IMG/VR virus record: IMGVR_UViG_3300049491_000792
Location: 1-48,873 of that record
Direction: 5' to 3' (one strand)
DNA from: a virus
Length of the DNA stretch: 48,873 nt
A program made the position numbers and the translations under genes. Of this stretch, positions 1-48,873 are shown one piece after another. The notes below the pieces were generated by a model. It saw only the letters and a program-made list of their open reading frames with translations, was not told the DNA's origin and made no database searches. The number at the start of each line of letters is the position of its first letter. Position 1 is the stretch's first letter.

Positions 1-767
1 GGGAAGGCCCGCGCCGCTCGGCGCACGCCCCCCCTGTCTGCACCTGGCGGCCGCAGGCGCCGTCTGCCCGCCCCATATCCCCCGATCGGTCTGTAGCGCT
101 GGCGCAGCTGGGCGCGCTTGGACAACTTGCTTGCCGATCGGCGCGAAGCGGCGCAACTAGAACGGATCGTTGGAAAGAAGCCCGCGGGCCAGGGCCGGGA
201 GGGGGCAAAGGCACTGCGCCGGCCTGTCGGGCCGGATCTCGCAATCGGGAGGGGAAGGGGGGGTGGAGTGGCGGCCGAGTGGGATTCGGGCCGCTTGCAA
301 AGCGGGCCGCTACGCTGGCGCCTAGCTGCAGAAAGTACCAGAACTATATGCCAAGTGTCCCGGCGCGCCGTGGCGCGCCGTAAGGCTCTCGACGCCGCGT
401 TAAGGCATGCCGATACGGCAAGCCTTGCGCAATCGACCCTGCGCACTAAGTCACGTTTAGGGTTTGTCCGTACTTTCTTCTAGCAAGCATGCTTGACTTC
501 TCCGGATCCTGACCTATCATTGCGGTATGCCTTAATCGGCACCGGCCCGGCGGATCCCGGGAGTACGTGGACCATCACGCGACGGCGCGCAGTGCAGATC
601 ATCGGGCCGCGTCCGCATGGTTCGGCACGGGTGACGAGCTGAAAGAAAGGGCCCTGACGCTCGCGCAAACGCTGGGCTAAGCCCGGATCCCGCGGCGCGC
701 GCAGTGCGGCCGCGGGGTCCTCCTCAAACGTCAAGCCCGCGCTATGCGGGCGCACGAAAGGCAATCC
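1..767. other. Left-end stretch without a convincing gene
   Basis: No open frame here has a credible start, ribosome site and protein-like composition; the long frames on both strands are high-GC shadows. It holds a direct repeat of GGCGCGCC at about 371-388, short palindromes around 403-410 and 483-494, and a promoter-like pair at 493-520. I see no RNA gene. Confidence 0.5.
483..520 (+). promoter_or_regulatory. Candidate promoter with overlapping palindrome
   Basis: TTGACT at 493-498 and TATCAT at 515-520 are separated by 16 bases, a plausible -35/-10 pair reading toward the gene at 768. The palindrome CAAGCATGCTTG ends inside the -35 box, where an operator could sit. Prediction only. Confidence 0.35.
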
Positions 768-2291
768 ATGTCGACAACCTACAGACCCGCCGGGGCGGCC
801 GATTTGAGCGCGCCCCTCGATCCCGCGCCGCGCCGCTACGAATCCGCGGCCGAACTGTGCGCCGCGATTCGCGCGGCCGCCGAGATCGCGCCGGAGATCC
901 GGCCGGAGCGCGAATTCTCGGACCGGGTCACCCGGGACCGGTACCCGTTCAAGGTCCCGGCGGAATTCGCGCCCGGTGCCTACGGGTTCGCTCCGCGCCG
1001 CACCGATTCGCGCGACGACGAAGCGGCCGGGCCCGGTTCCAAGTATCCGCAACTCTACGTGCACCCGGAAGCGGCCGGGCCCCTCATGCCCGCGCCGGCG
1101 GATGCCCGGATCTCGTTTGCCTACGCTTGCGGCGCGGCGCGCGGATCCCTGACGGTCGCGAACGAGCGGGCCGCGCTGGTGCGCCTGGCGGAAAAGGTGC
1201 ATGCGCAGCGTGGAGCCTTCGATGGAAAGGTCAGGCGACCCACGAAGCCCGCGAAGCCCGCCGGATCCGCGCCGCACGTGGCAGTCCGCGCCATGGTGAA
1301 AGCCCGGGACCATTCCGGGGCACTGGCGCTGGCGGAGCTGCGCGGCCGCGTCTTCTTCGGATCCGGCGCGACGCCCGGGGAACCGCACCCGTACATGACT
1401 GCCGAGCCCTTCGAAGCAACTGGGCATGTCTTCATGATCGCGCGCAGCATGCACTCCGGCCGTTTCCGCGTGATGCATCAGCGCTCCGGGCTCTCGGTCG
1501 ATTCGGTGCGCTCCGGCGCGCCGGATGACTACGGGTTTTCATCCGCGGCGGCCGCGCTCGATTGGATCGAGACTCGCGCGGAGTGCGATGACTTCCGGAG
1601 CAAATTGGACGCGGCCGCGAAGCGCGCGCCATGGTTCGATCAAGGGGGAGCCCGCGCGGCATTCCTGGCGGCCGGCGCGCCTGGCACTGCCGAACTGGCC
1701 GAACCGGCCGCCGACGGCGCGCCGAAAACCGCGCCAGACGCGCCGGCGGCCGCGGATGTCCCGGAAGCCCGGCCGGCCGCCGATCGTGCGCCAGCGGGCC
1801 CGGATCCGGCCGCGCCGCGCCATTCCTTTGAGATGCGATTGATCGGCGTCGATTCGCAGTGCATCGAATCCCGCGCCTTCACGTGCGCCGGGCCCGGACT
1901 GACATCGGCGGACATCGCGGCCGCGAATGCGGAACTGCGCGCCATGGCGGCCGCTCGCGGCCGGCGAGTTGTCTCCTCCGGATTCGGGGCGGGTAGCGCG
2001 CGCGCATGGTGCGAACCGGTGCGGCCGCGGGATCCCTGGCTGGATAAGCCGATGCGCCACGTGCGCGAAGTCTCCGCCGAGGAATTCGAGCGCGTCGCGG
2101 CGGCCGCGGCGCACCCGGACCGGGCAATTTCAACCGGTGCACCCCTTACCGGGCAATCCGAATCCGCGCGGCCCGCGCCGCGCGCTCCGCGGGATGTCCG
2201 GATGGGCCGCGGCGATTCGATCCGCTGCAACGACATGCGGTTCTCGGTCGGCGGCGCTAGCGCGGCGCCGACGTTCGAGCGCATCGAGTGA
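768..2291 (+). CDS. Hypothetical protein with Ala/Pro-rich linker
   Basis: A 507-residue frame using the ATG at 768, behind AAAGGC; an ATG eight codons upstream (744) is also possible. I do not recognise the family. It has an N-terminal region of about 290 residues, then an Ala/Pro/Asp-rich linker (about 300-355), then a C-terminal part of about 150 residues. Both flanks look globular (FEMRLIGVDSQ, WLDKPMRHVREVSAEEF). Codon use is extreme: NotI- and BamHI-type hexamers recur far more often than elsewhere in the window. The stop overlaps the first copy of the intergenic repeat of this module. Confidence 0.6.
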   Translation: MSTTYRPAGAADLSAPLDPAPRRYESAAELCAAIRAAAEIAPEIRPEREFSDRVTRDRYPFKVPAEFAPGAYGFAPRRTDSRDDEAAGPGSKYPQLYVHPEAAGPLMPAPADARISFAYACGAARGSLTVANERAALVRLAEKVHAQRGAFDGKVRRPTKPAKPAGSAPHVAVRAMVKARDHSGALALAELRGRVFFGSGATPGEPHPYMTAEPFEATGHVFMIARSMHSGRFRVMHQRSGLSVDSVRSGAPDDYGFSSAAAALDWIETRAECDDFRSKLDAAAKRAPWFDQGGARAAFLAAGAPGTAELAEPAADGAPKTAPDAPAAADVPEARPAADRAPAGPDPAAPRHSFEMRLIGVDSQCIESRAFTCAGPGLTSADIAAANAELRAMAAARGRRVVSSGFGAGSARAWCEPVRPRDPWLDKPMRHVREVSAEEFERVAAAAAHPDRAISTGAPLTGQSESARPAPRAPRDVRMGRGDSIRCNDMRFSVGGASAAPTFERIE

Positions 2292-2308
2292 CCACCGACC
2301 ACGCATTC
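2291..2308 (+). repeat. Intergenic motif copy 1
   Basis: ACCACCGACCACGCATTC is the most divergent member of the family CACCCC-NN-CTACGCATTC. It lies just after the stop at 2291 and about 20 bases before the ATG at 2330. Confidence 0.5.
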
Positions 2309-2329
2309 ACAGACTCAGGAGAAAACATC

Positions 2330-2731
2330 ATGGCAACGAGAACTGTCTATCTGGCGATCACCGTCAAGGTGACAGACGAGGCCGATGCATTCGGCATCGC
2401 GGAGGGCGCATCCGCGCACTTGCTCTGCACGTTCAATGACGACGCGTCGCTTCTGCGCGTCAAGGCCCATGACTTCGCGCACTGCATCGTGCCGGCGACG
2501 ATGCTGCAGGCGCTCGTGGACGGCGCCGAATTCGGGCAGGATCAGAAGGACTACGACGCCAGCAGGCTCGAAGACGCCGACGGCACGAGCGGCGACACGC
2601 GCGACCTGCGCAAGACCGCACGCGGATGGCGGGCCGCCGTGCGCAAGGCTCTCTCGATCCTGCGCACGCTGCCGCGTCGCACGGCTGCGCCGAGCCTGCA
2701 GCGCCAAGCGCCGGCCAAGGCTCGCGCGTAA
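2330..2731 (+). CDS. Hypothetical protein of the repeat-linked module
   Basis: A 133-residue protein starting at the ATG at 2330 behind AGGAGAAAACATC, a strong ribosome site. It begins MATRTVYLAITVKVTDEAD and ends in a basic, Arg/Ala-rich tail. No known domain is recognised. It lies between copies of the intergenic motif, sharing strand and spacing with the genes at 2857 and 4167, so it probably belongs to the same accessory module. Confidence 0.6.
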   Translation: MATRTVYLAITVKVTDEADAFGIAEGASAHLLCTFNDDASLLRVKAHDFAHCIVPATMLQALVDGAEFGQDQKDYDASRLEDADGTSGDTRDLRKTARGWRAAVRKALSILRTLPRRTAAPSLQRQAPAKARA

Positions 2732-2733
2732 GC

Positions 2734-2839
2734 CACCCCTGCGACGCACTCACATCTGCAGCGGCGCGTCGTGAGCACCGATCGGCAGGTCTGACTCACC
2801 CCCCGGCTACGCATTTCGACCCCCCTAGTACGCATTTTC
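2734..2839 (+). repeat. Intergenic motif copies 2-4
   Basis: Three copies in one gap: CACCCCTGCGACGCACTC at 2734-2751, a close match at 2797-2817 (CACCCCCCGGCTACGCATTT plus C), and a variant at 2819-2839 with ACCCCCCTAGTACGCATTTT. The last ends 17 bases before the start codon at 2857. Confidence 0.7.
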
Positions 2840-2856
2840 AAGCTACAGGAGCAATC

Positions 2857-3348
2857 ATGAGCAGCACGACTATCATCGCCCTCTTCGACACCGATGCCGG
2901 ATTTCTGCAGTGGATCGGCAAGGCCGAGGACCACAAGGCGGCCATTCGCGCGCATCTGGCGGACATCGGCTTCAACGACGCGGTCAGCTATCGGTTTCTC
3001 GCCTTGGACTTGAGCGATGAGCAAGGCGCCGACATCTCCGCCTGGTGGGCCGCCGGCGGCAAGAGTCCCGACTACCCCGAAGGCCTTCCGTCCGGTGTGA
3101 CCTACGATGCCGACGAGGTGCGCGCGATGCGGATCTGCGTCACGCTGGTCAACCCTTTCTCGGGCGCCACAGTCGAGCGCGACGTGACCGACCTCACCAA
3201 GAGTCAACTCGACGCCTATCCGCTGGACGAGGCAGTCTGCAACTCCTTGGCGGCAAAGATCGCGCCGTGCACGCCAGGCGAATTCCTGGCCGCCTACGTC
3301 GACCGTGTCGGGCCAGTCGCGGCCGGCGTGGCGATTATCGGCGGATGA
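2857..3348 (+). CDS. Hypothetical protein of the repeat-linked module
   Basis: A 163-residue protein beginning MSSTTIIALFDTDAGFLQWI, with ATG 2857 behind ACAGGAGCAATC. It is acidic, with a regular mix of helix- and strand-forming segments and no membrane segment or recognised motif. The compositional style suggests an accessory protein from a plasmid, ICE or phage; I cannot name a family. The next copy of the module motif starts five bases after its stop. Confidence 0.6.
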   Translation: MSSTTIIALFDTDAGFLQWIGKAEDHKAAIRAHLADIGFNDAVSYRFLALDLSDEQGADISAWWAAGGKSPDYPEGLPSGVTYDADEVRAMRICVTLVNPFSGATVERDVTDLTKSQLDAYPLDEAVCNSLAAKIAPCTPGEFLAAYVDRVGPVAAGVAIIGG

Positions 3349-3352
3349 CACG

Positions 3353-3370
3353 CACCCCGACTACGCATTC
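3353..3370 (+). repeat. Intergenic motif copy 5
   Basis: CACCCCGACTACGCATTC follows the stop at 3348 and precedes the ATG at 3417. It is an almost exact consensus copy. Confidence 0.7.
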
Positions 3371-3416
3371 CAAACCATCATGGCCAGATCTGGCCGAAGC
3401 ATCAAGGAGCTGTACC

Positions 3417-4234
3417 ATGGCAAAAGAGCAATTCGACATGATCGATTCGGAGCACGACGAAAGCACGTTCGAGGTCGTCGACGAGTCGCCCTTCTTCGCG
3501 CCGGCCGCGACCGCAGGAGCCAGAGGCCGAAGCGCCGCGCGAAGACCGTCGCGCTGCTGCGCAAGCCGCTTCCGTTCGAAGTGCTTTCGCTCATCGCCGG
3601 CATGCGCGAAACCCTGGAGAAGGATCAGGCCGACTGGCGCCGCGACGGCTATCGCAGGGTTCCGAGAACGCGGCAGTTCGAGCATGGCGACCACGACAAG
3701 CACGTTCTCGCCGAAGCCTGCGCTGTGATCGAGTCTATCGGCGGCGTGTCCGATGGCAGCAAGGCCTGGCAAGTCTTCCGCTTCGACTACGAGCCGGCGG
3801 ATGTTCTCTCGGCGATCGTGACATCGGGTTGCATTCCGGACAACAGCGCGCACCAGTTCTACCCGACACCGGCCAGCGTGGCGGAGGCGGCCGCAGAACT
3901 GGCCGACATCGGGCCGGCAGACTCGGTGCTGGAGCCCAGCGCATGGAACGGCGACCTAGCGGCGGTGCTGCCAGCCGATCGCACGCTGTGCGTGGAGGTC
4001 GCGCCGCTGCGATGCGCCGTGCTCAAGGCGAAGGGCTTCGCCACGATCGATGCGGACTTCATCGCCTGGGCGGCCGCGGCGCGGCTGCGGAGTTCTCGGC
4101 GCTCGTCATACCCCCTACCGCGCATTCCTGACACCCCCGGCTACGCATTCACGATCGGAGGACAACATGTCCAGCAAGAACATCTCGGTCAACCTGACCG
4201 AAAGCACCCTGAAGCTCTGCGGCCGGCAGCGTAG
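3417..4234 (+). pseudogene. Frameshifted, truncated SAM-dependent methyltransferase-like gene
   Basis: The start MAKEQFDMIDSEHDESTFEV (ATG 3417, behind AAGGAGCTGTACC) is in one frame, and the body from about 3530 is in another, so one or more indels lie near 3505-3535. The body carries FYPTPASVAEAA followed by VLEPSAWNGDLAAVLP, which resembles motif I of N6-adenine-type class I methyltransferases (usual form LEPSAG-G). The expected NPP-[FYW] catalytic motif is absent: after DADFIAW the frame runs through the intergenic repeats and into the next gene. It is therefore probably inactive. A sequencing error could explain the shift but not the missing C-terminus. Confidence 0.6.
4109..4150 (+). 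repeat. Intergenic motif copies 6-7
   Basis: A diverged copy (CCCCCTACCGCGCATTC, ending at 4127) is followed by an exact consensus copy CACCCCCGGCTACGCATTC at 4132-4150, 17 bases ahead of the ATG at 4167. Confidence 0.7.
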
Positions 4235-4502
4235 CGTGTCGTCGCGCCTGAACTGCATCGCCGATCGCTACGCGTTGATCGTCGAAGCGGTCGGAGCGAC
4301 ATTGCGCTCCGAGCTCTCGACGAATCAATTCGATGCCATCGCGGCCATCGTCCTGCGGCCCGACTTCCCAATTCGTGATGTCGCGGTGGCAAGGCATCGC
4401 CTCGAAGACGAGCTAGCGGATCAGGGGATGCTGTGTTTGGTGCACTACATGACCAGGGCGGAGTTCGTCGTGCTGCTCGAGCTCGTCGAGGCCCAGTCCT
4501 GA
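4167..4502 (+). CDS. Hypothetical protein of the repeat-linked module
   Basis: A 111-residue protein starting MSSKNISVNLTESTLKLCGR at ATG 4167 behind CGGAGGACAAC. The N-terminal SVNLTESTLKLC-like stretch and later predicted helices hint at a small regulatory or DNA-binding protein, but there is no firm family match. It is the last plus-strand gene of the left module; two more copies of the motif follow with no gene after them. Confidence 0.6.
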   Translation: MSSKNISVNLTESTLKLCGRQRSVSSRLNCIADRYALIVEAVGATLRSELSTNQFDAIAAIVLRPDFPIRDVAVARHRLEDELADQGMLCLVHYMTRAEFVVLLELVEAQS

Positions 4503-4512
4503 CCTATCGCCA

Positions 4513-4599
4513 CACCCCCACCTAGGCATTTCCACTCGGCCGGGCCTCGAAGGCAGAACCGAGACCCGCGCCATCTGACGCCACCCCGGCTACGCATTC
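4513..4599 (+). repeat. Intergenic motif copies 8-9, no downstream gene
   Basis: CACCCCCACCTAGGCATTTC at 4513-4532 and CACCCCGGCTACGCATTC at 4582-4599. Unlike the others, these are not followed by a plus-strand gene: the convergent phage gene ends at 4612. The module may be cut here, so the junction with phage DNA may lie near 4600-4612. Confidence 0.65.
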
Positions 4600-4611
4600 T
4601 CGGGATCATAC

Positions 4612-5190
4612 TCAGATCAGCCGCTTGCGAAAGAAGACCGCCTCAAGTCTGTTCTGGGCCATCGTCTCCAGTTTTCCGCAGAGGCTGCGCAAAGTGACCT
4701 GGTCTCGGTTCAGGTTCACCCGTGGGACCCCGTACTTCTTCTCGATATCACGTAGTGACCAGTCCTTGGCGCGGCCCCTTGCGCCCGGCGCGTAGATCGA
4801 CCACAGGAGCGCCAGCACTGCCCCCTCGTTGCGCGTGTTGCACAAGGCTGCGTAGTAGTCCCGGAGGCCGCGCACGCCGAGGGCCCTCGTCGCGTGTTGT
4901 CCGAAGCGCGCCAAGATCGCGTCGCGCTCGATGACCGCCAAGTGGTTCTTCACGTCCTCTCGGATGAGCACGCATTGGCCGCGCAACTCGAGCGGCGTCA
5001 TGTTGCCCATGTTGATCGTTCGCTCGCTCTTGCGGATCGGATCCTCGCCGTATCTCTGTCGAAGCAGATCCTCTATCAGCACCTGCGTCGCGCCCTTTTC
5101 GTGCACAGGCGAGTCCTCGAGTAGGTAGGCCACGTACAGCGCCTGGCCAACTGACTTGAATATCGGATCAACTTGGGCAACTGCTGCCAT
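4612..5190 (-). CDS. Hypothetical phage protein, possible HTH regulator
   Basis: A 192-residue protein, the last gene of the leftward early operon. Lambda has its Q antiterminator in the comparable place, but I see no zinc motif or clear Q similarity. The C-terminal stretch SLRDIEKKYGVPRVNLNRD reads like a helix-turn-helix recognition region. Function unassigned; a late-gene regulator is a positional guess. It begins three bases after the stop of the gene at 5194. Confidence 0.6.
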   Translation of the reverse strand: MAAVAQVDPIFKSVGQALYVAYLLEDSPVHEKGATQVLIEDLLRQRYGEDPIRKSERTINMGNMTPLELRGQCVLIREDVKNHLAVIERDAILARFGQHATRALGVRGLRDYYAALCNTRNEGAVLALLWSIYAPGARGRAKDWSLRDIEKKYGVPRVNLNRDQVTLRSLCGKLETMAQNRLEAVFFRKRLI

Positions 5191-5193
5191 GAC

Positions 5194-5661
5194 TCACCGC
5201 TCCTTGGAGACACCTTGAATAGCATCCGGCCCCGTGGACATGATGTCGACGACGATCAATCCATGGTTGCCCTCGGCACTGGCCAACACGATCTTGCGGA
5301 TGACGGCCTCGCGCGCCCCGAGGATGGACCCGCGGCTTAGCCGCTCGATCGCGTAGTCGTAGTGGGCTACGACGTGCCTCAGGCATACCGCGTGCTCGGC
5401 GGGCATCCTCATACGACCGGGCGCAATTCGCGCGGCACTCACCATGCCATCGATGGCCCGAGTAATCCAGTGCATGACCAGATCGCCGTCGAGCTTCCCC
5501 ATGTCGCACAAAGCCTCCACGACGTTGATGGCGTCGCTCAGATCGGCCCATTCTTCTCGGCGGGCCGTGCCATTGTTCATCACCCAAAGCGCCGTGTGCG
5601 CGGCGAGCTGCAGCCGGCGTTTCTCTTCGCGACTGAATGGCTTCCTGGAATCGTCTTTCAT
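5194..5661 (-). CDS. Hypothetical phage protein
   Basis: A 155-residue protein. The ATG at 5661 (MKDDSRKPFSREEKRRLQLA) is chosen over one ten codons upstream because GAGGT lies eight bases before it and it overlaps the stop of the small gene at 5658 as ATGA. It is helix-rich, with no membrane segment. Similar small proteins are common next to early operons of beta-/gammaproteobacterial phages, without assigned function. Confidence 0.6.
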   Translation of the reverse strand: MKDDSRKPFSREEKRRLQLAAHTALWVMNNGTARREEWADLSDAINVVEALCDMGKLDGDLVMHWITRAIDGMVSAARIAPGRMRMPAEHAVCLRHVVAHYDYAIERLSRGSILGAREAVIRKIVLASAEGNHGLIVVDIMSTGPDAIQGVSKER

Positions 5662-5807
5662 AGACGCACCTCGATGATTCGCAGCTTCCACGGACCCATG
5701 GTGATGATGTCTCCGACTTTGAGGGTGAAGAGATCAGGCATTCTGCTGCACGTGACCACGTAGGTGTGCCAGTTACCTGGCCCCTTCGGCTTGACGATCA
5801 GAGTCAT
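5658..5807 (-). CDS. Small hypothetical protein (49 aa)
   Basis: A 49-residue frame from ATG 5807 (MTLIVKPKGPGNWHTYVV...) to a TGA overlapping the next start as ATGA, which supports translational coupling. The sequence is strand-rich (LFTLKVGDIITMGPWKLRII), as in small beta-barrel proteins. No family recognised. Confidence 0.6.
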   Translation of the reverse strand: MTLIVKPKGPGNWHTYVVTCSRMPDLFTLKVGDIITMGPWKLRIIEVRL

Positions 5808-5846
5808 GCTTGGCTTTTCACGCAGCACTTATTATGATCTGGATCA

Positions 5847-6251
5847 CTAGTGAAAATTCCTCGCCGCCAACATCCGCGGCACCTGCGCGGCAATCCATCG
5901 AAGCAACTCCTTCAACGCCGCGCAGTGCAGCACTTCTCCGGTATCGCTGTCGATCGCACGCCACGACACATAGCCTAGACGTGGCTCGATCAACAGATCC
6001 TTCCATCCGGCCGACTTGAGTGGCAAAGGAAACGGATCTCTGAAATCCTGCGGAATCAGCTCGTCTGGTATTCCGGCGTCGCGCTCAACTTGGGCACGCG
6101 CTTCGCGCGCACGCCACCTAGCATTGGCTGCATGGAGCCTTGGCGCAAGTACCACACGCTTCAGCACTTGAATGAATGCGTCGCCGTCTTCGCTTCGGTT
6201 GCACACCAGGCAGAACACCCAGCCGAGGTGGAGGCAGCACTTTGGTTTCAC
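5847..6251 (-). CDS. Hypothetical phage protein, N-terminus uncertain
   Basis: A 134-residue frame. The C-terminal two thirds (IPDELIPQDFRDPFPLPL ... GYVSWRAIDSDTGEVLHC) look like a conserved phage protein of unknown function. The first 40 or so residues are antisense to the HD-hydrolase fragment at 6132-6377, so the original N-terminus has probably been replaced by inserted DNA. The true start may be internal, near residue 45. Confidence 0.5.
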   Translation of the reverse strand: MKPKCCLHLGWVFCLVCNRSEDGDAFIQVLKRVVLAPRLHAANARWRAREARAQVERDAGIPDELIPQDFRDPFPLPLKSAGWKDLLIEPRLGYVSWRAIDSDTGEVLHCAALKELLRWIAAQVPRMLAARNFH

Positions 6252-6377
6252 GATGCCGTCTACGAGCTACGGGTCGGAGACAACGAGGAGCAGAGTGCGA
6301 ACTGGGCGAGAACCGCGCTCCTCGCGGCCGATGTTCATTTGGCCGCGGCAGAACGCGTCGCTCGGCTCGTAATCGCC
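6132..6377 (+). pseudogene. Fragment of HD-domain phosphohydrolase
   Basis: In plus orientation, against all surrounding genes, about 82 residues match the centre of the predicted metal-dependent HD hydrolases: RKYHTLQHLNEC, then EVEAALWFHDAVYELR with the HD pair, then DNEEQSANWA. Full-length members are about 200 residues; both ends are missing and there is no ribosome site. The similarity stops abruptly near VARLVIA. It looks like a captured, non-functional piece that also disturbs the two minus-strand genes on either side. Confidence 0.6.
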
Positions 6378-6563
6378 CCACCACACGCTAATCTGCGCCG
6401 GCCGCAACGCCCACGACAGGCTCCGCGGGGTGTACCCATCCCACCATGCTGCCTCGTAGCCATCTCGGGAATGCTCCGGGCGGATGCGCAGCGGATTGCC
6501 ACGCTTCTTGTCTTCGTGCGCCGCGCGCTCGCCTGCAGCAAAGCCTCGTTCGTAGGGGGTCAC
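6267..6563 (-). CDS. Small phage protein, tail altered
   Basis: A GTG start at 6563 overlaps the upstream stop as GTGA. The N-terminal half (MTPYERGFAAGERAAHEDKK ... YEAAWWDGYTP) is typical of small phage proteins with a Tyr/Ala-rich ERGF-GERAA start. The last 35 or so residues lie opposite the HD fragment and are probably not original. Function unknown. Confidence 0.55.
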   Translation of the reverse strand: MTPYERGFAAGERAAHEDKKRGNPLRIRPEHSRDGYEAAWWDGYTPRSLSWALRPAQISVWWGDYEPSDAFCRGQMNIGREERGSRPVRTLLLVVSDP

Positions 6564-6861
6564 GCCAGGTTCCTTTCTCCGAGCATAGGCGCGAGTTCAC
6601 TCTGCACCTTGCGCCAGATCCGCTCAAGCCCGCCGTGCTCGTAGGGCTGGCCGTTGCGGAAGGCGTACCAGCGGCGGCAGTCGCGCCGGTCCGGCCGCAG
6701 CTCAAGCGCAAAAGTCTGGCCGTTGACGTTCAGCAGAAACTCGCCGCACTGGCGCGGCTGCGCACCGGGTCGCGCTCCGGGATGCCGCGCTCTAGCGCCG
6801 CTTCGCGCTTGGCGTCTCGGCGGGCTAGAACGTGGTGGCGTGCTGCTGAAAATTTGGGCAT
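6560..6861 (-). pseudogene. Frameshifted small phage gene
   Basis: The first part (ATG 6861, MPKFSAARHHVLARRDAKRE) ends at an in-frame TGA at 6730-6732. From about 6745 a second frame continues naturally with GEFLLNVNGQTFALELRPDR and ends RNGQPYEHGG...ERNLA at 6560; it has no start codon of its own. A single indel near 6745-6770 would join them into one protein of about 100 residues. No obvious slippery site is present, so I favour mutation or sequence error. Confidence 0.5.
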
Positions 6862-6867
6862 GTTTCG

Positions 6868-6895
6868 TTAACGTGATGTCTAAAACACGTTATGC
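6868..6895 (-). repeat. Doubtful terminal attC or small hairpin
   Basis: AACGTG (6870-6875) and CACGTT (6886-6891) form a hairpin flanked by GTTAACG and GTTATGC boxes. It lies 3' of the last array gene, where a terminal attC would be expected, but it is far shorter than the others. Confidence 0.3.
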
Positions 6896-6896
6896 A

Positions 6897-7307
6897 TCAG
6901 TAACCCGGGTAGTTGCGCTCGGCCTGCGCATCGTTGTGGTTGCTCCAATACTCGGCCTTCGCCTTGGTGTAGCTCCACTCGTTGCGCCCGTCTTCAGGCC
7001 CAGCTACCGTGTACGGCCCGAACTCGCTTTGCACATTCCTTGCCCGTAGCGCGGTCAAAATGCAAGCCGGGCAATCGTTCGCAGCTTCACACATCGCCTT
7101 GAACCCATCCGCATCCAGCAGGCGCAGCAGTTCATCGCGCGGCGGAGACGGCACTGGCCCGCCATCGTCGTGCAGCTTGGCGCACATGCCGCACACGCGC
7201 TGCGGGTTCAGCGTGCAGCCGCGCTCGTGGCGCTTCATTGCGCTCGGGCTTCCGTTACCCTTGTTGCAGTGGTCGCAGTAGTAGCGCGGCCTCATTGCGG
7301 TTCTCAT
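6897..7307 (-). CDS. Cysteine-rich zinc-finger-like cassette protein
   Basis: A 136-residue protein from ATG 7307 behind AAGAGGATAACC. The N-terminal pattern YYCDHCNKGNGSPSAMKRHE, followed by CTLNPQRVCGMC, gives a CxxC-x12-H-x4-C zinc-finger-like arrangement plus a second pair of cysteines. The C-terminal half is YTVAGPEDGRNEWSYTKAK-like. Probably a metal-binding protein; target unknown. It is the last gene of the cassette array, about 30 bases after the recombination box of the site at 7336-7461. Confidence 0.65.
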   Translation of the reverse strand: MRTAMRPRYYCDHCNKGNGSPSAMKRHERGCTLNPQRVCGMCAKLHDDGGPVPSPPRDELLRLLDADGFKAMCEAANDCPACILTALRARNVQSEFGPYTVAGPEDGRNEWSYTKAKAEYWSNHNDAQAERNYPGY

Positions 7308-7309
7308 GG

Positions 7310-7654
7310 TTATCCTCTTCGTTCACCAAGCTGATGCATAACCCTTCGGTCGAACGGACCCGCTCCGGCAAGGCCCTTGGGCCGCGACGTACACGGGTTC
7401 TCGGTCAGCCTCGCGGCCCAAGCGCCTCGCCTCCACGGTCCGCTCACCTCAAACGTTAGGCGGCCGAAGCGTGCCGGGCCGCCGCCGGACAGCGGACCGG
7501 CGCTGCGCTTCGTCATCATCCCAGCCGCCACCAGCGCCTCGCAGTCGTCGTAATCGTCACTGCCTGGGCCGGTGACGAAGTAGTTTCGCCAGCCTGGGGC
7601 GCCACGGCCAGCGCCCAGCGCGTGCTTCATGATGTCGCGTTGCCTTGGGGTCAT
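7310..7654 (-). CDS. Cassette protein whose frame runs through attC
   Basis: ATG 7654 has GAGGACACG in front; an ATG at 7669 overlapping the upstream stop as ATGA is an alternative. The first part (MTPRQRDIMKHALGAGRGAP...DDYDDCEALVAAGMM) reads like a small phage protein. After FGRLTFEV the frame enters the attC and codes through the whole site, so the last 45 or so residues are attC-derived. The functional part may be only about 65 residues. Confidence 0.55.
   Translation of the reverse strand: MTPRQRDIMKHALGAGRGAPGWRNYFVTGPGSDDYDDCEALVAAGMMTKRSAGPLSGGGPARFGRLTFEVSGPWRRGAWAARLTENPCTSRPKGLAGAGPFDRRVMHQLGERRG
7336..7461 (-). repeat. attC site, 126 bp
   Basis: Boxes GCATAAC at 7336-7342 and GTTAGGC at 7455-7461. 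Inner arms CGAACGGACC and GGTCCGCTCACCTC pair. The central part is long and is translated by the upstream gene. Confidence 0.8.
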
Positions 7655-7665
7655 CGTGTCCTCGC

Positions 7666-7899
7666 TCATCGGTTGTATGGGCACTCAAAATCGCACTCTT
7701 CGCTGCCGGCCTTGGTGCACGAACCGGACAGAACGCCATTGCGCCAGCGCCCGCACTCTTCGCCAACGTGGCACTCGCACAAGTCGTGAATCTGGCCGCA
7801 TTCCCAGCAGTGGGCGTCGTCCTGGCCGTCGTCTTCGTCGCGCTCTTGAGGCTCGCCACAGTAGTCTTCGTTATCTCGGTCGCTCCACATGGCATGCAT
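7666..7899 (-). CDS. Cysteine-rich acidic cassette protein
   Basis: A 77-residue protein (ATG 7899; a second ATG lies three codons on) with ten cysteines arranged as pairs, including CWECGQIHDLCECHVGEEC. The pattern suggests a small zinc-binding protein. It is strongly acidic in the first third. Its stop overlaps a start of the next gene as ATGA. The start lies 26 bases from the attC recombination box. Confidence 0.6.
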   Translation of the reverse strand: MHAMWSDRDNEDYCGEPQERDEDDGQDDAHCWECGQIHDLCECHVGEECGRWRNGVLSGSCTKAGSEECDFECPYNR

Positions 7900-7924
7900 T
7901 CTTTCTTTGCTTCGTTCACCAGCC

Positions 7925-7984
7925 GCCTAACCCCTCGCTCAAGCCGAGCCCGCACGGCGGGCCGGCTTAGCTCGAACGTTAGGC
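7925..7984 (-). repeat. attC site, 60 bp (textbook form)
   Basis: GCCTAAC at 7925-7931 and GTTAGGC at 7978-7984. Arms CTCGCTCAAGCCG and CGGCTTAGCTCGAACG are complementary with an offset, as expected for attC extrahelical bases. The GCC-TAA also supplies the stop codon of the upstream gene at 7979. Confidence 0.9.
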
Positions 7985-8389
7985 CCCAAGCAGCACGTCC
8001 AGCGCCGCAGTCAACTCGGCATTGGAAATCGAGTCGTCGGGGCTTCCGTCCTCGCCGCACACAAACACGCCGAAGTTGTGCGGACCGTCCAAGAGCAGTT
8101 GATAGCGGAGCGCGTTCCGCGTCCATGTGTCGTGAGCGGTCTGGTCGGCCATCACGGCGCGCGCCAAGGACTGCGCCTGCTGCTGCGCACTTGATGCCCT
8201 GGCTTGCAGTTCGCGCACAGCGGCCAGCGTGCGGCCGATGCTGTTGCAGCCGTCTTCAGGCAGGCCGAGTGCGGCGTCAATCTCGGCAAGCGCAGCAATC
8301 GCTTGGTGCCACGGCGGCGGCACCTTGATTGCCTGCTTGTCAAAGCCCGCGAAGAACTGTTCGTTGATCGGCATGTTCTCAAAGTCCAT
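7979..8389 (-). CDS. Hypothetical phage-type cassette protein
   Basis: A 136-residue protein from ATG 8389 behind GGTGGAGAAACAAG: MDFENMPINEQFFAGFDKQA. Helical, with an Ala/Gln-rich centre and a C-terminus ending DVLLGA. Its UAA stop is the TAA of the following attC box. No known domain. A leader of about 100 bases, not part of attC, precedes it. Confidence 0.6.
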   Translation of the reverse strand: MDFENMPINEQFFAGFDKQAIKVPPPWHQAIAALAEIDAALGLPEDGCNSIGRTLAAVRELQARASSAQQQAQSLARAVMADQTAHDTWTRNALRYQLLLDGPHNFGVFVCGEDGSPDDSISNAELTAALDVLLGA

Positions 8390-8488
8390 CTTGTTTCTCC
8401 ACCTATCCGCCCGCCTGTCGGCCGGCTCAAATACGCGCCCGGCAAGCCCGGCGCTGCTGTTCGCTATCCCTGCTCCCTTCGGAGCCAG

Positions 8489-8575
8489 GCCTAACCCTTC
8501 GCCCGAGCGGACCCCGGGCGGCATAGCGCATTAGCACAAGCCTTGTGCGGGGTCCGCTCAGCTCAACCGTTAGGC
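8489..8575 (-). repeat. attC site, 87 bp
   Basis: GCCTAAC at 8489-8495 and GTTAGGC at 8569-8575. GCGGACCCC pairs with GGGGTCCGC; the central GCACAAGCCTTGTGC forms its own perfect stem. Confidence 0.88.
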
Positions 8576-8577
8576 CT

Positions 8578-8952
8578 TCAATCCAGCGCCTGAATCTGTG
8601 CGGCCGTCAGTTCGCCGCGCAGCGTCATGGCTGCAATCGAGCCGTCTTCCACAGTTGCCGTGCCCGCTTCATCGCACCACCAGTTCTGCGGCTCGCCGCT
8701 CACGGTGTCCCATGCGTCAGGGCTGGCCTTGTCGAAGTGCAGGCCATCGGCGTACCACTGCAAGGCGGCGCGCAGGCTCTCAATTTCGGCATGCAGCCGA
8801 TGTGCCTCGGTCAGAATCTGCCCGTGCAGAAACGTGGCCTTGCCGTGCTTCGCGTCAGTCTCGGCGGCGGTCTGCTCAAACAGGCCGGCGCCCAGGTCGT
8901 CGCAGGCTTCGGTGTAGCGGCCAATTAGGCGCATCAGGTCATCAGCGGTCAC
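8578..8952 (-). CDS. Hypothetical phage-type cassette protein
   Basis: A 124-residue protein with a GTG start at 8952 overlapping the preceding stop (GTGA). It begins TADDLMRLIGRYTEACDDLG, has a helical AEIESLRAALQWYADG segment, and ends TAAQIQALD just before the attC. Proteins of this style are common in phage accessory regions. Function unknown. Confidence 0.6.
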   Translation of the reverse strand: MTADDLMRLIGRYTEACDDLGAGLFEQTAAETDAKHGKATFLHGQILTEAHRLHAEIESLRAALQWYADGLHFDKASPDAWDTVSGEPQNWWCDEAGTATVEDGSIAAMTLRGELTAAQIQALD

Positions 8953-9107
8953 AGTTTTTCCTCTTCCAAGAACGCGCCGCGCTCTTCGGCGGCAAGTTCT
9001 GCCATTTCCGCCAGCAGCGTGTGCGCAGCGCCAGCATTGATGCCGCGCTCTTTCTCCACGCGCTCCAGCAGGTCGTGCAGGGCCAAAATCAATTCGTTGT
9101 CGTCCAC
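8949..9107 (-). CDS. Small helical cassette protein (52 aa)
   Basis: GTG start at 9107 (VDDNELILALHDLLERVEKE), chosen because GCGAGG lies at the right distance; a GTG two codons upstream would also work. A short, acidic, all-helical protein. It overlaps the next gene and shares its cassette. Confidence 0.55.
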   Translation of the reverse strand: MDDNELILALHDLLERVEKERGINAGAAHTLLAEMAELAAEERGAFLEEEKL

Positions 9108-9130
9108 GTTCACCTCGCTTCTGATACAGG

Positions 9131-9184
9131 GCCTAACTCTGCGCTGCACCGGACCCTGCGGGCCGGTGAGCTTGGGCGTTCGGC
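9131..9184 (-). repeat. attC site, 54 bp
   Basis: GCCTAAC at 9131-9137 and GTTCGGC at 9178-9184, with arms CACCGGACCC and GGGCCGGTGAG. Compact form. The DUF1643 gene stop lies one base outside the box. Confidence 0.85.
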
Positions 9185-9185
9185 G

Positions 9186-9743
9186 TCACCAATTCACCCA
9201 CGCCACCGGCCGCAGGCTAGCGGGCAGGTACAGCGGGTGACCGGGGTGGCCGTCCTTCGTCAGCCGCAGGTAGTGAAGCCCCGGCACCAGTAGGCGCACC
9301 GACTGGTCGCGCCCCTTGTACGTGCCGTGCGCGCCCCACGCGGCCACCACCACACCGGCGCCGCGCGCCAGCGTGGTCAGCGTGTGGTCGTTCTCCCAGC
9401 CCACCGGCTCGGTCGCCTTCTTCATGTCGGCGGGTTCGGTTGCGCGGTAGGCAAAGAGGTTCGCCATGCACAGCGCGCCATAGCCCCACGAGCGCGCGAA
9501 TGCGATGCACCGCCGGATGGTCGGGTCGTCGTTCGTCTCGTCAGCGGTGCTCGGGTTCAGGCCAATGAACATGGCGTAGTCGCCACGCCCCCACCTGCGC
9601 CACAGGGCATAGCGGTACGTGCGGCAGGCGCTCAGCGTCGCGGCGCGCTCCATCGCTCCGGCACCAGTGCCGCCGAACTGGTCGGTCGAGGCGACATGCC
9701 CCGGCGTGGCGTTGGTGTCCTGCTCAGTCTTGTTCGGGGGCAT
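9186..9743 (-). CDS. DUF1643 family protein
   Basis: A 185-residue protein with clear family landmarks: YRYALWRRWGRGDYAMFIGL, NPSTADETNDDPTIRRCI, FARSWGYGALCMANLFAYRA, and near the end VVAAWGAHG and LTKDGHPGHPLYL. DUF1643 proteins occur in bacteria and phages and have no established function. ATG 9743 is preceded by GGAG contributed by a half attC that abuts the gene, so this cassette boundary looks rearranged. It ends directly at the attC at 9131-9184. Confidence 0.8.
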   Translation of the reverse strand: MPPNKTEQDTNATPGHVASTDQFGGTGAGAMERAATLSACRTYRYALWRRWGRGDYAMFIGLNPSTADETNDDPTIRRCIAFARSWGYGALCMANLFAYRATEPADMKKATEPVGWENDHTLTTLARGAGVVVAAWGAHGTYKGRDQSVRLLVPGLHYLRLTKDGHPGHPLYLPASLRPVAWVNW

Positions 9744-9766
9744 GCTGCTCAACTCCAACGTTAGCG
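9744..9766 (-). repeat. Half attC (5' half) abutting the DUF1643 start
   Basis: Read on the minus strand: CGCTAACGTTGGAGTTGAGC, equivalent to the outer box plus arm of an attC, followed at once by the ATG of the DUF1643 gene. The second arm and the GTTRRRY box are absent. Confidence 0.55.
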
Positions 9767-10065
9767 CGCTCGTGGCATGCAAAGGTTTTGGGGGCGGCGT
9801 GCCCTCGGTGGTGGTTAGTCGGAAATAGCTCAGTCATTGTTCAAGTGTTCAGACAGTCGGTCAGTCGAGCATTCAACGTTCTAGGTTCTGATATTCGGAA
9901 TTCCGGGGCTTTCAAGTCTTCCCCAAGACACCAATTAGCAGTTGGTTGCCTCGCTTCACGGGGCCCTAGCTACGATGTCGCGCAACATCTACTGTTTGAG
10001 GCACAGAGCAAGCCTTTTCACCGAATCCAGCACGCCGCCTCCAAAGCCCTCGCGGACTTGGCTGC
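9767..10065. other. Non-coding spacer inside the array
   Basis: About 300 bases with lower GC than the surroundings and no credible gene on either strand. It separates the stop of the gene at 10066 from the half attC at 9744-9766. No complete attC, terminator or convincing promoter is seen. Confidence 0.5.
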
Positions 10066-10536
10066 TTACGCAGTCTTGCCTCGGCCTTCCGGCTTCGGCG
10101 GTTGCACATAGTCCTGCATCACGGTGTCGTCCACGGTCACGGCGCAGGTCCAGTTGGCCTGCTGAATGGCCGCGTCCACCAGGCGAAGCTGCCGGGCGTG
10201 CCAGTCGTACTCGGCCGTCACCTGCGAAGCGGTCAGCAGCGGCACTTGCAGCACGATGTCGTCCCAGCCGTCGTTCACGGCTTTGCGCCCGTGCTTCATC
10301 TCGAACAGGTCTTTGTCCAAAATCGCCTTCAGCTTGTCCACCTTGCCCTGCAGTTCCTTGCGGCGCAGCAGCGCTTCAGCCAGTTTCACTTCCATCTTCT
10401 TTCTCCAGTCGGTAGGTGCCTGCCTGTTCGCAGCGGCAGGCTTGCTGCTGTCGTTATTGATGTAGTCCACGCAGGCTTTCTTGGCCAGCTCTTCGGCTTC
10501 GGCCGGCGTCGCGGCAGGCTTCAGGTCAGTCGTCAT
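10066..10536 (-). CDS. Hypothetical phage-type cassette protein, helical
   Basis: A 156-residue protein starting MTTDLKPAATPAEAEELAKK at ATG 10536, which overlaps the end of the preceding gene by 11 bases. It contains a long charged helix (WRKKMEVKLAEALLRRKELQ ... KLKAILDKDLFEM) and a C-terminal region ending VQPPKPEGRGKTA. The style suggests a coiled-coil phage protein. Function unknown. Confidence 0.6.
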   Translation of the reverse strand: MTTDLKPAATPAEAEELAKKACVDYINNDSSKPAAANRQAPTDWRKKMEVKLAEALLRRKELQGKVDKLKAILDKDLFEMKHGRKAVNDGWDDIVLQVPLLTASQVTAEYDWHARQLRLVDAAIQQANWTCAVTVDDTVMQDYVQPPKPEGRGKTA

Positions 10537-10783
10537 CTTCGTCGCTCCATTCGTGGCATAGGCACTGGCACCGCTCGGCACTCAGGTACCTGTCGTCAGG
10601 CTGCGGCCCCAGCGTCGGCTCGTCGGGGTAGCGGCGCACCATGCACTCGCGCGCATCGCGGCTCAGGCACGCACAGCCGTAGGTGCCGCGCGGTCCTTCG
10701 GCGTCCGTGCCTTCGTCAACCGGCCGCCCAACTGACGGTTCGAGCGGACCCGCAACAGCGGGCCGCAGTGTGGTGTTACTCAT
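10526..10783 (-). CDS. Cassette protein starting inside an attC
   Basis: An 85-residue frame. ATG 10783 has the near-ideal ribosome site CGAGGAAAACC, and both lie in the central loop of the attC at 10726-10827. The first 20 residues (MSNTTLRPAVAGPLEPSVGR) are attC-encoded. The cassette-specific part is cysteine-rich (YGCACLSRDARECM ... ERCQCLCHEWSDEDDD), suggesting a small metal-binding protein. The reading frame crosses the recombination point, so the start is supplied by the preceding cassette. Confidence 0.55.
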   Translation of the reverse strand: MSNTTLRPAVAGPLEPSVGRPVDEGTDAEGPRGTYGCACLSRDARECMVRRYPDEPTLGPQPDDRYLSAERCQCLCHEWSDEDDD

Positions 10784-10827
10784 GGTTTTCCTCGCGCTGT
10801 TGCGGTCCGCTCAACCTAGCGTTGGGC
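10726..10827 (-). repeat. attC site, 102 bp, with embedded start codon
   Basis: GCCCAAC at 10726-10732 and GTTGGGC at 10821-10827; arms CGAGCGGACCCGCAACAGCG and CGCTGTTGCGGTCCGCTC pair extensively. The loop holds a ribosome site and ATG reading out through the 3' arm. Confidence 0.88.
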
Positions 10828-11232
10828 GTCACAACTCCGCACGCGGTCAATGTCTACCTCGTGCGCGGACACCAGCCCCTCAGAAACCATGCGCTCCACA
10901 ACGCGCCGGTCGAAGCGCCGCCCGTAGCATGTGTCGTTCATGCCGCTGCGCCTGTAGAGCCGGTGGTCACCGTGAATGCTGGTGTACTCGTAGCCCATGC
11001 TGCATAGGAGCATGAACTCTCTTATTCTCGCTTGGTACTCATCTTCGGTCAGCGGGTTTTCTCCGAATCTGCCGCCGTTGCTACCGAACACCGCAACGAC
11101 GGGCTTGCCGCCAATCTCTCGGTGTTCAATGGCAATGCCGCCGCCCGCTGGGGTCGCCACATTCACGGGCCAGTCTTCCGGGAACTCGCTAAGGGCTTTG
11201 ATGTAGTCGCCAACGGTTTTAAGTTCTCGCAT
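10816..11232 (-). CDS. Hypothetical cassette protein
   Basis: A 138-residue protein from ATG 11232, behind GAAGGAGATATGGC. It starts MRELKTVGDYIKALSEFPED; the centre VNVATPAGGGIAIEHREI and PVVAVFG suggest a small alpha/beta fold. It ends RRVVERMVSEGLVSAHEVDI..., with the stop TAG inside the following attC. The opening LKTVGDYIKALSEFPEDWPV resembles small phage proteins. No assigned function. Confidence 0.65.
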   Translation of the reverse strand: MRELKTVGDYIKALSEFPEDWPVNVATPAGGGIAIEHREIGGKPVVAVFGSNGGRFGENPLTEDEYQARIREFMLLCSMGYEYTSIHGDHRLYRRSGMNDTCYGRRFDRRVVERMVSEGLVSAHEVDIDRVRSCDAQR

Positions 11233-11257
11233 GCCATATCTCCTTCGTTGCTGTGAC

Positions 11258-11315
11258 GCCTAACTTTAGGTCGAGCGGACTCGCCTACGGCTCGCCGCTC
11301 ACCACGACGTTAGGT
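11258..11315 (-). repeat. attC site, 58 bp
   Basis: GCCTAAC at 11258-11264 and GTTAGGT at 11309-11315; arms GTCGAGCGGACTCGCC and GGCTCGCCGCTCACCACGAC. The ACC-TAA on the minus strand gives the stop of the gene at 11310. Confidence 0.85.
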
Positions 11316-11741
11316 CACAGAAGCGGCCTCAATGGCAGCATCCACCAGCTCATCAAATGAGCCCTTGCCGGCAATGTTCGCCGTGTACAGGGCCTTAAAC
11401 TGCGGCACGCTTAGCGTGCGAACGTACTCGTATCGCGCCGCGCCGGCCGCAGAATCATCAGCATGGCGCTGCGCTCGCCGCCATGCCTCTTCGTTGACCC
11501 TGGCCGCTGTCTTCAGGTTCTTGATGTGCGCATCAATCATCGAGCCAACGAAGTCGGGCCGGTCGGGAAAGCGGGCGCGGTCTTCGGCCATCGCTTCAAG
11601 CATGTCGGCCGCACGGCCAGCCCATGCGCTCAGGTCGGCGCCATCGGCGTCGTATGCGGCGTGAATCATGCGCAGGCAGCACAGCATGTGGCCTAACCCT
11701 TCGCTCAAAGGGACATTGCCCGGCACAGTTTCGTTGTCCAT
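11310..11741 (-). CDS. Cassette protein starting inside an attC
   Basis: A 143-residue frame. ATG 11741 has GGAGGAACA in front, and both lie in the loop of the attC at 11691-11784. The first 16 residues (MDNETVPGNVPLSEGL) are attC-encoded. An internal ATG just past the recombination box (MLCCLRMIHAAYDADG...) could be the native cassette start but has no clear ribosome site. The protein is helical; no known domain. Its UAA stop lies in the next attC. Confidence 0.6.
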   Translation of the reverse strand: MDNETVPGNVPLSEGLGHMLCCLRMIHAAYDADGADLSAWAGRAADMLEAMAEDRARFPDRPDFVGSMIDAHIKNLKTAARVNEEAWRRAQRHADDSAAGAARYEYVRTLSVPQFKALYTANIAGKGSFDELVDAAIEAASVT

Positions 11742-11784
11742 TGTTCCTCCATGTGGGCAATGCCCCTCAGCTCAAACGTTATGC
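11691..11784 (-). repeat. attC site, 94 bp, with embedded start codon
   Basis: GCCTAAC at 11691-11697 and GTTATGC at 11778-11784; arms GCTCAAAGGGACATTGCCC and GGGCAATGCCCCTCAGCTC. The loop carries GGAGGAACAATG. The outer GCATAAC box gives the stop of the upstream pseudogene. Confidence 0.88.
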
Positions 11785-12330
11785 AGCACCAATAGCCTTC
11801 GCGCCACCATCGTCGGCATCCTCGGTGCGCAGCGGTGAGCCCATCAGGTTCAGGCGCTGCAACAGGCCCACTGCGCGGCTCGGAAGGTCACCAAGCTGCG
11901 GTGCATGTGGCGAATGGCGCTTCAGCGACGACACGAGCATGCGTACCATCATGGCCAGTTCCTCGTTGTTGGCCTCTGCGCCAGCAGCGCACAGATTCGC
12001 CGCCGCAGCGGCGTAGTCTGCGCCTTCCAGGTCAGCGCAAACATGATCGAGCCACGCGAGTCCAGCAGCGCCGGCAACCTGCTCGCCAAACACGCTTGCA
12101 GGGCGGCACTCGCGGATGAGGTCGAAGAACGCAGGCCATAGATGGCGCTCATCGTCGCTGCCACGCTGCTTGCCCGCGGAACTGAACGGCTGGCAAGGGC
12201 AAGAGCCTGTCCAAACAGGTCGGTCATCGGGCCATCCTGCAAGGCGCAGGGCGTAGCTCCATCCACCGATTCCGGCGAAGAAGTGGCACTGCTGGTATCC
12301 GCGTGGAGTACCGGCGGCTGAACTCCGACG
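11779..12330 (-). pseudogene. Truncated, chimeric DNA cytosine-5 methyltransferase
   Basis: An open frame of 183 codons with no start codon: it opens right after a stop in the half attC at 12316-12336. It carries Dcm motif I (CHFFAGIGGWSYALRLAGWP), the catalytic motif IV (TGSCPCQPFSSAGKQRG), RHLWPAFFDLIRECRP and the ENV-equivalent VFGEQV, then WLDHVCADLEGADYAAAAAN. After LCAAGA the sequence switches to an unrelated helical tail (EANNEELAMMVRMLVSSLKR...) ending at an attC stop. Target-recognition and C-terminal motifs are missing. Phage-type Dcm genes are usually several hundred residues. It is probably inactive. Confidence 0.75.
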
Positions 12331-12336
12331 TTAGCC
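12316..12336 (-). repeat. Half attC (5' half) fused to the dcm fragment
   Basis: Minus strand GGCTAACGTCGGAGTTCAGC, almost identical to the half site at 9744-9766. The other arm is missing; the methyltransferase sequence begins instead. Confidence 0.55.
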
Positions 12337-12423
12337 TGCTGCCGCTTCTCGCTGCAGTGTGCGTGCCAGCAGTGCGGCCCATATCGCACCGCCTGCTACC
12401 TTCGCCACAAATTGCAGCGCCAC
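12331..12423 (-). CDS. Small hydrophobic cassette peptide (30 aa)
   Basis: GTG start at 12423 behind AAGGAGGCATC, inside the 3' end of the gene at 12396. It reads VALQFVAKVAGGAIWAALLA and ends at the TAA of the half attC. The composition suggests one membrane helix. Short, but start signal, overlap and stop placement all fit. Confidence 0.5.
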   Translation of the reverse strand: MALQFVAKVAGGAIWAALLARTLQREAAAG

Positions 12424-12722
12424 GATGCCTCCTTCTCTCGCTTCTTGGCTGCTTCTCGACGCCACTTGTCTTCCTTGCGCATTGCATCCAAGTCAAGCGC
12501 AAGCGCTCCATCGGCTGGGACAATCCACACCTCGGCCAGCGCGTTGTCACCATCGATTGCCAGTCCTTCGTCCTCGCCGTCTGGATATGCAATCTGTTTT
12601 GCAAAGTGCGTTCTGGCCTCGTGCGGCGGTCCGTCGAAGTCATCGAAGTAGAAAAGCATGCCGCACCCGATGGTGTAATCGCATCCTTCGCCCTCCTGCC
12701 GCTGTGCAATCAGGTATCGCAT
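12396..12722 (-). CDS. Hypothetical cassette protein
   Basis: A 108-residue protein from ATG 12722, behind GCAGGAGATACGA: MRYLIAQRQEGEGCDYTIGC. It contains GMLFYFDDFDGPPHEART-like and ALAEVWIVPADGALALDLDA segments, then a basic helical tail. Acidic overall and probably soluble. No family name. Its first codon is about 20 bases from the attC box at 12743. Confidence 0.65.
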   Translation of the reverse strand: MRYLIAQRQEGEGCDYTIGCGMLFYFDDFDGPPHEARTHFAKQIAYPDGEDEGLAIDGDNALAEVWIVPADGALALDLDAMRKEDKWRREAAKKREKEASWRCNLWRR

Positions 12723-12742
12723 TCGTATCTCCTGCGCGTGGG

Positions 12743-12842
12743 GCCTAACCCCTCGCTCGAAAGGACCGCAAACGGCGGTCGCGTTTTCTCGATTGCCTAG
12801 TCCTGCTGCGCCGTTTGCGGCCTCTCAGCTAGAACGTTAAGC
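12743..12842 (-). repeat. attC site, 100 bp
   Basis: GCCTAAC at 12743-12749 and GTTAAGC at 12836-12842. The inner stem CCGCAAACGG / CCGTTTGCGG is perfect. The upstream gene ends inside this site at 12797. Confidence 0.85.
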
Positions 12843-13084
12843 CTCAATGCATCTAGCGCGATCTGGCGCATAAAGTCGCGCTCACCTTTGCTGCCGAAAG
12901 CGGCGCTGTAGCTCATCGGCTGGGTGTTCTCTGGAGCATCCCAGAATTTGCCTGTCGCAGGGAACTCGCCATGCCACCGTGCGATGCGGACCAGCGCAGC
13001 GCGCAGCCTCGCAATCTCATCCGCCGCCGCCTCGGCTTCGTTGCCGAGGTTGCGCAGCGTTTGTAGTTCTTGGTCGGTCAACAT
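12797..13084 (-). CDS. Hypothetical cassette protein
   Basis: A 95-residue protein from ATG 13084 behind ACGGAGGCACAG. It starts MLTDQELQTLRNLGNEAEAA, a helical segment with DEIARLRAALVRIARWHG, typical of phage small proteins that include an ALRRIA-WHGE-like motif. The last 15 or so residues are coded by the following attC. Function unknown. Confidence 0.6.
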   Translation of the reverse strand: MLTDQELQTLRNLGNEAEAAADEIARLRAALVRIARWHGEFPATGKFWDAPENTQPMSYSAAFGSKGERDFMRQIALDALRLNVLAERPQTAQQD

Positions 13085-13103
13085 CTGTGCCTCCGTTCAT
13101 CAG

Positions 13104-13131
13104 GCTTAACTGGTTGCTGGAGCGGACCGCG
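13104..13131 (-). repeat. Half attC (3' half) at the end of a gene
   Basis: GCTTAAC box at 13104-13110 with the arm CTGGAGCGGACCGC following on the plus strand; the partner arm and outer box are absent. On the minus strand this gives the stop of the gene at 13106 and the recombination-type box GTTAAGC. Confidence 0.6.
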
Positions 13132-13309
13132 TGTAGCAGTAAGCGCCCCACGGTCGCGGAGTCTTGTCGCTGCTCCACTCCACCACGATGGGGATGTGCT
13201 GCGCGGCCAGCGTGCAGAGCTTTTGCAGTTCGGCCGTCTGGCCCTCGGTGCGCAGCAGCTTATCGCGGTGCAGCGCGTCGTACTCTTGTTGCGTCAGCAG
13301 GTACTGCAT
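13106..13309 (-). CDS. Small cassette protein (67 aa)
   Basis: ATG 13309 behind AAAGGACATAAGGC: MQYLLTQQEYDALHRDKLLR. A helical N-terminal segment, then LQKLCTLAAQHIPIVVEW and a C-terminus PRPWGAYCYTRSAP whose end is coded by the half attC. Similar QQEYDAL starts occur in small phage proteins of unknown function. It follows the DHH gene at 25 bases without an attC between, so the two form one cassette. Confidence 0.65.
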   Translation of the reverse strand: MQYLLTQQEYDALHRDKLLRTEGQTAELQKLCTLAAQHIPIVVEWSSDKTPRPWGAYCYTRSAPATS

Positions 13310-13334
13310 GCCTTATGTCCTTTCGCGCCATCCT

Positions 13335-14174
13335 TCAGCACATCGCCAGCGCGTGGTCGCGCGGCACCTTGAATCCCGCAGCCCTGGCGTGGCCGCCACC
13401 ACCGTATTGCTTGGCGATGTCGCTCACGTCCATGCCGTCGTCGGTGGCGCGTAAACCGAAGGTGCGTCCCTCTGCCGTATCCCAGTAGCAGGCCGCGAAC
13501 GGCTCGCCTTGAGCCATCGCGTGCGCTGCGTCGCTCACCAGCGTGTAGGGCAGGCTCGCCACCGGTACGTTGTACTCGCCGATCAGCATGCGCCGTTTGC
13601 ACACCTTCACCAACTCGGCCACGTCTTTGTGGTGCTTGCGCTCGATGGCGGCGCCGGCCGCGGTCATCTTGAGCAGTTCCACCTGATCGGCCGCCATAAG
13701 CTTGTCCCACAGCTCAAAGCTGTATTCGTAGCTGAAGACCATCGCCTGAATCTCGCGCGTGCCGGCCAGTTTGAAGCGCCACAGGTCGCGGTCTTCGACG
13801 TGGCCCAGCAGAAGCGGCCGGTCCTCGTCGGGAAAGAGGAAGTCCCAAGCAAGCGTAGCGCCGCTCCGGTCCAGGTCGGTGAAGCTGCTGAACTTCTCGC
13901 TCTCGATGCCGGCCAAGTCTTCAAGCGCGGTCTTGTGGTGGTCGATCAGGCACACATGCGTGGCCGTCTCCAGCATCTGCAGCACGGTCGCTCGCTTGTA
14001 GCTGAAGTCCACGAGGTACACGCAGCGGCCGGTCACATTGGGCGGCGGCTGTTGGTACACGCCGGCCACGTACTCGCAGGCCTCGCCGTACTTGCGCCAG
14101 AAGCACCACGCGGCGCTGAAGCCGTCCGCGCAGTTGCCGTGGTAGATCACGAGTGGTCTTGCTTCGAGTGTCAT
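13335..14174 (-). CDS. DHH-family phosphoesterase
   Basis: A 279-residue protein. ATG 14174 (MTLEARPLVIYHGNCADGFS) is chosen for the ribosome site AGGAACGACG. DHH landmarks in order: YHGNCADGF (about 11-19), DFSYKR (56-61), the signature IDHH (77-80), DLDRSGATLAW (100-110), EDRDLW (127-132), and a DHHA1-like glycine-rich GGGGHARAAGF near 262-272. Family members use metal ions to hydrolyse short oligonucleotides or phosphate esters (nanoRNase/pAp phosphatase types). A nucleotide-scavenging role during infection is inference. It is the largest intact gene of the array. Confidence 0.85.
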   Translation of the reverse strand: MTLEARPLVIYHGNCADGFSAAWCFWRKYGEACEYVAGVYQQPPPNVTGRCVYLVDFSYKRATVLQMLETATHVCLIDHHKTALEDLAGIESEKFSSFTDLDRSGATLAWDFLFPDEDRPLLLGHVEDRDLWRFKLAGTREIQAMVFSYEYSFELWDKLMAADQVELLKMTAAGAAIERKHHKDVAELVKVCKRRMLIGEYNVPVASLPYTLVSDAAHAMAQGEPFAACYWDTAEGRTFGLRATDDGMDVSDIAKQYGGGGHARAAGFKVPRDHALAMC

Positions 14175-14202
14175 CGTCGTTCCTTTGCTTCGTTGTAGAG
14201 AC

Positions 14203-14258
14203 GCCGAACCAGTCATTCGAGCGGACTGCTTCGCAGCCGCTCAATTCTAACGTTCGGC
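14203..14258 (-). repeat. attC site, 56 bp
   Basis: GCCGAAC at 14203-14209 and GTTCGGC at 14252-14258, with arms CGAGCGGACTGC and GCAGCCGCTCAA. Confidence 0.85.
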
Positions 14259-14259
14259 C

Positions 14260-14439
14260 TCACGCGCCTATCGTTGCGCCCAGTTCGTGCCACAGGTGAT
14301 CCGCGCTCTCCGATGCCACCTGTTCCACCGGCAGAGCGTCGGCTTCTTCGTGAGTGCGCGTCTTGCCGGCGCGGGCGTCCTGTTCCCAGCGCAGCAGTGC
14401 GGCTTCGAGTTGCGGCTTCGTGATCGTCAGGGATTCCAT
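14260..14439 (-). CDS. Small hypothetical cassette protein (59 aa)
   Basis: ATG 14439 behind AAGGACCACC: MESLTITKPQLEAALLRWEQ, then a helical region with THEEADALPVEQVA and a C-terminus HLWHELGATIGA. The pattern (ITKPQLEAAL-RWEQ) resembles small phage proteins of unknown function. The stop lies one base outside the attC box. Confidence 0.65.
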   Translation of the reverse strand: MESLTITKPQLEAALLRWEQDARAGKTRTHEEADALPVEQVASESADHLWHELGATIGA

Positions 14440-14612
14440 GGTGGTCCTTCGTGGGTTGCGCAGCGGGGCCGCTGTGGTGGTGGTGCCGGCGGCGCCGGCG
14501 GTTTGGGATAAGTCGGCCGCGGGTTGGTGTTTATGCGCTTGCGTTGCGGCCCAAGCACTGCCAGCGCGGCAGCGCATCCAAGTAGCAGCAGCGTGGCTTC
14601 TAACCAGGGCAT
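14427..14612 (-). CDS. Small single-pass membrane protein
   Basis: A 61-residue frame from ATG 14612 (MPWLEATLLLLGCAAALAVL) behind CGGAGAGCGCGACAC. One hydrophobic helix is followed by a basic, proline-rich cytoplasmic-type tail (PKPPAPPAPPPQRP). It overlaps the next start by 13 bases. Function unknown. Confidence 0.55.
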   Translation of the reverse strand: MPWLEATLLLLGCAAALAVLGPQRKRINTNPRPTYPKPPAPPAPPPQRPRCATHEGPPWNP

Positions 14613-14637
14613 GTGTCGCGCTCTCCGGGTGGGTGAG

Positions 14638-14690
14638 GCCGAACTGGTGGTTCCAGCGGACTGCCTTCGGCAGCCCGCTGAACCTTATGC
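14638..14690 (-). repeat. attC site, 53 bp, one box mutated
   Basis: GCCGAAC at 14638-14644 and CTTATGC (expected GTTATGC) at 14684-14690; arms CCAGCGGACTGCC and GGCAGCCCGCTGAA. The altered outer box keeps the TAA used by the micro-ORF. Confidence 0.75.
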
Positions 14691-14720
14691 ATCGCGCGCA
14701 GACTGTAGTGTGTAGGCCAT
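14685..14720 (-). CDS. Micro-ORF cassette (11 aa)
   Basis: MAYTLQSARDA from ATG 14720, behind GCGAGGAAGAAA, with a TAA stop inside the following attC. It fills a cassette of only about 55 bases. It could be a translated leader that keeps ribosomes moving through the array, or chance. Confidence 0.35.
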   Translation of the reverse strand: MAYTLQSARDA

Positions 14721-14743
14721 TTTCTTCCTCGCTTCGGCCACAG

Positions 14744-14776
14744 GCCTAACCATTCACTGGAGCAGACTCGCGGGGC
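14744..14776 (-). repeat. Half attC (3' half) fused to the rusA end
   Basis: GCCTAAC at 14744-14750 with the arm CACTGGAGCAGACTCGC on the plus strand. It codes the last RusA residues and its TAG stop; the other arm is missing. It marks the upstream end of the array. Confidence 0.65.
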
Positions 14777-15255
14777 AGGGTCTCATTCCACTCCATCGAG
14801 ATCTGTTGCTCGGCAAGCGGCTCAACGACGATCTCGGCCCGCGGATTCACCGTATCGAGTGCCCTGCGGATGTCCTTCCATTCGACCTGGCGGTCGTTCA
14901 CGTACACGCCGCGCCGCACGAGTTCGGTCCGTAGCACTTTTCCCGTTTGCGGGTCCTTGATCCGCAGGTACTTCGCCTGCATGACGTCGAGGATGATTGA
15001 CTCGTCGAGGTCCGGCCGGCGGCTCGCGTAATAGATCCGCATGGTGACCTTCACCGGCCCCTGCAGCATCTGTCTGGCCCACGACGGGATCTGCTTTTCA
15101 GCGTCTTCCTCGTAGTTGCGCGCCTTCTCCGACTTGATCGAAGCTGCGCGCATTGCGCCCGTCTTGTAGCCGTGCTTGACCAGCGGGATCGCGACGAGTT
15201 GCCTAGAGTTGGCCTTGCTGGCTGGCTCACCAAGAATCCGGAAGCAGATGGGCAT
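14746..15255 (-). CDS. rusA: RusA-like Holliday junction resolvase
   Basis: A 169-residue protein. ATG 15255 overlaps the previous stop as TGATG; a GTG two codons upstream is possible. After an N-terminal ICFRILGEPASKANSRQLV, the family acidic residues appear in RPDLDESIILDVMQ and GVYVNDRQVEW, matching RusA, which dimerises and resolves four-way DNA junctions. RusA is a common nin-region gene of lambdoid phages. Its length is somewhat above the usual 120-140 because of an insert before the second motif and a C-terminal tail whose last 10 or so residues come from a half attC. Confidence 0.85.
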   Translation of the reverse strand: MPICFRILGEPASKANSRQLVAIPLVKHGYKTGAMRAASIKSEKARNYEEDAEKQIPSWARQMLQGPVKVTMRIYYASRRPDLDESIILDVMQAKYLRIKDPQTGKVLRTELVRRGVYVNDRQVEWKDIRRALDTVNPRAEIVVEPLAEQQISMEWNETLPRESAPVNG

Positions 15256-15395
15256 CACCACAGGCACAACCTCCGGCCAACAACGGCCACTGCGGCCACC
15301 AGAATCGACAATGCCGGGCCGGCACAGATCAGTGCGAGCACCGTCCTCATGCTCACGCGCTCCTGGCCCTTCTGCGGCTTGTAGCCCGCGCTCAT
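15255..15395 (-). CDS. Small membrane protein (46 aa)
   Basis: ATG 15395 overlaps the upstream stop (ATGA) and its own stop overlaps the RusA start (TGATG). A charged N-terminus (MSAGYKPQKGQERVS) precedes one hydrophobic helix (TVLALICAGPALSILVAAVA). Below common length cut-offs, but held in place by coupling on both sides. Confidence 0.6.
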   Translation of the reverse strand: MSAGYKPQKGQERVSMRTVLALICAGPALSILVAAVAVVGRRLCLW

Positions 15396-15613
15396 TGCGC
15401 CGTCCCGGGGACCGACCTCGCTGCCATCTTGATCGCCGCGTGAGTTCGTACCCATGCATCAATGCCGTTGATCACCTCGAGTAGCCCATCCATGTAGGCG
15501 ATTTCGTGCGAACCAATCAGGAGTTCGCGGAGCTTCTCTGCCTCGCTGCCACCGGCTCTGATGTGCAACATCACGGCCAGGTCGATCAGCTCGCGGGTGT
15601 GCTCGGTGATCAT
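15392..15613 (-). CDS. Small hypothetical protein (73 aa)
   Basis: ATG 15613 (MITEHTRELIDLAVMLHIRA) overlaps the upstream stop as ATGA. Helical and acidic; residues GGSEAEKLRELLIGSHEIAY suggest a small helical bundle. No family known. Part of the chain of tiny coupled genes between the P-like gene and rusA. Confidence 0.6.
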   Translation of the reverse strand: MITEHTRELIDLAVMLHIRAGGSEAEKLRELLIGSHEIAYMDGLLEVINGIDAWVRTHAAIKMAARSVPGTAQ

Positions 15614-15879
15614 GCCGATCCCCCGACCCACGGCCTCACTTTGCCGGCCGCTGCGCTGGCCTCGGCATCCGCGATGCTCAGATAGTGCTCGCAGTGCATC
15701 GCTACCCCTGGGTACGACCTTGCACCCCGCGACAAATCCTTGACCGGCGCTCCGCCACCAGTTGCAGCAAGCGCCCTGGCGCACTCGTGCAGCCTGCCGC
15801 AGTCATTGTGCCGGCTGCCCGACAGGGCGTCGGACCTGCAGCGCGTCTCGTGGTTGGCGATCTTGATGTAGCGGATCAT
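15610..15879 (-). CDS. Hypothetical protein with cysteines (89 aa)
   Basis: ATG 15879 (MIRYIKIANHETRCRSDALS) overlaps the upstream stop as ATGA. It contains CGRLHECARAL and MHCEHYLSIADAEAS; three cysteines and several histidines could bind metal. Function unknown. The same-operon position suggests an accessory early protein. Confidence 0.6.
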   Translation of the reverse strand: MIRYIKIANHETRCRSDALSGSRHNDCGRLHECARALAATGGGAPVKDLSRGARSYPGVAMHCEHYLSIADAEASAAAGKVRPWVGGSA

Positions 15880-16079
15880 GGCGCGACTCGCTTGGCATCG
15901 ATCTCATCTTTGCACGCCTTGCACACGTAGGTGCGCAGCCCCGCAACGTGACGCATGCCGCGTCCAAGTGTGGCGCTTGGACTGCAGCACCTGCCGCAGC
16001 GGAATAGCATGGCCATGCCGAGGCCACGCGGCCTGAATGGCACGTCCGGCACATTGCGCGTGGTGTCGTCTGATGTCAT
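15876..16079 (-). CDS. Zinc-ribbon-like small protein (67 aa)
   Basis: ATG 16079 behind GGAGATTGAGGC. CGRCC at about 28-32 and CKAC at about 53-56 form two CxxC pairs about 20 residues apart, a zinc-ribbon spacing, with basic residues between (LGRGMRHVAGLRTYVCKACK). Likely nucleic-acid or protein binding. No named family. Confidence 0.65.
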   Translation of the reverse strand: MTSDDTTRNVPDVPFRPRGLGMAMLFRCGRCCSPSATLGRGMRHVAGLRTYVCKACKDEIDAKRVAP

Positions 16080-16140
16080 GCCTCAATCTCCACATGCGCC
16101 TACATGGCGGACCCGACGAGTTGCGCGATCGCGCCCGTGC

Positions 16141-16455
16141 TCATTGCTCCGCCCCGAGATCGAAGACCGAGCTCACGCGTCGAATGCCGTGGAACCAGCT
16201 ATTCGTGTTGTCGGGCATTCGCCGCGGTGCGGGCTCGCGCACGACTGCGCGATAGCGAACGGTCGCGCGACCATCTTCGACGATGCACTGGCGACGGAAA
16301 TGGCCGGCCGCGCATGCCGAATCGAGCAGATCTCGAGCTGGCGTCTGTGATGCCGGGATCCCGCAGAAGCGAATGCACTCGCCCTCGGTCATGGCGCGGT
16401 CATGGCGCAGGCAAAAGGCGTGGACATCGGCCGCCCACTTGGTCAAACTTGTCAT
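16141..16455 (-). CDS. Hypothetical protein (104 aa)
   Basis: ATG 16455 (MTSLTKWAADVHAFCLRHDR) has AAAGGAGTCGAAG in front and overlaps the stop of the 38-residue gene. The order of a helical first half and short basic segments (ARDLLDSACAAGHFRRQCIV) resembles a winged-helix regulator fold, but without a family match this is only a suggestion. A 14-codon frame overlapping its stop fills the gap to the next gene. Confidence 0.6.
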   Translation of the reverse strand: MTSLTKWAADVHAFCLRHDRAMTEGECIRFCGIPASQTPARDLLDSACAAGHFRRQCIVEDGRATVRYRAVVREPAPRRMPDNTNSWFHGIRRVSSVFDLGAEQ

Positions 16456-16568
16456 CTTCGACTCCTTTCGGATTGAGGTTCGTCCACCAACGCACTGATC
16501 GGCTTGCTCTGCTTGCGTTGCCATCGCTGGCCAGCCTGAACGATGGGCGTGCCGCCGCGCGTCGTCAT
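16452..16568 (-). CDS. Small basic protein (38 aa)
   Basis: MTTRGGTPIVQAGQRWQRKQ..., with ATG 16568 overlapping the upstream stop and TGA overlapping the next start, both as ATGA. Strongly basic. Its reality rests on the double coupling. Confidence 0.5.
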   Translation of the reverse strand: MTTRGGTPIVQAGQRWQRKQSKPISALVDEPQSERSRR

Positions 16569-16822
16569 AGAGCACCCCAGATCCGCGCCGGTTGGCCGAT
16601 GGCCGGGATGAACTCCCGATAGTAGGTGAGCAGTTCGGCCTGGTCTGCTGCTTCGAGCCGCACCAGCGCGGCGTACACGGCCTCCTCGCCGACGCCCAAC
16701 TCGACGGCGATCTCGATCGCCGACTTCGATCGCTTCATCAGGTTCTCGTGCACGCGCGCGTCGATCGGCCGCCTGGCCGTAGGCATTCTGGCCACAGGGT
16801 GCAAGATGTCGACCGGAGTCAT
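16565..16822 (-). CDS. Small winged-helix-like protein (85 aa)
   Basis: ATG 16822 (MTPVDILHPVARMPTARRPI) overlaps the upstream stop as ATGA. SKSAIEIAVELGVGEEAVYA followed by ALVRLEAADQAELLTYYRE has the rhythm of a helix-turn-helix with a wing. Possible DNA-binding accessory of the replication operon; not a named family. Confidence 0.6.
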   Translation of the reverse strand: MTPVDILHPVARMPTARRPIDARVHENLMKRSKSAIEIAVELGVGEEAVYAALVRLEAADQAELLTYYREFIPAIGQPARIWGAL

Positions 16823-17622
16823 CCACGACTCCTGCGCATGGCCTTCGGGAGCGTATGCTCCTCGATCGGCTTGAAGCCATCCATTACCTTCGGCTCCTGT
16901 TGCTCCGCACCAGGCTTCGGCACGATCGGCTTGCGGTCTGGCAGATGGGCCAGGCGCTCGCGCACCGCTGCCATCTCGGCGCGCACGTTCTCCGGCACCT
17001 GCCACACAGACCGCCAGTGGCGCTGCGCTCGCTGCTCGATCGGCTCATTCGGGTCCTCTGGGGCCGGTAGCGCTTCGTACGCGGATCGCGGTGCCGGTAG
17101 GCGGCCTATGGTTTCGGCCCTCATCCTCGCGACGACGCGCTGCACGGGATCGAATCCGGTGGACTCTTCCCATGACACCGGCCGTCTTGTGGCCCGCGCC
17201 TCGTCGACCAGCCGGTTGTAGGCCTCCCGGAATGCCATGCGCGCGCCGACCTCGTCGCCCGCGGCCGCGACGGAGCGCGCAATGCCCCATGCGTCGCGCA
17301 TCTCGGAAGTCCAGATCACGGTCTTGTTCTCGTCGAGCGCCACGACGGCGATCGCCCAGGCCTCTTCCGGGCCCGGCCTGCCGTCGGCGGCAACCACGTT
17401 CTCGATCTGCGCCAGCACGTCTGCAGGCACCGGTGGAAAGCGGCCGCGCACCGTGTCCTTCACGTGCCGATCGAAACCGACCTGCACCTCGTGCAGCGGG
17501 TGTTGCGCCAGCGCCCGGAAGAACATCGTGGCCTGGCCAGAACTGAGCGGCTTGGCGCTCGGATAGAGCGTCCAAACGTCCTCGAGCATCTGGGCGAACC
17601 TGCTGATGTCGTCGTCAACCAT
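16819..17622 (-). CDS. Putative replication P-like / helicase-loader protein
   Basis: A 267-residue protein directly after the O-like gene (8-base overlap). It begins MVDDDISRFAQMLEDVWTLYP; the stretch RGRFPPVPADVLAQIE, DGRPGPEEAWAI and WTSEMRDAWGIARSVAAAGD is typical of phage replication proteins annotated near the P position in beta-/gammaproteobacterial phages. In lambda, P delivers DnaB helicase to the O-origin complex; the same role here is inferred from position and this resemblance. The C-terminus is charged and probably flexible. Confidence 0.6.
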   Translation of the reverse strand: MVDDDISRFAQMLEDVWTLYPSAKPLSSGQATMFFRALAQHPLHEVQVGFDRHVKDTVRGRFPPVPADVLAQIENVVAADGRPGPEEAWAIAVVALDENKTVIWTSEMRDAWGIARSVAAAGDEVGARMAFREAYNRLVDEARATRRPVSWEESTGFDPVQRVVARMRAETIGRLPAPRSAYEALPAPEDPNEPIEQRAQRHWRSVWQVPENVRAEMAAVRERLAHLPDRKPIVPKPGAEQQEPKVMDGFKPIEEHTLPKAMRRSRG

Positions 17623-18646
17623 CGATCACTCCATGCTGCAGCCCCAACTTCGTCCGCATCTCTTCGGCGAGAGAGCTGGCTGGCTCCCCGTTGCGGCCTG
17701 CGTGCCGTGGCGCCGGGTGTTCTCGCTGGGTCTTGCTGTCCGAACACCAGTTCTGCCAGGTGCGTTCCCAGTCGAGCTTCGTCGACCCCTTGCCGGTAAC
17801 CGAAGTCCAGTGGTTGCGGAACCTGGTCGCGATCTGCCGCACGGTGTCGGCTGTCCAGTGCGGGTACTCGGAGAGCGCCCAATCACCCCATGGCTTCGGC
17901 AGGACCCAGTCCTTCGGGAGGCGCTTGCCACGTTCTGCCTTGCTCGGGCGTTCGGCAGGCGGCGAAGCCGGTGGTGGTGACGCGACGCGAGACGCGGCGC
18001 AACTACCTTCTGTCCCTGTCTCTCCTTCTGTCTCTGTCTCTCCTTCTGTCAAAGCAATCTCAGCACCGTCTACATGTGTAGACGGTAGAGAATTCGATGT
18101 AGACGCTTGGTGAGACGCTGATGTAGACGCTTGAGACTTTTGCGGAGACGCATTCGCCTGCGCGAGCAACGCCTCGAGTTTGCTCAGCGATGCCCCGCGT
18201 GGCGGGGTAGTGCCGAGCGCGCGCAGTTGCTCGCCAAGTTCCTTGACGCGCCTGCGCCATCGCTCCTGCCTAGTGTCCTTGTTCTCCTGCCTCTCCCGGA
18301 ACGCGTCGCGGCGGGCCCATGCGTCCAGGGCCAACTCGGCGACGACCGGGTGATACAGCCGGCCATCGGAGCACTTGATCCAGTTGTGCAGCGCCCTTGC
18401 CTTGACCTTAGACCAGACTTTGGAGCAGGAAAGGCCTTCCAGCACAGCATCGTCATCTGGCAAGCTGCCGGCCGGGATCTCTGTCCAACTGTTGACCCAT
18501 AGCGCGAACGCCGCCTTGAACTCGTCACCCGTCGATTTGATGAACAGCGACGACTTCAGCACGCGCAGCTTCATCGGAATGAAACCGAGCCCCTCGAGGT
18601 TGACATCGGCTGGAACCAGCGGATTGGGGAGTTGCTCGCCGGTCAT
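17615..18646 (-). CDS. Phage replication O-like protein (DUF1376 N-terminus)
   Basis: A 343-residue protein. The N-terminal domain, about 20-110 (FIPMKLRVLKSSLFIKSTGD, FALWVNSWTEIPAGSLPDDD, WIKCSDGRLYHPVVAELA), matches DUF1376. The centre is a low-complexity linker rich in Ser/Thr/Glu. The C-terminus WVLPKPWGDWALSEYPHW ... ATRFRNHWTSVTGKGSTKLD is the common C-terminal element of O-like initiators. The linker DNA carries repeats that look like origin iterons. It probably binds the origin and starts phage DNA synthesis. ATG 18646 overlaps the preceding stop as ATGA. Confidence 0.75.
   Translation of the reverse strand: MTGEQLPNPLVPADVNLEGLGFIPMKLRVLKSSLFIKSTGDEFKAAFALWVNSWTEIPAGSLPDDDAVLEGLSCSKVWSKVKARALHNWIKCSDGRLYHPVVAELALDAWARRDAFRERQENKDTRQERWRRRVKELGEQLRALGTTPPRGASLSKLEALLAQANASPQKSQASTSASHQASTSNSLPSTHVDGAEIALTEGETETEGETGTEGSCAASRVASPPPASPPAERPSKAERGKRLPKDWVLPKPWGDWALSEYPHWTADTVRQIATRFRNHWTSVTGKGSTKLDWERTWQNWCSDSKTQREHPAPRHAGRNGEPASSLAEEMRTKLGLQHGVIDG
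18060..18150. repeat. Iteron-like repeats, candidate replication origin
   Basis: Inside the O-like gene: the palindrome CCGTCTACATGTGTAGACGG at 18066-18085 and two direct copies of GATGTAGACGCTTG at 18096-18109 and 18120-18133, sharing the core TGTAGACG, with a related GAGACGC between. A pyrimidine-repeat stretch lies beside it at about 18002-18050. Lambda also keeps its origin iterons inside gene O, in the linker. Confidence 0.6.
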
Positions 18647-19479
18647 GAAAGCCCCCCCTCACCAGCCAGGCCGTGCTCGGGAGCCTTAGGATCGAACTGC
18701 GCTGCTTCTCCGTGCGGATCCATGTCCGCCGGCCTAGCGATCTCTCCGGCTTTCGGTAGGCAGTCCCCTCTTGCGTTGCGTCCGATAAGGTGCTCGCGGC
18801 ACCGGTTGTACTCGTGGTGGTATGGCCAGTAATGGTCAAGGCGCACGGCCGGTGCCTCGCACACGCCGCAGGTCTGGATCCAGCGGCCGGCGTGCTTGGC
18901 GTCTGACAGCAGCATCAACTCGGCGTCCGTGCACTCGTCGCTGGCCGCGTAGCACTCATCGGGCAGCAGCGTACGAAAGCCGTCACGCACCCTCGGCGCG
19001 CCGTAGTATTCGCCGCGAGCCAGCGCGGCCACGCCGGCGCGCAGGATGGCCAGCGCACGTTCATCGTCCGGCTCGTCGAAGCAGCCGACGAAGGCCGCAA
19101 CTCGAGCCCGGACGTCCTCGGTCCAGTGCTCGCAGAAGTCACAGAGCCTGAAAACGTCTCCCGCGGTGACTCGGATCTCGATCTTCTCTGAAGGAGACAC
19201 TGCGTGCGACAGCCCCGGGTCGCTCATCGCATGGATCCGGCTGACGCCATCGTCGAGCATCAACGCATACATCCAGCCGGTGTTGTCGCGGTGAGCAGGG
19301 ACGTTCGGCGCCCAGCCGTACAGTTCACAGAGCCGGCTGTTGTCGGTGCCGACCACTCCGGCCTTGCGGTCGTCGCTCTGCTGCAGCACCAGCGCGCATC
19401 CCAGCGCTTCGAGCACGAAGCGGTGATCGAGAACCGCGGGCGGGATCTCGATGCGGCCGATCATCTTTAGGCTGCTCAA
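18643..19479 (-). CDS. Hypothetical early protein (278 aa)
   Basis: The start is read as TTG 19479 because AGGGGGT lies at the right distance; ATG 19464 is an alternative. It lies between the Cro-like gene and the O-like gene. Cysteine clusters occur in the second half (CGVCEAPAVRLDHYWPYHHE, then CREH), which looks like an HNH- or zinc-type motif. The N-terminal half (PPAVLDHRFVLEALGCALVL, GWMYALMLDDG) is unlike anything I can name. A metal-binding early protein is the most that can be said. Confidence 0.6.
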   Translation of the reverse strand: MSSLKMIGRIEIPPAVLDHRFVLEALGCALVLQQSDDRKAGVVGTDNSRLCELYGWAPNVPAHRDNTGWMYALMLDDGVSRIHAMSDPGLSHAVSPSEKIEIRVTAGDVFRLCDFCEHWTEDVRARVAAFVGCFDEPDDERALAILRAGVAALARGEYYGAPRVRDGFRTLLPDECYAASDECTDAELMLLSDAKHAGRWIQTCGVCEAPAVRLDHYWPYHHEYNRCREHLIGRNARGDCLPKAGEIARPADMDPHGEAAQFDPKAPEHGLAGEGGLS

Positions 19480-19532
19480 GCCGACCCCCTGAGGTTGGCC
19501 GGAAGGAACGACGCAAAGGCGAGAGCCAACAT
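19476..19532 (-). CDS. Possible 18-residue coupling peptide
   Basis: MLALAFASFLPANLRGSA, with ATG 19532 just after the Cro-like stop and TGA overlapping the TTG start of the next gene (TTGA). It could couple translation to that weak start. Evidence is only geometric. Confidence 0.3.
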   Translation of the reverse strand: MLALAFASFLPANLRGSA

Positions 19533-19535
19533 GGC

Positions 19536-19781
19536 TCAGGCCTTGTTGGCCGCCTCTTCGCCGACTTGGCGCGTGCGCTTCGGATCGTTGTCGCCGATCA
19601 GCACCGGCGGCAGCAGGCGCCTGGCGATCGCCGCTTGAACGCGGTCGGCGATGCGCTGCGGCAGATCTTCCGGCCAGTCGTAGATCGACTGCACCGACAC
19701 GCCGATCTCGGCGGCCGCATCCTGGACCGACGCTGGAGCGCCGGGCTTGCCGAGCAATACGAGTGCGTCGTTCCTGGTCAT
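19536..19781 (-). CDS. Cro-like (YdaS-type) HTH regulator
   Basis: An 81-residue protein from ATG 19781 (MTRNDALVLLGKPGAPASVQ). The helix-turn-helix runs AAAEIGVSVQSIYDWPEDLP, followed by QRIADRVQAAIARR, the usual order of small Cro/YdaS-like phage regulators. An ATG five codons upstream (19796) overlaps the predicted -10 box, so 19781 is preferred and the transcript may be leaderless. First gene of the leftward replication operon; it likely binds the 19782-19935 operator region. Confidence 0.75.
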   Translation of the reverse strand: MTRNDALVLLGKPGAPASVQDAAAEIGVSVQSIYDWPEDLPQRIADRVQAAIARRLLPPVLIGDNDPKRTRQVGEEAANKA

Positions 19782-19786
19782 GCGGT

Positions 19787-19816
19787 ATTTAAGCATGCCT
19801 GAAATCGTGATGTCAA
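19787..19816 (-). promoter_or_regulatory. Leftward early promoter
   Basis: TTGACA (19816-19811) and TTAAAT (19792-19787) with an 18-base spacer on the minus strand. Transcription would start at about 19780-19782, right at the ATG of the Cro-like gene. Confidence 0.6.
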
Positions 19817-19877
19817 GATGGCCGAACTCATTGGCGAGAAGAAACCTAGTGGTTTGTACTCAATGACTCAAGCCTGC

Positions 19878-19906
19878 TTGCATTGCGCTTTAGCACGTGC
19901 TTTAAT
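19878..19906 (+). promoter_or_regulatory. Rightward early promoter with operator palindrome
   Basis: TTGCAT (19878-19883) and TTTAAT (19901-19906) with a 17-base spacer. The spacer holds AGCACGTGCT (19892-19901) flanked by GCTTTA direct repeats, a likely operator for the divergent regulator. Confidence 0.6.
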
Positions 19907-19935
19907 TCATCCATCGAGACAAGGAGGATGTAGAG

Positions 19936-20001
19936 ATGGCCAACAAGAAAGCGCCACCCGCCACCCAGATTCTTTCGGATGCTGGAGGGGATCGCGCATG
20001 A
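19936..20001 (+). CDS. Leader peptide of the rightward operon (21 aa)
   Basis: MANKKAPPATQILSDAGGDR..., with ATG 19936 after the strong site AAGGAGG and TGA overlapping the next start as ATGA. It is the first reading frame after the rightward promoter and probably sets up coupled translation. Confidence 0.55.
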   Translation: MANKKAPPATQILSDAGGDRA

Positions 20002-20180
20002 AGGCGTTTCTGATCACGCTGGCATGTCTCTGGGCCCTCAAGATCTATTTCCTGTGCCGCGTTACGCCAGGCTACGTGTGCAAGCCGTGGACCGGTGGGC
20101 AGATCTTCGTCATGCTGATCTCCCGCATAGCGTTGCTCGCCTGGGCGCTCGTGCTGCTCACAACGCTGGCCGACAACTGA
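19998..20180 (+). CDS. Small membrane protein (60 aa)
   Basis: ATG 19998, coupled to the leader peptide. Two hydrophobic segments: FLITLACLWALKIYFLC and IFVMLISRIALLAWALVLLT. No known family. It sits at the head of the recombination operon; possible roles (exclusion, inhibitor) cannot be told from sequence. Confidence 0.6.
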   Translation: MKAFLITLACLWALKIYFLCRVTPGYVCKPWTGGQIFVMLISRIALLAWALVLLTTLADN

Positions 20181-20188
20181 GCACCACG

Positions 20189-20506
20189 ATGAGCAACAGG
20201 AAAGACGGCGCGCCGCGCCACGACGACCTGCCATCGCCGCTACAGCCGCTGTGCGATGGCGACCAACGGGCCGGCCGTCGCGCGCGCATGCGCCGCGCCG
20301 CGTGCCGCCGGCCCTGGTGGCGCCACCCGTTCGCATGGGGCTGGCGTCAGTTGCGAATCGCGGCGTTGCGTGCCGAGATCGGCCTCGACGAGAGCTACTA
20401 CCGCTACCTCGAGCGTGACCAGATCTACGGCGACAAGGACCTGTGTGTCTTCCGCAAACGCATTCAGGCGGCACGCTGCCTGCTGATTGCATTGGAGAAC
20501 CAATGA
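20189..20506 (+). CDS. Small basic protein (105 aa)
   Basis: ATG 20189; the stop overlaps the RecE-like start as ATGA. The N-terminal half is very Arg-rich; the C-terminal half WRQLRIAALRAEIGLDESYY, then RYLERDQIYGDKDLCVFRKR, is helical. Nothing recognised. A nucleic-acid-binding or recombinase-accessory role is a guess from charge and context. Confidence 0.55.
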   Translation: MSNRKDGAPRHDDLPSPLQPLCDGDQRAGRRARMRRAACRRPWWRHPFAWGWRQLRIAALRAEIGLDESYYRYLERDQIYGDKDLCVFRKRIQAARCLLIALENQ

Positions 20507-21375
20507 GCGGCGTCACCACCGTCGAGCAGGCTGCCGGCCTGTTCTTCGACATCCCCAACGATACCTATCACGCCGGGCCCGGGGTGAGCAGCACCGGCCT
20601 GCGCCTGCTGGGCCGGAGCCCAGCCCACTACTTCGGCGCGTACCGCGACCCGAAGCGGCCGGCGCGCACGGTCAAGGCTGGCCAACTCGAGGGCAGCCTC
20701 TGCCACGCGGCCTTCTTGGAGCCCATGGAGTTCGACAAACGCTATCGCGTAGGGCCGCCGGTCAACAAGAACACCAACGAGTGGAAGAACTTCAAGGCGA
20801 ACCTGCCGAAGGGGGTCGCGGCGATCGACGCTGAGCAGCGCGAAGCCGCGTTCGCTCAGGCCGCATCGCTGATGCGCAACTCGCGCATCGCCGAGTTGAT
20901 GTCCCGCGGCCGCCCGGAAGTTTCTGCGTTCCACTACGAGCCGATCGTCGTCGACGAGGAGACTGGTGAGGCCCAGCGCGTACTCGTGCGGGTGCGGCCT
21001 GACTGGGTCTACCAGGTCAACGACAAGCAGGTGATCTTGCTGGATGCCAAGGGCTGCCCAGATGCCAGCCCGCCGGAGTTCGCCAAGCAAGTCGGCCGCA
21101 AGGGCTACGACTTGCAGAACGCGATGTACGCCGACGTGTATGAGAAGGCGAGCGGCCAGGAAGTGCTTGGCTTCGTTTTCGCCGAGGTCGAGACCGAGTA
21201 TCCGTTCGTCTGCAGCGCGTCGATGCTGGACGCGCGGGACGTTGAGGCCGGGCTCAACGAATACCACCGCTTGCTGGCCATCTACGCGAAGTGCGAGCGC
21301 GAGAACCACTGGCCCGGCTACACGGAGGACGTGGCGTTGATCCAGGTTCCGACGTCGGCGCGCCGCCGCGCGTAA
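20503..21375 (+). CDS. RecE-type PD-(D/E)XK exonuclease
   Basis: A 290-residue protein. The opening IPNDTYHAGPGVSSTGLRLL with SPAHYFGAY, followed by QLEGSLCHAAFLEP, matches the RecE C-terminal nuclease / phage exonuclease VIII group. The catalytic core appears in VRVRPDWVYQ and VILLDAKGC (D...D-x-K). These enzymes chew 5' ends of double-stranded DNA to make 3' overhangs for an annealing protein. The RecT gene follows 42 bases later, completing a Red-like pair. Confidence 0.85.
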   Translation: MSGVTTVEQAAGLFFDIPNDTYHAGPGVSSTGLRLLGRSPAHYFGAYRDPKRPARTVKAGQLEGSLCHAAFLEPMEFDKRYRVGPPVNKNTNEWKNFKANLPKGVAAIDAEQREAAFAQAASLMRNSRIAELMSRGRPEVSAFHYEPIVVDEETGEAQRVLVRVRPDWVYQVNDKQVILLDAKGCPDASPPEFAKQVGRKGYDLQNAMYADVYEKASGQEVLGFVFAEVETEYPFVCSASMLDARDVEAGLNEYHRLLAIYAKCERENHWPGYTEDVALIQVPTSARRRA

Positions 21376-21417
21376 CAAGGCCGAGCAAATAACCGAAAAC
21401 CACCGCAAGGAGCGCAA

Positions 21418-22431
<1,014 letters not shown>

Positions 22432-22437
22432 GGGTCC

Positions 22438-22728
22438 ATGCACTCCACGAAGCGTCCAACAGTGGCCGAATCCGCGCACATGGGCCGCATCAAGCGGTTC
22501 CGATGCGTGTGCTGCACGCTGCTTCTGCGCGCTCAGGAGCACGGGACGGACGTGCACCACATCGACGAGAACGGCCAAGCGCGCAACCACTGGCTGACGT
22601 TGCCGCTGTGCTGGGACTGCCACCAGGGCCACAACGGAGTGCACGGCGCGAAGCGCTACCTTGCGATCCTGAAGATGTCGCAGTGGGATCTGCTCGCTGT
22701 GGTGATCAGCTGGCTCGAGGCGGATTGA
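22438..22728 (+). CDS. HNH / Ref-like nuclease
   Basis: A 96-residue protein with FRCVCCTLLLRAQEHGTDVH-HID (CxxC then HHI) and LPLCWDCHQGHNGVHG (CxxCH). This is the zinc-bound HNH arrangement of Ref-like phage proteins; P1 Ref is a RecA-dependent nuclease. Position between recT and ninB supports a role in recombination. Small for a complete nuclease but normal for this phage group. Confidence 0.75.
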   Translation: MHSTKRPTVAESAHMGRIKRFRCVCCTLLLRAQEHGTDVHHIDENGQARNHWLTLPLCWDCHQGHNGVHGAKRYLAILKMSQWDLLAVVISWLEAD

Positions 22729-23222
22729 TGGACTCCGAGATCTACATCACCGTGATTCACACCGAGGACGGCGCCGCGCCGAAGTTCCGGGCTGCTTTCA
22801 ACCACGCGCTGATGATGCTTCGCAATGGCGAGGAGGTCGAACTGAGGTGCGGCCCGGCCGACCAGCCGATCACGATCAAGCAGCGCGGCTTCCTGCATGC
22901 AGCGGTGCTGCCGCAGATTGCCGAGCAAGTCTTCGTCGGCGAGAAGCGAGAGCGCTTCACCGTCGAGATCTGGAAGGACTACTACCATCGCAAGCTCATC
23001 CCCGACAAGTGGGTGATGAAGAAGCTCCCCGGAGCGAAGCGCGCGACCCCGCACCGCATGCGCGTCTCGAGCGAACAACTGGGAGTTCGCCGCTATTCGG
23101 AGTGGATCGACAGGATCATCGACGACGCGATCGTCGAGCACGGCGTGCAGTTTGCGTTCGAACCGGCCGAGCGTGAGGCCGTTCGCTATCACGGTCATGG
23201 CAAAGGCAAGGCAAGGAGTTGA
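22728..23222 (+). CDS. NinB-like recombination protein
   Basis: A 164-residue protein; ATG 22728 overlaps the previous stop (TGATG). The characteristic run ITIKQRGFLHAAVLPQIAEQ, RFTVEIWKDYYHRKLIPDKW, and RVSSEQLGVRRYSEWIDRII matches the NinB (lambda Orf) family, which helps load recombinases on single-stranded DNA. Context with RecE, RecT and Ref-like genes fits. Confidence 0.8.
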   Translation: MDSEIYITVIHTEDGAAPKFRAAFNHALMMLRNGEEVELRCGPADQPITIKQRGFLHAAVLPQIAEQVFVGEKRERFTVEIWKDYYHRKLIPDKWVMKKLPGAKRATPHRMRVSSEQLGVRRYSEWIDRIIDDAIVEHGVQFAFEPAEREAVRYHGHGKGKARS

Positions 23223-23223
23223 A

Positions 23224-24927
23224 GTGAGCGAAGCAGCAAGCAGCGAAGTCGCCGACGAACTCGTCGACGACACGATCAAGAGCATCACCGACCTGACCAT
23301 TGCGGCCCCGGACTTCAGCGAGTTCCGGGAAGGCATGCTCGCGATGTTCAAGGCCGCACACAATGTCGTCTTCGACCTGCGGACCATCAAGGGCGACGAG
23401 GCTGCGCGCAAACTGCGCAGGCAACTTGTCTCGTCGCGGACCGCGATCGAGCGTCGTCGCACCGAGCGGAACGCCGATGATAGAGCGTCCATCGCGGCAC
23501 GGATCTCCCAACGCGACGAAGCGGCGGCCAAACTGGTCGAGATCGTGCGTTCCCTCGAGGGACCGCTCGATGAGCAGATCCGTTCTGATGAGGAGCGTCG
23601 CGCCGCGGAGAAGCGGGTCCGCGATGCCGCCGAGAAGGCACGCAGTGACGCTCTGCAACAGCGCATCCTCGACATCTCGCAAGTCGCGATCAACGCCGTC
23701 GACCTGACCTCCGGGGAGATCCGCGAGAAGATCGCGCTGGTCGAGCGCGTAGCGATCACGCCTGATGCCTTCGAGGAGATGCTGGCCGCGGCGGCCACGG
23801 TGAAGGCCGACACGCTGGCCAAGCTGGTGCAACTACTGGAGCGCGCGCAGCGAAACGAGGCCGAGAAGGCCGAGGCAGAACGCAACCGGCTGGAGCTCGC
23901 CCGACTGCAGGCCGCCGAGCGTGAACGCCAGGCAGCCGAGAAACTGCGCCAGCAGCAAGAGGCGGAGGAGCGCCTCCGGCATGAGGAAGCCGAGCGTCAG
24001 CGCCAGGAACAGGATCGGCTGGACCGCGAGGCGGCCGCGCAACTGGCGCGCCGGCGCGGCAACGATCTCGATCGATTCAAGGACCACACGCGACGTTTCG
24101 TGCGCGGCGCTGCCGTGGCCACTGCGCACGGCATCGAGAAGTTGATCGAACAGGTCCGCGCGATCGCTGCGCCGGAGGATCTTGGAGACATGGCTGGGCT
24201 GGCCGACAAGGCGCGCGACGACGCGGTCGAGGAACTGCAGGAGGCACTCGGTGCCAAGCGGCAAGCCGAGGAGGAAAGCCGCCTCGCCAGCGAGGCCAAG
24301 GAACGCCGCGATGGGCTGCTGCAGGAGATCGAGAGCATCCGGCAGCAGGTGATGATCGCGCAGGCGGGCCGGACCCCGTACTACCACGGCGGCAGCGTCG
24401 AGGAGACCGAGAAGATCCTCGAGGAGACCCGCGCCTGGCCGGTGGCGACCGAGCACTTCGGCGACCTGTTCCACATGGCCGATGCCGTGAAGGTGGCGAC
24501 GATCACCGGGCTCGAGCAGTACCTCGCGCAGCTGCGGTCTCCGCCCGTTCTGATCGATGCAATCGCTGTCGAGACGGCGCCGGCGGCCGAAGTCGCGGCG
24601 GTCGTGGCAATTGCAGCGCCGCCAGCAGCCGAGCAGGCCGCAGAGCCCGTCGCCGAGAAGCGGCCGGACTTCGAATGCCTGCAGGACCTGCAGTGCGCTG
24701 GCAGCGCACTGGCGGGGGCCGCTGCTCGTCTGCTGAAGGCCTCCTACTTCTCGACCAAGGCCGCGTCGCGGCAGAAGGTCTTGAAGTCGATCCCATACCA
24801 GGAGATCGAGGCGCTTGGCAAGGCACTGGCCGACTTCCCGCTGCCCGGTGGCCAGCACTACACAGCCGACGGCATTCTGATGGCCGCGGACGGCAAGCGC
24901 CGCGTCTTTTGCGACGTCGACGACTGA
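23224..24927 (+). CDS. Large coiled-coil protein of the recombination operon
   Basis: A 567-residue protein with GTG start 23224 behind AAGGAGTTGAA. A long charged coiled coil spans about 100-290, with an almost pure Glu/Arg/Gln/Ala helix (RLEEAERQRQEQDRL type) at about 220-280, then a globular C-terminal half with CLQDLQCAGSALAGAAARLL and PLPGGQHYTADGILMAADGK. No ATPase motif is visible, so it is not an SbcC-like enzyme. It probably has a structural or scaffolding role near RecE/RecT; the family is not recognised. Confidence 0.6.
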   Translation: MSEAASSEVADELVDDTIKSITDLTIAAPDFSEFREGMLAMFKAAHNVVFDLRTIKGDEAARKLRRQLVSSRTAIERRRTERNADDRASIAARISQRDEAAAKLVEIVRSLEGPLDEQIRSDEERRAAEKRVRDAAEKARSDALQQRILDISQVAINAVDLTSGEIREKIALVERVAITPDAFEEMLAAAATVKADTLAKLVQLLERAQRNEAEKAEAERNRLELARLQAAERERQAAEKLRQQQEAEERLRHEEAERQRQEQDRLDREAAAQLARRRGNDLDRFKDHTRRFVRGAAVATAHGIEKLIEQVRAIAAPEDLGDMAGLADKARDDAVEELQEALGAKRQAEEESRLASEAKERRDGLLQEIESIRQQVMIAQAGRTPYYHGGSVEETEKILEETRAWPVATEHFGDLFHMADAVKVATITGLEQYLAQLRSPPVLIDAIAVETAPAAEVAAVVAIAAPPAAEQAAEPVAEKRPDFECLQDLQCAGSALAGAAARLLKASYFSTKAASRQKVLKSIPYQEIEALGKALADFPLPGGQHYTADGILMAADGKRRVFCDVDD

Positions 24928-24950
24928 GCAAGCGCGACAGGAGACGCAGC

Positions 24951-25232
24951 ATGACCTGTACAGAAGTGAAGTGGAAGCGCCCGTTCTGGGTCACCTACCG
25001 CGGCAAGAAGCCCGGGTGCGTGGAGGCCGTCGACGATGCCGAGGCGAGCCGCCTGGCGGCCGAACTGGGTGGCGAGCCGGCGCTCAGCGTGGCGCGGCTT
25101 CCATACCCGGCCTCGCCACGGCTGAACGCAGCCACACAGCCGCACGGCGGCAGCACGCCGTCATTCTGCTTCCGGCCACACGAGTGCCAGGGATCAACGG
25201 CGTGCCCGCAACGGCTGTCGTGCGTCGAGTGA
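24951..25232 (+). CDS. Small protein with C-terminal cysteine cluster (93 aa)
   Basis: ATG 24951 behind AGGAGACGCAGC. A short beta-type N-terminus (VKWKRPFWVTYRGKKPGCVE) and a C-terminal CFRPHECQGSTACPQRLSC motif. Similar C-x6-C-x5-CP-x3-SC tails occur in small phage proteins and suggest a zinc or iron-sulphur site. Function unknown. Confidence 0.6.
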   Translation: MTCTEVKWKRPFWVTYRGKKPGCVEAVDDAEASRLAAELGGEPALSVARLPYPASPRLNAATQPHGGSTPSFCFRPHECQGSTACPQRLSCVE

Positions 25233-25259
25233 GCTGACCAACCAACACGGAGATCCAAC

Positions 25260-27275
25260 ATGGACTTCACGACCTTCAAGGTGGCCATCGCAAAGCAGTT
25301 CGAGCGGATGGCCAAGCACCACCTCTTCCGTACGGGCGTCGAGAAGGACGCGATGTGGTTGGCCTATTTGGCCGTGTTCCCGGATGGCACCAACCCGATC
25401 TATCGCGAACGCACGGAGCACGACTGCAACTGCTGCAAGGGGTTTATCCGCGCGGTCGGCAACGTGGTGGCCATCATCGACGGCCAGATCGTGTCGGTGT
25501 GGGACGCCTCTATCGGTGACCCGGCCTACCAGGCCGTCGCCGATGCGATGGCGCGGCTGGTCAAGTCGCAGCCGGTCGCGAACACTTTCCTGCACTTCGA
25601 AGACACCGCCGGGACGGACCGGACGCTGGCTGATCGCCTCGGAGGCGTGGCCTCGTGGACGCACTTCTTCGTGAACCTGCCGAGGCGGTACGTGATGAAG
25701 GGCTCGGAGATCGGCGCCGCGCTGGGCACGAGCCGCGCACACCATGACGTGCTGGCACGCAGCCTCACGACGATTACCGACGAGGCGATCGACACCGTGC
25801 TGGACCTGATCGCGCAGAACGCGCTGTATCGCGGCGCCGAGAACAAGGCGACAGTCGTCTCTTTCAAGGCGCTCAAGGATGCCTACGCCAAGTTGCGTGA
25901 GGCCGACCGCGACAACTTCGTCTGGGCACAACTTGCCACCGTGCCTGGCGCGGTGTCCAAGCTCCGGAACACCTCCATCGGCACGCTGCTGGTTGACCTG
26001 TCCGAAGGCAAGGACCTCGAGGCGGCCGTGCGCGCGTTCGAGGTCATGGTGGCGCCGACCAACTACAAGCGGCCGACCGCGCTGGTCACGAAGGCCATGA
26101 TCGAGAACGCCCGCCTGGCGATCACCGAGATGGGTCTCAGCTCCGCACTGGAGCGGCGCTATGCCGTGATCGAGGACATCACGGTCAACAACGTGCTTTT
26201 CGCGAACCGCAACGCTCGCCGCGCGATGGCGGCCGACGTGTTCGGCGAGTTGTCGTCCAAGGTCAGCGCGACGCCGAAGTCGTTCGACAAGGCCGATGAT
26301 GTACCGATCGACAAGTTCATCGCCGACATCCTGCCGCGCGCGGAGTCGCTCGAGTTGATGGTCGAGAACCGGCACGTCGGCAACCTGGTGTCGCTGGTCG
26401 CGCCGGCTGACCCGACGGCCAAGAACCTGTTCAAGTGGGGCAACCCGTTTAGCTGGTCCTACAACGGCGACTTCGCGGACTCCATCAAGGAGCGGGTCAA
26501 GAAGGCCGGCGGCAGCGTCGAGGGCGACCTTTGCTGCCGGTTGGCGTGGGAGTACAGCGACGACCTGGATTTCCACATGAAGGAGCCCGGCGGCTTCGAG
26601 ATCAACTTCCGCAACCGTGGCCGCACCAGCCCAGCAGGCGGGGTACTCGACGTCGACGCGAACGGCATTGATGGGATCCGCAACGACCCCGCCGAGAACA
26701 TCGTCTATGCCGATCGGCGCCGTATGGCCGAAGGCATCTACCGGCTGTACGTCGTCAACTACAGCCGTCGCTCCCCCGGCGTCGGCTTCGAGGTCGAGAT
26801 CGAGTTCGACGGTCAATGCCATCGCATGGCTTTCGAGAAGCCGCTGCGCACCGACGAGAACGTCACGGTCGCGCGGATCCAGTATTCGCACGCGGACGGC
26901 TTCAAGATCCTCGAATCGCTGCCTTCTTCGCAGACCACGCGCGAGGTCTGGGGGATCGCCACGCAGACCTTCCGGCCTGTCAACGTGCTGATGCTCAGTC
27001 CCAACTACTGGGACGAGCGTGCGGTCGGCAACAAGCACTGGTTCTTCATGCTCGATGGCTGCCGCAACGATGGCCAGGCGCGCGGCTTCTTCAATGAGTT
27101 CCTGACCGAGGATCTGACCGTCCATCGCAGGGTCATCGAGATGGTCGGCTCGCGGATGAAGACCGATGCGTCGGAGCGTCAGCTGTCCGGTCTCGGCTTC
27201 TCGTCCACGCAGCGCAACAGCGTTCTCTGCCGTGTCACCGGCAACTTCTCCCGCGTCATCAACCTGGTCTTCTGA
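25260..27275 (+). CDS. Large conserved phage protein with YfaP-like domain
   Basis: A 671-residue protein, ATG 25260. The N-terminal domain opens FTTFKVAIAKQFERM...LFRTGVEKDAMW and includes CNCCKGFIRAVGN. Around 425-560, LAWEYSDDLDFHMKEPGGFE, INFRNRG, GGVLDVDANG and a later GFEVEIEFDGQ resemble DUF2135/YfaP-type beta domains (LDLHV-EP). I recall it as a widely conserved phage protein that occurs next to a small partner of the 27303 type; function unestablished. It may be structural or may inhibit a host process. Confidence 0.65.
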   Translation: MDFTTFKVAIAKQFERMAKHHLFRTGVEKDAMWLAYLAVFPDGTNPIYRERTEHDCNCCKGFIRAVGNVVAIIDGQIVSVWDASIGDPAYQAVADAMARLVKSQPVANTFLHFEDTAGTDRTLADRLGGVASWTHFFVNLPRRYVMKGSEIGAALGTSRAHHDVLARSLTTITDEAIDTVLDLIAQNALYRGAENKATVVSFKALKDAYAKLREADRDNFVWAQLATVPGAVSKLRNTSIGTLLVDLSEGKDLEAAVRAFEVMVAPTNYKRPTALVTKAMIENARLAITEMGLSSALERRYAVIEDITVNNVLFANRNARRAMAADVFGELSSKVSATPKSFDKADDVPIDKFIADILPRAESLELMVENRHVGNLVSLVAPADPTAKNLFKWGNPFSWSYNGDFADSIKERVKKAGGSVEGDLCCRLAWEYSDDLDFHMKEPGGFEINFRNRGRTSPAGGVLDVDANGIDGIRNDPAENIVYADRRRMAEGIYRLYVVNYSRRSPGVGFEVEIEFDGQCHRMAFEKPLRTDENVTVARIQYSHADGFKILESLPSSQTTREVWGIATQTFRPVNVLMLSPNYWDERAVGNKHWFFMLDGCRNDGQARGFFNEFLTEDLTVHRRVIEMVGSRMKTDASERQLSGLGFSSTQRNSVLCRVTGNFSRVINLVF

Positions 27276-27302
27276 CCACTTCACCACCGAAAGGACTTCC
27301 AC

Positions 27303-27698
27303 ATGTCGATCTTCGAGAAGGCCTCGCGCGCCAAGATCCGTTTCGAATCCCCCAAAGGCCTGCTGTCCTCGGAGGACCTCTGGGACCTGCCGCTGTCCGC
27401 CAGCGCCAGCAAGGCCAACCTCGACGACATCGCGCGCGCGCTGTTCGCCAAGTTGAAGGGCGACGACAACGTATCGTTCGTCAACAAGGCGCAGAAGTCG
27501 GACGAAGCGACGCAACTCGCCTTCGACCTGGTCAAGCACGTGATCGATACCCGCCTCGTCGAGAACGAGGCGGCCGAGACGCTGCGCATCAACAAGGAGA
27601 AGAAGCAGCGCATCCTGGCGATCATTGAGCACAAGGAGAACGAGGCACTCGGCGCGAGCTCGATCGAGGACCTGCGCTCGATGCTGGCTGGCCTCTGA
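27303..27698 (+). CDS. Small partner of the large conserved protein (131 aa)
   Basis: ATG 27303 follows the large gene by 27 bases. MSIFEKASRAKIRFESPKGL, then LSSEDLWDLPLSASASKANL, and the helical DLVKHVIDTRLVENEAAETL ... KKQRILAIIEHKENEALGAS are the marks of the conserved small companion. The pair is probably expressed and acts together; no activity is known. Confidence 0.7.
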   Translation: MSIFEKASRAKIRFESPKGLLSSEDLWDLPLSASASKANLDDIARALFAKLKGDDNVSFVNKAQKSDEATQLAFDLVKHVIDTRLVENEAAETLRINKEKKQRILAIIEHKENEALGASSIEDLRSMLAGL

Positions 27699-27765
27699 AG
27701 CATCGGCAACAACAGGAGGGCGCCTGCCATGGACCAGCCCAAGAACAGCCCACGAGGATCTTGAC

Positions 27766-27966
27766 ATGCGAATTCTGAACGAAGCCATCGAAGGCGCTGC
27801 GGCCTTCAAGGACATGCTGGAGCGGTCGACGGCGCCGGCGATGAACCGGGCGACCGCGCCGCAGTTCAACCGTGAGCACCTGCCCGGCGAGAACCGCGAA
27901 GCGCGCAGGCGCCGCGAGCGCCTGGAGCGCAGCGAACGCAAGCAACTCGCCAAGGCAGGACGCTGA
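27766..27966 (+). CDS. Small basic protein (66 aa)
   Basis: ATG 27766 behind ACGAGGATCTTGAC: MRILNEAIEGAAAFKDMLER, ending in a very basic helix (REARRRRERLERSERKQLAK). Possibly nucleic-acid binding. No family recognised. It closes the block before a 117-base pyrimidine-rich gap. Confidence 0.5.
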   Translation: MRILNEAIEGAAAFKDMLERSTAPAMNRATAPQFNREHLPGENREARRRRERLERSERKQLAKAGR

Positions 27967-28083
27967 CCATTTACGGGCGCGCCAGACGGGACGCTTGTCT
28001 CCTCCCTCCCTCCCCTGTTCCCCATCTGCTTCGAGCAATCGGACGCCCTCTTTCTTCCATACCATCCAAAAAGGCACCTGCAT

Positions 28084-28746
28084 ATGCGCCGCTTCGAGTT
28101 ACCCACCCCAACCCAGGTCAAGGTCGTGAAGTACCAGACACGCGGTGAACACCACGGTGACGTACTCGTCACCGCGATGGACCTGCGCGTCAGCTGGACC
28201 ACGAACAACAGCATTCTCGACACGCTCCACCCGGAGTTGCGCGAGCGCTTCCTGTCCGCTATCCCCGACTCGATGGGAGAGCAGGGCGAGATGGAACTGG
28301 CGGCCGAGGGACTGAACTTCATCCGGTTCAAGGACCTCGTCTACCCACTCAAGTGGGGCCGAGAGTACGAGGGCTGGACACTGCGCGTGGACTACGGCCT
28401 CGGCGACGACGGCGACATGATCGTGAAGCTGTGCAAGCTGCATCGCTTCGAGATCACGCCGCTTGAAGGCGGCAGCATCGAGCTCGCGTGGACCATTTCC
28501 TCATCGGCCGACATCGAGACCGAAGTCGTCGGCTATCTCGGCACACAGCAGCAGCAGAACATCACGATCTCGCTGCTGGCGCCGAACAAGACCGCGGGCG
28601 ACGAAGCGATCGACGCCAGCAACGGCAGCGGCGCCCCCGGTACGAATGGCGCCGCCGGCGGGACGAAGGCCAAGAAGGGCGAGGCGGCCGACCGCAACAG
28701 CGACGCCACGCAGGCCTTCATCGCGGCGCACGGCACCACCCACTGA
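28084..28746 (+). CDS. Conserved phage protein of unknown function (220 aa)
   Basis: ATG 28084 (MRRFELPTPTQVKVVKYQTR). The region VTAMDLRVSWTTNNSILDTL...ELRERFL, followed by two beta-rich segments (FIRFKDLVYPLKWGREYEGW, IELAWTISSSADIETEVVGY), resembles single-domain beta proteins often seen beside phage recombination genes. The C-terminal 55 residues form a flexible Gly/Ala/Lys tail. Function unknown. Confidence 0.6.
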   Translation: MRRFELPTPTQVKVVKYQTRGEHHGDVLVTAMDLRVSWTTNNSILDTLHPELRERFLSAIPDSMGEQGEMELAAEGLNFIRFKDLVYPLKWGREYEGWTLRVDYGLGDDGDMIVKLCKLHRFEITPLEGGSIELAWTISSSADIETEVVGYLGTQQQQNITISLLAPNKTAGDEAIDASNGSGAPGTNGAAGGTKAKKGEAADRNSDATQAFIAAHGTTH

Positions 28747-28754
28747 GCCTGGCG

Positions 28755-29132
28755 ATGCGCAGTTCAGGAAAAGAACGCGTGCGCCAGATCCCTTCGTGGG
28801 GTCTGGTAAAGGGAGGCCTGCTCAACGGCTGGCACTTCCACTTCCTGAACTTCGCCGCCAATCAGCAGTCGCTGACCATCCTGGCTCGGTGCACGCCTCC
28901 CGCATGGCCGTTTCCGCGAGACATCTACCTCAGCGAGATCCACTTCAGCCAACTGCGCGCCGTCGTCGGCGAGCGCGCCAAGAAAATGGCTGTGGATCCA
29001 CTGATCGCGTCGGCATTCCGCCTCGAGCGGTTGCCGATTCCACTGTGCCTGCAAGAACAGCGGCTGACGCTGAGGGCACTCATCAAGCGAGTCAACGCGG
29101 CCACTAAGCCGGCGAGACGGGACATGCTGTGA
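28755..29132 (+). CDS. Hypothetical protein (125 aa)
   Basis: ATG 28755 (MRSSGKERVRQIPSWGLVKG), nine bases after the previous stop. Contains GWHFHFLNFAANQQSLTILA, then a basic helical end. A small mixed alpha/beta protein with aromatic residues. No known motif. Confidence 0.55.
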   Translation: MRSSGKERVRQIPSWGLVKGGLLNGWHFHFLNFAANQQSLTILARCTPPAWPFPRDIYLSEIHFSQLRAVVGERAKKMAVDPLIASAFRLERLPIPLCLQEQRLTLRALIKRVNAATKPARRDML

Positions 29133-29165
29133 CCCTTCGAGGCCTGACCATGAAGAGAGATTCGA

Positions 29166-29420
29166 GTGAGAGAAGAACCTGAACGCCTATGGGTCTGGCG
29201 CGACGCCTTCCAGAACATGCGCGTCGCCAAGAGCAAGCCCGCCGGCGAGGCATCCGTCGAATATGTGCGCGTGGACCGACTGCCTACCGGCGCCACGGCA
29301 CCTGCGCAAATGCAACCGCAGAAGCAGCGCGCCGTCGTGGCCATCGTCAATCGCGCGTCGCGGCCGAAAATCATCAAGGCGCCTGGCAAGCGCAAGGTCA
29401 ACCTCGTGAAGTCGGAGTAA
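29166..29420 (+). CDS. Small basic protein (84 aa)
   Basis: GTG start 29166 (REEPERLWVWRDAFQNMRVA) behind AGAGATTCGA, a moderate site. Basic C-terminus (RPKIIKAPGKRKVNLVKSE). Unknown function. Confidence 0.5.
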   Translation: MREEPERLWVWRDAFQNMRVAKSKPAGEASVEYVRVDRLPTGATAPAQMQPQKQRAVVAIVNRASRPKIIKAPGKRKVNLVKSE

Positions 29421-29423
29421 CAC

Positions 29424-29549
29424 GTGCCCAGGACGAACTCATTGATCCGCACCGGCGCCTACCGCGAGCTCTGGGAAGACATCAACGGCATTGAGTCATG
29501 GCAGGCCAATCCGCTGGTCTGGATCTACGACTTCAGGAGGATCGATTGA
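29424..29549 (+). CDS. Small protein (41 aa)
   Basis: GTG start 29424: MPRTNSLIRTGAYRELWEDI...WIYDFRRID. Only 41 residues, with many aromatic residues. Its end contains the AGGAGG that serves the next gene's TTG start, and stop and start overlap. Confidence 0.45.
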   Translation: MPRTNSLIRTGAYRELWEDINGIESWQANPLVWIYDFRRID

Positions 29550-29740
29550 AGGCCACCCTCCGCGCTCTGGTTACCACGATCGAGTTGATCCTGTGGCTCT
29601 GCTTCCTTGGAGCGCTCTACTTCGTCTTCCACGGCGATCCAAGCGTGTGGGACACGCTGCGCGGTCGCGTCATGCAGGCGTGCACGACGATGGTCGTGCA
29701 TCTCGTGCCGGCCTTGCCGGAACAGCGGAAGACGTCCTGA
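29546..29740 (+). CDS. Single-pass membrane protein with TTG start (64 aa)
   Basis: TTG 29546 is chosen because AGGAGG lies five bases upstream and it overlaps the previous stop. One strong hydrophobic helix (TTIELILWLCFLGALYFVF) sits near the N-terminus, then an amphipathic tail. Could be a small membrane effector; not a recognisable holin, and far from the lysis genes. Confidence 0.55.
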   Translation: MKATLRALVTTIELILWLCFLGALYFVFHGDPSVWDTLRGRVMQACTTMVVHLVPALPEQRKTS

Positions 29741-29998
29741 ATGGACTGGAGCAGCGCGGTTCAGGCCATGATGCGTGGCGCGCAAGTCAGGCGTGTCAGC
29801 GAGTCCGTGCGCCGGCGCGACGGCGATCTTTTCGGCCTGCCGATGTTCGTCGAGGGCCAGGAGGCCTGCGAACTTGCCGAAGCCTGGACGGATACCGGCT
29901 ACCGGGTGCGCGTCTTCCGCGGCGCCATCAGCGGTTGCCTTTTCAAACCGAGCCCTGTCGACGTGATGGCAGACGACTGGATCGAGGTGCCGAAGTAA
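29741..29998 (+). CDS. DUF2829 / Tad2-like protein
   Basis: An 85-residue protein with the DUF2829 pattern: a start of the type MDWSSAVQAMMRGAQVRR, and the end RVFRGAISGCLFKPSPVDVM followed by ADDWIEVPK. The phage Tad2 protein of this family blocks Thoeris defence by binding the cyclic ADP-ribose-type signal. Whether this member does so is untested. As the last gene of the rightward operon, it stands where phages often carry anti-defence genes. Confidence 0.7.
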   Translation: MDWSSAVQAMMRGAQVRRVSESVRRRDGDLFGLPMFVEGQEACELAEAWTDTGYRVRVFRGAISGCLFKPSPVDVMADDWIEVPK

Positions 29999-30266
29999 CG
30001 ACGGGCGCTACCCAGCAGACCACATAGCGGGGATACCCGCATTCCAAACTGTCGATGACCGGTGGCCACACAGCACCAGGCTTCGATTGATGCGCCGTCG
30101 CCGGCGCGAGAGACTCAGGCATGTTTCACATGAAACGCAGAATTGCCTGTGGATAACTTGTGGTACATTCCGCGCCACGTTGAGCGGTAACCTTACGCTC
30201 GCGGCGGGATCGGCCAAGCGCAGTCCGGTCAGGTAACAGTTCCGCCGCGGCCGCTTGAACCAGAAT
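29999..30266 (+). promoter_or_regulatory. Convergence zone with parS-like site and DnaA box
   Basis: No credible gene lies here. TGTTTCACATGAAACG at 30122-30137 differs at two positions from the chromosomal parS consensus TGTTTCACGTGAAACA. TGTGGATAA at 30148-30156 is the exact complement of the DnaA box TTATCCACA. TTGCCT (30144-30149) and TACATT (30164-30169), 14 bases apart, form a weak promoter-like pair. A transcript from there to the terminator would be about 120 bases and untranslated. Confidence 0.5.
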
Positions 30267-30297
30267 CGCCCCGGGGCTGCACCCCCGGGGCGTTTCT
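30267..30297 (+). terminator. Strong hairpin terminator
   Basis: CGCCCCGGGG (30267-30276) and CCCCGGGGCG (30283-30292) form a perfect 10-bp stem with a 6-base loop, followed by TTTCT. It would stop rightward transcription before the convergent late genes. Confidence 0.85.
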
Positions 30298-30307
30298 CCT
30301 TCTGGCC

Positions 30308-30499
30308 CTATGTGCCTGGAAGGCAGATCGTGTGGTCGAGTTGCATGTTCAGGATTCTCGGCTTGTCCGATGGCTGGACGATAAACGTCACCTCCATCAT
30401 CCGCGAACCTTGGCACTCGTAGTCGATGACCACGGCGCCTGGAGCATCGGCCTCCGCTGCGGTAGCGGCCAGAACCAAGGCGGCAAGAACGTTCTTCAT
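30308..30499 (-). CDS. Small exported protein (63 aa)
   Basis: ATG 30499 overlaps the Rz stop as ATGA. MKNVLAALVLAATAAEADA is a signal-peptide-like start; the mature part has two cysteines that could form a disulphide (YECQGSRMM ... HTICLPGT). Last gene of the leftward late operon. A lysis-related or superinfection-related envelope protein is possible. Confidence 0.55.
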   Translation of the reverse strand: MKNVLAALVLAATAAEADAPGAVVIDYECQGSRMMEVTFIVQPSDKPRILNMQLDHTICLPGT

Positions 30500-31026
30500 G
30501 GCGAACCTCCATCTGGTGTCAGGGCGTCGTACGATCCTTCGCAGCCGAGGCCGCGGACGCGGGCGGTGTCAGCGTGTCGAGCAATTCCTTCCGCAGCCTC
30601 GTCAAGCCTTCGCTGCACGAGAGCCGACAGATCTCCGGGATCTCCTCCCCCTGCGGCTGCCTGGCTTGCGCCGGAAGCTTGGGGATCGGCGCCGCAACGC
30701 TCGGCCTGGACAGCGGCGAGTCGTGCGCGCAGCTGGCGGCCAGAATCGAGCAGAGCACCATGAGCACGACTGAGGCGCTCGAGTTCCTTGGCTTGTGCAT
30801 CCAGCACCTCCTGTTGAGCGGTCACGCGGCGCGCGCCCTCCACGGCCGCTGACGCGATGTCGGCGGCCCGGGCAGCCGCGGCGTGCACCTTCGCGGTCTC
30901 GAAATCGGCGCGTACGGACTTTGCCTTGTGGCCATTCCAGAGCGCCAAGGCGGTCAGGCCGGCAATGACCCACGCCAACACTGGAATGCGGCCGAGCAGG
31001 CCCAGTACACCGGACAGCGCGCCCAT
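30496..31026 (-). CDS. Rz-like inner-membrane spanin
   Basis: ATG 31026 overlaps the lysozyme stop (TGATG); a GTG three codons earlier is less likely. An N-terminal membrane helix (PVLAWVIAGLTALALWNGH) is followed by a long periplasmic coiled coil (RADFETAKVHAAAARAADIA ... AQAKELERLS). This is the layout of Rz i-spanins, which join with an outer-membrane lipoprotein to fuse the membranes at lysis. The nested Rz1 gene confirms it. Confidence 0.8.
   Translation of the reverse strand: MGALSGVLGLLGRIPVLAWVIAGLTALALWNGHKAKSVRADFETAKVHAAAARAADIASAAVEGARRVTAQQEVLDAQAKELERLSRAHGALLDSGRQLRARLAAVQAERCGADPQASGASQAAAGGGDPGDLSALVQRRLDEAAEGIARHADTARVRGLGCEGSYDALTPDGGSP
30519..30800 (-). CDS. Rz1-like outer-membrane spanin lipoprotein, nested in Rz
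   Basis: A 93-residue frame entirely inside the Rz-like gene, in another frame. The signal sequence VVLMVLCSILAASC has the lipobox-type end LAASC, then a proline-rich segment (PSVAAPIPKLPAQARQPQ), the standard o-spanin composition. Nested rz/rz1 architecture is typical of lambda-like phages. Confidence 0.75.
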   Translation of the reverse strand: MHKPRNSSASVVLMVLCSILAASCAHDSPLSRPSVAAPIPKLPAQARQPQGEEIPEICRLSCSEGLTRLRKELLDTLTPPASAASAAKDRTTP

Positions 31027-31862
31027 CACGCCCACCCCTCGCGCCGTTGTCGATCTCGGTACCGCATCACGGCGATGCCGCCGACGATCAGCACCAGCGC
31101 CAGCAGCGTGCCTGGCGGGATGCCAACGGCATCGGCAACCTGGTGCACGACGTCCTTCACTGCACCGAGCAGGCTCTTCACGGCACCGAGCAAACCGGTG
31201 GTCTCCGTCACCTCATCGGAGATCGACGTCGCCGCAGTCAACACGCCGGCGCTGGCGGTCCCGGCGCCGATCTGCGCGATCGGGCTCTTCGCAATGCTGG
31301 ACTCCCCGGCGACAGCCTGCGGCATCCGTTCGTGCTCGGCGCCTTCCGGCGGCCGCAGGTACATCGCAGCTTCGGCGGCGCGGCGCGAAACGAGTCCGGG
31401 TAGCACCTCGAGCACGCCGGTCATTCTGTTGCGCGCTTTGTTGAACAGTTGGAAGGCCCTGGCCGCGCCGTCGAGGTCGCCGGCGTTGTGCAGGCGACGA
31501 ACCGTCGACCAGTAGAACCCGGCCTTCGGCTTGTCGCTGCGCAGACCGATGTTGTAGGCCAGACTTGTGCATGCGCCGAGTTGATTCTCGTTCGGCTGCA
31601 GGTCGAGCATGGCCTCGACCTTCTTCGCGTAGATCACCACCTGCTGGTAGAACCTGGCGTCAGCCTGGTCCTCGGTCCACCGCATGCCGGGCACGATGCC
31701 GTCGGTCTCTCCCCAGCCGATCGTCCAGACCTTGGCCGGGCACAGGTAGGAGACCAAGCGGCACCCCTCGCGGCGACCCATGTCCTCCACGATCTCCCAA
31801 GGGATCGGCCAGCGGTACGCGCGGGCCTTCAGCCGTTGGATGTGTCGGTCGATGTCTGCCAT
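31026..31862 (-). CDS. Endolysin: lysozyme with C-terminal membrane helix
   Basis: A 278-residue protein. The N-terminal domain of about 165 residues is a GH24-like lysozyme: EGCRLVSYLCPAKVWTIGWG gives the catalytic Glu and the TIGWGET signature; the position of the T4 lysozyme Asp is Cys, as in many R-type phage enzymes. After a linker, GTLLALVLIVGGIAVMRYR forms a C-terminal membrane helix with basic end. That anchor is unusual; most lysozymes of this type are soluble or have an N-terminal SAR helix. It cleaves peptidoglycan at lysis. Confidence 0.8.
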   Translation of the reverse strand: MADIDRHIQRLKARAYRWPIPWEIVEDMGRREGCRLVSYLCPAKVWTIGWGETDGIVPGMRWTEDQADARFYQQVVIYAKKVEAMLDLQPNENQLGACTSLAYNIGLRSDKPKAGFYWSTVRRLHNAGDLDGAARAFQLFNKARNRMTGVLEVLPGLVSRRAAEAAMYLRPPEGAEHERMPQAVAGESSIAKSPIAQIGAGTASAGVLTAATSISDEVTETTGLLGAVKSLLGAVKDVVHQVADAVGIPPGTLLALVLIVGGIAVMRYRDRQRREGWA

Positions 31863-31865
31863 GGA

Positions 31866-32114
31866 TCACCTCTTACAGGTTGCCCTCAGGAACTCGTCGG
31901 CGGCGCGGATCTCGTCGCCGGTCATCTCGCGCCTCAGGCCGACGGCGTAGCGGAGCTCGCAGCAGTGCACCTCTGGCGTGTAGTCGATGAACTCCACCGC
32001 CTGGCCAAGCAGAATGGGCGCGACTTTCAGAGGCACGACGAAGCCGTGTAGTTTGGCAATGCCGCCACCTCTCCCATCCCAGTGCAATCGTGTGAAGTAG
32101 AAGAGATGGCTCAT
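31866..32114 (-). CDS. Hypothetical late protein (82 aa)
   Basis: MSHLFYFTRLHWDGRGGGIA, ATG 32114. Beta-rich start, HCCELRYAVGLRREMTGDE near the end. Lies between holin-like and lysozyme genes. No family recognised. Confidence 0.5.
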   Translation of the reverse strand: MSHLFYFTRLHWDGRGGGIAKLHGFVVPLKVAPILLGQAVEFIDYTPEVHCCELRYAVGLRREMTGDEIRAADEFLRATCKR

Positions 32115-32139
32115 GAGCGCCCGCCGGCGCGGTCGAGGC

Positions 32140-32376
32140 TCATTGCTGATCGTCTCCTGGTTGTGTTGGCTCGCACTCCGAACGTGGGCGACGCCGGCGG
32201 CACCACTTCCACACGTAGTCGACGACGATCACGATCGAAACGATCGTCGCGGCGATGGCGGAAACGTCGGACCACGACGTGATGCCTGCAGCTGCGAACC
32301 ACTTCGCGATGCCGGTGACACCCCATGTGCCTCCGATCTTCAGCACCACGGTACGTGCTTCGTGTTGTTCTGTCAT
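32140..32376 (-). CDS. Holin-like membrane protein (78 aa)
   Basis: ATG 32376 (MTEQHEARTVVLKIGGTWGV) is chosen over an upstream ATG because it gives the usual holin length. One clear membrane helix (ISAIAATIVSIVIVVDYVWK-like) with a very basic tail (WKWCRRRRPR) and a possible weaker one before it. Position upstream of the endolysin supports a holin, which makes the inner-membrane lesions that start lysis. Confidence 0.6.
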   Translation of the reverse strand: MTEQHEARTVVLKIGGTWGVTGIAKWFAAAGITSWSDVSAIAATIVSIVIVVDYVWKWCRRRRPRSECEPTQPGDDQQ

Positions 32377-32411
32377 GGCGATTTGATGTTGTAGTTGAGT
32401 CTTGGCCAGGA

Positions 32412-33071
32412 TCACACGTCAGCGGTCACTCGGACCACATTCGTGCCGTCGCACTCGACGATGGCGCGCTTGCCGTCTGCGACTGTGATGCCCGTACCGG
32501 CAGAGGTTTTCACGCGCACGCCGAATCCGCCACTGGTGTTCGCGAAGACGATGTAGTTGCGCACCACTGTCGGCACGATGACATCGCGCAGCGCGGTCAG
32601 GGCGCCGGTGAGTTCCATCGACTCGCACATCGCTTGCTCGTAGGTCAACGTCTTGTTGGCGTCGGCCATCGCGAGCGTGAAGCGCCCGTAGAGGAATCGG
32701 TTCACGTGGTGCGGGTCGCGGTGGTCTTCGTAGCTCGTGATCGAGTCGGAACTGGTCACAACCTTGAAGATGGCGAGCTTGTCGGGATCGAACGCGCTGC
32801 CGACCTGCGAGACCGCCAGTGCTCTATCGACGCTGACGTAGCGTGTCGCACTGCTGGTGATCGAGACTGTGCCATTCGCCTTGGCCACTGCGGTCGCAGA
32901 AACGTAGTAGCGCGGCACGCCGTAGAAGCCCCAGGAAAGACCGTTCGTCGTGGACGCGCGACGACCGAATGAGGCCGCGACACTCAAGGCGTCGCCCAAC
33001 TCGTTGACCCTCGCCTCCTGATTCGACTGTGATGCGCTCAGTTGATCGAGATTGGTCGTGCTGTCGCTCAT
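32412..33071 (-). CDS. Tail fibre / tail-tip accessory protein
   Basis: A 219-residue protein directly after the tail-tip gene (4-base overlap). A short helical start (TTNLDQLSASQSNQEARVNE) leads into an all-beta region, with GVPRYYVSATAVAKANGTVS and the C-terminal VVRNYIVFANTSGGFGVRVK ... GKRAIVECDGTNVVRVTADV. This C-terminal type is common in phage tail appendages. Likely host-recognition or fibre-tip component. Confidence 0.65.
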   Translation of the reverse strand: MSDSTTNLDQLSASQSNQEARVNELGDALSVAASFGRRASTTNGLSWGFYGVPRYYVSATAVAKANGTVSITSSATRYVSVDRALAVSQVGSAFDPDKLAIFKVVTSSDSITSYEDHRDPHHVNRFLYGRFTLAMADANKTLTYEQAMCESMELTGALTALRDVIVPTVVRNYIVFANTSGGFGVRVKTSAGTGITVADGKRAIVECDGTNVVRVTADV

Positions 33072-36000
33072 ACCGCACCTTGCAAGTAGTAGCCGCGGCC
33101 GACGGCCTGGCTGATCTGATAGACCCGAACGTAGATGGTCGATTGCACGGATCCGAAGTCCTCAAGTTGATCGGCCGCGGAGTAAGTGGCGGCCGGCGTC
33201 GAGAGATTTCCGATGGTCCGCGCCACTACGGAATATGTGCTGTCCGTGAAGATGTCCACCTCGTAGGCCTCGCTCACTTCACCGAGCGGTACGTTGCCAT
33301 TTGAGAAGTTCGTCGCCAACCGCGTGCGACGGCTCCACGTCAATGCGAGATTGTTCGACCCCGGAGTCGGGTCGACGATCTCGGCCGATGGAGGCGTGAA
33401 GTTCGATGTGTGCAGGATCTCGCCGCTTCGGATCTCGAAGTCATCGATCGTGCCATTCATGTGTGCGGTGCCGCCATTGCTGCGGCCGATGTTGAGCAGG
33501 AACCCGGGCTCGGCCGACGATGGGGCATCCCCACTCTTCGTCAGTGCGCCGGCAGACACCCCGTCGATGTAGGCGACGAAGTTGTTCGATGCCAGCGAGT
33601 GATCGAACGTGATCTCGAGATGGTGATAGGCGCCGTCGTTGGGGATGCTCGACCCGGTCAGCGTGCCGTTGATGATGTAGCTTGACGAGACGGCGCGATA
33701 GATCTGCACGAAGATCTGTCGGCTCGTGTCGATCGCCAAGTAGATCCCGGCGTTCGAAGTCGTGCCTGCGGCAGTGTCGATGATCGCCTGCGCTGACGCG
33801 AAGCTGGCGGCCTTGAACCAGAGTTGCAGGGTCCACTTCGTGCCGTCATGGAGAAACTTCCAATCGGCCGCGGCACCGACCGACAGATAGTCTCCTGTGC
33901 CGTCGAGGACGATCGCTGCACTGCCGAACTTCGGGGACGACGTGCTCAGTTGGGCATTGCCGAAGCCGGTCACAGTCTTCGAGAGTCCAGAAGAATCGGT
34001 GAAGGTCGTGGAACCGTTCGTGCCGTTACCGTGCAGTAGAAGCACCGTCGAGTCAGCAGCTTGATGCGAGGCGCGCAGATCGACTGGCGAGAACGGCTTC
34101 AGACAGATGCACTCGCAGACCTGCTCGACAGCATTCGCTGTCGAGAGTTGCCTGCCGAGCGTTACCCCCTTGAAATACCGTGTAGCTCCGATCTCTGGAG
34201 TTTCGAGGCTGAGGCGACGCATGCCCGCGGTCTGCAGGAGGACGAACCGCTCGTTGATCGCGTGATCTGCGCGCGCCCACTCGGTCCCGCGGCGACCACG
34301 CAGCAGCCCTGTGAGCTTGTAGACGCCGGTGCTGATCAGCGCCGCGTTCTTGAACTGGAGAATCTCGTCGCCGATCAGGCACGCGTTGGCCTCTGCATCG
34401 AGCACTTCGGCATGAGTCGCGCTCGACAGAGTTCCGCTCACGACGTTGACGGTCACCGAGTTGGCCTCGTCGAACACATTCCCGCCACTCCATGTGCCAA
34501 GCACCGTCGTGGTGAGACCCATGATGGCCTGTTCTCCGACCGTGAGCACCTGCTCGTAGGTCACGTCATCAAGGCTCTTGAACACTGCTGCGCCCGGGTA
34601 CGGCGACCGCGTTCCCTTCGCCGCCACATACAGCCCGGGCCCATCGTGCTCATCCATCAGTAGCGCGATGTCGAGCACATTGAACATCGTGTCTGACAGC
34701 CCAGGCACTGTGATGCTCGGAGAGTAGTCGTTGCTCGTGATTCCCGCGCCGGTCAGGACGGACGCATCGTCGAGCACCGCTTCGAAGGCGAGCACGCCCG
34801 AGGCCTTGGTCAACTCGGTAAGGCGCAACCGGAATGCGGATCCATCGGCACCTGTCACGACCACGACGTCTGTTGGTTCGAGCCGCGAGTAGTGCTCGAG
34901 CATGGGCAACTTCGTCGCCAGCAGTGCGACCTGCTGGTCCAGCTGCATAGCGTCAGCGATACCCTTTGCCTCCGATGCCGTGAACCCCATAGCGAGGTCT
35001 ACAGTGGCGGCGCTGGCCTGGCTGACGACCAGGCGATCGCTTTGCTGTGTGTCGTTGTTGTAGTCGACATCAACGTTCCGATACGTCAGCGCCACCGCGG
35101 CCGGCAACTCCAGTTCGTTGCGCGGGTGGATCTCGAATGGTTCTCGGCTTCCGTTCGGGTCCGTGCTTGCACCGAGGTCTTCGTACGGGATCGCGGCGAC
35201 TGAACTGCCGCCACGCAGGCGGAAGTACAGTTTGTCGCTGAGCACACACTCGAAGAAGTACGCCGCCGCCAACTGCTCAAGAATGGGTCGCGTGCCGGTG
35301 ACCTGCGCGATCGCCATCGCACGCACTGGCTTGGTCACGCTCGCCAGCTGAGTCAAGTCGAACTGGCTTGCAGCCAGACCGGCCCGTAGGCACAGGGCCT
35401 CCACAACGTCCTCCAAAGTCTCTTCCTGAATGGTGACGACTTGGATTCCGCGTGGCAGCGGCAACGGCGACGGAGGCACAGTAAACGGATCCGGGTAGCG
35501 ATGGTACGAACTGATCCGAATGTCGTCGATCGAGACAAAGTAAATTTGGCTCGAAGCGTAGGCAAGGACCTCGAGTTCGCCTCCGGCGTGGCTGGCGGAA
35601 GCCCCGTACACGTAGGAGTGCGCCGGGTTGCCGTTGATGTAGACGGTCACTGTCGCGTTCGTGCCGCCGGTGCACGACAGCGCCAAATGAAAGATCGTGC
35701 TACCGATGCTGAAGAGTTGGCCGCCGGTGGATGTCGAGATGATCTGCAGAAACGCCAGACCTTCGTCCATGCTCGCAAAGACCTGGATGCCCGCAACCTC
35801 GACGCTTCCCCATGTGAAGAGATTCACCGCATCGCCACTCTCTGGAAGGACCGAGGCGTCGACTTGCATCTCGATAGCCCACGCGCCGCCGGCAGTATTG
35901 GAGACCGTAGCGGTGAGGCCGCGATCGGGTCCTGCAGGATTCGGCCCGACGCATTGGAGTTGATCAGAAGTCGCTCCAGCGTTTGAACCGAGTGTCGTTT

Positions 36001-36712
36001 CGTGCTGGTAGATCGACTCGTCTTGGGTGCTGTTGTCCCTGAAGCACGCCTGGAACAGGACCTCACTCTGCTCGTTGGACGTGCCCTTCGAAATCACCTC
36101 TATCGTGAGATTGGGAATCTGGCCTGACCCACCGAGTTTCAGCGACTTGATGAAGACTGTGCCGCTGCCACGATAGGCGGGCGCGTTGCCGCTGCCAACC
36201 GCCTCTTCGTAGTCCGGATCCGGCAGCTGGTCCTCGTCTCCGACGTAAACACTGATACGCTGCCAGCGCTCGGTTTCGGCGCTGGCGCGCCGCGTATCAG
36301 CATCGGCGGTGCTCAGCGGGTTGTAGACCAACTTACCGTTGTCCCAGATCCGCCCAATGCCAGCGATCGGGTTGTCGCTCACCTTCAGGAGCATGTCGAC
36401 CTCATAGGTGTAGGTCGTGTACTCGGCGCCGCCGCCCTTGCCCTGTTCGGTGGTTGTCGCGATCTCGCGGCGTTCGCTGGCCCAGATCACCTGCGGTGCG
36501 AGTCGAGGATGCCCTTTGACCCATGGGATGGGCTGCCCGTATTCGGTGCCCATGATCCGCAGATCATTGAGCCGCGGTCCCTGCGACTTCTGCGTAGGAG
36601 CGAACGCGGCCCCAACGACACCGCCGATCGCCCATCCCCACTGCGCACCGGTGGGGCCGCCGATGAACCATCCGACTACTGCGCCGGCGGCGGAGACGGC
36701 AAGCTGCCCCAC
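33068..36712 (-). CDS. Tail tip / baseplate hub protein with LamG-like domain
   Basis: A 1214-residue protein. The N-terminus has a Gly-rich hydrophobic stretch (AVVGWFIGGPTGAQWGWAIG), then DLRIMGTEYGQPIPWVKGHP and KGGGAEYTTYTYEVDMLLKV, which match the GTA/lambda-J-like phage tail-tip family. Around 930-1140 a concanavalin/LamG-type domain is inserted (LLLHGNGTNGSTTFTDSSG, FDHSLASNNFVAYIDGVSAG), a likely carbohydrate binder. It closes the tail tube and contacts the host surface. Gene order with DUF2460, DUF2163 and the peptidase is the usual one. Confidence 0.8.
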   Translation of the reverse strand: MGQLAVSAAGAVVGWFIGGPTGAQWGWAIGGVVGAAFAPTQKSQGPRLNDLRIMGTEYGQPIPWVKGHPRLAPQVIWASERREIATTTEQGKGGGAEYTTYTYEVDMLLKVSDNPIAGIGRIWDNGKLVYNPLSTADADTRRASAETERWQRISVYVGDEDQLPDPDYEEAVGSGNAPAYRGSGTVFIKSLKLGGSGQIPNLTIEVISKGTSNEQSEVLFQACFRDNSTQDESIYQHETTLGSNAGATSDQLQCVGPNPAGPDRGLTATVSNTAGGAWAIEMQVDASVLPESGDAVNLFTWGSVEVAGIQVFASMDEGLAFLQIISTSTGGQLFSIGSTIFHLALSCTGGTNATVTVYINGNPAHSYVYGASASHAGGELEVLAYASSQIYFVSIDDIRISSYHRYPDPFTVPPSPLPLPRGIQVVTIQEETLEDVVEALCLRAGLAASQFDLTQLASVTKPVRAMAIAQVTGTRPILEQLAAAYFFECVLSDKLYFRLRGGSSVAAIPYEDLGASTDPNGSREPFEIHPRNELELPAAVALTYRNVDVDYNNDTQQSDRLVVSQASAATVDLAMGFTASEAKGIADAMQLDQQVALLATKLPMLEHYSRLEPTDVVVVTGADGSAFRLRLTELTKASGVLAFEAVLDDASVLTGAGITSNDYSPSITVPGLSDTMFNVLDIALLMDEHDGPGLYVAAKGTRSPYPGAAVFKSLDDVTYEQVLTVGEQAIMGLTTTVLGTWSGGNVFDEANSVTVNVVSGTLSSATHAEVLDAEANACLIGDEILQFKNAALISTGVYKLTGLLRGRRGTEWARADHAINERFVLLQTAGMRRLSLETPEIGATRYFKGVTLGRQLSTANAVEQVCECICLKPFSPVDLRASHQAADSTVLLLHGNGTNGSTTFTDSSGLSKTVTGFGNAQLSTSSPKFGSAAIVLDGTGDYLSVGAAADWKFLHDGTKWTLQLWFKAASFASAQAIIDTAAGTTSNAGIYLAIDTSRQIFVQIYRAVSSSYIINGTLTGSSIPNDGAYHHLEITFDHSLASNNFVAYIDGVSAGALTKSGDAPSSAEPGFLLNIGRSNGGTAHMNGTIDDFEIRSGEILHTSNFTPPSAEIVDPTPGSNNLALTWSRRTRLATNFSNGNVPLGEVSEAYEVDIFTDSTYSVVARTIGNLSTPAATYSAADQLEDFGSVQSTIYVRVYQISQAVGRGYYLQGAV

Positions 36713-36713
36713 G

Positions 36714-37160
36714 TCAGGTCACCCCGGGCAGCGCGTAGGCCGCGACGAACCGCATCGAATTGCTGAACATCAGACGTTGCTCGACGACCCGGCCGCCGCG
36801 ACTCACGTTGCTAGCCGAATGGATGATCGAGAGCACACCGTTGCCATGCCAGTAGTCGCCCAGCACGCCAACGTGTTGGGGATCAGCGTCGAAGCTCACG
36901 ACCAGGACGTCACCTGGCCGCAGGGCAGCACGTTCGATGCGCTGCATGTGGGCATCGCAGAATGCAAGAAGGCTCTTCCCGTCCGGTTGGCGCGGATAGG
37001 CCGTCACATCGAAGTCCGGTGCGACTAGGCCGAGCTCGCGCGCGATGCCGATCACCAATCCGGCGCAGTCCACGCCGACACCCTTGAGCCTGGCCTGGTG
37101 ATGGAACGGCGTGTCGATCCAGCCGCGAGCCGCGGCCACGACTTCAGAGCGACTCGTCAT
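36714..37160 (-). CDS. NlpC/P60-type tail peptidase
   Basis: A 148-residue protein; ATG 37160 (MTSRSEVVAAARGWIDTPFH) overlaps the previous stop as ATGA. Catalytic Cys in GVDCAGLVIG and a likely His in PQHVGVLGDYWH, as in the NlpC/P60 phage cell-wall peptidases found next to tail-tip genes. It would open the peptidoglycan locally during DNA entry. Confidence 0.8.
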   Translation of the reverse strand: MTSRSEVVAAARGWIDTPFHHQARLKGVGVDCAGLVIGIARELGLVAPDFDVTAYPRQPDGKSLLAFCDAHMQRIERAALRPGDVLVVSFDADPQHVGVLGDYWHGNGVLSIIHSASNVSRGGRVVEQRLMFSNSMRFVAAYALPGVT

Positions 37161-38029
37161 ACGTCCACCACCACGGATTCGGTCAAGGCATCGATTGTCG
37201 GCCGGTGTGGCTCGCCTTGGAAGTTGAGCACGTTGTTGAACTTCGTCTTGCAGTCTTCGTCGAGCCGCTTCAGGCACCCCGTGACCACGCTGAACTCGTC
37301 GCCGACTTGCACCTCTTGCAGCATCGGGAGTACCAACGTGAAGACGCTTGACGCGAAGGTCTTCACGCGTGTGCGCAAGCCGATGTTCAGGCCGCTCGTC
37401 CATGTGAGGACACCTTCGTTGAAGAATGTCGATGCCTGAGCCTTCGTGCTGTCGGTGAAGACCTGATTCGATGTCACTGAGGTGACGGATCCGCTGAAGG
37501 TGTGATCGGCCACGTCGAGGCGGCACAGAGTGCTCGGCCCGGCCGGCGCCGGAAAGTCGGCGAAATGCGCGCGGCATAGCTTTGTGCTGACGTTTCCGAC
37601 AGGCTGCTGCAGATACTGTTGCAGCCCGCGCAGTTCGATGACCAGCGTGTCGCGCCGGATGAAATATTCGCCGAAGGTGCCAGCGATGAGCGGGTTGACG
37701 CCATCCGATGGGGACGCCCAGTTGTACTCGAAAAGCAGAAACGCGCTGCTGTTCCAGCGGCCCGACAGCAGATCAACCTGCGTGAACACGGTCTCGTCGT
37801 GCAACGTCGTCAATTCGAGGTTGTCGACGGCGAAGCCCGCCGTGAGCCTCAGACTCGTGAGGTCTAGTCCCGGATTTGCTCGGTAGAGCACCGCGGAGAT
37901 CGTCTCGTCGGTGTCGGCGCTGGTGAATCCGTAGATCTCACCGTCCGGACGAGTCACCTTCATGGCGGTCGCGACGGTCGTCGCCGGAAGCGCGTAGTGG
38001 TTCGCCAGCGCGGTCGGGATCGTCTTCAT
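37157..38029 (-). CDS. DUF2163-type tail protein
   Basis: A 290-residue protein from ATG 38029 (MKTIPTALANHYALPATTVA), overlapping the previous stop. It carries AMKVTRPDGEIYGFTSADTD, FAVDNLELTTL and GEYFIRRDTLVIELRGLQQY...; the cysteine-containing KLCRAHFADFPAPAG and GCLKRLDEDCKTKFNNVLNF match the DUF2163/phage BR0599 family of distal tail proteins. Order DUF2460-DUF2163-peptidase-tip is conserved. Confidence 0.8.
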   Translation of the reverse strand: MKTIPTALANHYALPATTVATAMKVTRPDGEIYGFTSADTDETISAVLYRANPGLDLTSLRLTAGFAVDNLELTTLHDETVFTQVDLLSGRWNSSAFLLFEYNWASPSDGVNPLIAGTFGEYFIRRDTLVIELRGLQQYLQQPVGNVSTKLCRAHFADFPAPAGPSTLCRLDVADHTFSGSVTSVTSNQVFTDSTKAQASTFFNEGVLTWTSGLNIGLRTRVKTFASSVFTLVLPMLQEVQVGDEFSVVTGCLKRLDEDCKTKFNNVLNFQGEPHRPTIDALTESVVVDV

Positions 38030-38664
38030 CCTGCGGGGTCCTCGACAATGCTGATCCCTTCCCAACGAATGAACTGGGTGCCATCAGGGCGGCGACCGAC
38101 GAGCTCGGCACTCTTCGCGTCGAAGTCGAAGCGACACGGCACGTCGAACTCGCATGTGGCTTCGAGCACCGATGCACCGGGTCCTGTTCCGAAGGTCACC
38201 ACGCCGGTGTCGGCGTTGACGGTGTACTGCCCGGCGCCGCCACCCTGCGTCAGAAGCACGGCGTCCTTCCAGACACTCACGGTCCCGCTCACCAGGCGCG
38301 TCAGCGGCCTTACCTCCTCGAACGTCGGCTCGTCCTGGCCGTAGACCTTGCTGATGCGAAAGGTCGTCGACGTCAGCTGCACCAGTCTGCTATCCGCCCG
38401 GGCGAGCGTGTAGTCCATCCAGTCTTTCACGCGGAACGCGTGCAGGCGTCCGCGGGCCTTGCGGAAGAAGGCATCGGCTCGAGCGTGGTCCTCCGCAGTC
38501 TTCACGCCGTGGCTGACGTCGTAGCTGTGCAATGCGCGCGACCGGCCGGCGTTGTTTCGCTTCTCGCGACCGCTCGGCAGATAGGCGACGGTCGTGTTGA
38601 AGTTCGGCCCGCCGACGAGGCCGCGACTGATGCGGTCGGGGAAGCGTTCTGCAAGGAAGCCCAT
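38026..38664 (-). CDS. DUF2460-type distal tail protein
   Basis: A 212-residue protein with SRGLVGGPNFNTTVAYLPSG, SRALHSYDVSHGVK and FFRKARGRLHAFRVKDWMDY, the core signature of DUF2460. Such proteins form the distal tail ring between tube and tip in GTA-like and related siphophages. Confidence 0.85.
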   Translation of the reverse strand: MGFLAERFPDRISRGLVGGPNFNTTVAYLPSGREKRNNAGRSRALHSYDVSHGVKTAEDHARADAFFRKARGRLHAFRVKDWMDYTLARADSRLVQLTSTTFRISKVYGQDEPTFEEVRPLTRLVSGTVSVWKDAVLLTQGGGAGQYTVNADTGVVTFGTGPGASVLEATCEFDVPCRFDFDAKSAELVGRRPDGTQFIRWEGISIVEDPAG

Positions 38665-38667
38665 CGG

Positions 38668-41600
38668 TCACATGTTCCGCTGCGATCGTTGGAGGCCGCG
38701 CATGGCCTCGGCGCCGACCTGCATCTGCGATCGCCGGTCTGGCGGCGTGGTGAAGTTGAAGTTCTGGATCAGCGGCCGCATCGGTGTCTCGCGGTATGGC
38801 GCGCTCGACATGCCGCCACCGTTCGCCCGGTGTCGCGGGTCCGAGCGCTTCACGACCTCTTCGCCGATGCGCAGCACGCTGGGCACCTCGTCTGCGGCCA
38901 GGCCGGCGATGCCGCCGCTGTGGTACCGGCGCGCACCGACGAACGCAGCTGCCGGTACGCGCGCCGCGCGGCCGCCGGCGCCGACGACACCGCCCTCGTG
39001 GAAGAAGTAGGCCAGCGCGTCCGAGCTCAAGCCCTCGAGGCCCGTGCCGGCGCCCTTGCCGAGCAGGCCCACCAGCCCGCCGGCGGCATTGACGCCGGAA
39101 GTGCCGGCCACTTGCGCCAGCGCGGCGGCGGCGGCGGTCGCGGCGGCCGTCATGGTGGCCAGCGAAGCGGTCGAGGTGGTCACCGCGGCGGTCTGGGCCG
39201 CCTGCGCCGCGGTCTGGGCAGCGGCCTGGCCAGCATTGCCGGCGCCGCCGACGCCCACCGCACCCTTCAGCACGGTGCCGACGAGCCCCTCGCCCTCCGT
39301 GAGCGTGCGCAGCGACCTCTTGAAGAAGTCTTCGAGCGGATCCTGAACCAGCAACTTCGTGCCGAGCCGCAGCAGTGACTGCTCGAGTGAGCCGACCAGG
39401 TCCTTGAACGACGTGAACTTGATGATCGCGCCGCTGATGCTGGCGGCCATGCTGCCGCCGGCTTCGTCGGCAGCGGCCCGGATGCGATTGAGCGCCGGGT
39501 CGACGGTCTCCGCGGCCTTGGCGAACTGCAGAGCCAGGTCGTCGGCGAAGGCCTTGATCTTCGGGTCGTTGGAGACGTCGGCAAGGCCGCGCGCTCGCGC
39601 GGTCAACTCGGCCAGTTGGGCAAGTGCCGCCTGACGGATCTCCAGGATTCCGCGCTCTGTCTCCAGCAGCGACAGCCCGCCCTGCTTGGCTCGAAGCTGG
39701 AACAACTCCTCCGCGCGGCCGGCGTCCGCCGTCGCGATGGAGTTGCGGCGCTGCACCTCGGCGAACTCGTTGGCCAGGTCGAGGGCCTCGCGCTGACGGC
39801 GCAGGTCATCCTCGCTGATCTGTCCGCCAGACTGACGCGCCAGCTGCTGCGCCTGCGCGATGGCGTTTGCGGCGCGCAGGCGAGCCGCGCCGGCGTCGTC
39901 ACCCTGAAGTTGGAGTTGTTGCGCCCGGAACTCGTTGACGCGCTCCAGCAGCTGCCGGTAGCTCGCCGCCTCTTCGGCGTTGGCGAGCACGACGCGCCGC
40001 TGGCGATTGAGCGTCGCCCGGGCCACGTCGTCCTGCAGGGAGGCGATCGCCTTCTCGGTCGCGACCGCATCGCTCGGGTCGCGGCGCTTCGCGTACTCGA
40101 GGTACTTCTGCTGGATCTCGATCTGCTTGTTGAGGCCCTGGATCTGGGCCTGCTCGTCGCGATCGGCGGCCGAACGGCGCGCGTCGAAGAACGCCTCGAG
40201 GCTGACCTCGCCCGCGTTGTAGATCTGCTGGAGGTACTGGTTGTGGAACGCGTAGAGGTCGCGCTCGGCCTTCAGCGACTCTTCGACCGCCTTCAACGCC
40301 TTGTCGCGCTCGGCCTTCGCGACCTGGTTGGACTCGGTGATCGCCGGCTTGTCAGTGAAGTCGTCCTGTATCCGCTTCAGGATCGCGGCGCGGGTCTCCG
40401 GCGAGGACGGCTTGTAGCTCGGATCCTTGGCCGCCAGAGCATCCTGCTTGGCGAACTGCGCATTGGCCTCCGCCAACTCGCGGGCCAGGCCGGCGGCGGA
40501 CTTGGAGCGCCGCTCCATCCCGCGCACGAACTCGTCGGCGCCGGCGGCATCGCGGTTGAGCTTGACCAGCTCGGCGGCGGCGGCAGCCGAGTCCTGCTGC
40601 GCGTCCTTGCTGCGCTGCAGAAGGCGGATCTCCTCCTCGATCTGCTGGACGCGCGATGCGCCTGACGGCCGCGGACCACCGTACGGCCCGATCGACGGCG
40701 CATCCGCGGCGGCGCGCTGCGCGGCGACCAGCCTGGCACGCGCCTGCTCGAGCTTGTCGTCGATCGTCTGCGTCCGGCCGATGTCGTACGCGCGATCCCA
40801 GAAGGTCTGCCACGCGTTGCTGGCGGAGCGAAGCGCACGGTCCAGGATGCCCAGGTTCGGCTCGAGCGCCTTCAGCCGCGTGTTGAGCGCTTCGTAGACG
40901 ATGCCAAGCGCGTCGGCCGATCGCCCCTGCTCCTGCAGCGACTTGATCTGGGCGAGCTGGGCCGCGGTCAGGAAGTTGTACTGCTGGTTCAGCTGCGCAG
41001 CGCCGGCGCCGACGTCTCGGTTCAGGCTGACGAAGACGCTTGCCACCTCCTTGGCGTTCTTCCCGGTGGCCGCGCCGAACCGAGCGGCGGCCTCGGCGGC
41101 CAGGTCGAAGTTGCGTGCGCCGACCTCGCCACTGTTGATCAGCGCCAGCGCGAACTCGCGCGCGATCTTGACGTTGACCTCGCCGCTGGCTGAGATCAGA
41201 CGGGTGAGCGAGTTGAATTTGCCCTCGGTCTGGCCGGCCGCATTGCCGGTCAGCGTGATCGCGTCGGCGTAGTCTCGGCTCTGCTGGGCACCCTGGTAGA
41301 ACGCGTAGCCGAGCACGCCCACCGCGGCGGCCGACGCGCCGACGGCCACACGGAACGGCGTGATGACCGAGCCGAGCGTGCGGAACACGCCGGCGAAGCC
41401 GCCATTGCCGGCGAACACGTCGGCGACCTGGCCACCTTGCTGCAGCAGGATGGTGAGCGGCGAGATGCCGCTGGCCAGGCTGGCAATCGTGTCGGACAGG
41501 GTGTACTGCAGCGTCAGCAGCTGGTAGCGCGCGACGCCCGAAGTGCGGCCGAACTTGTTCAGCGTGGCGTCGGCCTGCGCGATCTTCTCGATGTACGGCC

Positions 41601-42816
41601 GCACCTGGTCGGCCACGCCACGCCGCGCGGCCTCCTCGAGGAGCAACTGCGTGCGGGTCTTCCCGAGCGCATCGGCCTGGCGCTGGATGGACTCGACGAA
41701 GCTCTGGGCGGCCACGCTCTCGGCCTGCGCCTTCTTCTGCGCGGCTGCCGCGATCTCGTCGGCGGCCTTCTTTGCAGCCTCTGCTTCGGCGCGCCGCGCG
41801 GCGACGGCCGGCTGCGTGTTCACCAGGTCGGTGCCGGCGCGCCTGAACTGCTGGGGCGTGATCAGCTCGGCGTCGCGCAGTTCGCGCAGCACGGCCAGGC
41901 GCTGCCGATATCCTGCGGTGATCCCATTCTGCTGGTCGATGATCGCCTGCGCCGCGGCGCGCTGGCGGAGCGCCGATTGCTCGGCCGCGTCCGCCACCAG
42001 CTTGGCGGCCTCGATCTCCTGGCGCCGGCCCTGCACCGCCGGCTGGGAGTTGACCAGGTCGGTGCCGGCAGCGCGGAACTGGGCCGGCGAGATCTGGCCC
42101 GCATCGCGCAACTCGCGCAGGATCTGGAGGCGTTGCCGGTACGAGGCGAGCAGCCCGTTCTGCGCGTCGACGATCTGCTGCGCCGCGGCGCGCTGCTTTG
42201 CTGCCGCGGCCTCCGCGGCAGCCGCAGCTTCACGGTCGGCCTTGGCCAGCGCCTCCGCCTGCACGATCGCGACCCGCTCAGCCGCAGCTTCCTCCTTCAA
42301 CTGCCGGATCGCATCGCTGCGCGTCGCGGACAGGCCGGACAGCCCGGTCTTCAGCGCCTCCGGCGTGATGCTGCCGCCCTGTTCCTGCTTGATCAGCTCG
42401 GCGCGCCGCTGCTCGTAGGCGCGGTTCACAGACCGGATGCTCGCGACCAGTTGGTCGTTCAGCGCCCGCTGGCGGTCGACCGACGTCTCGGCGGCGGCCG
42501 TCGTCGAATTGATCGACGCGACTTGGCTGGCGGAGGCCGCGGCCGTCGCGTTGCCCTGGCGCTCGATCTGGTCGATCAGCCGCTGGATCTTCGAGCCGTC
42601 GCCACCGACGCCGAGCTCAGCCGCCTTGAGGGCGAGGAACTGGCCCTGCGTCCTGTTGGCCTGGTCGGCGAGGCGCTCGAGCTGGCGTTCGAACAGGCGC
42701 GCAGCACCGGTCATCCGCTCCTGATCGCGCGCGACGACCTGCGCCGCCTTGCCAGAGTCGCCCTCGAACTTGGCCAGAGCCAGGGTCAGGTCGACGGTCA
42801 GACTTGCCAGTGGCAT
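38668..42816 (-). CDS. Tail tape measure protein
   Basis: A 1382-residue protein, the largest gene, directly downstream of the GT chaperone. Starts MPLASLTVDLTLALAKFEGD. It is mostly coiled coil, has a hydrophobic region near 480-515 (SVITPFRVAVGASAAAVGVL) and a C-terminal Gly/Ala-rich hydrophobic region. Two units of about 85 residues are duplicated near 210-370 (AQNGLLASYRQRLQILRELR / QQNGITAGYRQRLAVLRELR). Tape measures set tail length; this predicts a tail of roughly 200 nm by the usual 0.15 nm per residue rule. Confidence 0.9.
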   Translation of the reverse strand: MPLASLTVDLTLALAKFEGDSGKAAQVVARDQERMTGAARLFERQLERLADQANRTQGQFLALKAAELGVGGDGSKIQRLIDQIERQGNATAAASASQVASINSTTAAAETSVDRQRALNDQLVASIRSVNRAYEQRRAELIKQEQGGSITPEALKTGLSGLSATRSDAIRQLKEEAAAERVAIVQAEALAKADREAAAAAEAAAAKQRAAAQQIVDAQNGLLASYRQRLQILRELRDAGQISPAQFRAAGTDLVNSQPAVQGRRQEIEAAKLVADAAEQSALRQRAAAQAIIDQQNGITAGYRQRLAVLRELRDAELITPQQFRRAGTDLVNTQPAVAARRAEAEAAKKAADEIAAAAQKKAQAESVAAQSFVESIQRQADALGKTRTQLLLEEAARRGVADQVRPYIEKIAQADATLNKFGRTSGVARYQLLTLQYTLSDTIASLASGISPLTILLQQGGQVADVFAGNGGFAGVFRTLGSVITPFRVAVGASAAAVGVLGYAFYQGAQQSRDYADAITLTGNAAGQTEGKFNSLTRLISASGEVNVKIAREFALALINSGEVGARNFDLAAEAAARFGAATGKNAKEVASVFVSLNRDVGAGAAQLNQQYNFLTAAQLAQIKSLQEQGRSADALGIVYEALNTRLKALEPNLGILDRALRSASNAWQTFWDRAYDIGRTQTIDDKLEQARARLVAAQRAAADAPSIGPYGGPRPSGASRVQQIEEEIRLLQRSKDAQQDSAAAAAELVKLNRDAAGADEFVRGMERRSKSAAGLARELAEANAQFAKQDALAAKDPSYKPSSPETRAAILKRIQDDFTDKPAITESNQVAKAERDKALKAVEESLKAERDLYAFHNQYLQQIYNAGEVSLEAFFDARRSAADRDEQAQIQGLNKQIEIQQKYLEYAKRRDPSDAVATEKAIASLQDDVARATLNRQRRVVLANAEEAASYRQLLERVNEFRAQQLQLQGDDAGAARLRAANAIAQAQQLARQSGGQISEDDLRRQREALDLANEFAEVQRRNSIATADAGRAEELFQLRAKQGGLSLLETERGILEIRQAALAQLAELTARARGLADVSNDPKIKAFADDLALQFAKAAETVDPALNRIRAAADEAGGSMAASISGAIIKFTSFKDLVGSLEQSLLRLGTKLLVQDPLEDFFKRSLRTLTEGEGLVGTVLKGAVGVGGAGNAGQAAAQTAAQAAQTAAVTTSTASLATMTAAATAAAAALAQVAGTSGVNAAGGLVGLLGKGAGTGLEGLSSDALAYFFHEGGVVGAGGRAARVPAAAFVGARRYHSGGIAGLAADEVPSVLRIGEEVVKRSDPRHRANGGGMSSAPYRETPMRPLIQNFNFTTPPDRRSQMQVGAEAMRGLQRSQRNM

Positions 42817-42833
42817 GTCAGGCCCCGATCACT

Positions 42834-43468
42834 TCATGCATCCGCATCGCTTGCTTCGTCCTTTGGACCCTTGTGGTTCTTGATCGTCATGAGCCTGTCG
42901 ATCAGGTCTTCCGGGTCGTCGACCCCGAACTTCTCGGCGACGAGGCCGAACCCTGACCAATCGACACCACCCATCCCGTTCGACAGCGCGTTCCAGCACG
43001 CGATTGCGATGTCGTCCGCAGAACTGAGCTCCGGCTGCTCGCCTTCCCACTGGACGCCCGCCTGTTGGTCTAGGCGGGCAGCGAGTTTTTTCGGGCTTCC
43101 TCGCGTTTGAGGATGTGGTCGACCACGCTGTCCAAGATCTCGTCGGCGACCTTGTTGACGAAGTCGATCGAATCGCTGCAGACCTCGGCCCAGAGTTCGG
43201 CGTCGAACGGCACTGCATCCGGCGGCGCAAAGTCGGCGCCTAGCAGATCGGCCTGCGTGACACCGGCCCAGCCTGTGACGCAGCGACGCACGTCCTCGAT
43301 CTCGACTTTCCAGGTCATCTTCGTCGGATCTGACGTGTCTCGCGCGAGCATGCGCGCCATCTCGACCTCGGTCGGCCGCATGAACGTGACGGTCTTGCCG
43401 CCGCCGAGGTCGACCGTGCGCTCGCGCCGTTTCCTGATCTGCGCCAGGATCAACTTGCTGTCCATCAT
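42834..43468 (-). CDS. GT tail assembly chaperone made by -1 frameshift
   Basis: The G frame slips at A AAA AAC (43091-43085), after which the -1 frame runs 83 residues: LAARLDQQAGVQWEGEQPEL, then SADDIAIACWNALSNGMGGV and DWSGFGLVAEKFGVDDPEDL, ending at TGA 42834. The extension has no start codon of its own, as expected for lambda-type T. The fusion (about 211 residues) helps load tail tube subunits on the tape measure. Protein-like composition and exact position make this convincing. Confidence 0.85.
43070..43468 (-). CDS. G-type tail assembly chaperone
   Basis: A 132-residue protein; ATG 43468 (MMDSKLILAQIRKRRERTVD) overlaps the tail tube stop. KTVTFMRPTEVEMARMLARD and VRRCVTGWAGVTQADLLGAD are typical of G-like chaperones. 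Normal termination gives this short form; slippage six codons before the end gives GT. Confidence 0.8.
   Translation of the reverse strand: MMDSKLILAQIRKRRERTVDLGGGKTVTFMRPTEVEMARMLARDTSDPTKMTWKVEIEDVRRCVTGWAGVTQADLLGADFAPPDAVPFDAELWAEVCSDSIDFVNKVADEILDSVVDHILKREEARKNSLPA
43085..43091 (-). promoter_or_regulatory. Programmed -1 frameshift site
   Basis: A AAA AAC, in phase with codons CGA AAA AAC of the G gene, is a canonical X XXY YYZ slippery heptamer. The zero-frame stop follows five codons later. Confidence 0.85.
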
Positions 43469-44124
43469 GCGAGCGCCGGCAGGTAGACGATCTGGCCCTT
43501 CACGGTCACGGTCAGCTGACCGGTGCCCGTTCCGCCCTGCGCCAGGCTCTCACCCGGGATGTTCGGCTGGCCCAGGAAGATGCGTTGCGCGCCGAGAGCG
43601 AGGGTGATGCGGAACACCATGTTGCCGGCGTCGCGCGCGATTTCGCGGATCTTCTCCATCGCCTCGTTGTCCTCCTCGAAGGAACGGACGTCGATCGTGA
43701 CGGTCTCCGCCGAGAGCTTCACCGTCTCCAACTTCTCGGTCGTGTCCAGCAGCGTGCCCACGTCCTCGGTCCGTGGCGCACCGCCGCCCAACTGGTACTG
43801 CGTGGACTGCGACAGGGTCCGCCACGTCGCGATGGGGATCAGATTCGCGCTGATGAAGTCCGCGAAGTTGGTGGTCTTGATGCCCTCGAGCGCGAAGTTG
43901 TCGGCGGTGGGCGAGCCGCCGGCGGCGAGGCGGATGGCCTGGCCGTTCAGCGGGTCCATGCCCTCGACGTCGTCGAGGTATCCGACGGAACCCATTGCGA
44001 GCCCGTGACCGGGCACGGTCGCGACGCCCGGGTTGGCCTTGGTGATTGCGGTGACGACCTTCGGCGCGCTTTCGGTGAACCCGACCTCGACGCGTACGTT
44101 GCGGCCCTTGACGATGTCGACCAT
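43465..44124 (-). CDS. Major tail tube protein
   Basis: A 219-residue protein (MVDIVKGRNVRVEVGFTESA). Beta-rich, with a short inserted segment VPGHGLAMGSVGYLDDVEGM and the later ETVTIDVRSFEEDNEAMEKI; C-terminus GQLTVTVKGQIVYLPALA. Place before the G/GT chaperones and size fit a siphophage tube subunit. A hairpin terminator upstream may modulate its level. Confidence 0.75.
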   Translation of the reverse strand: MVDIVKGRNVRVEVGFTESAPKVVTAITKANPGVATVPGHGLAMGSVGYLDDVEGMDPLNGQAIRLAAGGSPTADNFALEGIKTTNFADFISANLIPIATWRTLSQSTQYQLGGGAPRTEDVGTLLDTTEKLETVKLSAETVTIDVRSFEEDNEAMEKIREIARDAGNMVFRITLALGAQRIFLGQPNIPGESLAQGGTGTGQLTVTVKGQIVYLPALA

Positions 44125-44149
44125 GACGATTGCCTTTCAGAAGTGAAGA

Positions 44150-44205
44150 AACCCGGGCAAGCCGGGCTGTTGGGGGAAAGAAAAGGCCCGCCGGGTGGCG
44201 GGCTG
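44150..44205 (-). terminator. Tandem hairpin terminators before the tail tube gene
   Basis: On the minus strand GCCCGCC-ACCC-GGCGGGC (44203-44186) is followed by CTTTTCTTTCC; a second stem CCCGG/CCGGG (44166-44152) is followed by TTTCTTC. Both face leftward transcription in the 87-base gap upstream of the tail tube gene. Confidence 0.65.
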
Positions 44206-44211
44206 TGGTGC

Positions 44212-44565
44212 TCAGTTGATGAACGACGCGATCACGACAACGCAGCGCACGTCCTGATTCGGCGTGAAGCCGTCGACGTCGTTCGGGTCTGGCGGAATGC
44301 CAGCGGCGAGGAGCCGGTCGACGACTTCGGACTCGATCTCTTGCGCCTCGCCGCGCGACTCCGCCCAGCATTCGATGTGGAAGGTTTCCTTCGTGCTCAG
44401 CAGGGTGTTGTCGAGACCGAAGTCCCGCTCCACGGCCACGCGGCGCAGCACGATGAATGGCACCTCGTCACCCTCCTCGAGGGCGTCGAAGCGGACCTTG
44501 TCGCCAACGCTCGTCTGCGGGCTGCCGCCGGTGAGGATCGTGTGCAGTTCTTCGGACGGCGTCAC
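44212..44565 (-). CDS. Tail terminator / completion-type protein
   Basis: A 117-residue protein (MTPSEELHTILTGGSPQTSV) with DKVRFDALEEGDEVPFIVLR and FHIECWAESRGEAQEIESEV, close in style to the DUF3168 / lambda U-like tail terminators. Lies between HK97 gp10-like and tail tube genes, the usual place. Confidence 0.7.
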   Translation of the reverse strand: MTPSEELHTILTGGSPQTSVGDKVRFDALEEGDEVPFIVLRRVAVERDFGLDNTLLSTKETFHIECWAESRGEAQEIESEVVDRLLAAGIPPDPNDVDGFTPNQDVRCVVVIASFIN

Positions 44566-45062
44566 TTCGGGATCCCAGGCAGATTCATCTGGCGGAACTC
44601 GTCGCCGAGTGCCGCCTCGATCGCGCGCAGAGCAGGGCCGGGCAGCACGCGCGCGCCGATCGATAGATAGGGCACCGGCCGCGGCACCGTCTTTCCGCCG
44701 AAGTGCAGCCAGCGCCAGTAGAACGGGTCGTTCGGACTCTGTGCACCGCGGTCGGCCCCTTTGGCCGGCTGGACGTTCACGAAGACCCCAACGTCTCCGG
44801 CCCGGCGGGCTTCCTTGCTCACCCGAACCTTGATGGCGTCGCGCACGGTGCCTGGCTTTCGGTAGAGCCGGCCCTTGCGGTAGATCGGCTTCACCAGCAC
44901 CTGCACGACACCCGGGCGCTTCGCCTCGTCTCGCACGAGGTCCGCGCCCTTGGCCAGCGCGCGCGTGCCGCGCTTGCGGCGCAGCTGGGGCGCCATGGCA
45001 AGCAGAGCCTCCCGGAGTTGCTCGTAGCCCTTCAGTTGCAGGCTGTAGATCTCACCGGCCAT
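44562..45062 (-). CDS. HK97 gp10-like head-tail protein
   Basis: A 166-residue protein (MAGEIYSLQLKGYEQLREAL). GYEQLREALLAMAPQLRRKR, ALAKGADLVRDEAKRP, and WRWLHFGGKTVPRPVPYLS...PALRAIEAA match the HK97 gp10 / minor tail Z family. It joins the tail to the neck. Overlaps neighbours on both sides. Confidence 0.85.
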   Translation of the reverse strand: MAGEIYSLQLKGYEQLREALLAMAPQLRRKRGTRALAKGADLVRDEAKRPGVVQVLVKPIYRKGRLYRKPGTVRDAIKVRVSKEARRAGDVGVFVNVQPAKGADRGAQSPNDPFYWRWLHFGGKTVPRPVPYLSIGARVLPGPALRAIEAALGDEFRQMNLPGIPK

Positions 45063-45387
45063 CTCGTGCTCCTGACTTCGCGTCGATGTATAGCCACTCG
45101 TTGCGGCCCTTCCAGTTGACCGGGTCGGACACGATCGCGTAGATCTTGTCCTTCCAGATGATCCGCATCGTGGCGTCGATGCCGGTGCGATACCTGACGC
45201 AGAAGCGGACCGTAGCCTCGTTCTGGAACTGGCCGGCCTCGTACCCCTCGTTTCCGCGCGCCGTCAGCACCTCGGCGCTGAGGTCGACGAACAGGTCGGC
45301 CCAGTTCTTCGTCTTCTCGCCGAGCGACGCTGGCGCCGCCACGAACTGTTGGACCGTGATGCGCTGGTTCAGGCGGCCGGCGGTCAT
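45052..45387 (-). CDS. Head closure (head-tail adaptor) protein
   Basis: A 111-residue protein: MTAGRLNQRITVQQFVAAPA, VRFCVRYRTGIDATMRIIWK, YAIVSDPVNWKGRNEWLYID. This is the standard pattern of the SPP1 gp16 / HK97 gp9-like head closure family that seals the portal vertex. Confidence 0.85.
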   Translation of the reverse strand: MTAGRLNQRITVQQFVAAPASLGEKTKNWADLFVDLSAEVLTARGNEGYEAGQFQNEATVRFCVRYRTGIDATMRIIWKDKIYAIVSDPVNWKGRNEWLYIDAKSGARDGR

Positions 45388-46004
45388 GCGAACCCCTGGC
45401 GGACTCGGATGCCGTCCAGGAACGAGCAGACACCAAGCGGCACCTCGGCCAGCGCGCGTTCGATGGTCGCCTCACGGTTGCGGTACAGGTGCCCGACGAG
45501 CAGCAACATCGCTACCTTGGCGGCCCGCGGCAGCGGGTTGTCCTGAGGACTGCCGCCGGGGATGTCGTAGCCGGCCTCGTAGCGGATCTTCACGGCGTTC
45601 GCAAACGCGCCTGCAGTCGGCCACTCGGACTCGGCAGCTGGCAGCAACCAGATGCGGTCCGAGAACGTATCGAGCGCATAGGCATCCTCGGACAGCGTCC
45701 GCTCGACTTGAGACTCATCGGCGTACTTCACCGACGTGATGGCCCGCACTGGCCCTCGCGTGATCTCGATCTCGGGGTCGGTGGAGGCCGGGAAGGCATC
45801 CAGCGACAACTCGAGCGTCTGCGGGCACATGGCCACGCCGGTATAGCTCTCCACCCACTCGCGCGCCGCCGAGATGTAGATCTCGATCATCAGATCGTCC
45901 GGGTGCGCCGCTGGCGTGCCGTAGGCCTCGACGCGGCATTGGCCACGTGCTTCCTCGAGTGAGATCGGCTCGGCGATCGGCTGCGTGATGACCTTCGGAT
46001 TCAT
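45384..46004 (-). CDS. Head-tail connector (gp6-like)
   Basis: A 206-residue protein: EPISLEEARGQCRVEAYGTP, DDLMIEIYISAAREWVESYT, GVAMCPQTLELSLDAFP and later IRYEAGYDIPGGSPQDNPLP, as in HK97 gp6-like connectors that bind under the portal. First of four linked neck genes. Confidence 0.85.
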   Translation of the reverse strand: MNPKVITQPIAEPISLEEARGQCRVEAYGTPAAHPDDLMIEIYISAAREWVESYTGVAMCPQTLELSLDAFPASTDPEIEITRGPVRAITSVKYADESQVERTLSEDAYALDTFSDRIWLLPAAESEWPTAGAFANAVKIRYEAGYDIPGGSPQDNPLPRAAKVAMLLLVGHLYRNREATIERALAEVPLGVCSFLDGIRVRQGFA

Positions 46005-47483
46005 TCAACCCCTCCGCCTTGTGCTGGTGAGCGCCGGTCGCCGGCGAGCGTTGGTGGCTCGCGAAGAGCTCGATGGTGGGATCGATGCGTAGATCACCGT
46101 CGGCGGCTGCGAGAACGACAGTTCCCCGGCGGAAACGCCGACCGAAGAATCCATCAGCAGTGGGACCACGATTTCGAGGTCGAACGGGATCACGTACTCG
46201 ACGAAGCCGCCGGCGTTGAGTTGACCTGCGAGCCCGATCTCGCCCTGCTGCACGAGGTCGAAGGTCGTCCAGATCTGCACTGCGCCGCTGCTCGCGAGTG
46301 CGCCGGCCAGCAGCACAGGAGCAGCCGGAGCGATATCGAACAGCACAGGCGACACGGCCTGGATGTCACCAGCCAACGCGGCGACGCCGTAGATCGTGAT
46401 CGCGCCGGTAGCCGTGACATCGAACCGCGTCACGATCTGCGCGTCACCGGAAAGCGACAACGCGCCAACCATCGCGACGGCGCCGATTTGGGAGACGTTG
46501 AAGCGAACCGCGAGTTCGATGTCTCCAGCCACCGCGATCGTGCCGCCGAGAGACAGGGTGCCTGCGCCAACATCGAACAGCACGGCCTGCTTGATCTGGA
46601 CGTCGCCGGCAATGGCCAGCGCGCCGCCGATCGCCAGCGGACTCGTCGCCAGGTCGAATACCGTTGGCTGCCCGATCTGGATGTCACCGCTGATGAGCGT
46701 TGCGCCCGTCAGTGCGATTGGTCCGACGCGCTGGGCATCGAACACGACTGGCGTCACGATCTCGATGTCGCCGACGATGCCGATCGCGCCGGCAATGGGT
46801 GTCACCTCGAGTGGCGGTTCGACATCCCACGGGTTTCGAATTTGGATCGCGCCGGTCGTGGAGAGCGCGCCGACAAGCCCGAGCTGCCCGACCTGAGTCA
46901 CATCAAACTGACCGTCCGTCAGGATCGTGACTCCGCCGTCTACAGTCAATGCGCCGAGCAGGACGACCGACTGAGCGATGGCCACGTCGAACAGCACCGG
47001 CGTGCCGATCTCGATGTCACCGGCGGCGGCTAGGCCACCGGACAGCGTGATCGCGGCGTTACCGATTTCGAACGTCGTCGCCAGACCAATGTCGCCGGCG
47101 AGCGCCAGCGCACCAGACAGCGCGACAGCCCCGGCCTGCTGCACATCGAACAGGACCGGTTGGTTGAACTCGACATCGCCCGACAGCGCGGTCTGGCCGG
47201 AAATAGCGATTGCGCCAACTTGGGCGACGTCCAGCCTCGCCGGCGTCGCGATCTCGATGTCGCCGCTCGAGGCAATCTGGCCGGCCATCGCAACCGTAGC
47301 CACGACTTGCACGTCGAATAGAACTGGCGTCTTGAACTGGACGTCGCCATTGATCGAGACGGCGCCACCGATTGCCAGAGGACCGACGACCCCAATGTCA
47401 CGGACACCGCCTTCGCCCCAAACCTCCGACCACGCTAGATCGTTGCCGTCCCAGGTTTGCAGCCAGCGCAGTGTCATGGCCAT
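46005..47483 (-). CDS. Tandem-repeat structural protein (about 15 repeats)
   Basis: A 492-residue protein built of about fifteen repeats of 26-32 residues with the pattern FDV-x3-G-x-IALSGALALAGDIQI, between a short start (MTLRWLQTWDGNDLAWSEVW) and a disordered Ser/Arg tail. Regular alternation of small and hydrophobic residues suggests a beta-solenoid or stacked beta-strand rod. It ends one base before the head-tail connector. I do not recognise the family; a capsid decoration or fibre protein is plausible. The 47490 gene carries two degenerate copies of the same repeat. Confidence 0.7.
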   Translation of the reverse strand: MAMTLRWLQTWDGNDLAWSEVWGEGGVRDIGVVGPLAIGGAVSINGDVQFKTPVLFDVQVVATVAMAGQIASSGDIEIATPARLDVAQVGAIAISGQTALSGDVEFNQPVLFDVQQAGAVALSGALALAGDIGLATTFEIGNAAITLSGGLAAAGDIEIGTPVLFDVAIAQSVVLLGALTVDGGVTILTDGQFDVTQVGQLGLVGALSTTGAIQIRNPWDVEPPLEVTPIAGAIGIVGDIEIVTPVVFDAQRVGPIALTGATLISGDIQIGQPTVFDLATSPLAIGGALAIAGDVQIKQAVLFDVGAGTLSLGGTIAVAGDIELAVRFNVSQIGAVAMVGALSLSGDAQIVTRFDVTATGAITIYGVAALAGDIQAVSPVLFDIAPAAPVLLAGALASSGAVQIWTTFDLVQQGEIGLAGQLNAGGFVEYVIPFDLEIVVPLLMDSSVGVSAGELSFSQPPTVIYASIPPSSSSRATNARRRPALTSTRRRG

Positions 47484-47489
47484 GCGCGA

Positions 47490-48548
47490 TTACCCCGCGT
47501 CGACGATCGTTGCGACGCAGGGGCCGCCGTAGATGCTCGTCGTCTCCGTGTTGTCGTCGTAGTTGTGCACGTACGCGAACGATTTCTGGCCGATGGTTCC
47601 CTGCGCCGGAAAGTAGATGTGCCCGTCGGCATTCACCGTCGTCAGTCCCTGCGTGACGATCGAATAGGTCTGGCCAGATCCCGAGAGAATGGTCACGTGC
47701 ACAGAGGTGCTGGCCAGCGCGTCCGTCGGGATGCGCCACATCTTGACGACCACCTCGACAGCGCCGCTGATCCCCAAAATGCCCTGCAGAGCGACCGGCG
47801 CGACAGCTGCGATCGGGATGACGGCGCTGATTGATAGGCCGGCTTGAATCTCGAGCGTGCCGTTCAGCCCAATCGGACTGACTCCACTCGCCGAGAACGG
47901 AGATCCTGCAGCAGCGGGCCGCAGCGCGATGAGGAATAGCGCGCGACCAGCGACGCCAGATGAGAAGGTCGCCGTGCCGGTTACCGTGATCGATGCTGCA
48001 GTCGTCTGCGTGGCGTAGCCGGCGCCGATGTTCCGGAAGCCGGCGGACACGTCGGCATTGGTCGGAACGGTCCAGGAGAGACTGCCACCCGAAAAGCTGA
48101 ACGCGACATCGGTCGAAGCGGTCACGTCGGCATTCATGATGCCGATGATCAGAGCGCCAGAGGTCACCGGCACGATCGTGTTGGTGATCGTCGCCGGGCT
48201 CGAAGCACCAGTATCGTTGTTGGCCGGCGTCGGCGAGGCTAGATCGAGCACGACCGACGCATCGCCGCCGCTGCACACCAGAACGCCGCCGATCATCCCC
48301 GCATTGCCGGCGATCGAGACCGATGTCTCTGTGCCGTCGGCCAGCTTGTATCCCCAGGAGGCATCACCTCCGTCTGGGCTGGTGTCCTGAGACTGGCCGG
48401 CAGTCCACGTGCCAGGTACGGTCGGATCCGCGCCTGTCGAATCGGAGACTGCGTACGCGATTAAGCGATCACCTGCAGCGCAAGTGAAGTTGATGACGAT
48501 CGGATTCCCGACTGTCTCGTTCTTGAAGGCGGTTACGGTCCAGGTCAC
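47490..48548 (-). CDS. Beta-rich structural protein sharing the repeat
   Basis: A 352-residue protein with GTG start 48548 (MTWTVTAFKNETVGNPIVIN). The first 215 residues are Thr/Ser/Gly-rich beta structure ending ATFSSGVAGRALFLIALRPA; then come two units like the 46005 repeats (SPIGLNGTLEIQAGLS, APVALQGILGISGAVEV), then a C-terminal domain with AQGTIGQKSFAYVHNYDDNT. Probably a virion surface or fibre protein working with its neighbour. Confidence 0.6.
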   Translation of the reverse strand: MTWTVTAFKNETVGNPIVINFTCAAGDRLIAYAVSDSTGADPTVPGTWTAGQSQDTSPDGGDASWGYKLADGTETSVSIAGNAGMIGGVLVCSGGDASVVLDLASPTPANNDTGASSPATITNTIVPVTSGALIIGIMNADVTASTDVAFSFSGGSLSWTVPTNADVSAGFRNIGAGYATQTTAASITVTGTATFSSGVAGRALFLIALRPAAAGSPFSASGVSPIGLNGTLEIQAGLSISAVIPIAAVAPVALQGILGISGAVEVVVKMWRIPTDALASTSVHVTILSGSGQTYSIVTQGLTTVNADGHIYFPAQGTIGQKSFAYVHNYDDNTETTSIYGGPCVATIVDAG

Positions 48549-48549
48549 G

Positions 48550-48873
48550 TCACGTCCTCAGCTTGTGCACGAACAACGGCGAGTTGTAGCCTGGCTTGTA
48601 GATCATCGCGTCGAGCAGGTTGTGGTACTTGGCCTTGCCCCACGTGCCACTGTCTCCGCCACTACGGTAGGACGAATTCGCACTCATCGTTGCGCCCGTG
48701 AACGAGATAGACGTGATCGTCAGCGCCGCTGGATCGAACACAGCAACGGCGCCCGTTGGACTGTGGAGGTAGATCTTGTCACCCACCTCGTCATAGGATG
48801 CCCCGATTCCGTTGGTCGCGGTGAATGTCGATCCACTGGCGTTACCTGTGACTGCTACTTCGCTCGTCGTCGC
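48550..48873 (-). CDS. Structural protein, cut by the window edge
   Basis: The frame is open from the right edge to TGA at 48550, so only the last 107 residues are seen: EVAVTGNASGSTFTATNGIG, DKIYLHSPTGAVAVFDPAAL, then KAKYHNLLDAMIYKPGYNSP. Beta-rich, possibly a propeller or virion surface protein. The start lies outside. Confidence 0.55.
   Translation of the reverse strand, partial: ATTSEVAVTGNASGSTFTATNGIGASYDEVGDKIYLHSPTGAVAVFDPAALTITSISFTGATMSANSSYRSGGDSGTWGKAKYHNLLDAMIYKPGYNSPLFVHKLRT

Follow-up and report, generated by a model that had tools for sequence, protein, structure and literature searches.

The window is a linear metagenomic virus record from IMG/VR, analyzed over its whole length of 48.9 kb; the related contigs to which we compared it are also metagenomic. 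It carries tape-measure, tail, lysozyme and replication genes. An array of attC-like hairpins, with its genes on the minus strand, extends from about 7.3 to about 14.3 kb. The hairpins have the paired RYYYAAC and GTTRRRY boxes and the inner L''/L' stem of attC sites, together with the extrahelical base in L'' that defines the bottom strand (among the sites compared, the L'' arm is the longer in 107 and the L' arm in 15, with 134 equal). Ten attC in the window score above 30. There is no intI in it (no match to TIGR02249), so that it corresponds to a CALIN (at least two attC, no intI) and not to a complete integron, in which intI and attI adjoin the array. Three of the hairpins carry a Shine-Dalgarno (SD) sequence and a start codon within the loop, and their features are as follows.

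10726 to 10827, plus strand as top strand: attC of 102 nt, R'' GCCCAAC at 10726-10732, R' G↓TTGGGC at 10821-10827, score 88
10790 to 10793, minus strand: SD GAGG in the gene-sense loop, 6 nt ahead of the ATG
10526 to 10783, minus strand: ORF of 85 aa, Cys-rich small protein, loop start
10066 to 10536, minus strand: second gene in this cassette (MTTDLKP...); it overlaps the end of ORF 10526-10783
11691 to 11784, plus strand: attC of 94 nt, R'' GCCTAAC at 11691-11697, R' G↓TTATGC at 11778-11784
11746 to 11750, minus strand: SD GGAGG in the gene-sense loop, 4 nt ahead of the ATG
11310 to 11741, minus strand: ORF of 143 aa, loop start, leader ..VPLSEGLG
9672 to 9766, plus strand: attC-like site of 95 nt with the third loop start, score 51
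9186 to 9743, minus strand: DUF1643 gene from the loop ATG, SD GGAG at 9753-9756, body joining at GTTCGGC

The first two sites had been singled out in a preliminary description of this DNA, which placed ribosome-binding sites and ATG codons inside their loops. Positions and motifs agree with that claim, on the gene-sense (minus-strand) loop: the minus strand reads GCGAGGAAAACC-ATG in the attC at 10726-10827, with the ATG at 10783, and GGAGGAACA-ATG in the attC at 11691-11784, with the ATG at 11741. The third loop start, ATG 9743, had not been listed there. Both named frames stay open through the stem arm and the 7-nt GTTRRRY box. ORF 10526-10783 begins with a leader of 17 codons, MSNTTLRPAVAGPLEPS, followed by the GTT of the box, and no alternative usable start was found in this frame before the conserved Cys motif and Cys-rich body; the sole alternative codon is GTT, CTG, TTG or GTG in the relatives. 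ORF 11310-11741 reads its box in the other phase and terminates with the TAA that the next box provides; it has an alternative start, ATG 11687, 4 nt past the box and preceded by a weak SD (AAGG), and no relatives of it were found among the viral contigs searched.

The remaining window cassettes start about 20 nt or more past the box.

7336 to 7461, plus strand: attC; gene 6897-7307 (minus strand) starts past the box
7925 to 7984, plus strand: short attC; gene 7666-7899 (minus strand) starts past the box
8489 to 8575, plus strand: attC; the gene's ATG lies about 100 nt downstream, past the box, with SD AGGTG
9131 to 9184, plus strand: short attC; the gene (minus strand, stop at 8949) starts at a GTG past the box
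11258 to 11315, plus strand: short, weak attC, score 31; gene 10816-11232 (minus strand) starts past the box
12743 to 12842, plus strand: attC; gene 12396-12722 (minus strand) starts past the box
14203 to 14258, plus strand: short attC; DHH phosphoesterase-like gene with its ATG past the box

The site at 8489-8575 also has a loop ATG (8524), which lacks an SD and is probably not used. Elsewhere in the array, gene 7310-7684 (minus strand) reads on across the attC at 7336-7461 as far as a stop at 7310, which makes it a C-terminal fusion spanning that site. Half attC remnants consisting of the R''/L'' arm only were found at 13104 and 14744, read through by the neighboring genes 13106-13309 and 14746-15462 (RusA-like), as if arrays eroded from the R' side.

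The orientation of these hairpins against their genes was evaluated with a position weight matrix (PWM) built only from attC sites of class 1 integrons. At every window site tested the plus strand was the top strand, by margins of 5 to 45 bits; the attC at 10726-10827 scored 10.0 bits with the plus strand as top and -12.3 bits with the minus strand, and that at 11691-11784 scored 31.8 and -3.5 bits, respectively. The genes, on the minus strand, are therefore antisense to the attC, and the canonical crossover point at R' comes to lie upstream of the gene, so that hairpin and gene make up one cassette. Whereas a canonical gene cassette has its attC 3' of a gene in the same sense, the genes here are antisense and the attC lies 5' of them. 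By this geometry the cassettes are inverted, each attC being the 5' leader of its own gene.

In the first set of related records, a hexamer coding-strand test likewise placed the genes antisense to the attC at almost every site. A further 56 viral stretches, retrieved with an arm pattern in which the loop plays no part and used as a held-out set, yielded 210 attC sites against 0 in reversed controls (threshold of 40); 181 of them were inverted, 24 canonical and 5 undecided (181/205 decided). These tallies are not fully independent, since part of the training of the attC scan model had used these sites. The independent lines are the class 1 matrix, the coding-strand test and the geometry of the integrase. 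Burkholderiales chromosomal sites with the same pattern were canonical over inverted by 9 to 1. Mostly canonical cassettes were seen in five viral loci of the held-out set, and attC clusters in both orientations in G003, G011 and G012.

Integron integrases above the curated TIGR02249 cutoff of 265 bits were found in three related phage contigs: G003 (474 bits), G002 (450 bits) and G014 (269 bits, cut at the contig end). That of G003 aligned to the IntI structure 2a3v with 297 bits over 310 residues, and G003 and G014 carry terminase, portal or connector, and head or tail genes. In all three phages the attC that adjoin intI have their tops directed away from the integrase gene, the usual arrangement in integrons, and the genes run toward intI. 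The inverted arrays that intI adjoins are L003/L033 (G002), L029/L036 (G003) and L032/L038 (G014). In contigs L063 to L069, found via the phage IntI, the model detected no attC and the structural search at most two weak ones.

These results bear on the preliminary description's account of expression, by which the attC is oriented with the genes, is part of the upstream cassette and lends its start to the next insert. This account agrees with the frame crossing the GTTRRRY box and with the presence of the same hairpin before different bodies, yet the top strand is antisense by the class 1 matrix and by the intI geometry in 3/3 phages, and identical hairpins were linked to the same downstream gene in 11/41 pairs versus the same upstream gene in 1/16 (not significant alone). 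Taken literally, we consider it improbable. The frame does cross the GTTRRRY box, as had been said, although the canonical crossover, at R', is at the other, upstream end; and the hairpin belongs to the gene's own cassette instead of a neighbor's. A modified form of the proposal survives, since the box that the frame crosses (R'') itself appears to be an exchange point in related phages, and a start-less body might be served by any hairpin. That some bodies have no start of their own was borne out for the cassettes with loop starts.

Loop starts are frequent in other phage arrays, where the preliminary description had suggested looking for them. Relatives of ORF 10526-10783 are encoded in ten viral contigs, and in nine of them the gene follows a hairpin with the start in the loop, mostly with an AGGAG-type SD; one of the nine (L011) has hairpin and leader on a different body, and the tenth (L010) has a direct start and no hairpin. 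Patterns derived from the hairpin brought up further phages, where different bodies follow this one hairpin. One pattern scan returned a single locus only, and the 102-nt hairpin had no match in GenBank phages. In L021, a contig from a Burkholderiales metagenome-assembled genome, a C5 DNA methylase starts at a GTG in an attC loop; L021 has further attC in the inverted arrangement and may belong to a phage that was binned together with its host.

The first survey scored 103 sites. Loop starts were assigned to 38, of which 37 are long sites, and 39 of 40 short sites had the start past the box. The held-out inverted sites reproduced the pattern, with loop starts in 54 long and 3 short sites and after-box starts in 36 long and 80 short ones (Fisher test of start position against length, 8e-10 in the first survey and 6e-17 in the held-out set, values that overstate independence, as the sites are related by descent). 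Pooling this record and about 60 related ones gave 295 distinct attC sites with a bimodal length distribution, short ones of about 52 to 73 nt and long ones of about 85 to 130 nt. An SD of at least 5 nt with an ATG was present in the gene-sense loop of 66/157 long sites and 0/138 short sites, against 0/157 long sites on the opposite strand, a mean of 5 (maximum of 12) in shuffles and 8 in equal-size windows from gene bodies. The loop SD and ATG are not a product of chance. After-box SD and ATG combinations showed the complementary distribution, with 105/138 short sites and 13/66 loop-start sites; genes behind short sites have their own SD and a start mostly 13 to 34 nt past the box, and half of the long sites without a strong loop SD have an after-box SD and ATG. 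Overall, about a third of the cassettes use a loop start. In the predicted RNA, SD and AUG are moderately unpaired (0.63 versus 0.25 for the arms); the GC content of the stem would oppose initiation.

That the loop ATGs are fortuitous and the real starts lie past the box would accommodate the roughly 60% of the set that start there with good SDs, as well as the ATG 4 nt past the box in ORF 11310-11741. The controls described above (none antisense or in short sites, and few in shuffles) and ORF 10526-10783, with no other start ahead of its conserved part, make this most improbable, as does the reading frame. When the loop ATG was picked by its SD alone (n=64), its frame was the best coding frame past the box in 56 cases (p=3.5e-19, a value that again overstates independence; the count per distinct leader, 52/60, is the fairer one). 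The encoded leaders are about 13 to 23 residues long and run through the 3' arm. A single fixed phase at the box was considered and rejected, as it held 30 to 8 in the first set and failed in the held-out one (32 to 25); the phase is 0 or 2, the third, blocked by TAG, being absent or nearly so.

The preliminary description had left translation as either fusion or coupling. Short coupled leaders have a precedent in class 1 integrons, for which ORF-11-type coupling and short attC ORFs are described (PMC8876359), and a loop ORF of that kind would merely feed a downstream start. However, the box contributes no stop, and the loop frame is open for at least 45 codons past it in 55/64 cases, against 5 and 4 in the two shifted frames. 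This is what would be expected of an in-frame fusion, not of a short coupled ORF, and we regard the coupled leader as highly improbable. It is the fusion half of the earlier alternative that stands.

Site pairs fall into three modules, and identical hairpin cores with different flanks on both sides are common. The cores at G014:31708 and G005:26347, for instance, are 100% identical and precede different bodies, while an MT-A70 methylase body with 95% DNA identity between L005 and L019 lies behind unrelated hairpins, the shared segment running from box to box. From the same hairpin before different bodies and one body behind unrelated hairpins it follows that the hairpins would act as swappable translation-start modules. 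Where bodies are shared, the RRRY of the box follows the body and the YYYY follows the upstream gene in 80 to 91% of cases, versus a background of 25 to 33%. This reassortment at the boxes would imply, given the orientation, exchange at both R' and R'', which suggests integrase recombination at both ends of these attC. The upstream box also takes part in coding: where an upstream ORF was detectable, the box, as RYYTAAC, gave the preceding gene its in-frame TAA stop in about 47% of cases.

Homologous recombination between phages might also have reassorted hairpins and bodies without an integrase acting at both boxes, as identical hairpins could be homology tracts and the window has no intI. The breakpoint at the box in the methylase pair, behind unrelated hairpins, and the partition of RRRY and YYYY argue against this, and a crossover shifted to R'' has been described where the extrahelical bases of an attC are altered (PMC2727003). 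We consider it unlikely as a general explanation; it remains a rival for part of the events. A more elaborate proposal is that these phages run an inverted integron whose attC hairpins are free-standing modules with two ends, the integrase crossing over at R' and at R'', so that start-less bodies and hairpins with or without a start reassort independently. It is tentative, and we would give it slightly less than an even chance.

Junctions with known genes fit bodies that were cut near their native start and then served by a loop start. The DUF1643 homolog of the phage record MW202621 begins with MIDDLFGDAPAEAMER and has its own SD; in the window, the hairpin leader stands where the homolog has that start and reads into the same body at GTTCGGC (Q-F-G). 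Similarly, the junction of the C5-methylase body in L021 lies no more than about two codons from the start annotated in a mycobacteriophage.

Taken together, we think it probable that this is an inverted phage attC array in which the hairpin doubles as recombination site and portable translation-start module. Geometry, loop starts, frames and box reassortment are apparent in the DNA sequence itself; translation from the loop we infer. In the mechanism that we propose, each attC would be the 5' leader of a gene in an integron-type array of a phage lineage. Short attC would precede genes with their own SD and start past the box, and in long ones the loop (the variable terminal structure) would often hold both SD and start codon, the encoded leader being fused in frame over the GTTRRRY box to a start-less body. 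An integrase acting at both ends would exchange hairpin cores and bodies at the two boxes, RYYYAA↓C and G↓TTRRRY, with bottom-strand crossover at R' and a rarer top-strand crossover at R''.

How attC become attached to genes and how initiation-less cassettes are translated are open questions in integron biology. The arrays described here document a phage lineage with inverted integron cassettes, in which the attC variable loop appears to be used to carry a start and the attC stem is coding; ordinary gene bodies (methylases, DUF1643) are joined at a box-like GTTRRRY close to their native start, and a swap of hairpin would also swap the gene's mode of translation start. Attachment and translation alike could thereby be put to the test in an established assay on short pieces of DNA. 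If true, the two-ended module would be a working route to cassette genesis, by which attC are put onto new genes with expression built in.

In the literature searched, which did not extend to preprints and most subscription papers, we found no account of inverted phage cassettes or loop starts. The closest setting is that of the phage CALINs and integrons, likewise attC arrays in phage genomes with or without intI, where several phage attC recombined with attI1 with a preference for the bottom strand (Qi et al. 2023, PMC9892861). The parts of that study available to us report measurable, though lower, top-strand recombination of phage attC and do not mention inverted cassettes, attC-loop starts or R'' exchange; there the array genes of TJE1 and PH101 are described in the usual direction, whereas those of the phages here are inverted. 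Bottom-strand crossover at R' is canonical, and altered extrahelical bases shift it to R'' experimentally, while the attC loop does not determine strand choice (PMC2727003). Class 1 cassettes such as aadA1, aadB, catB8 and qac likewise have a near-identical attC core on unrelated genes, with the attC 3' of the gene, unlike here. The reverse integrons of Treponema resemble these arrays in the unusual relative orientation of intI and cassette genes, but there it is intI that is turned, being transcribed toward attI, the gene stop lies in R'' and the attC is 3' of the gene (PMC3607928, PMC7691350). In the related phages intI points away from the array, the intI/attC geometry is canonical, and it is the genes that are turned, with the attC 5'; this geometry rules out Treponema reverse integrons as the parent type. 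For translation, the nearest analogue is, in our comparison, attI1 ORF-11. ORF-11/ORF-17 and the short attC ORFs likewise supply SD and start from a recombination site to initiation-less cassettes (PMC8876359). ORF-11/ORF-17, however, lies in attI, serves the first cassette only and works by termination-reinitiation with a stop in GTTRRRY (PMC8876359), whereas here it is the gene's own cassette that holds the start, in its attC loop, and translation from it would give an in-frame fusion.
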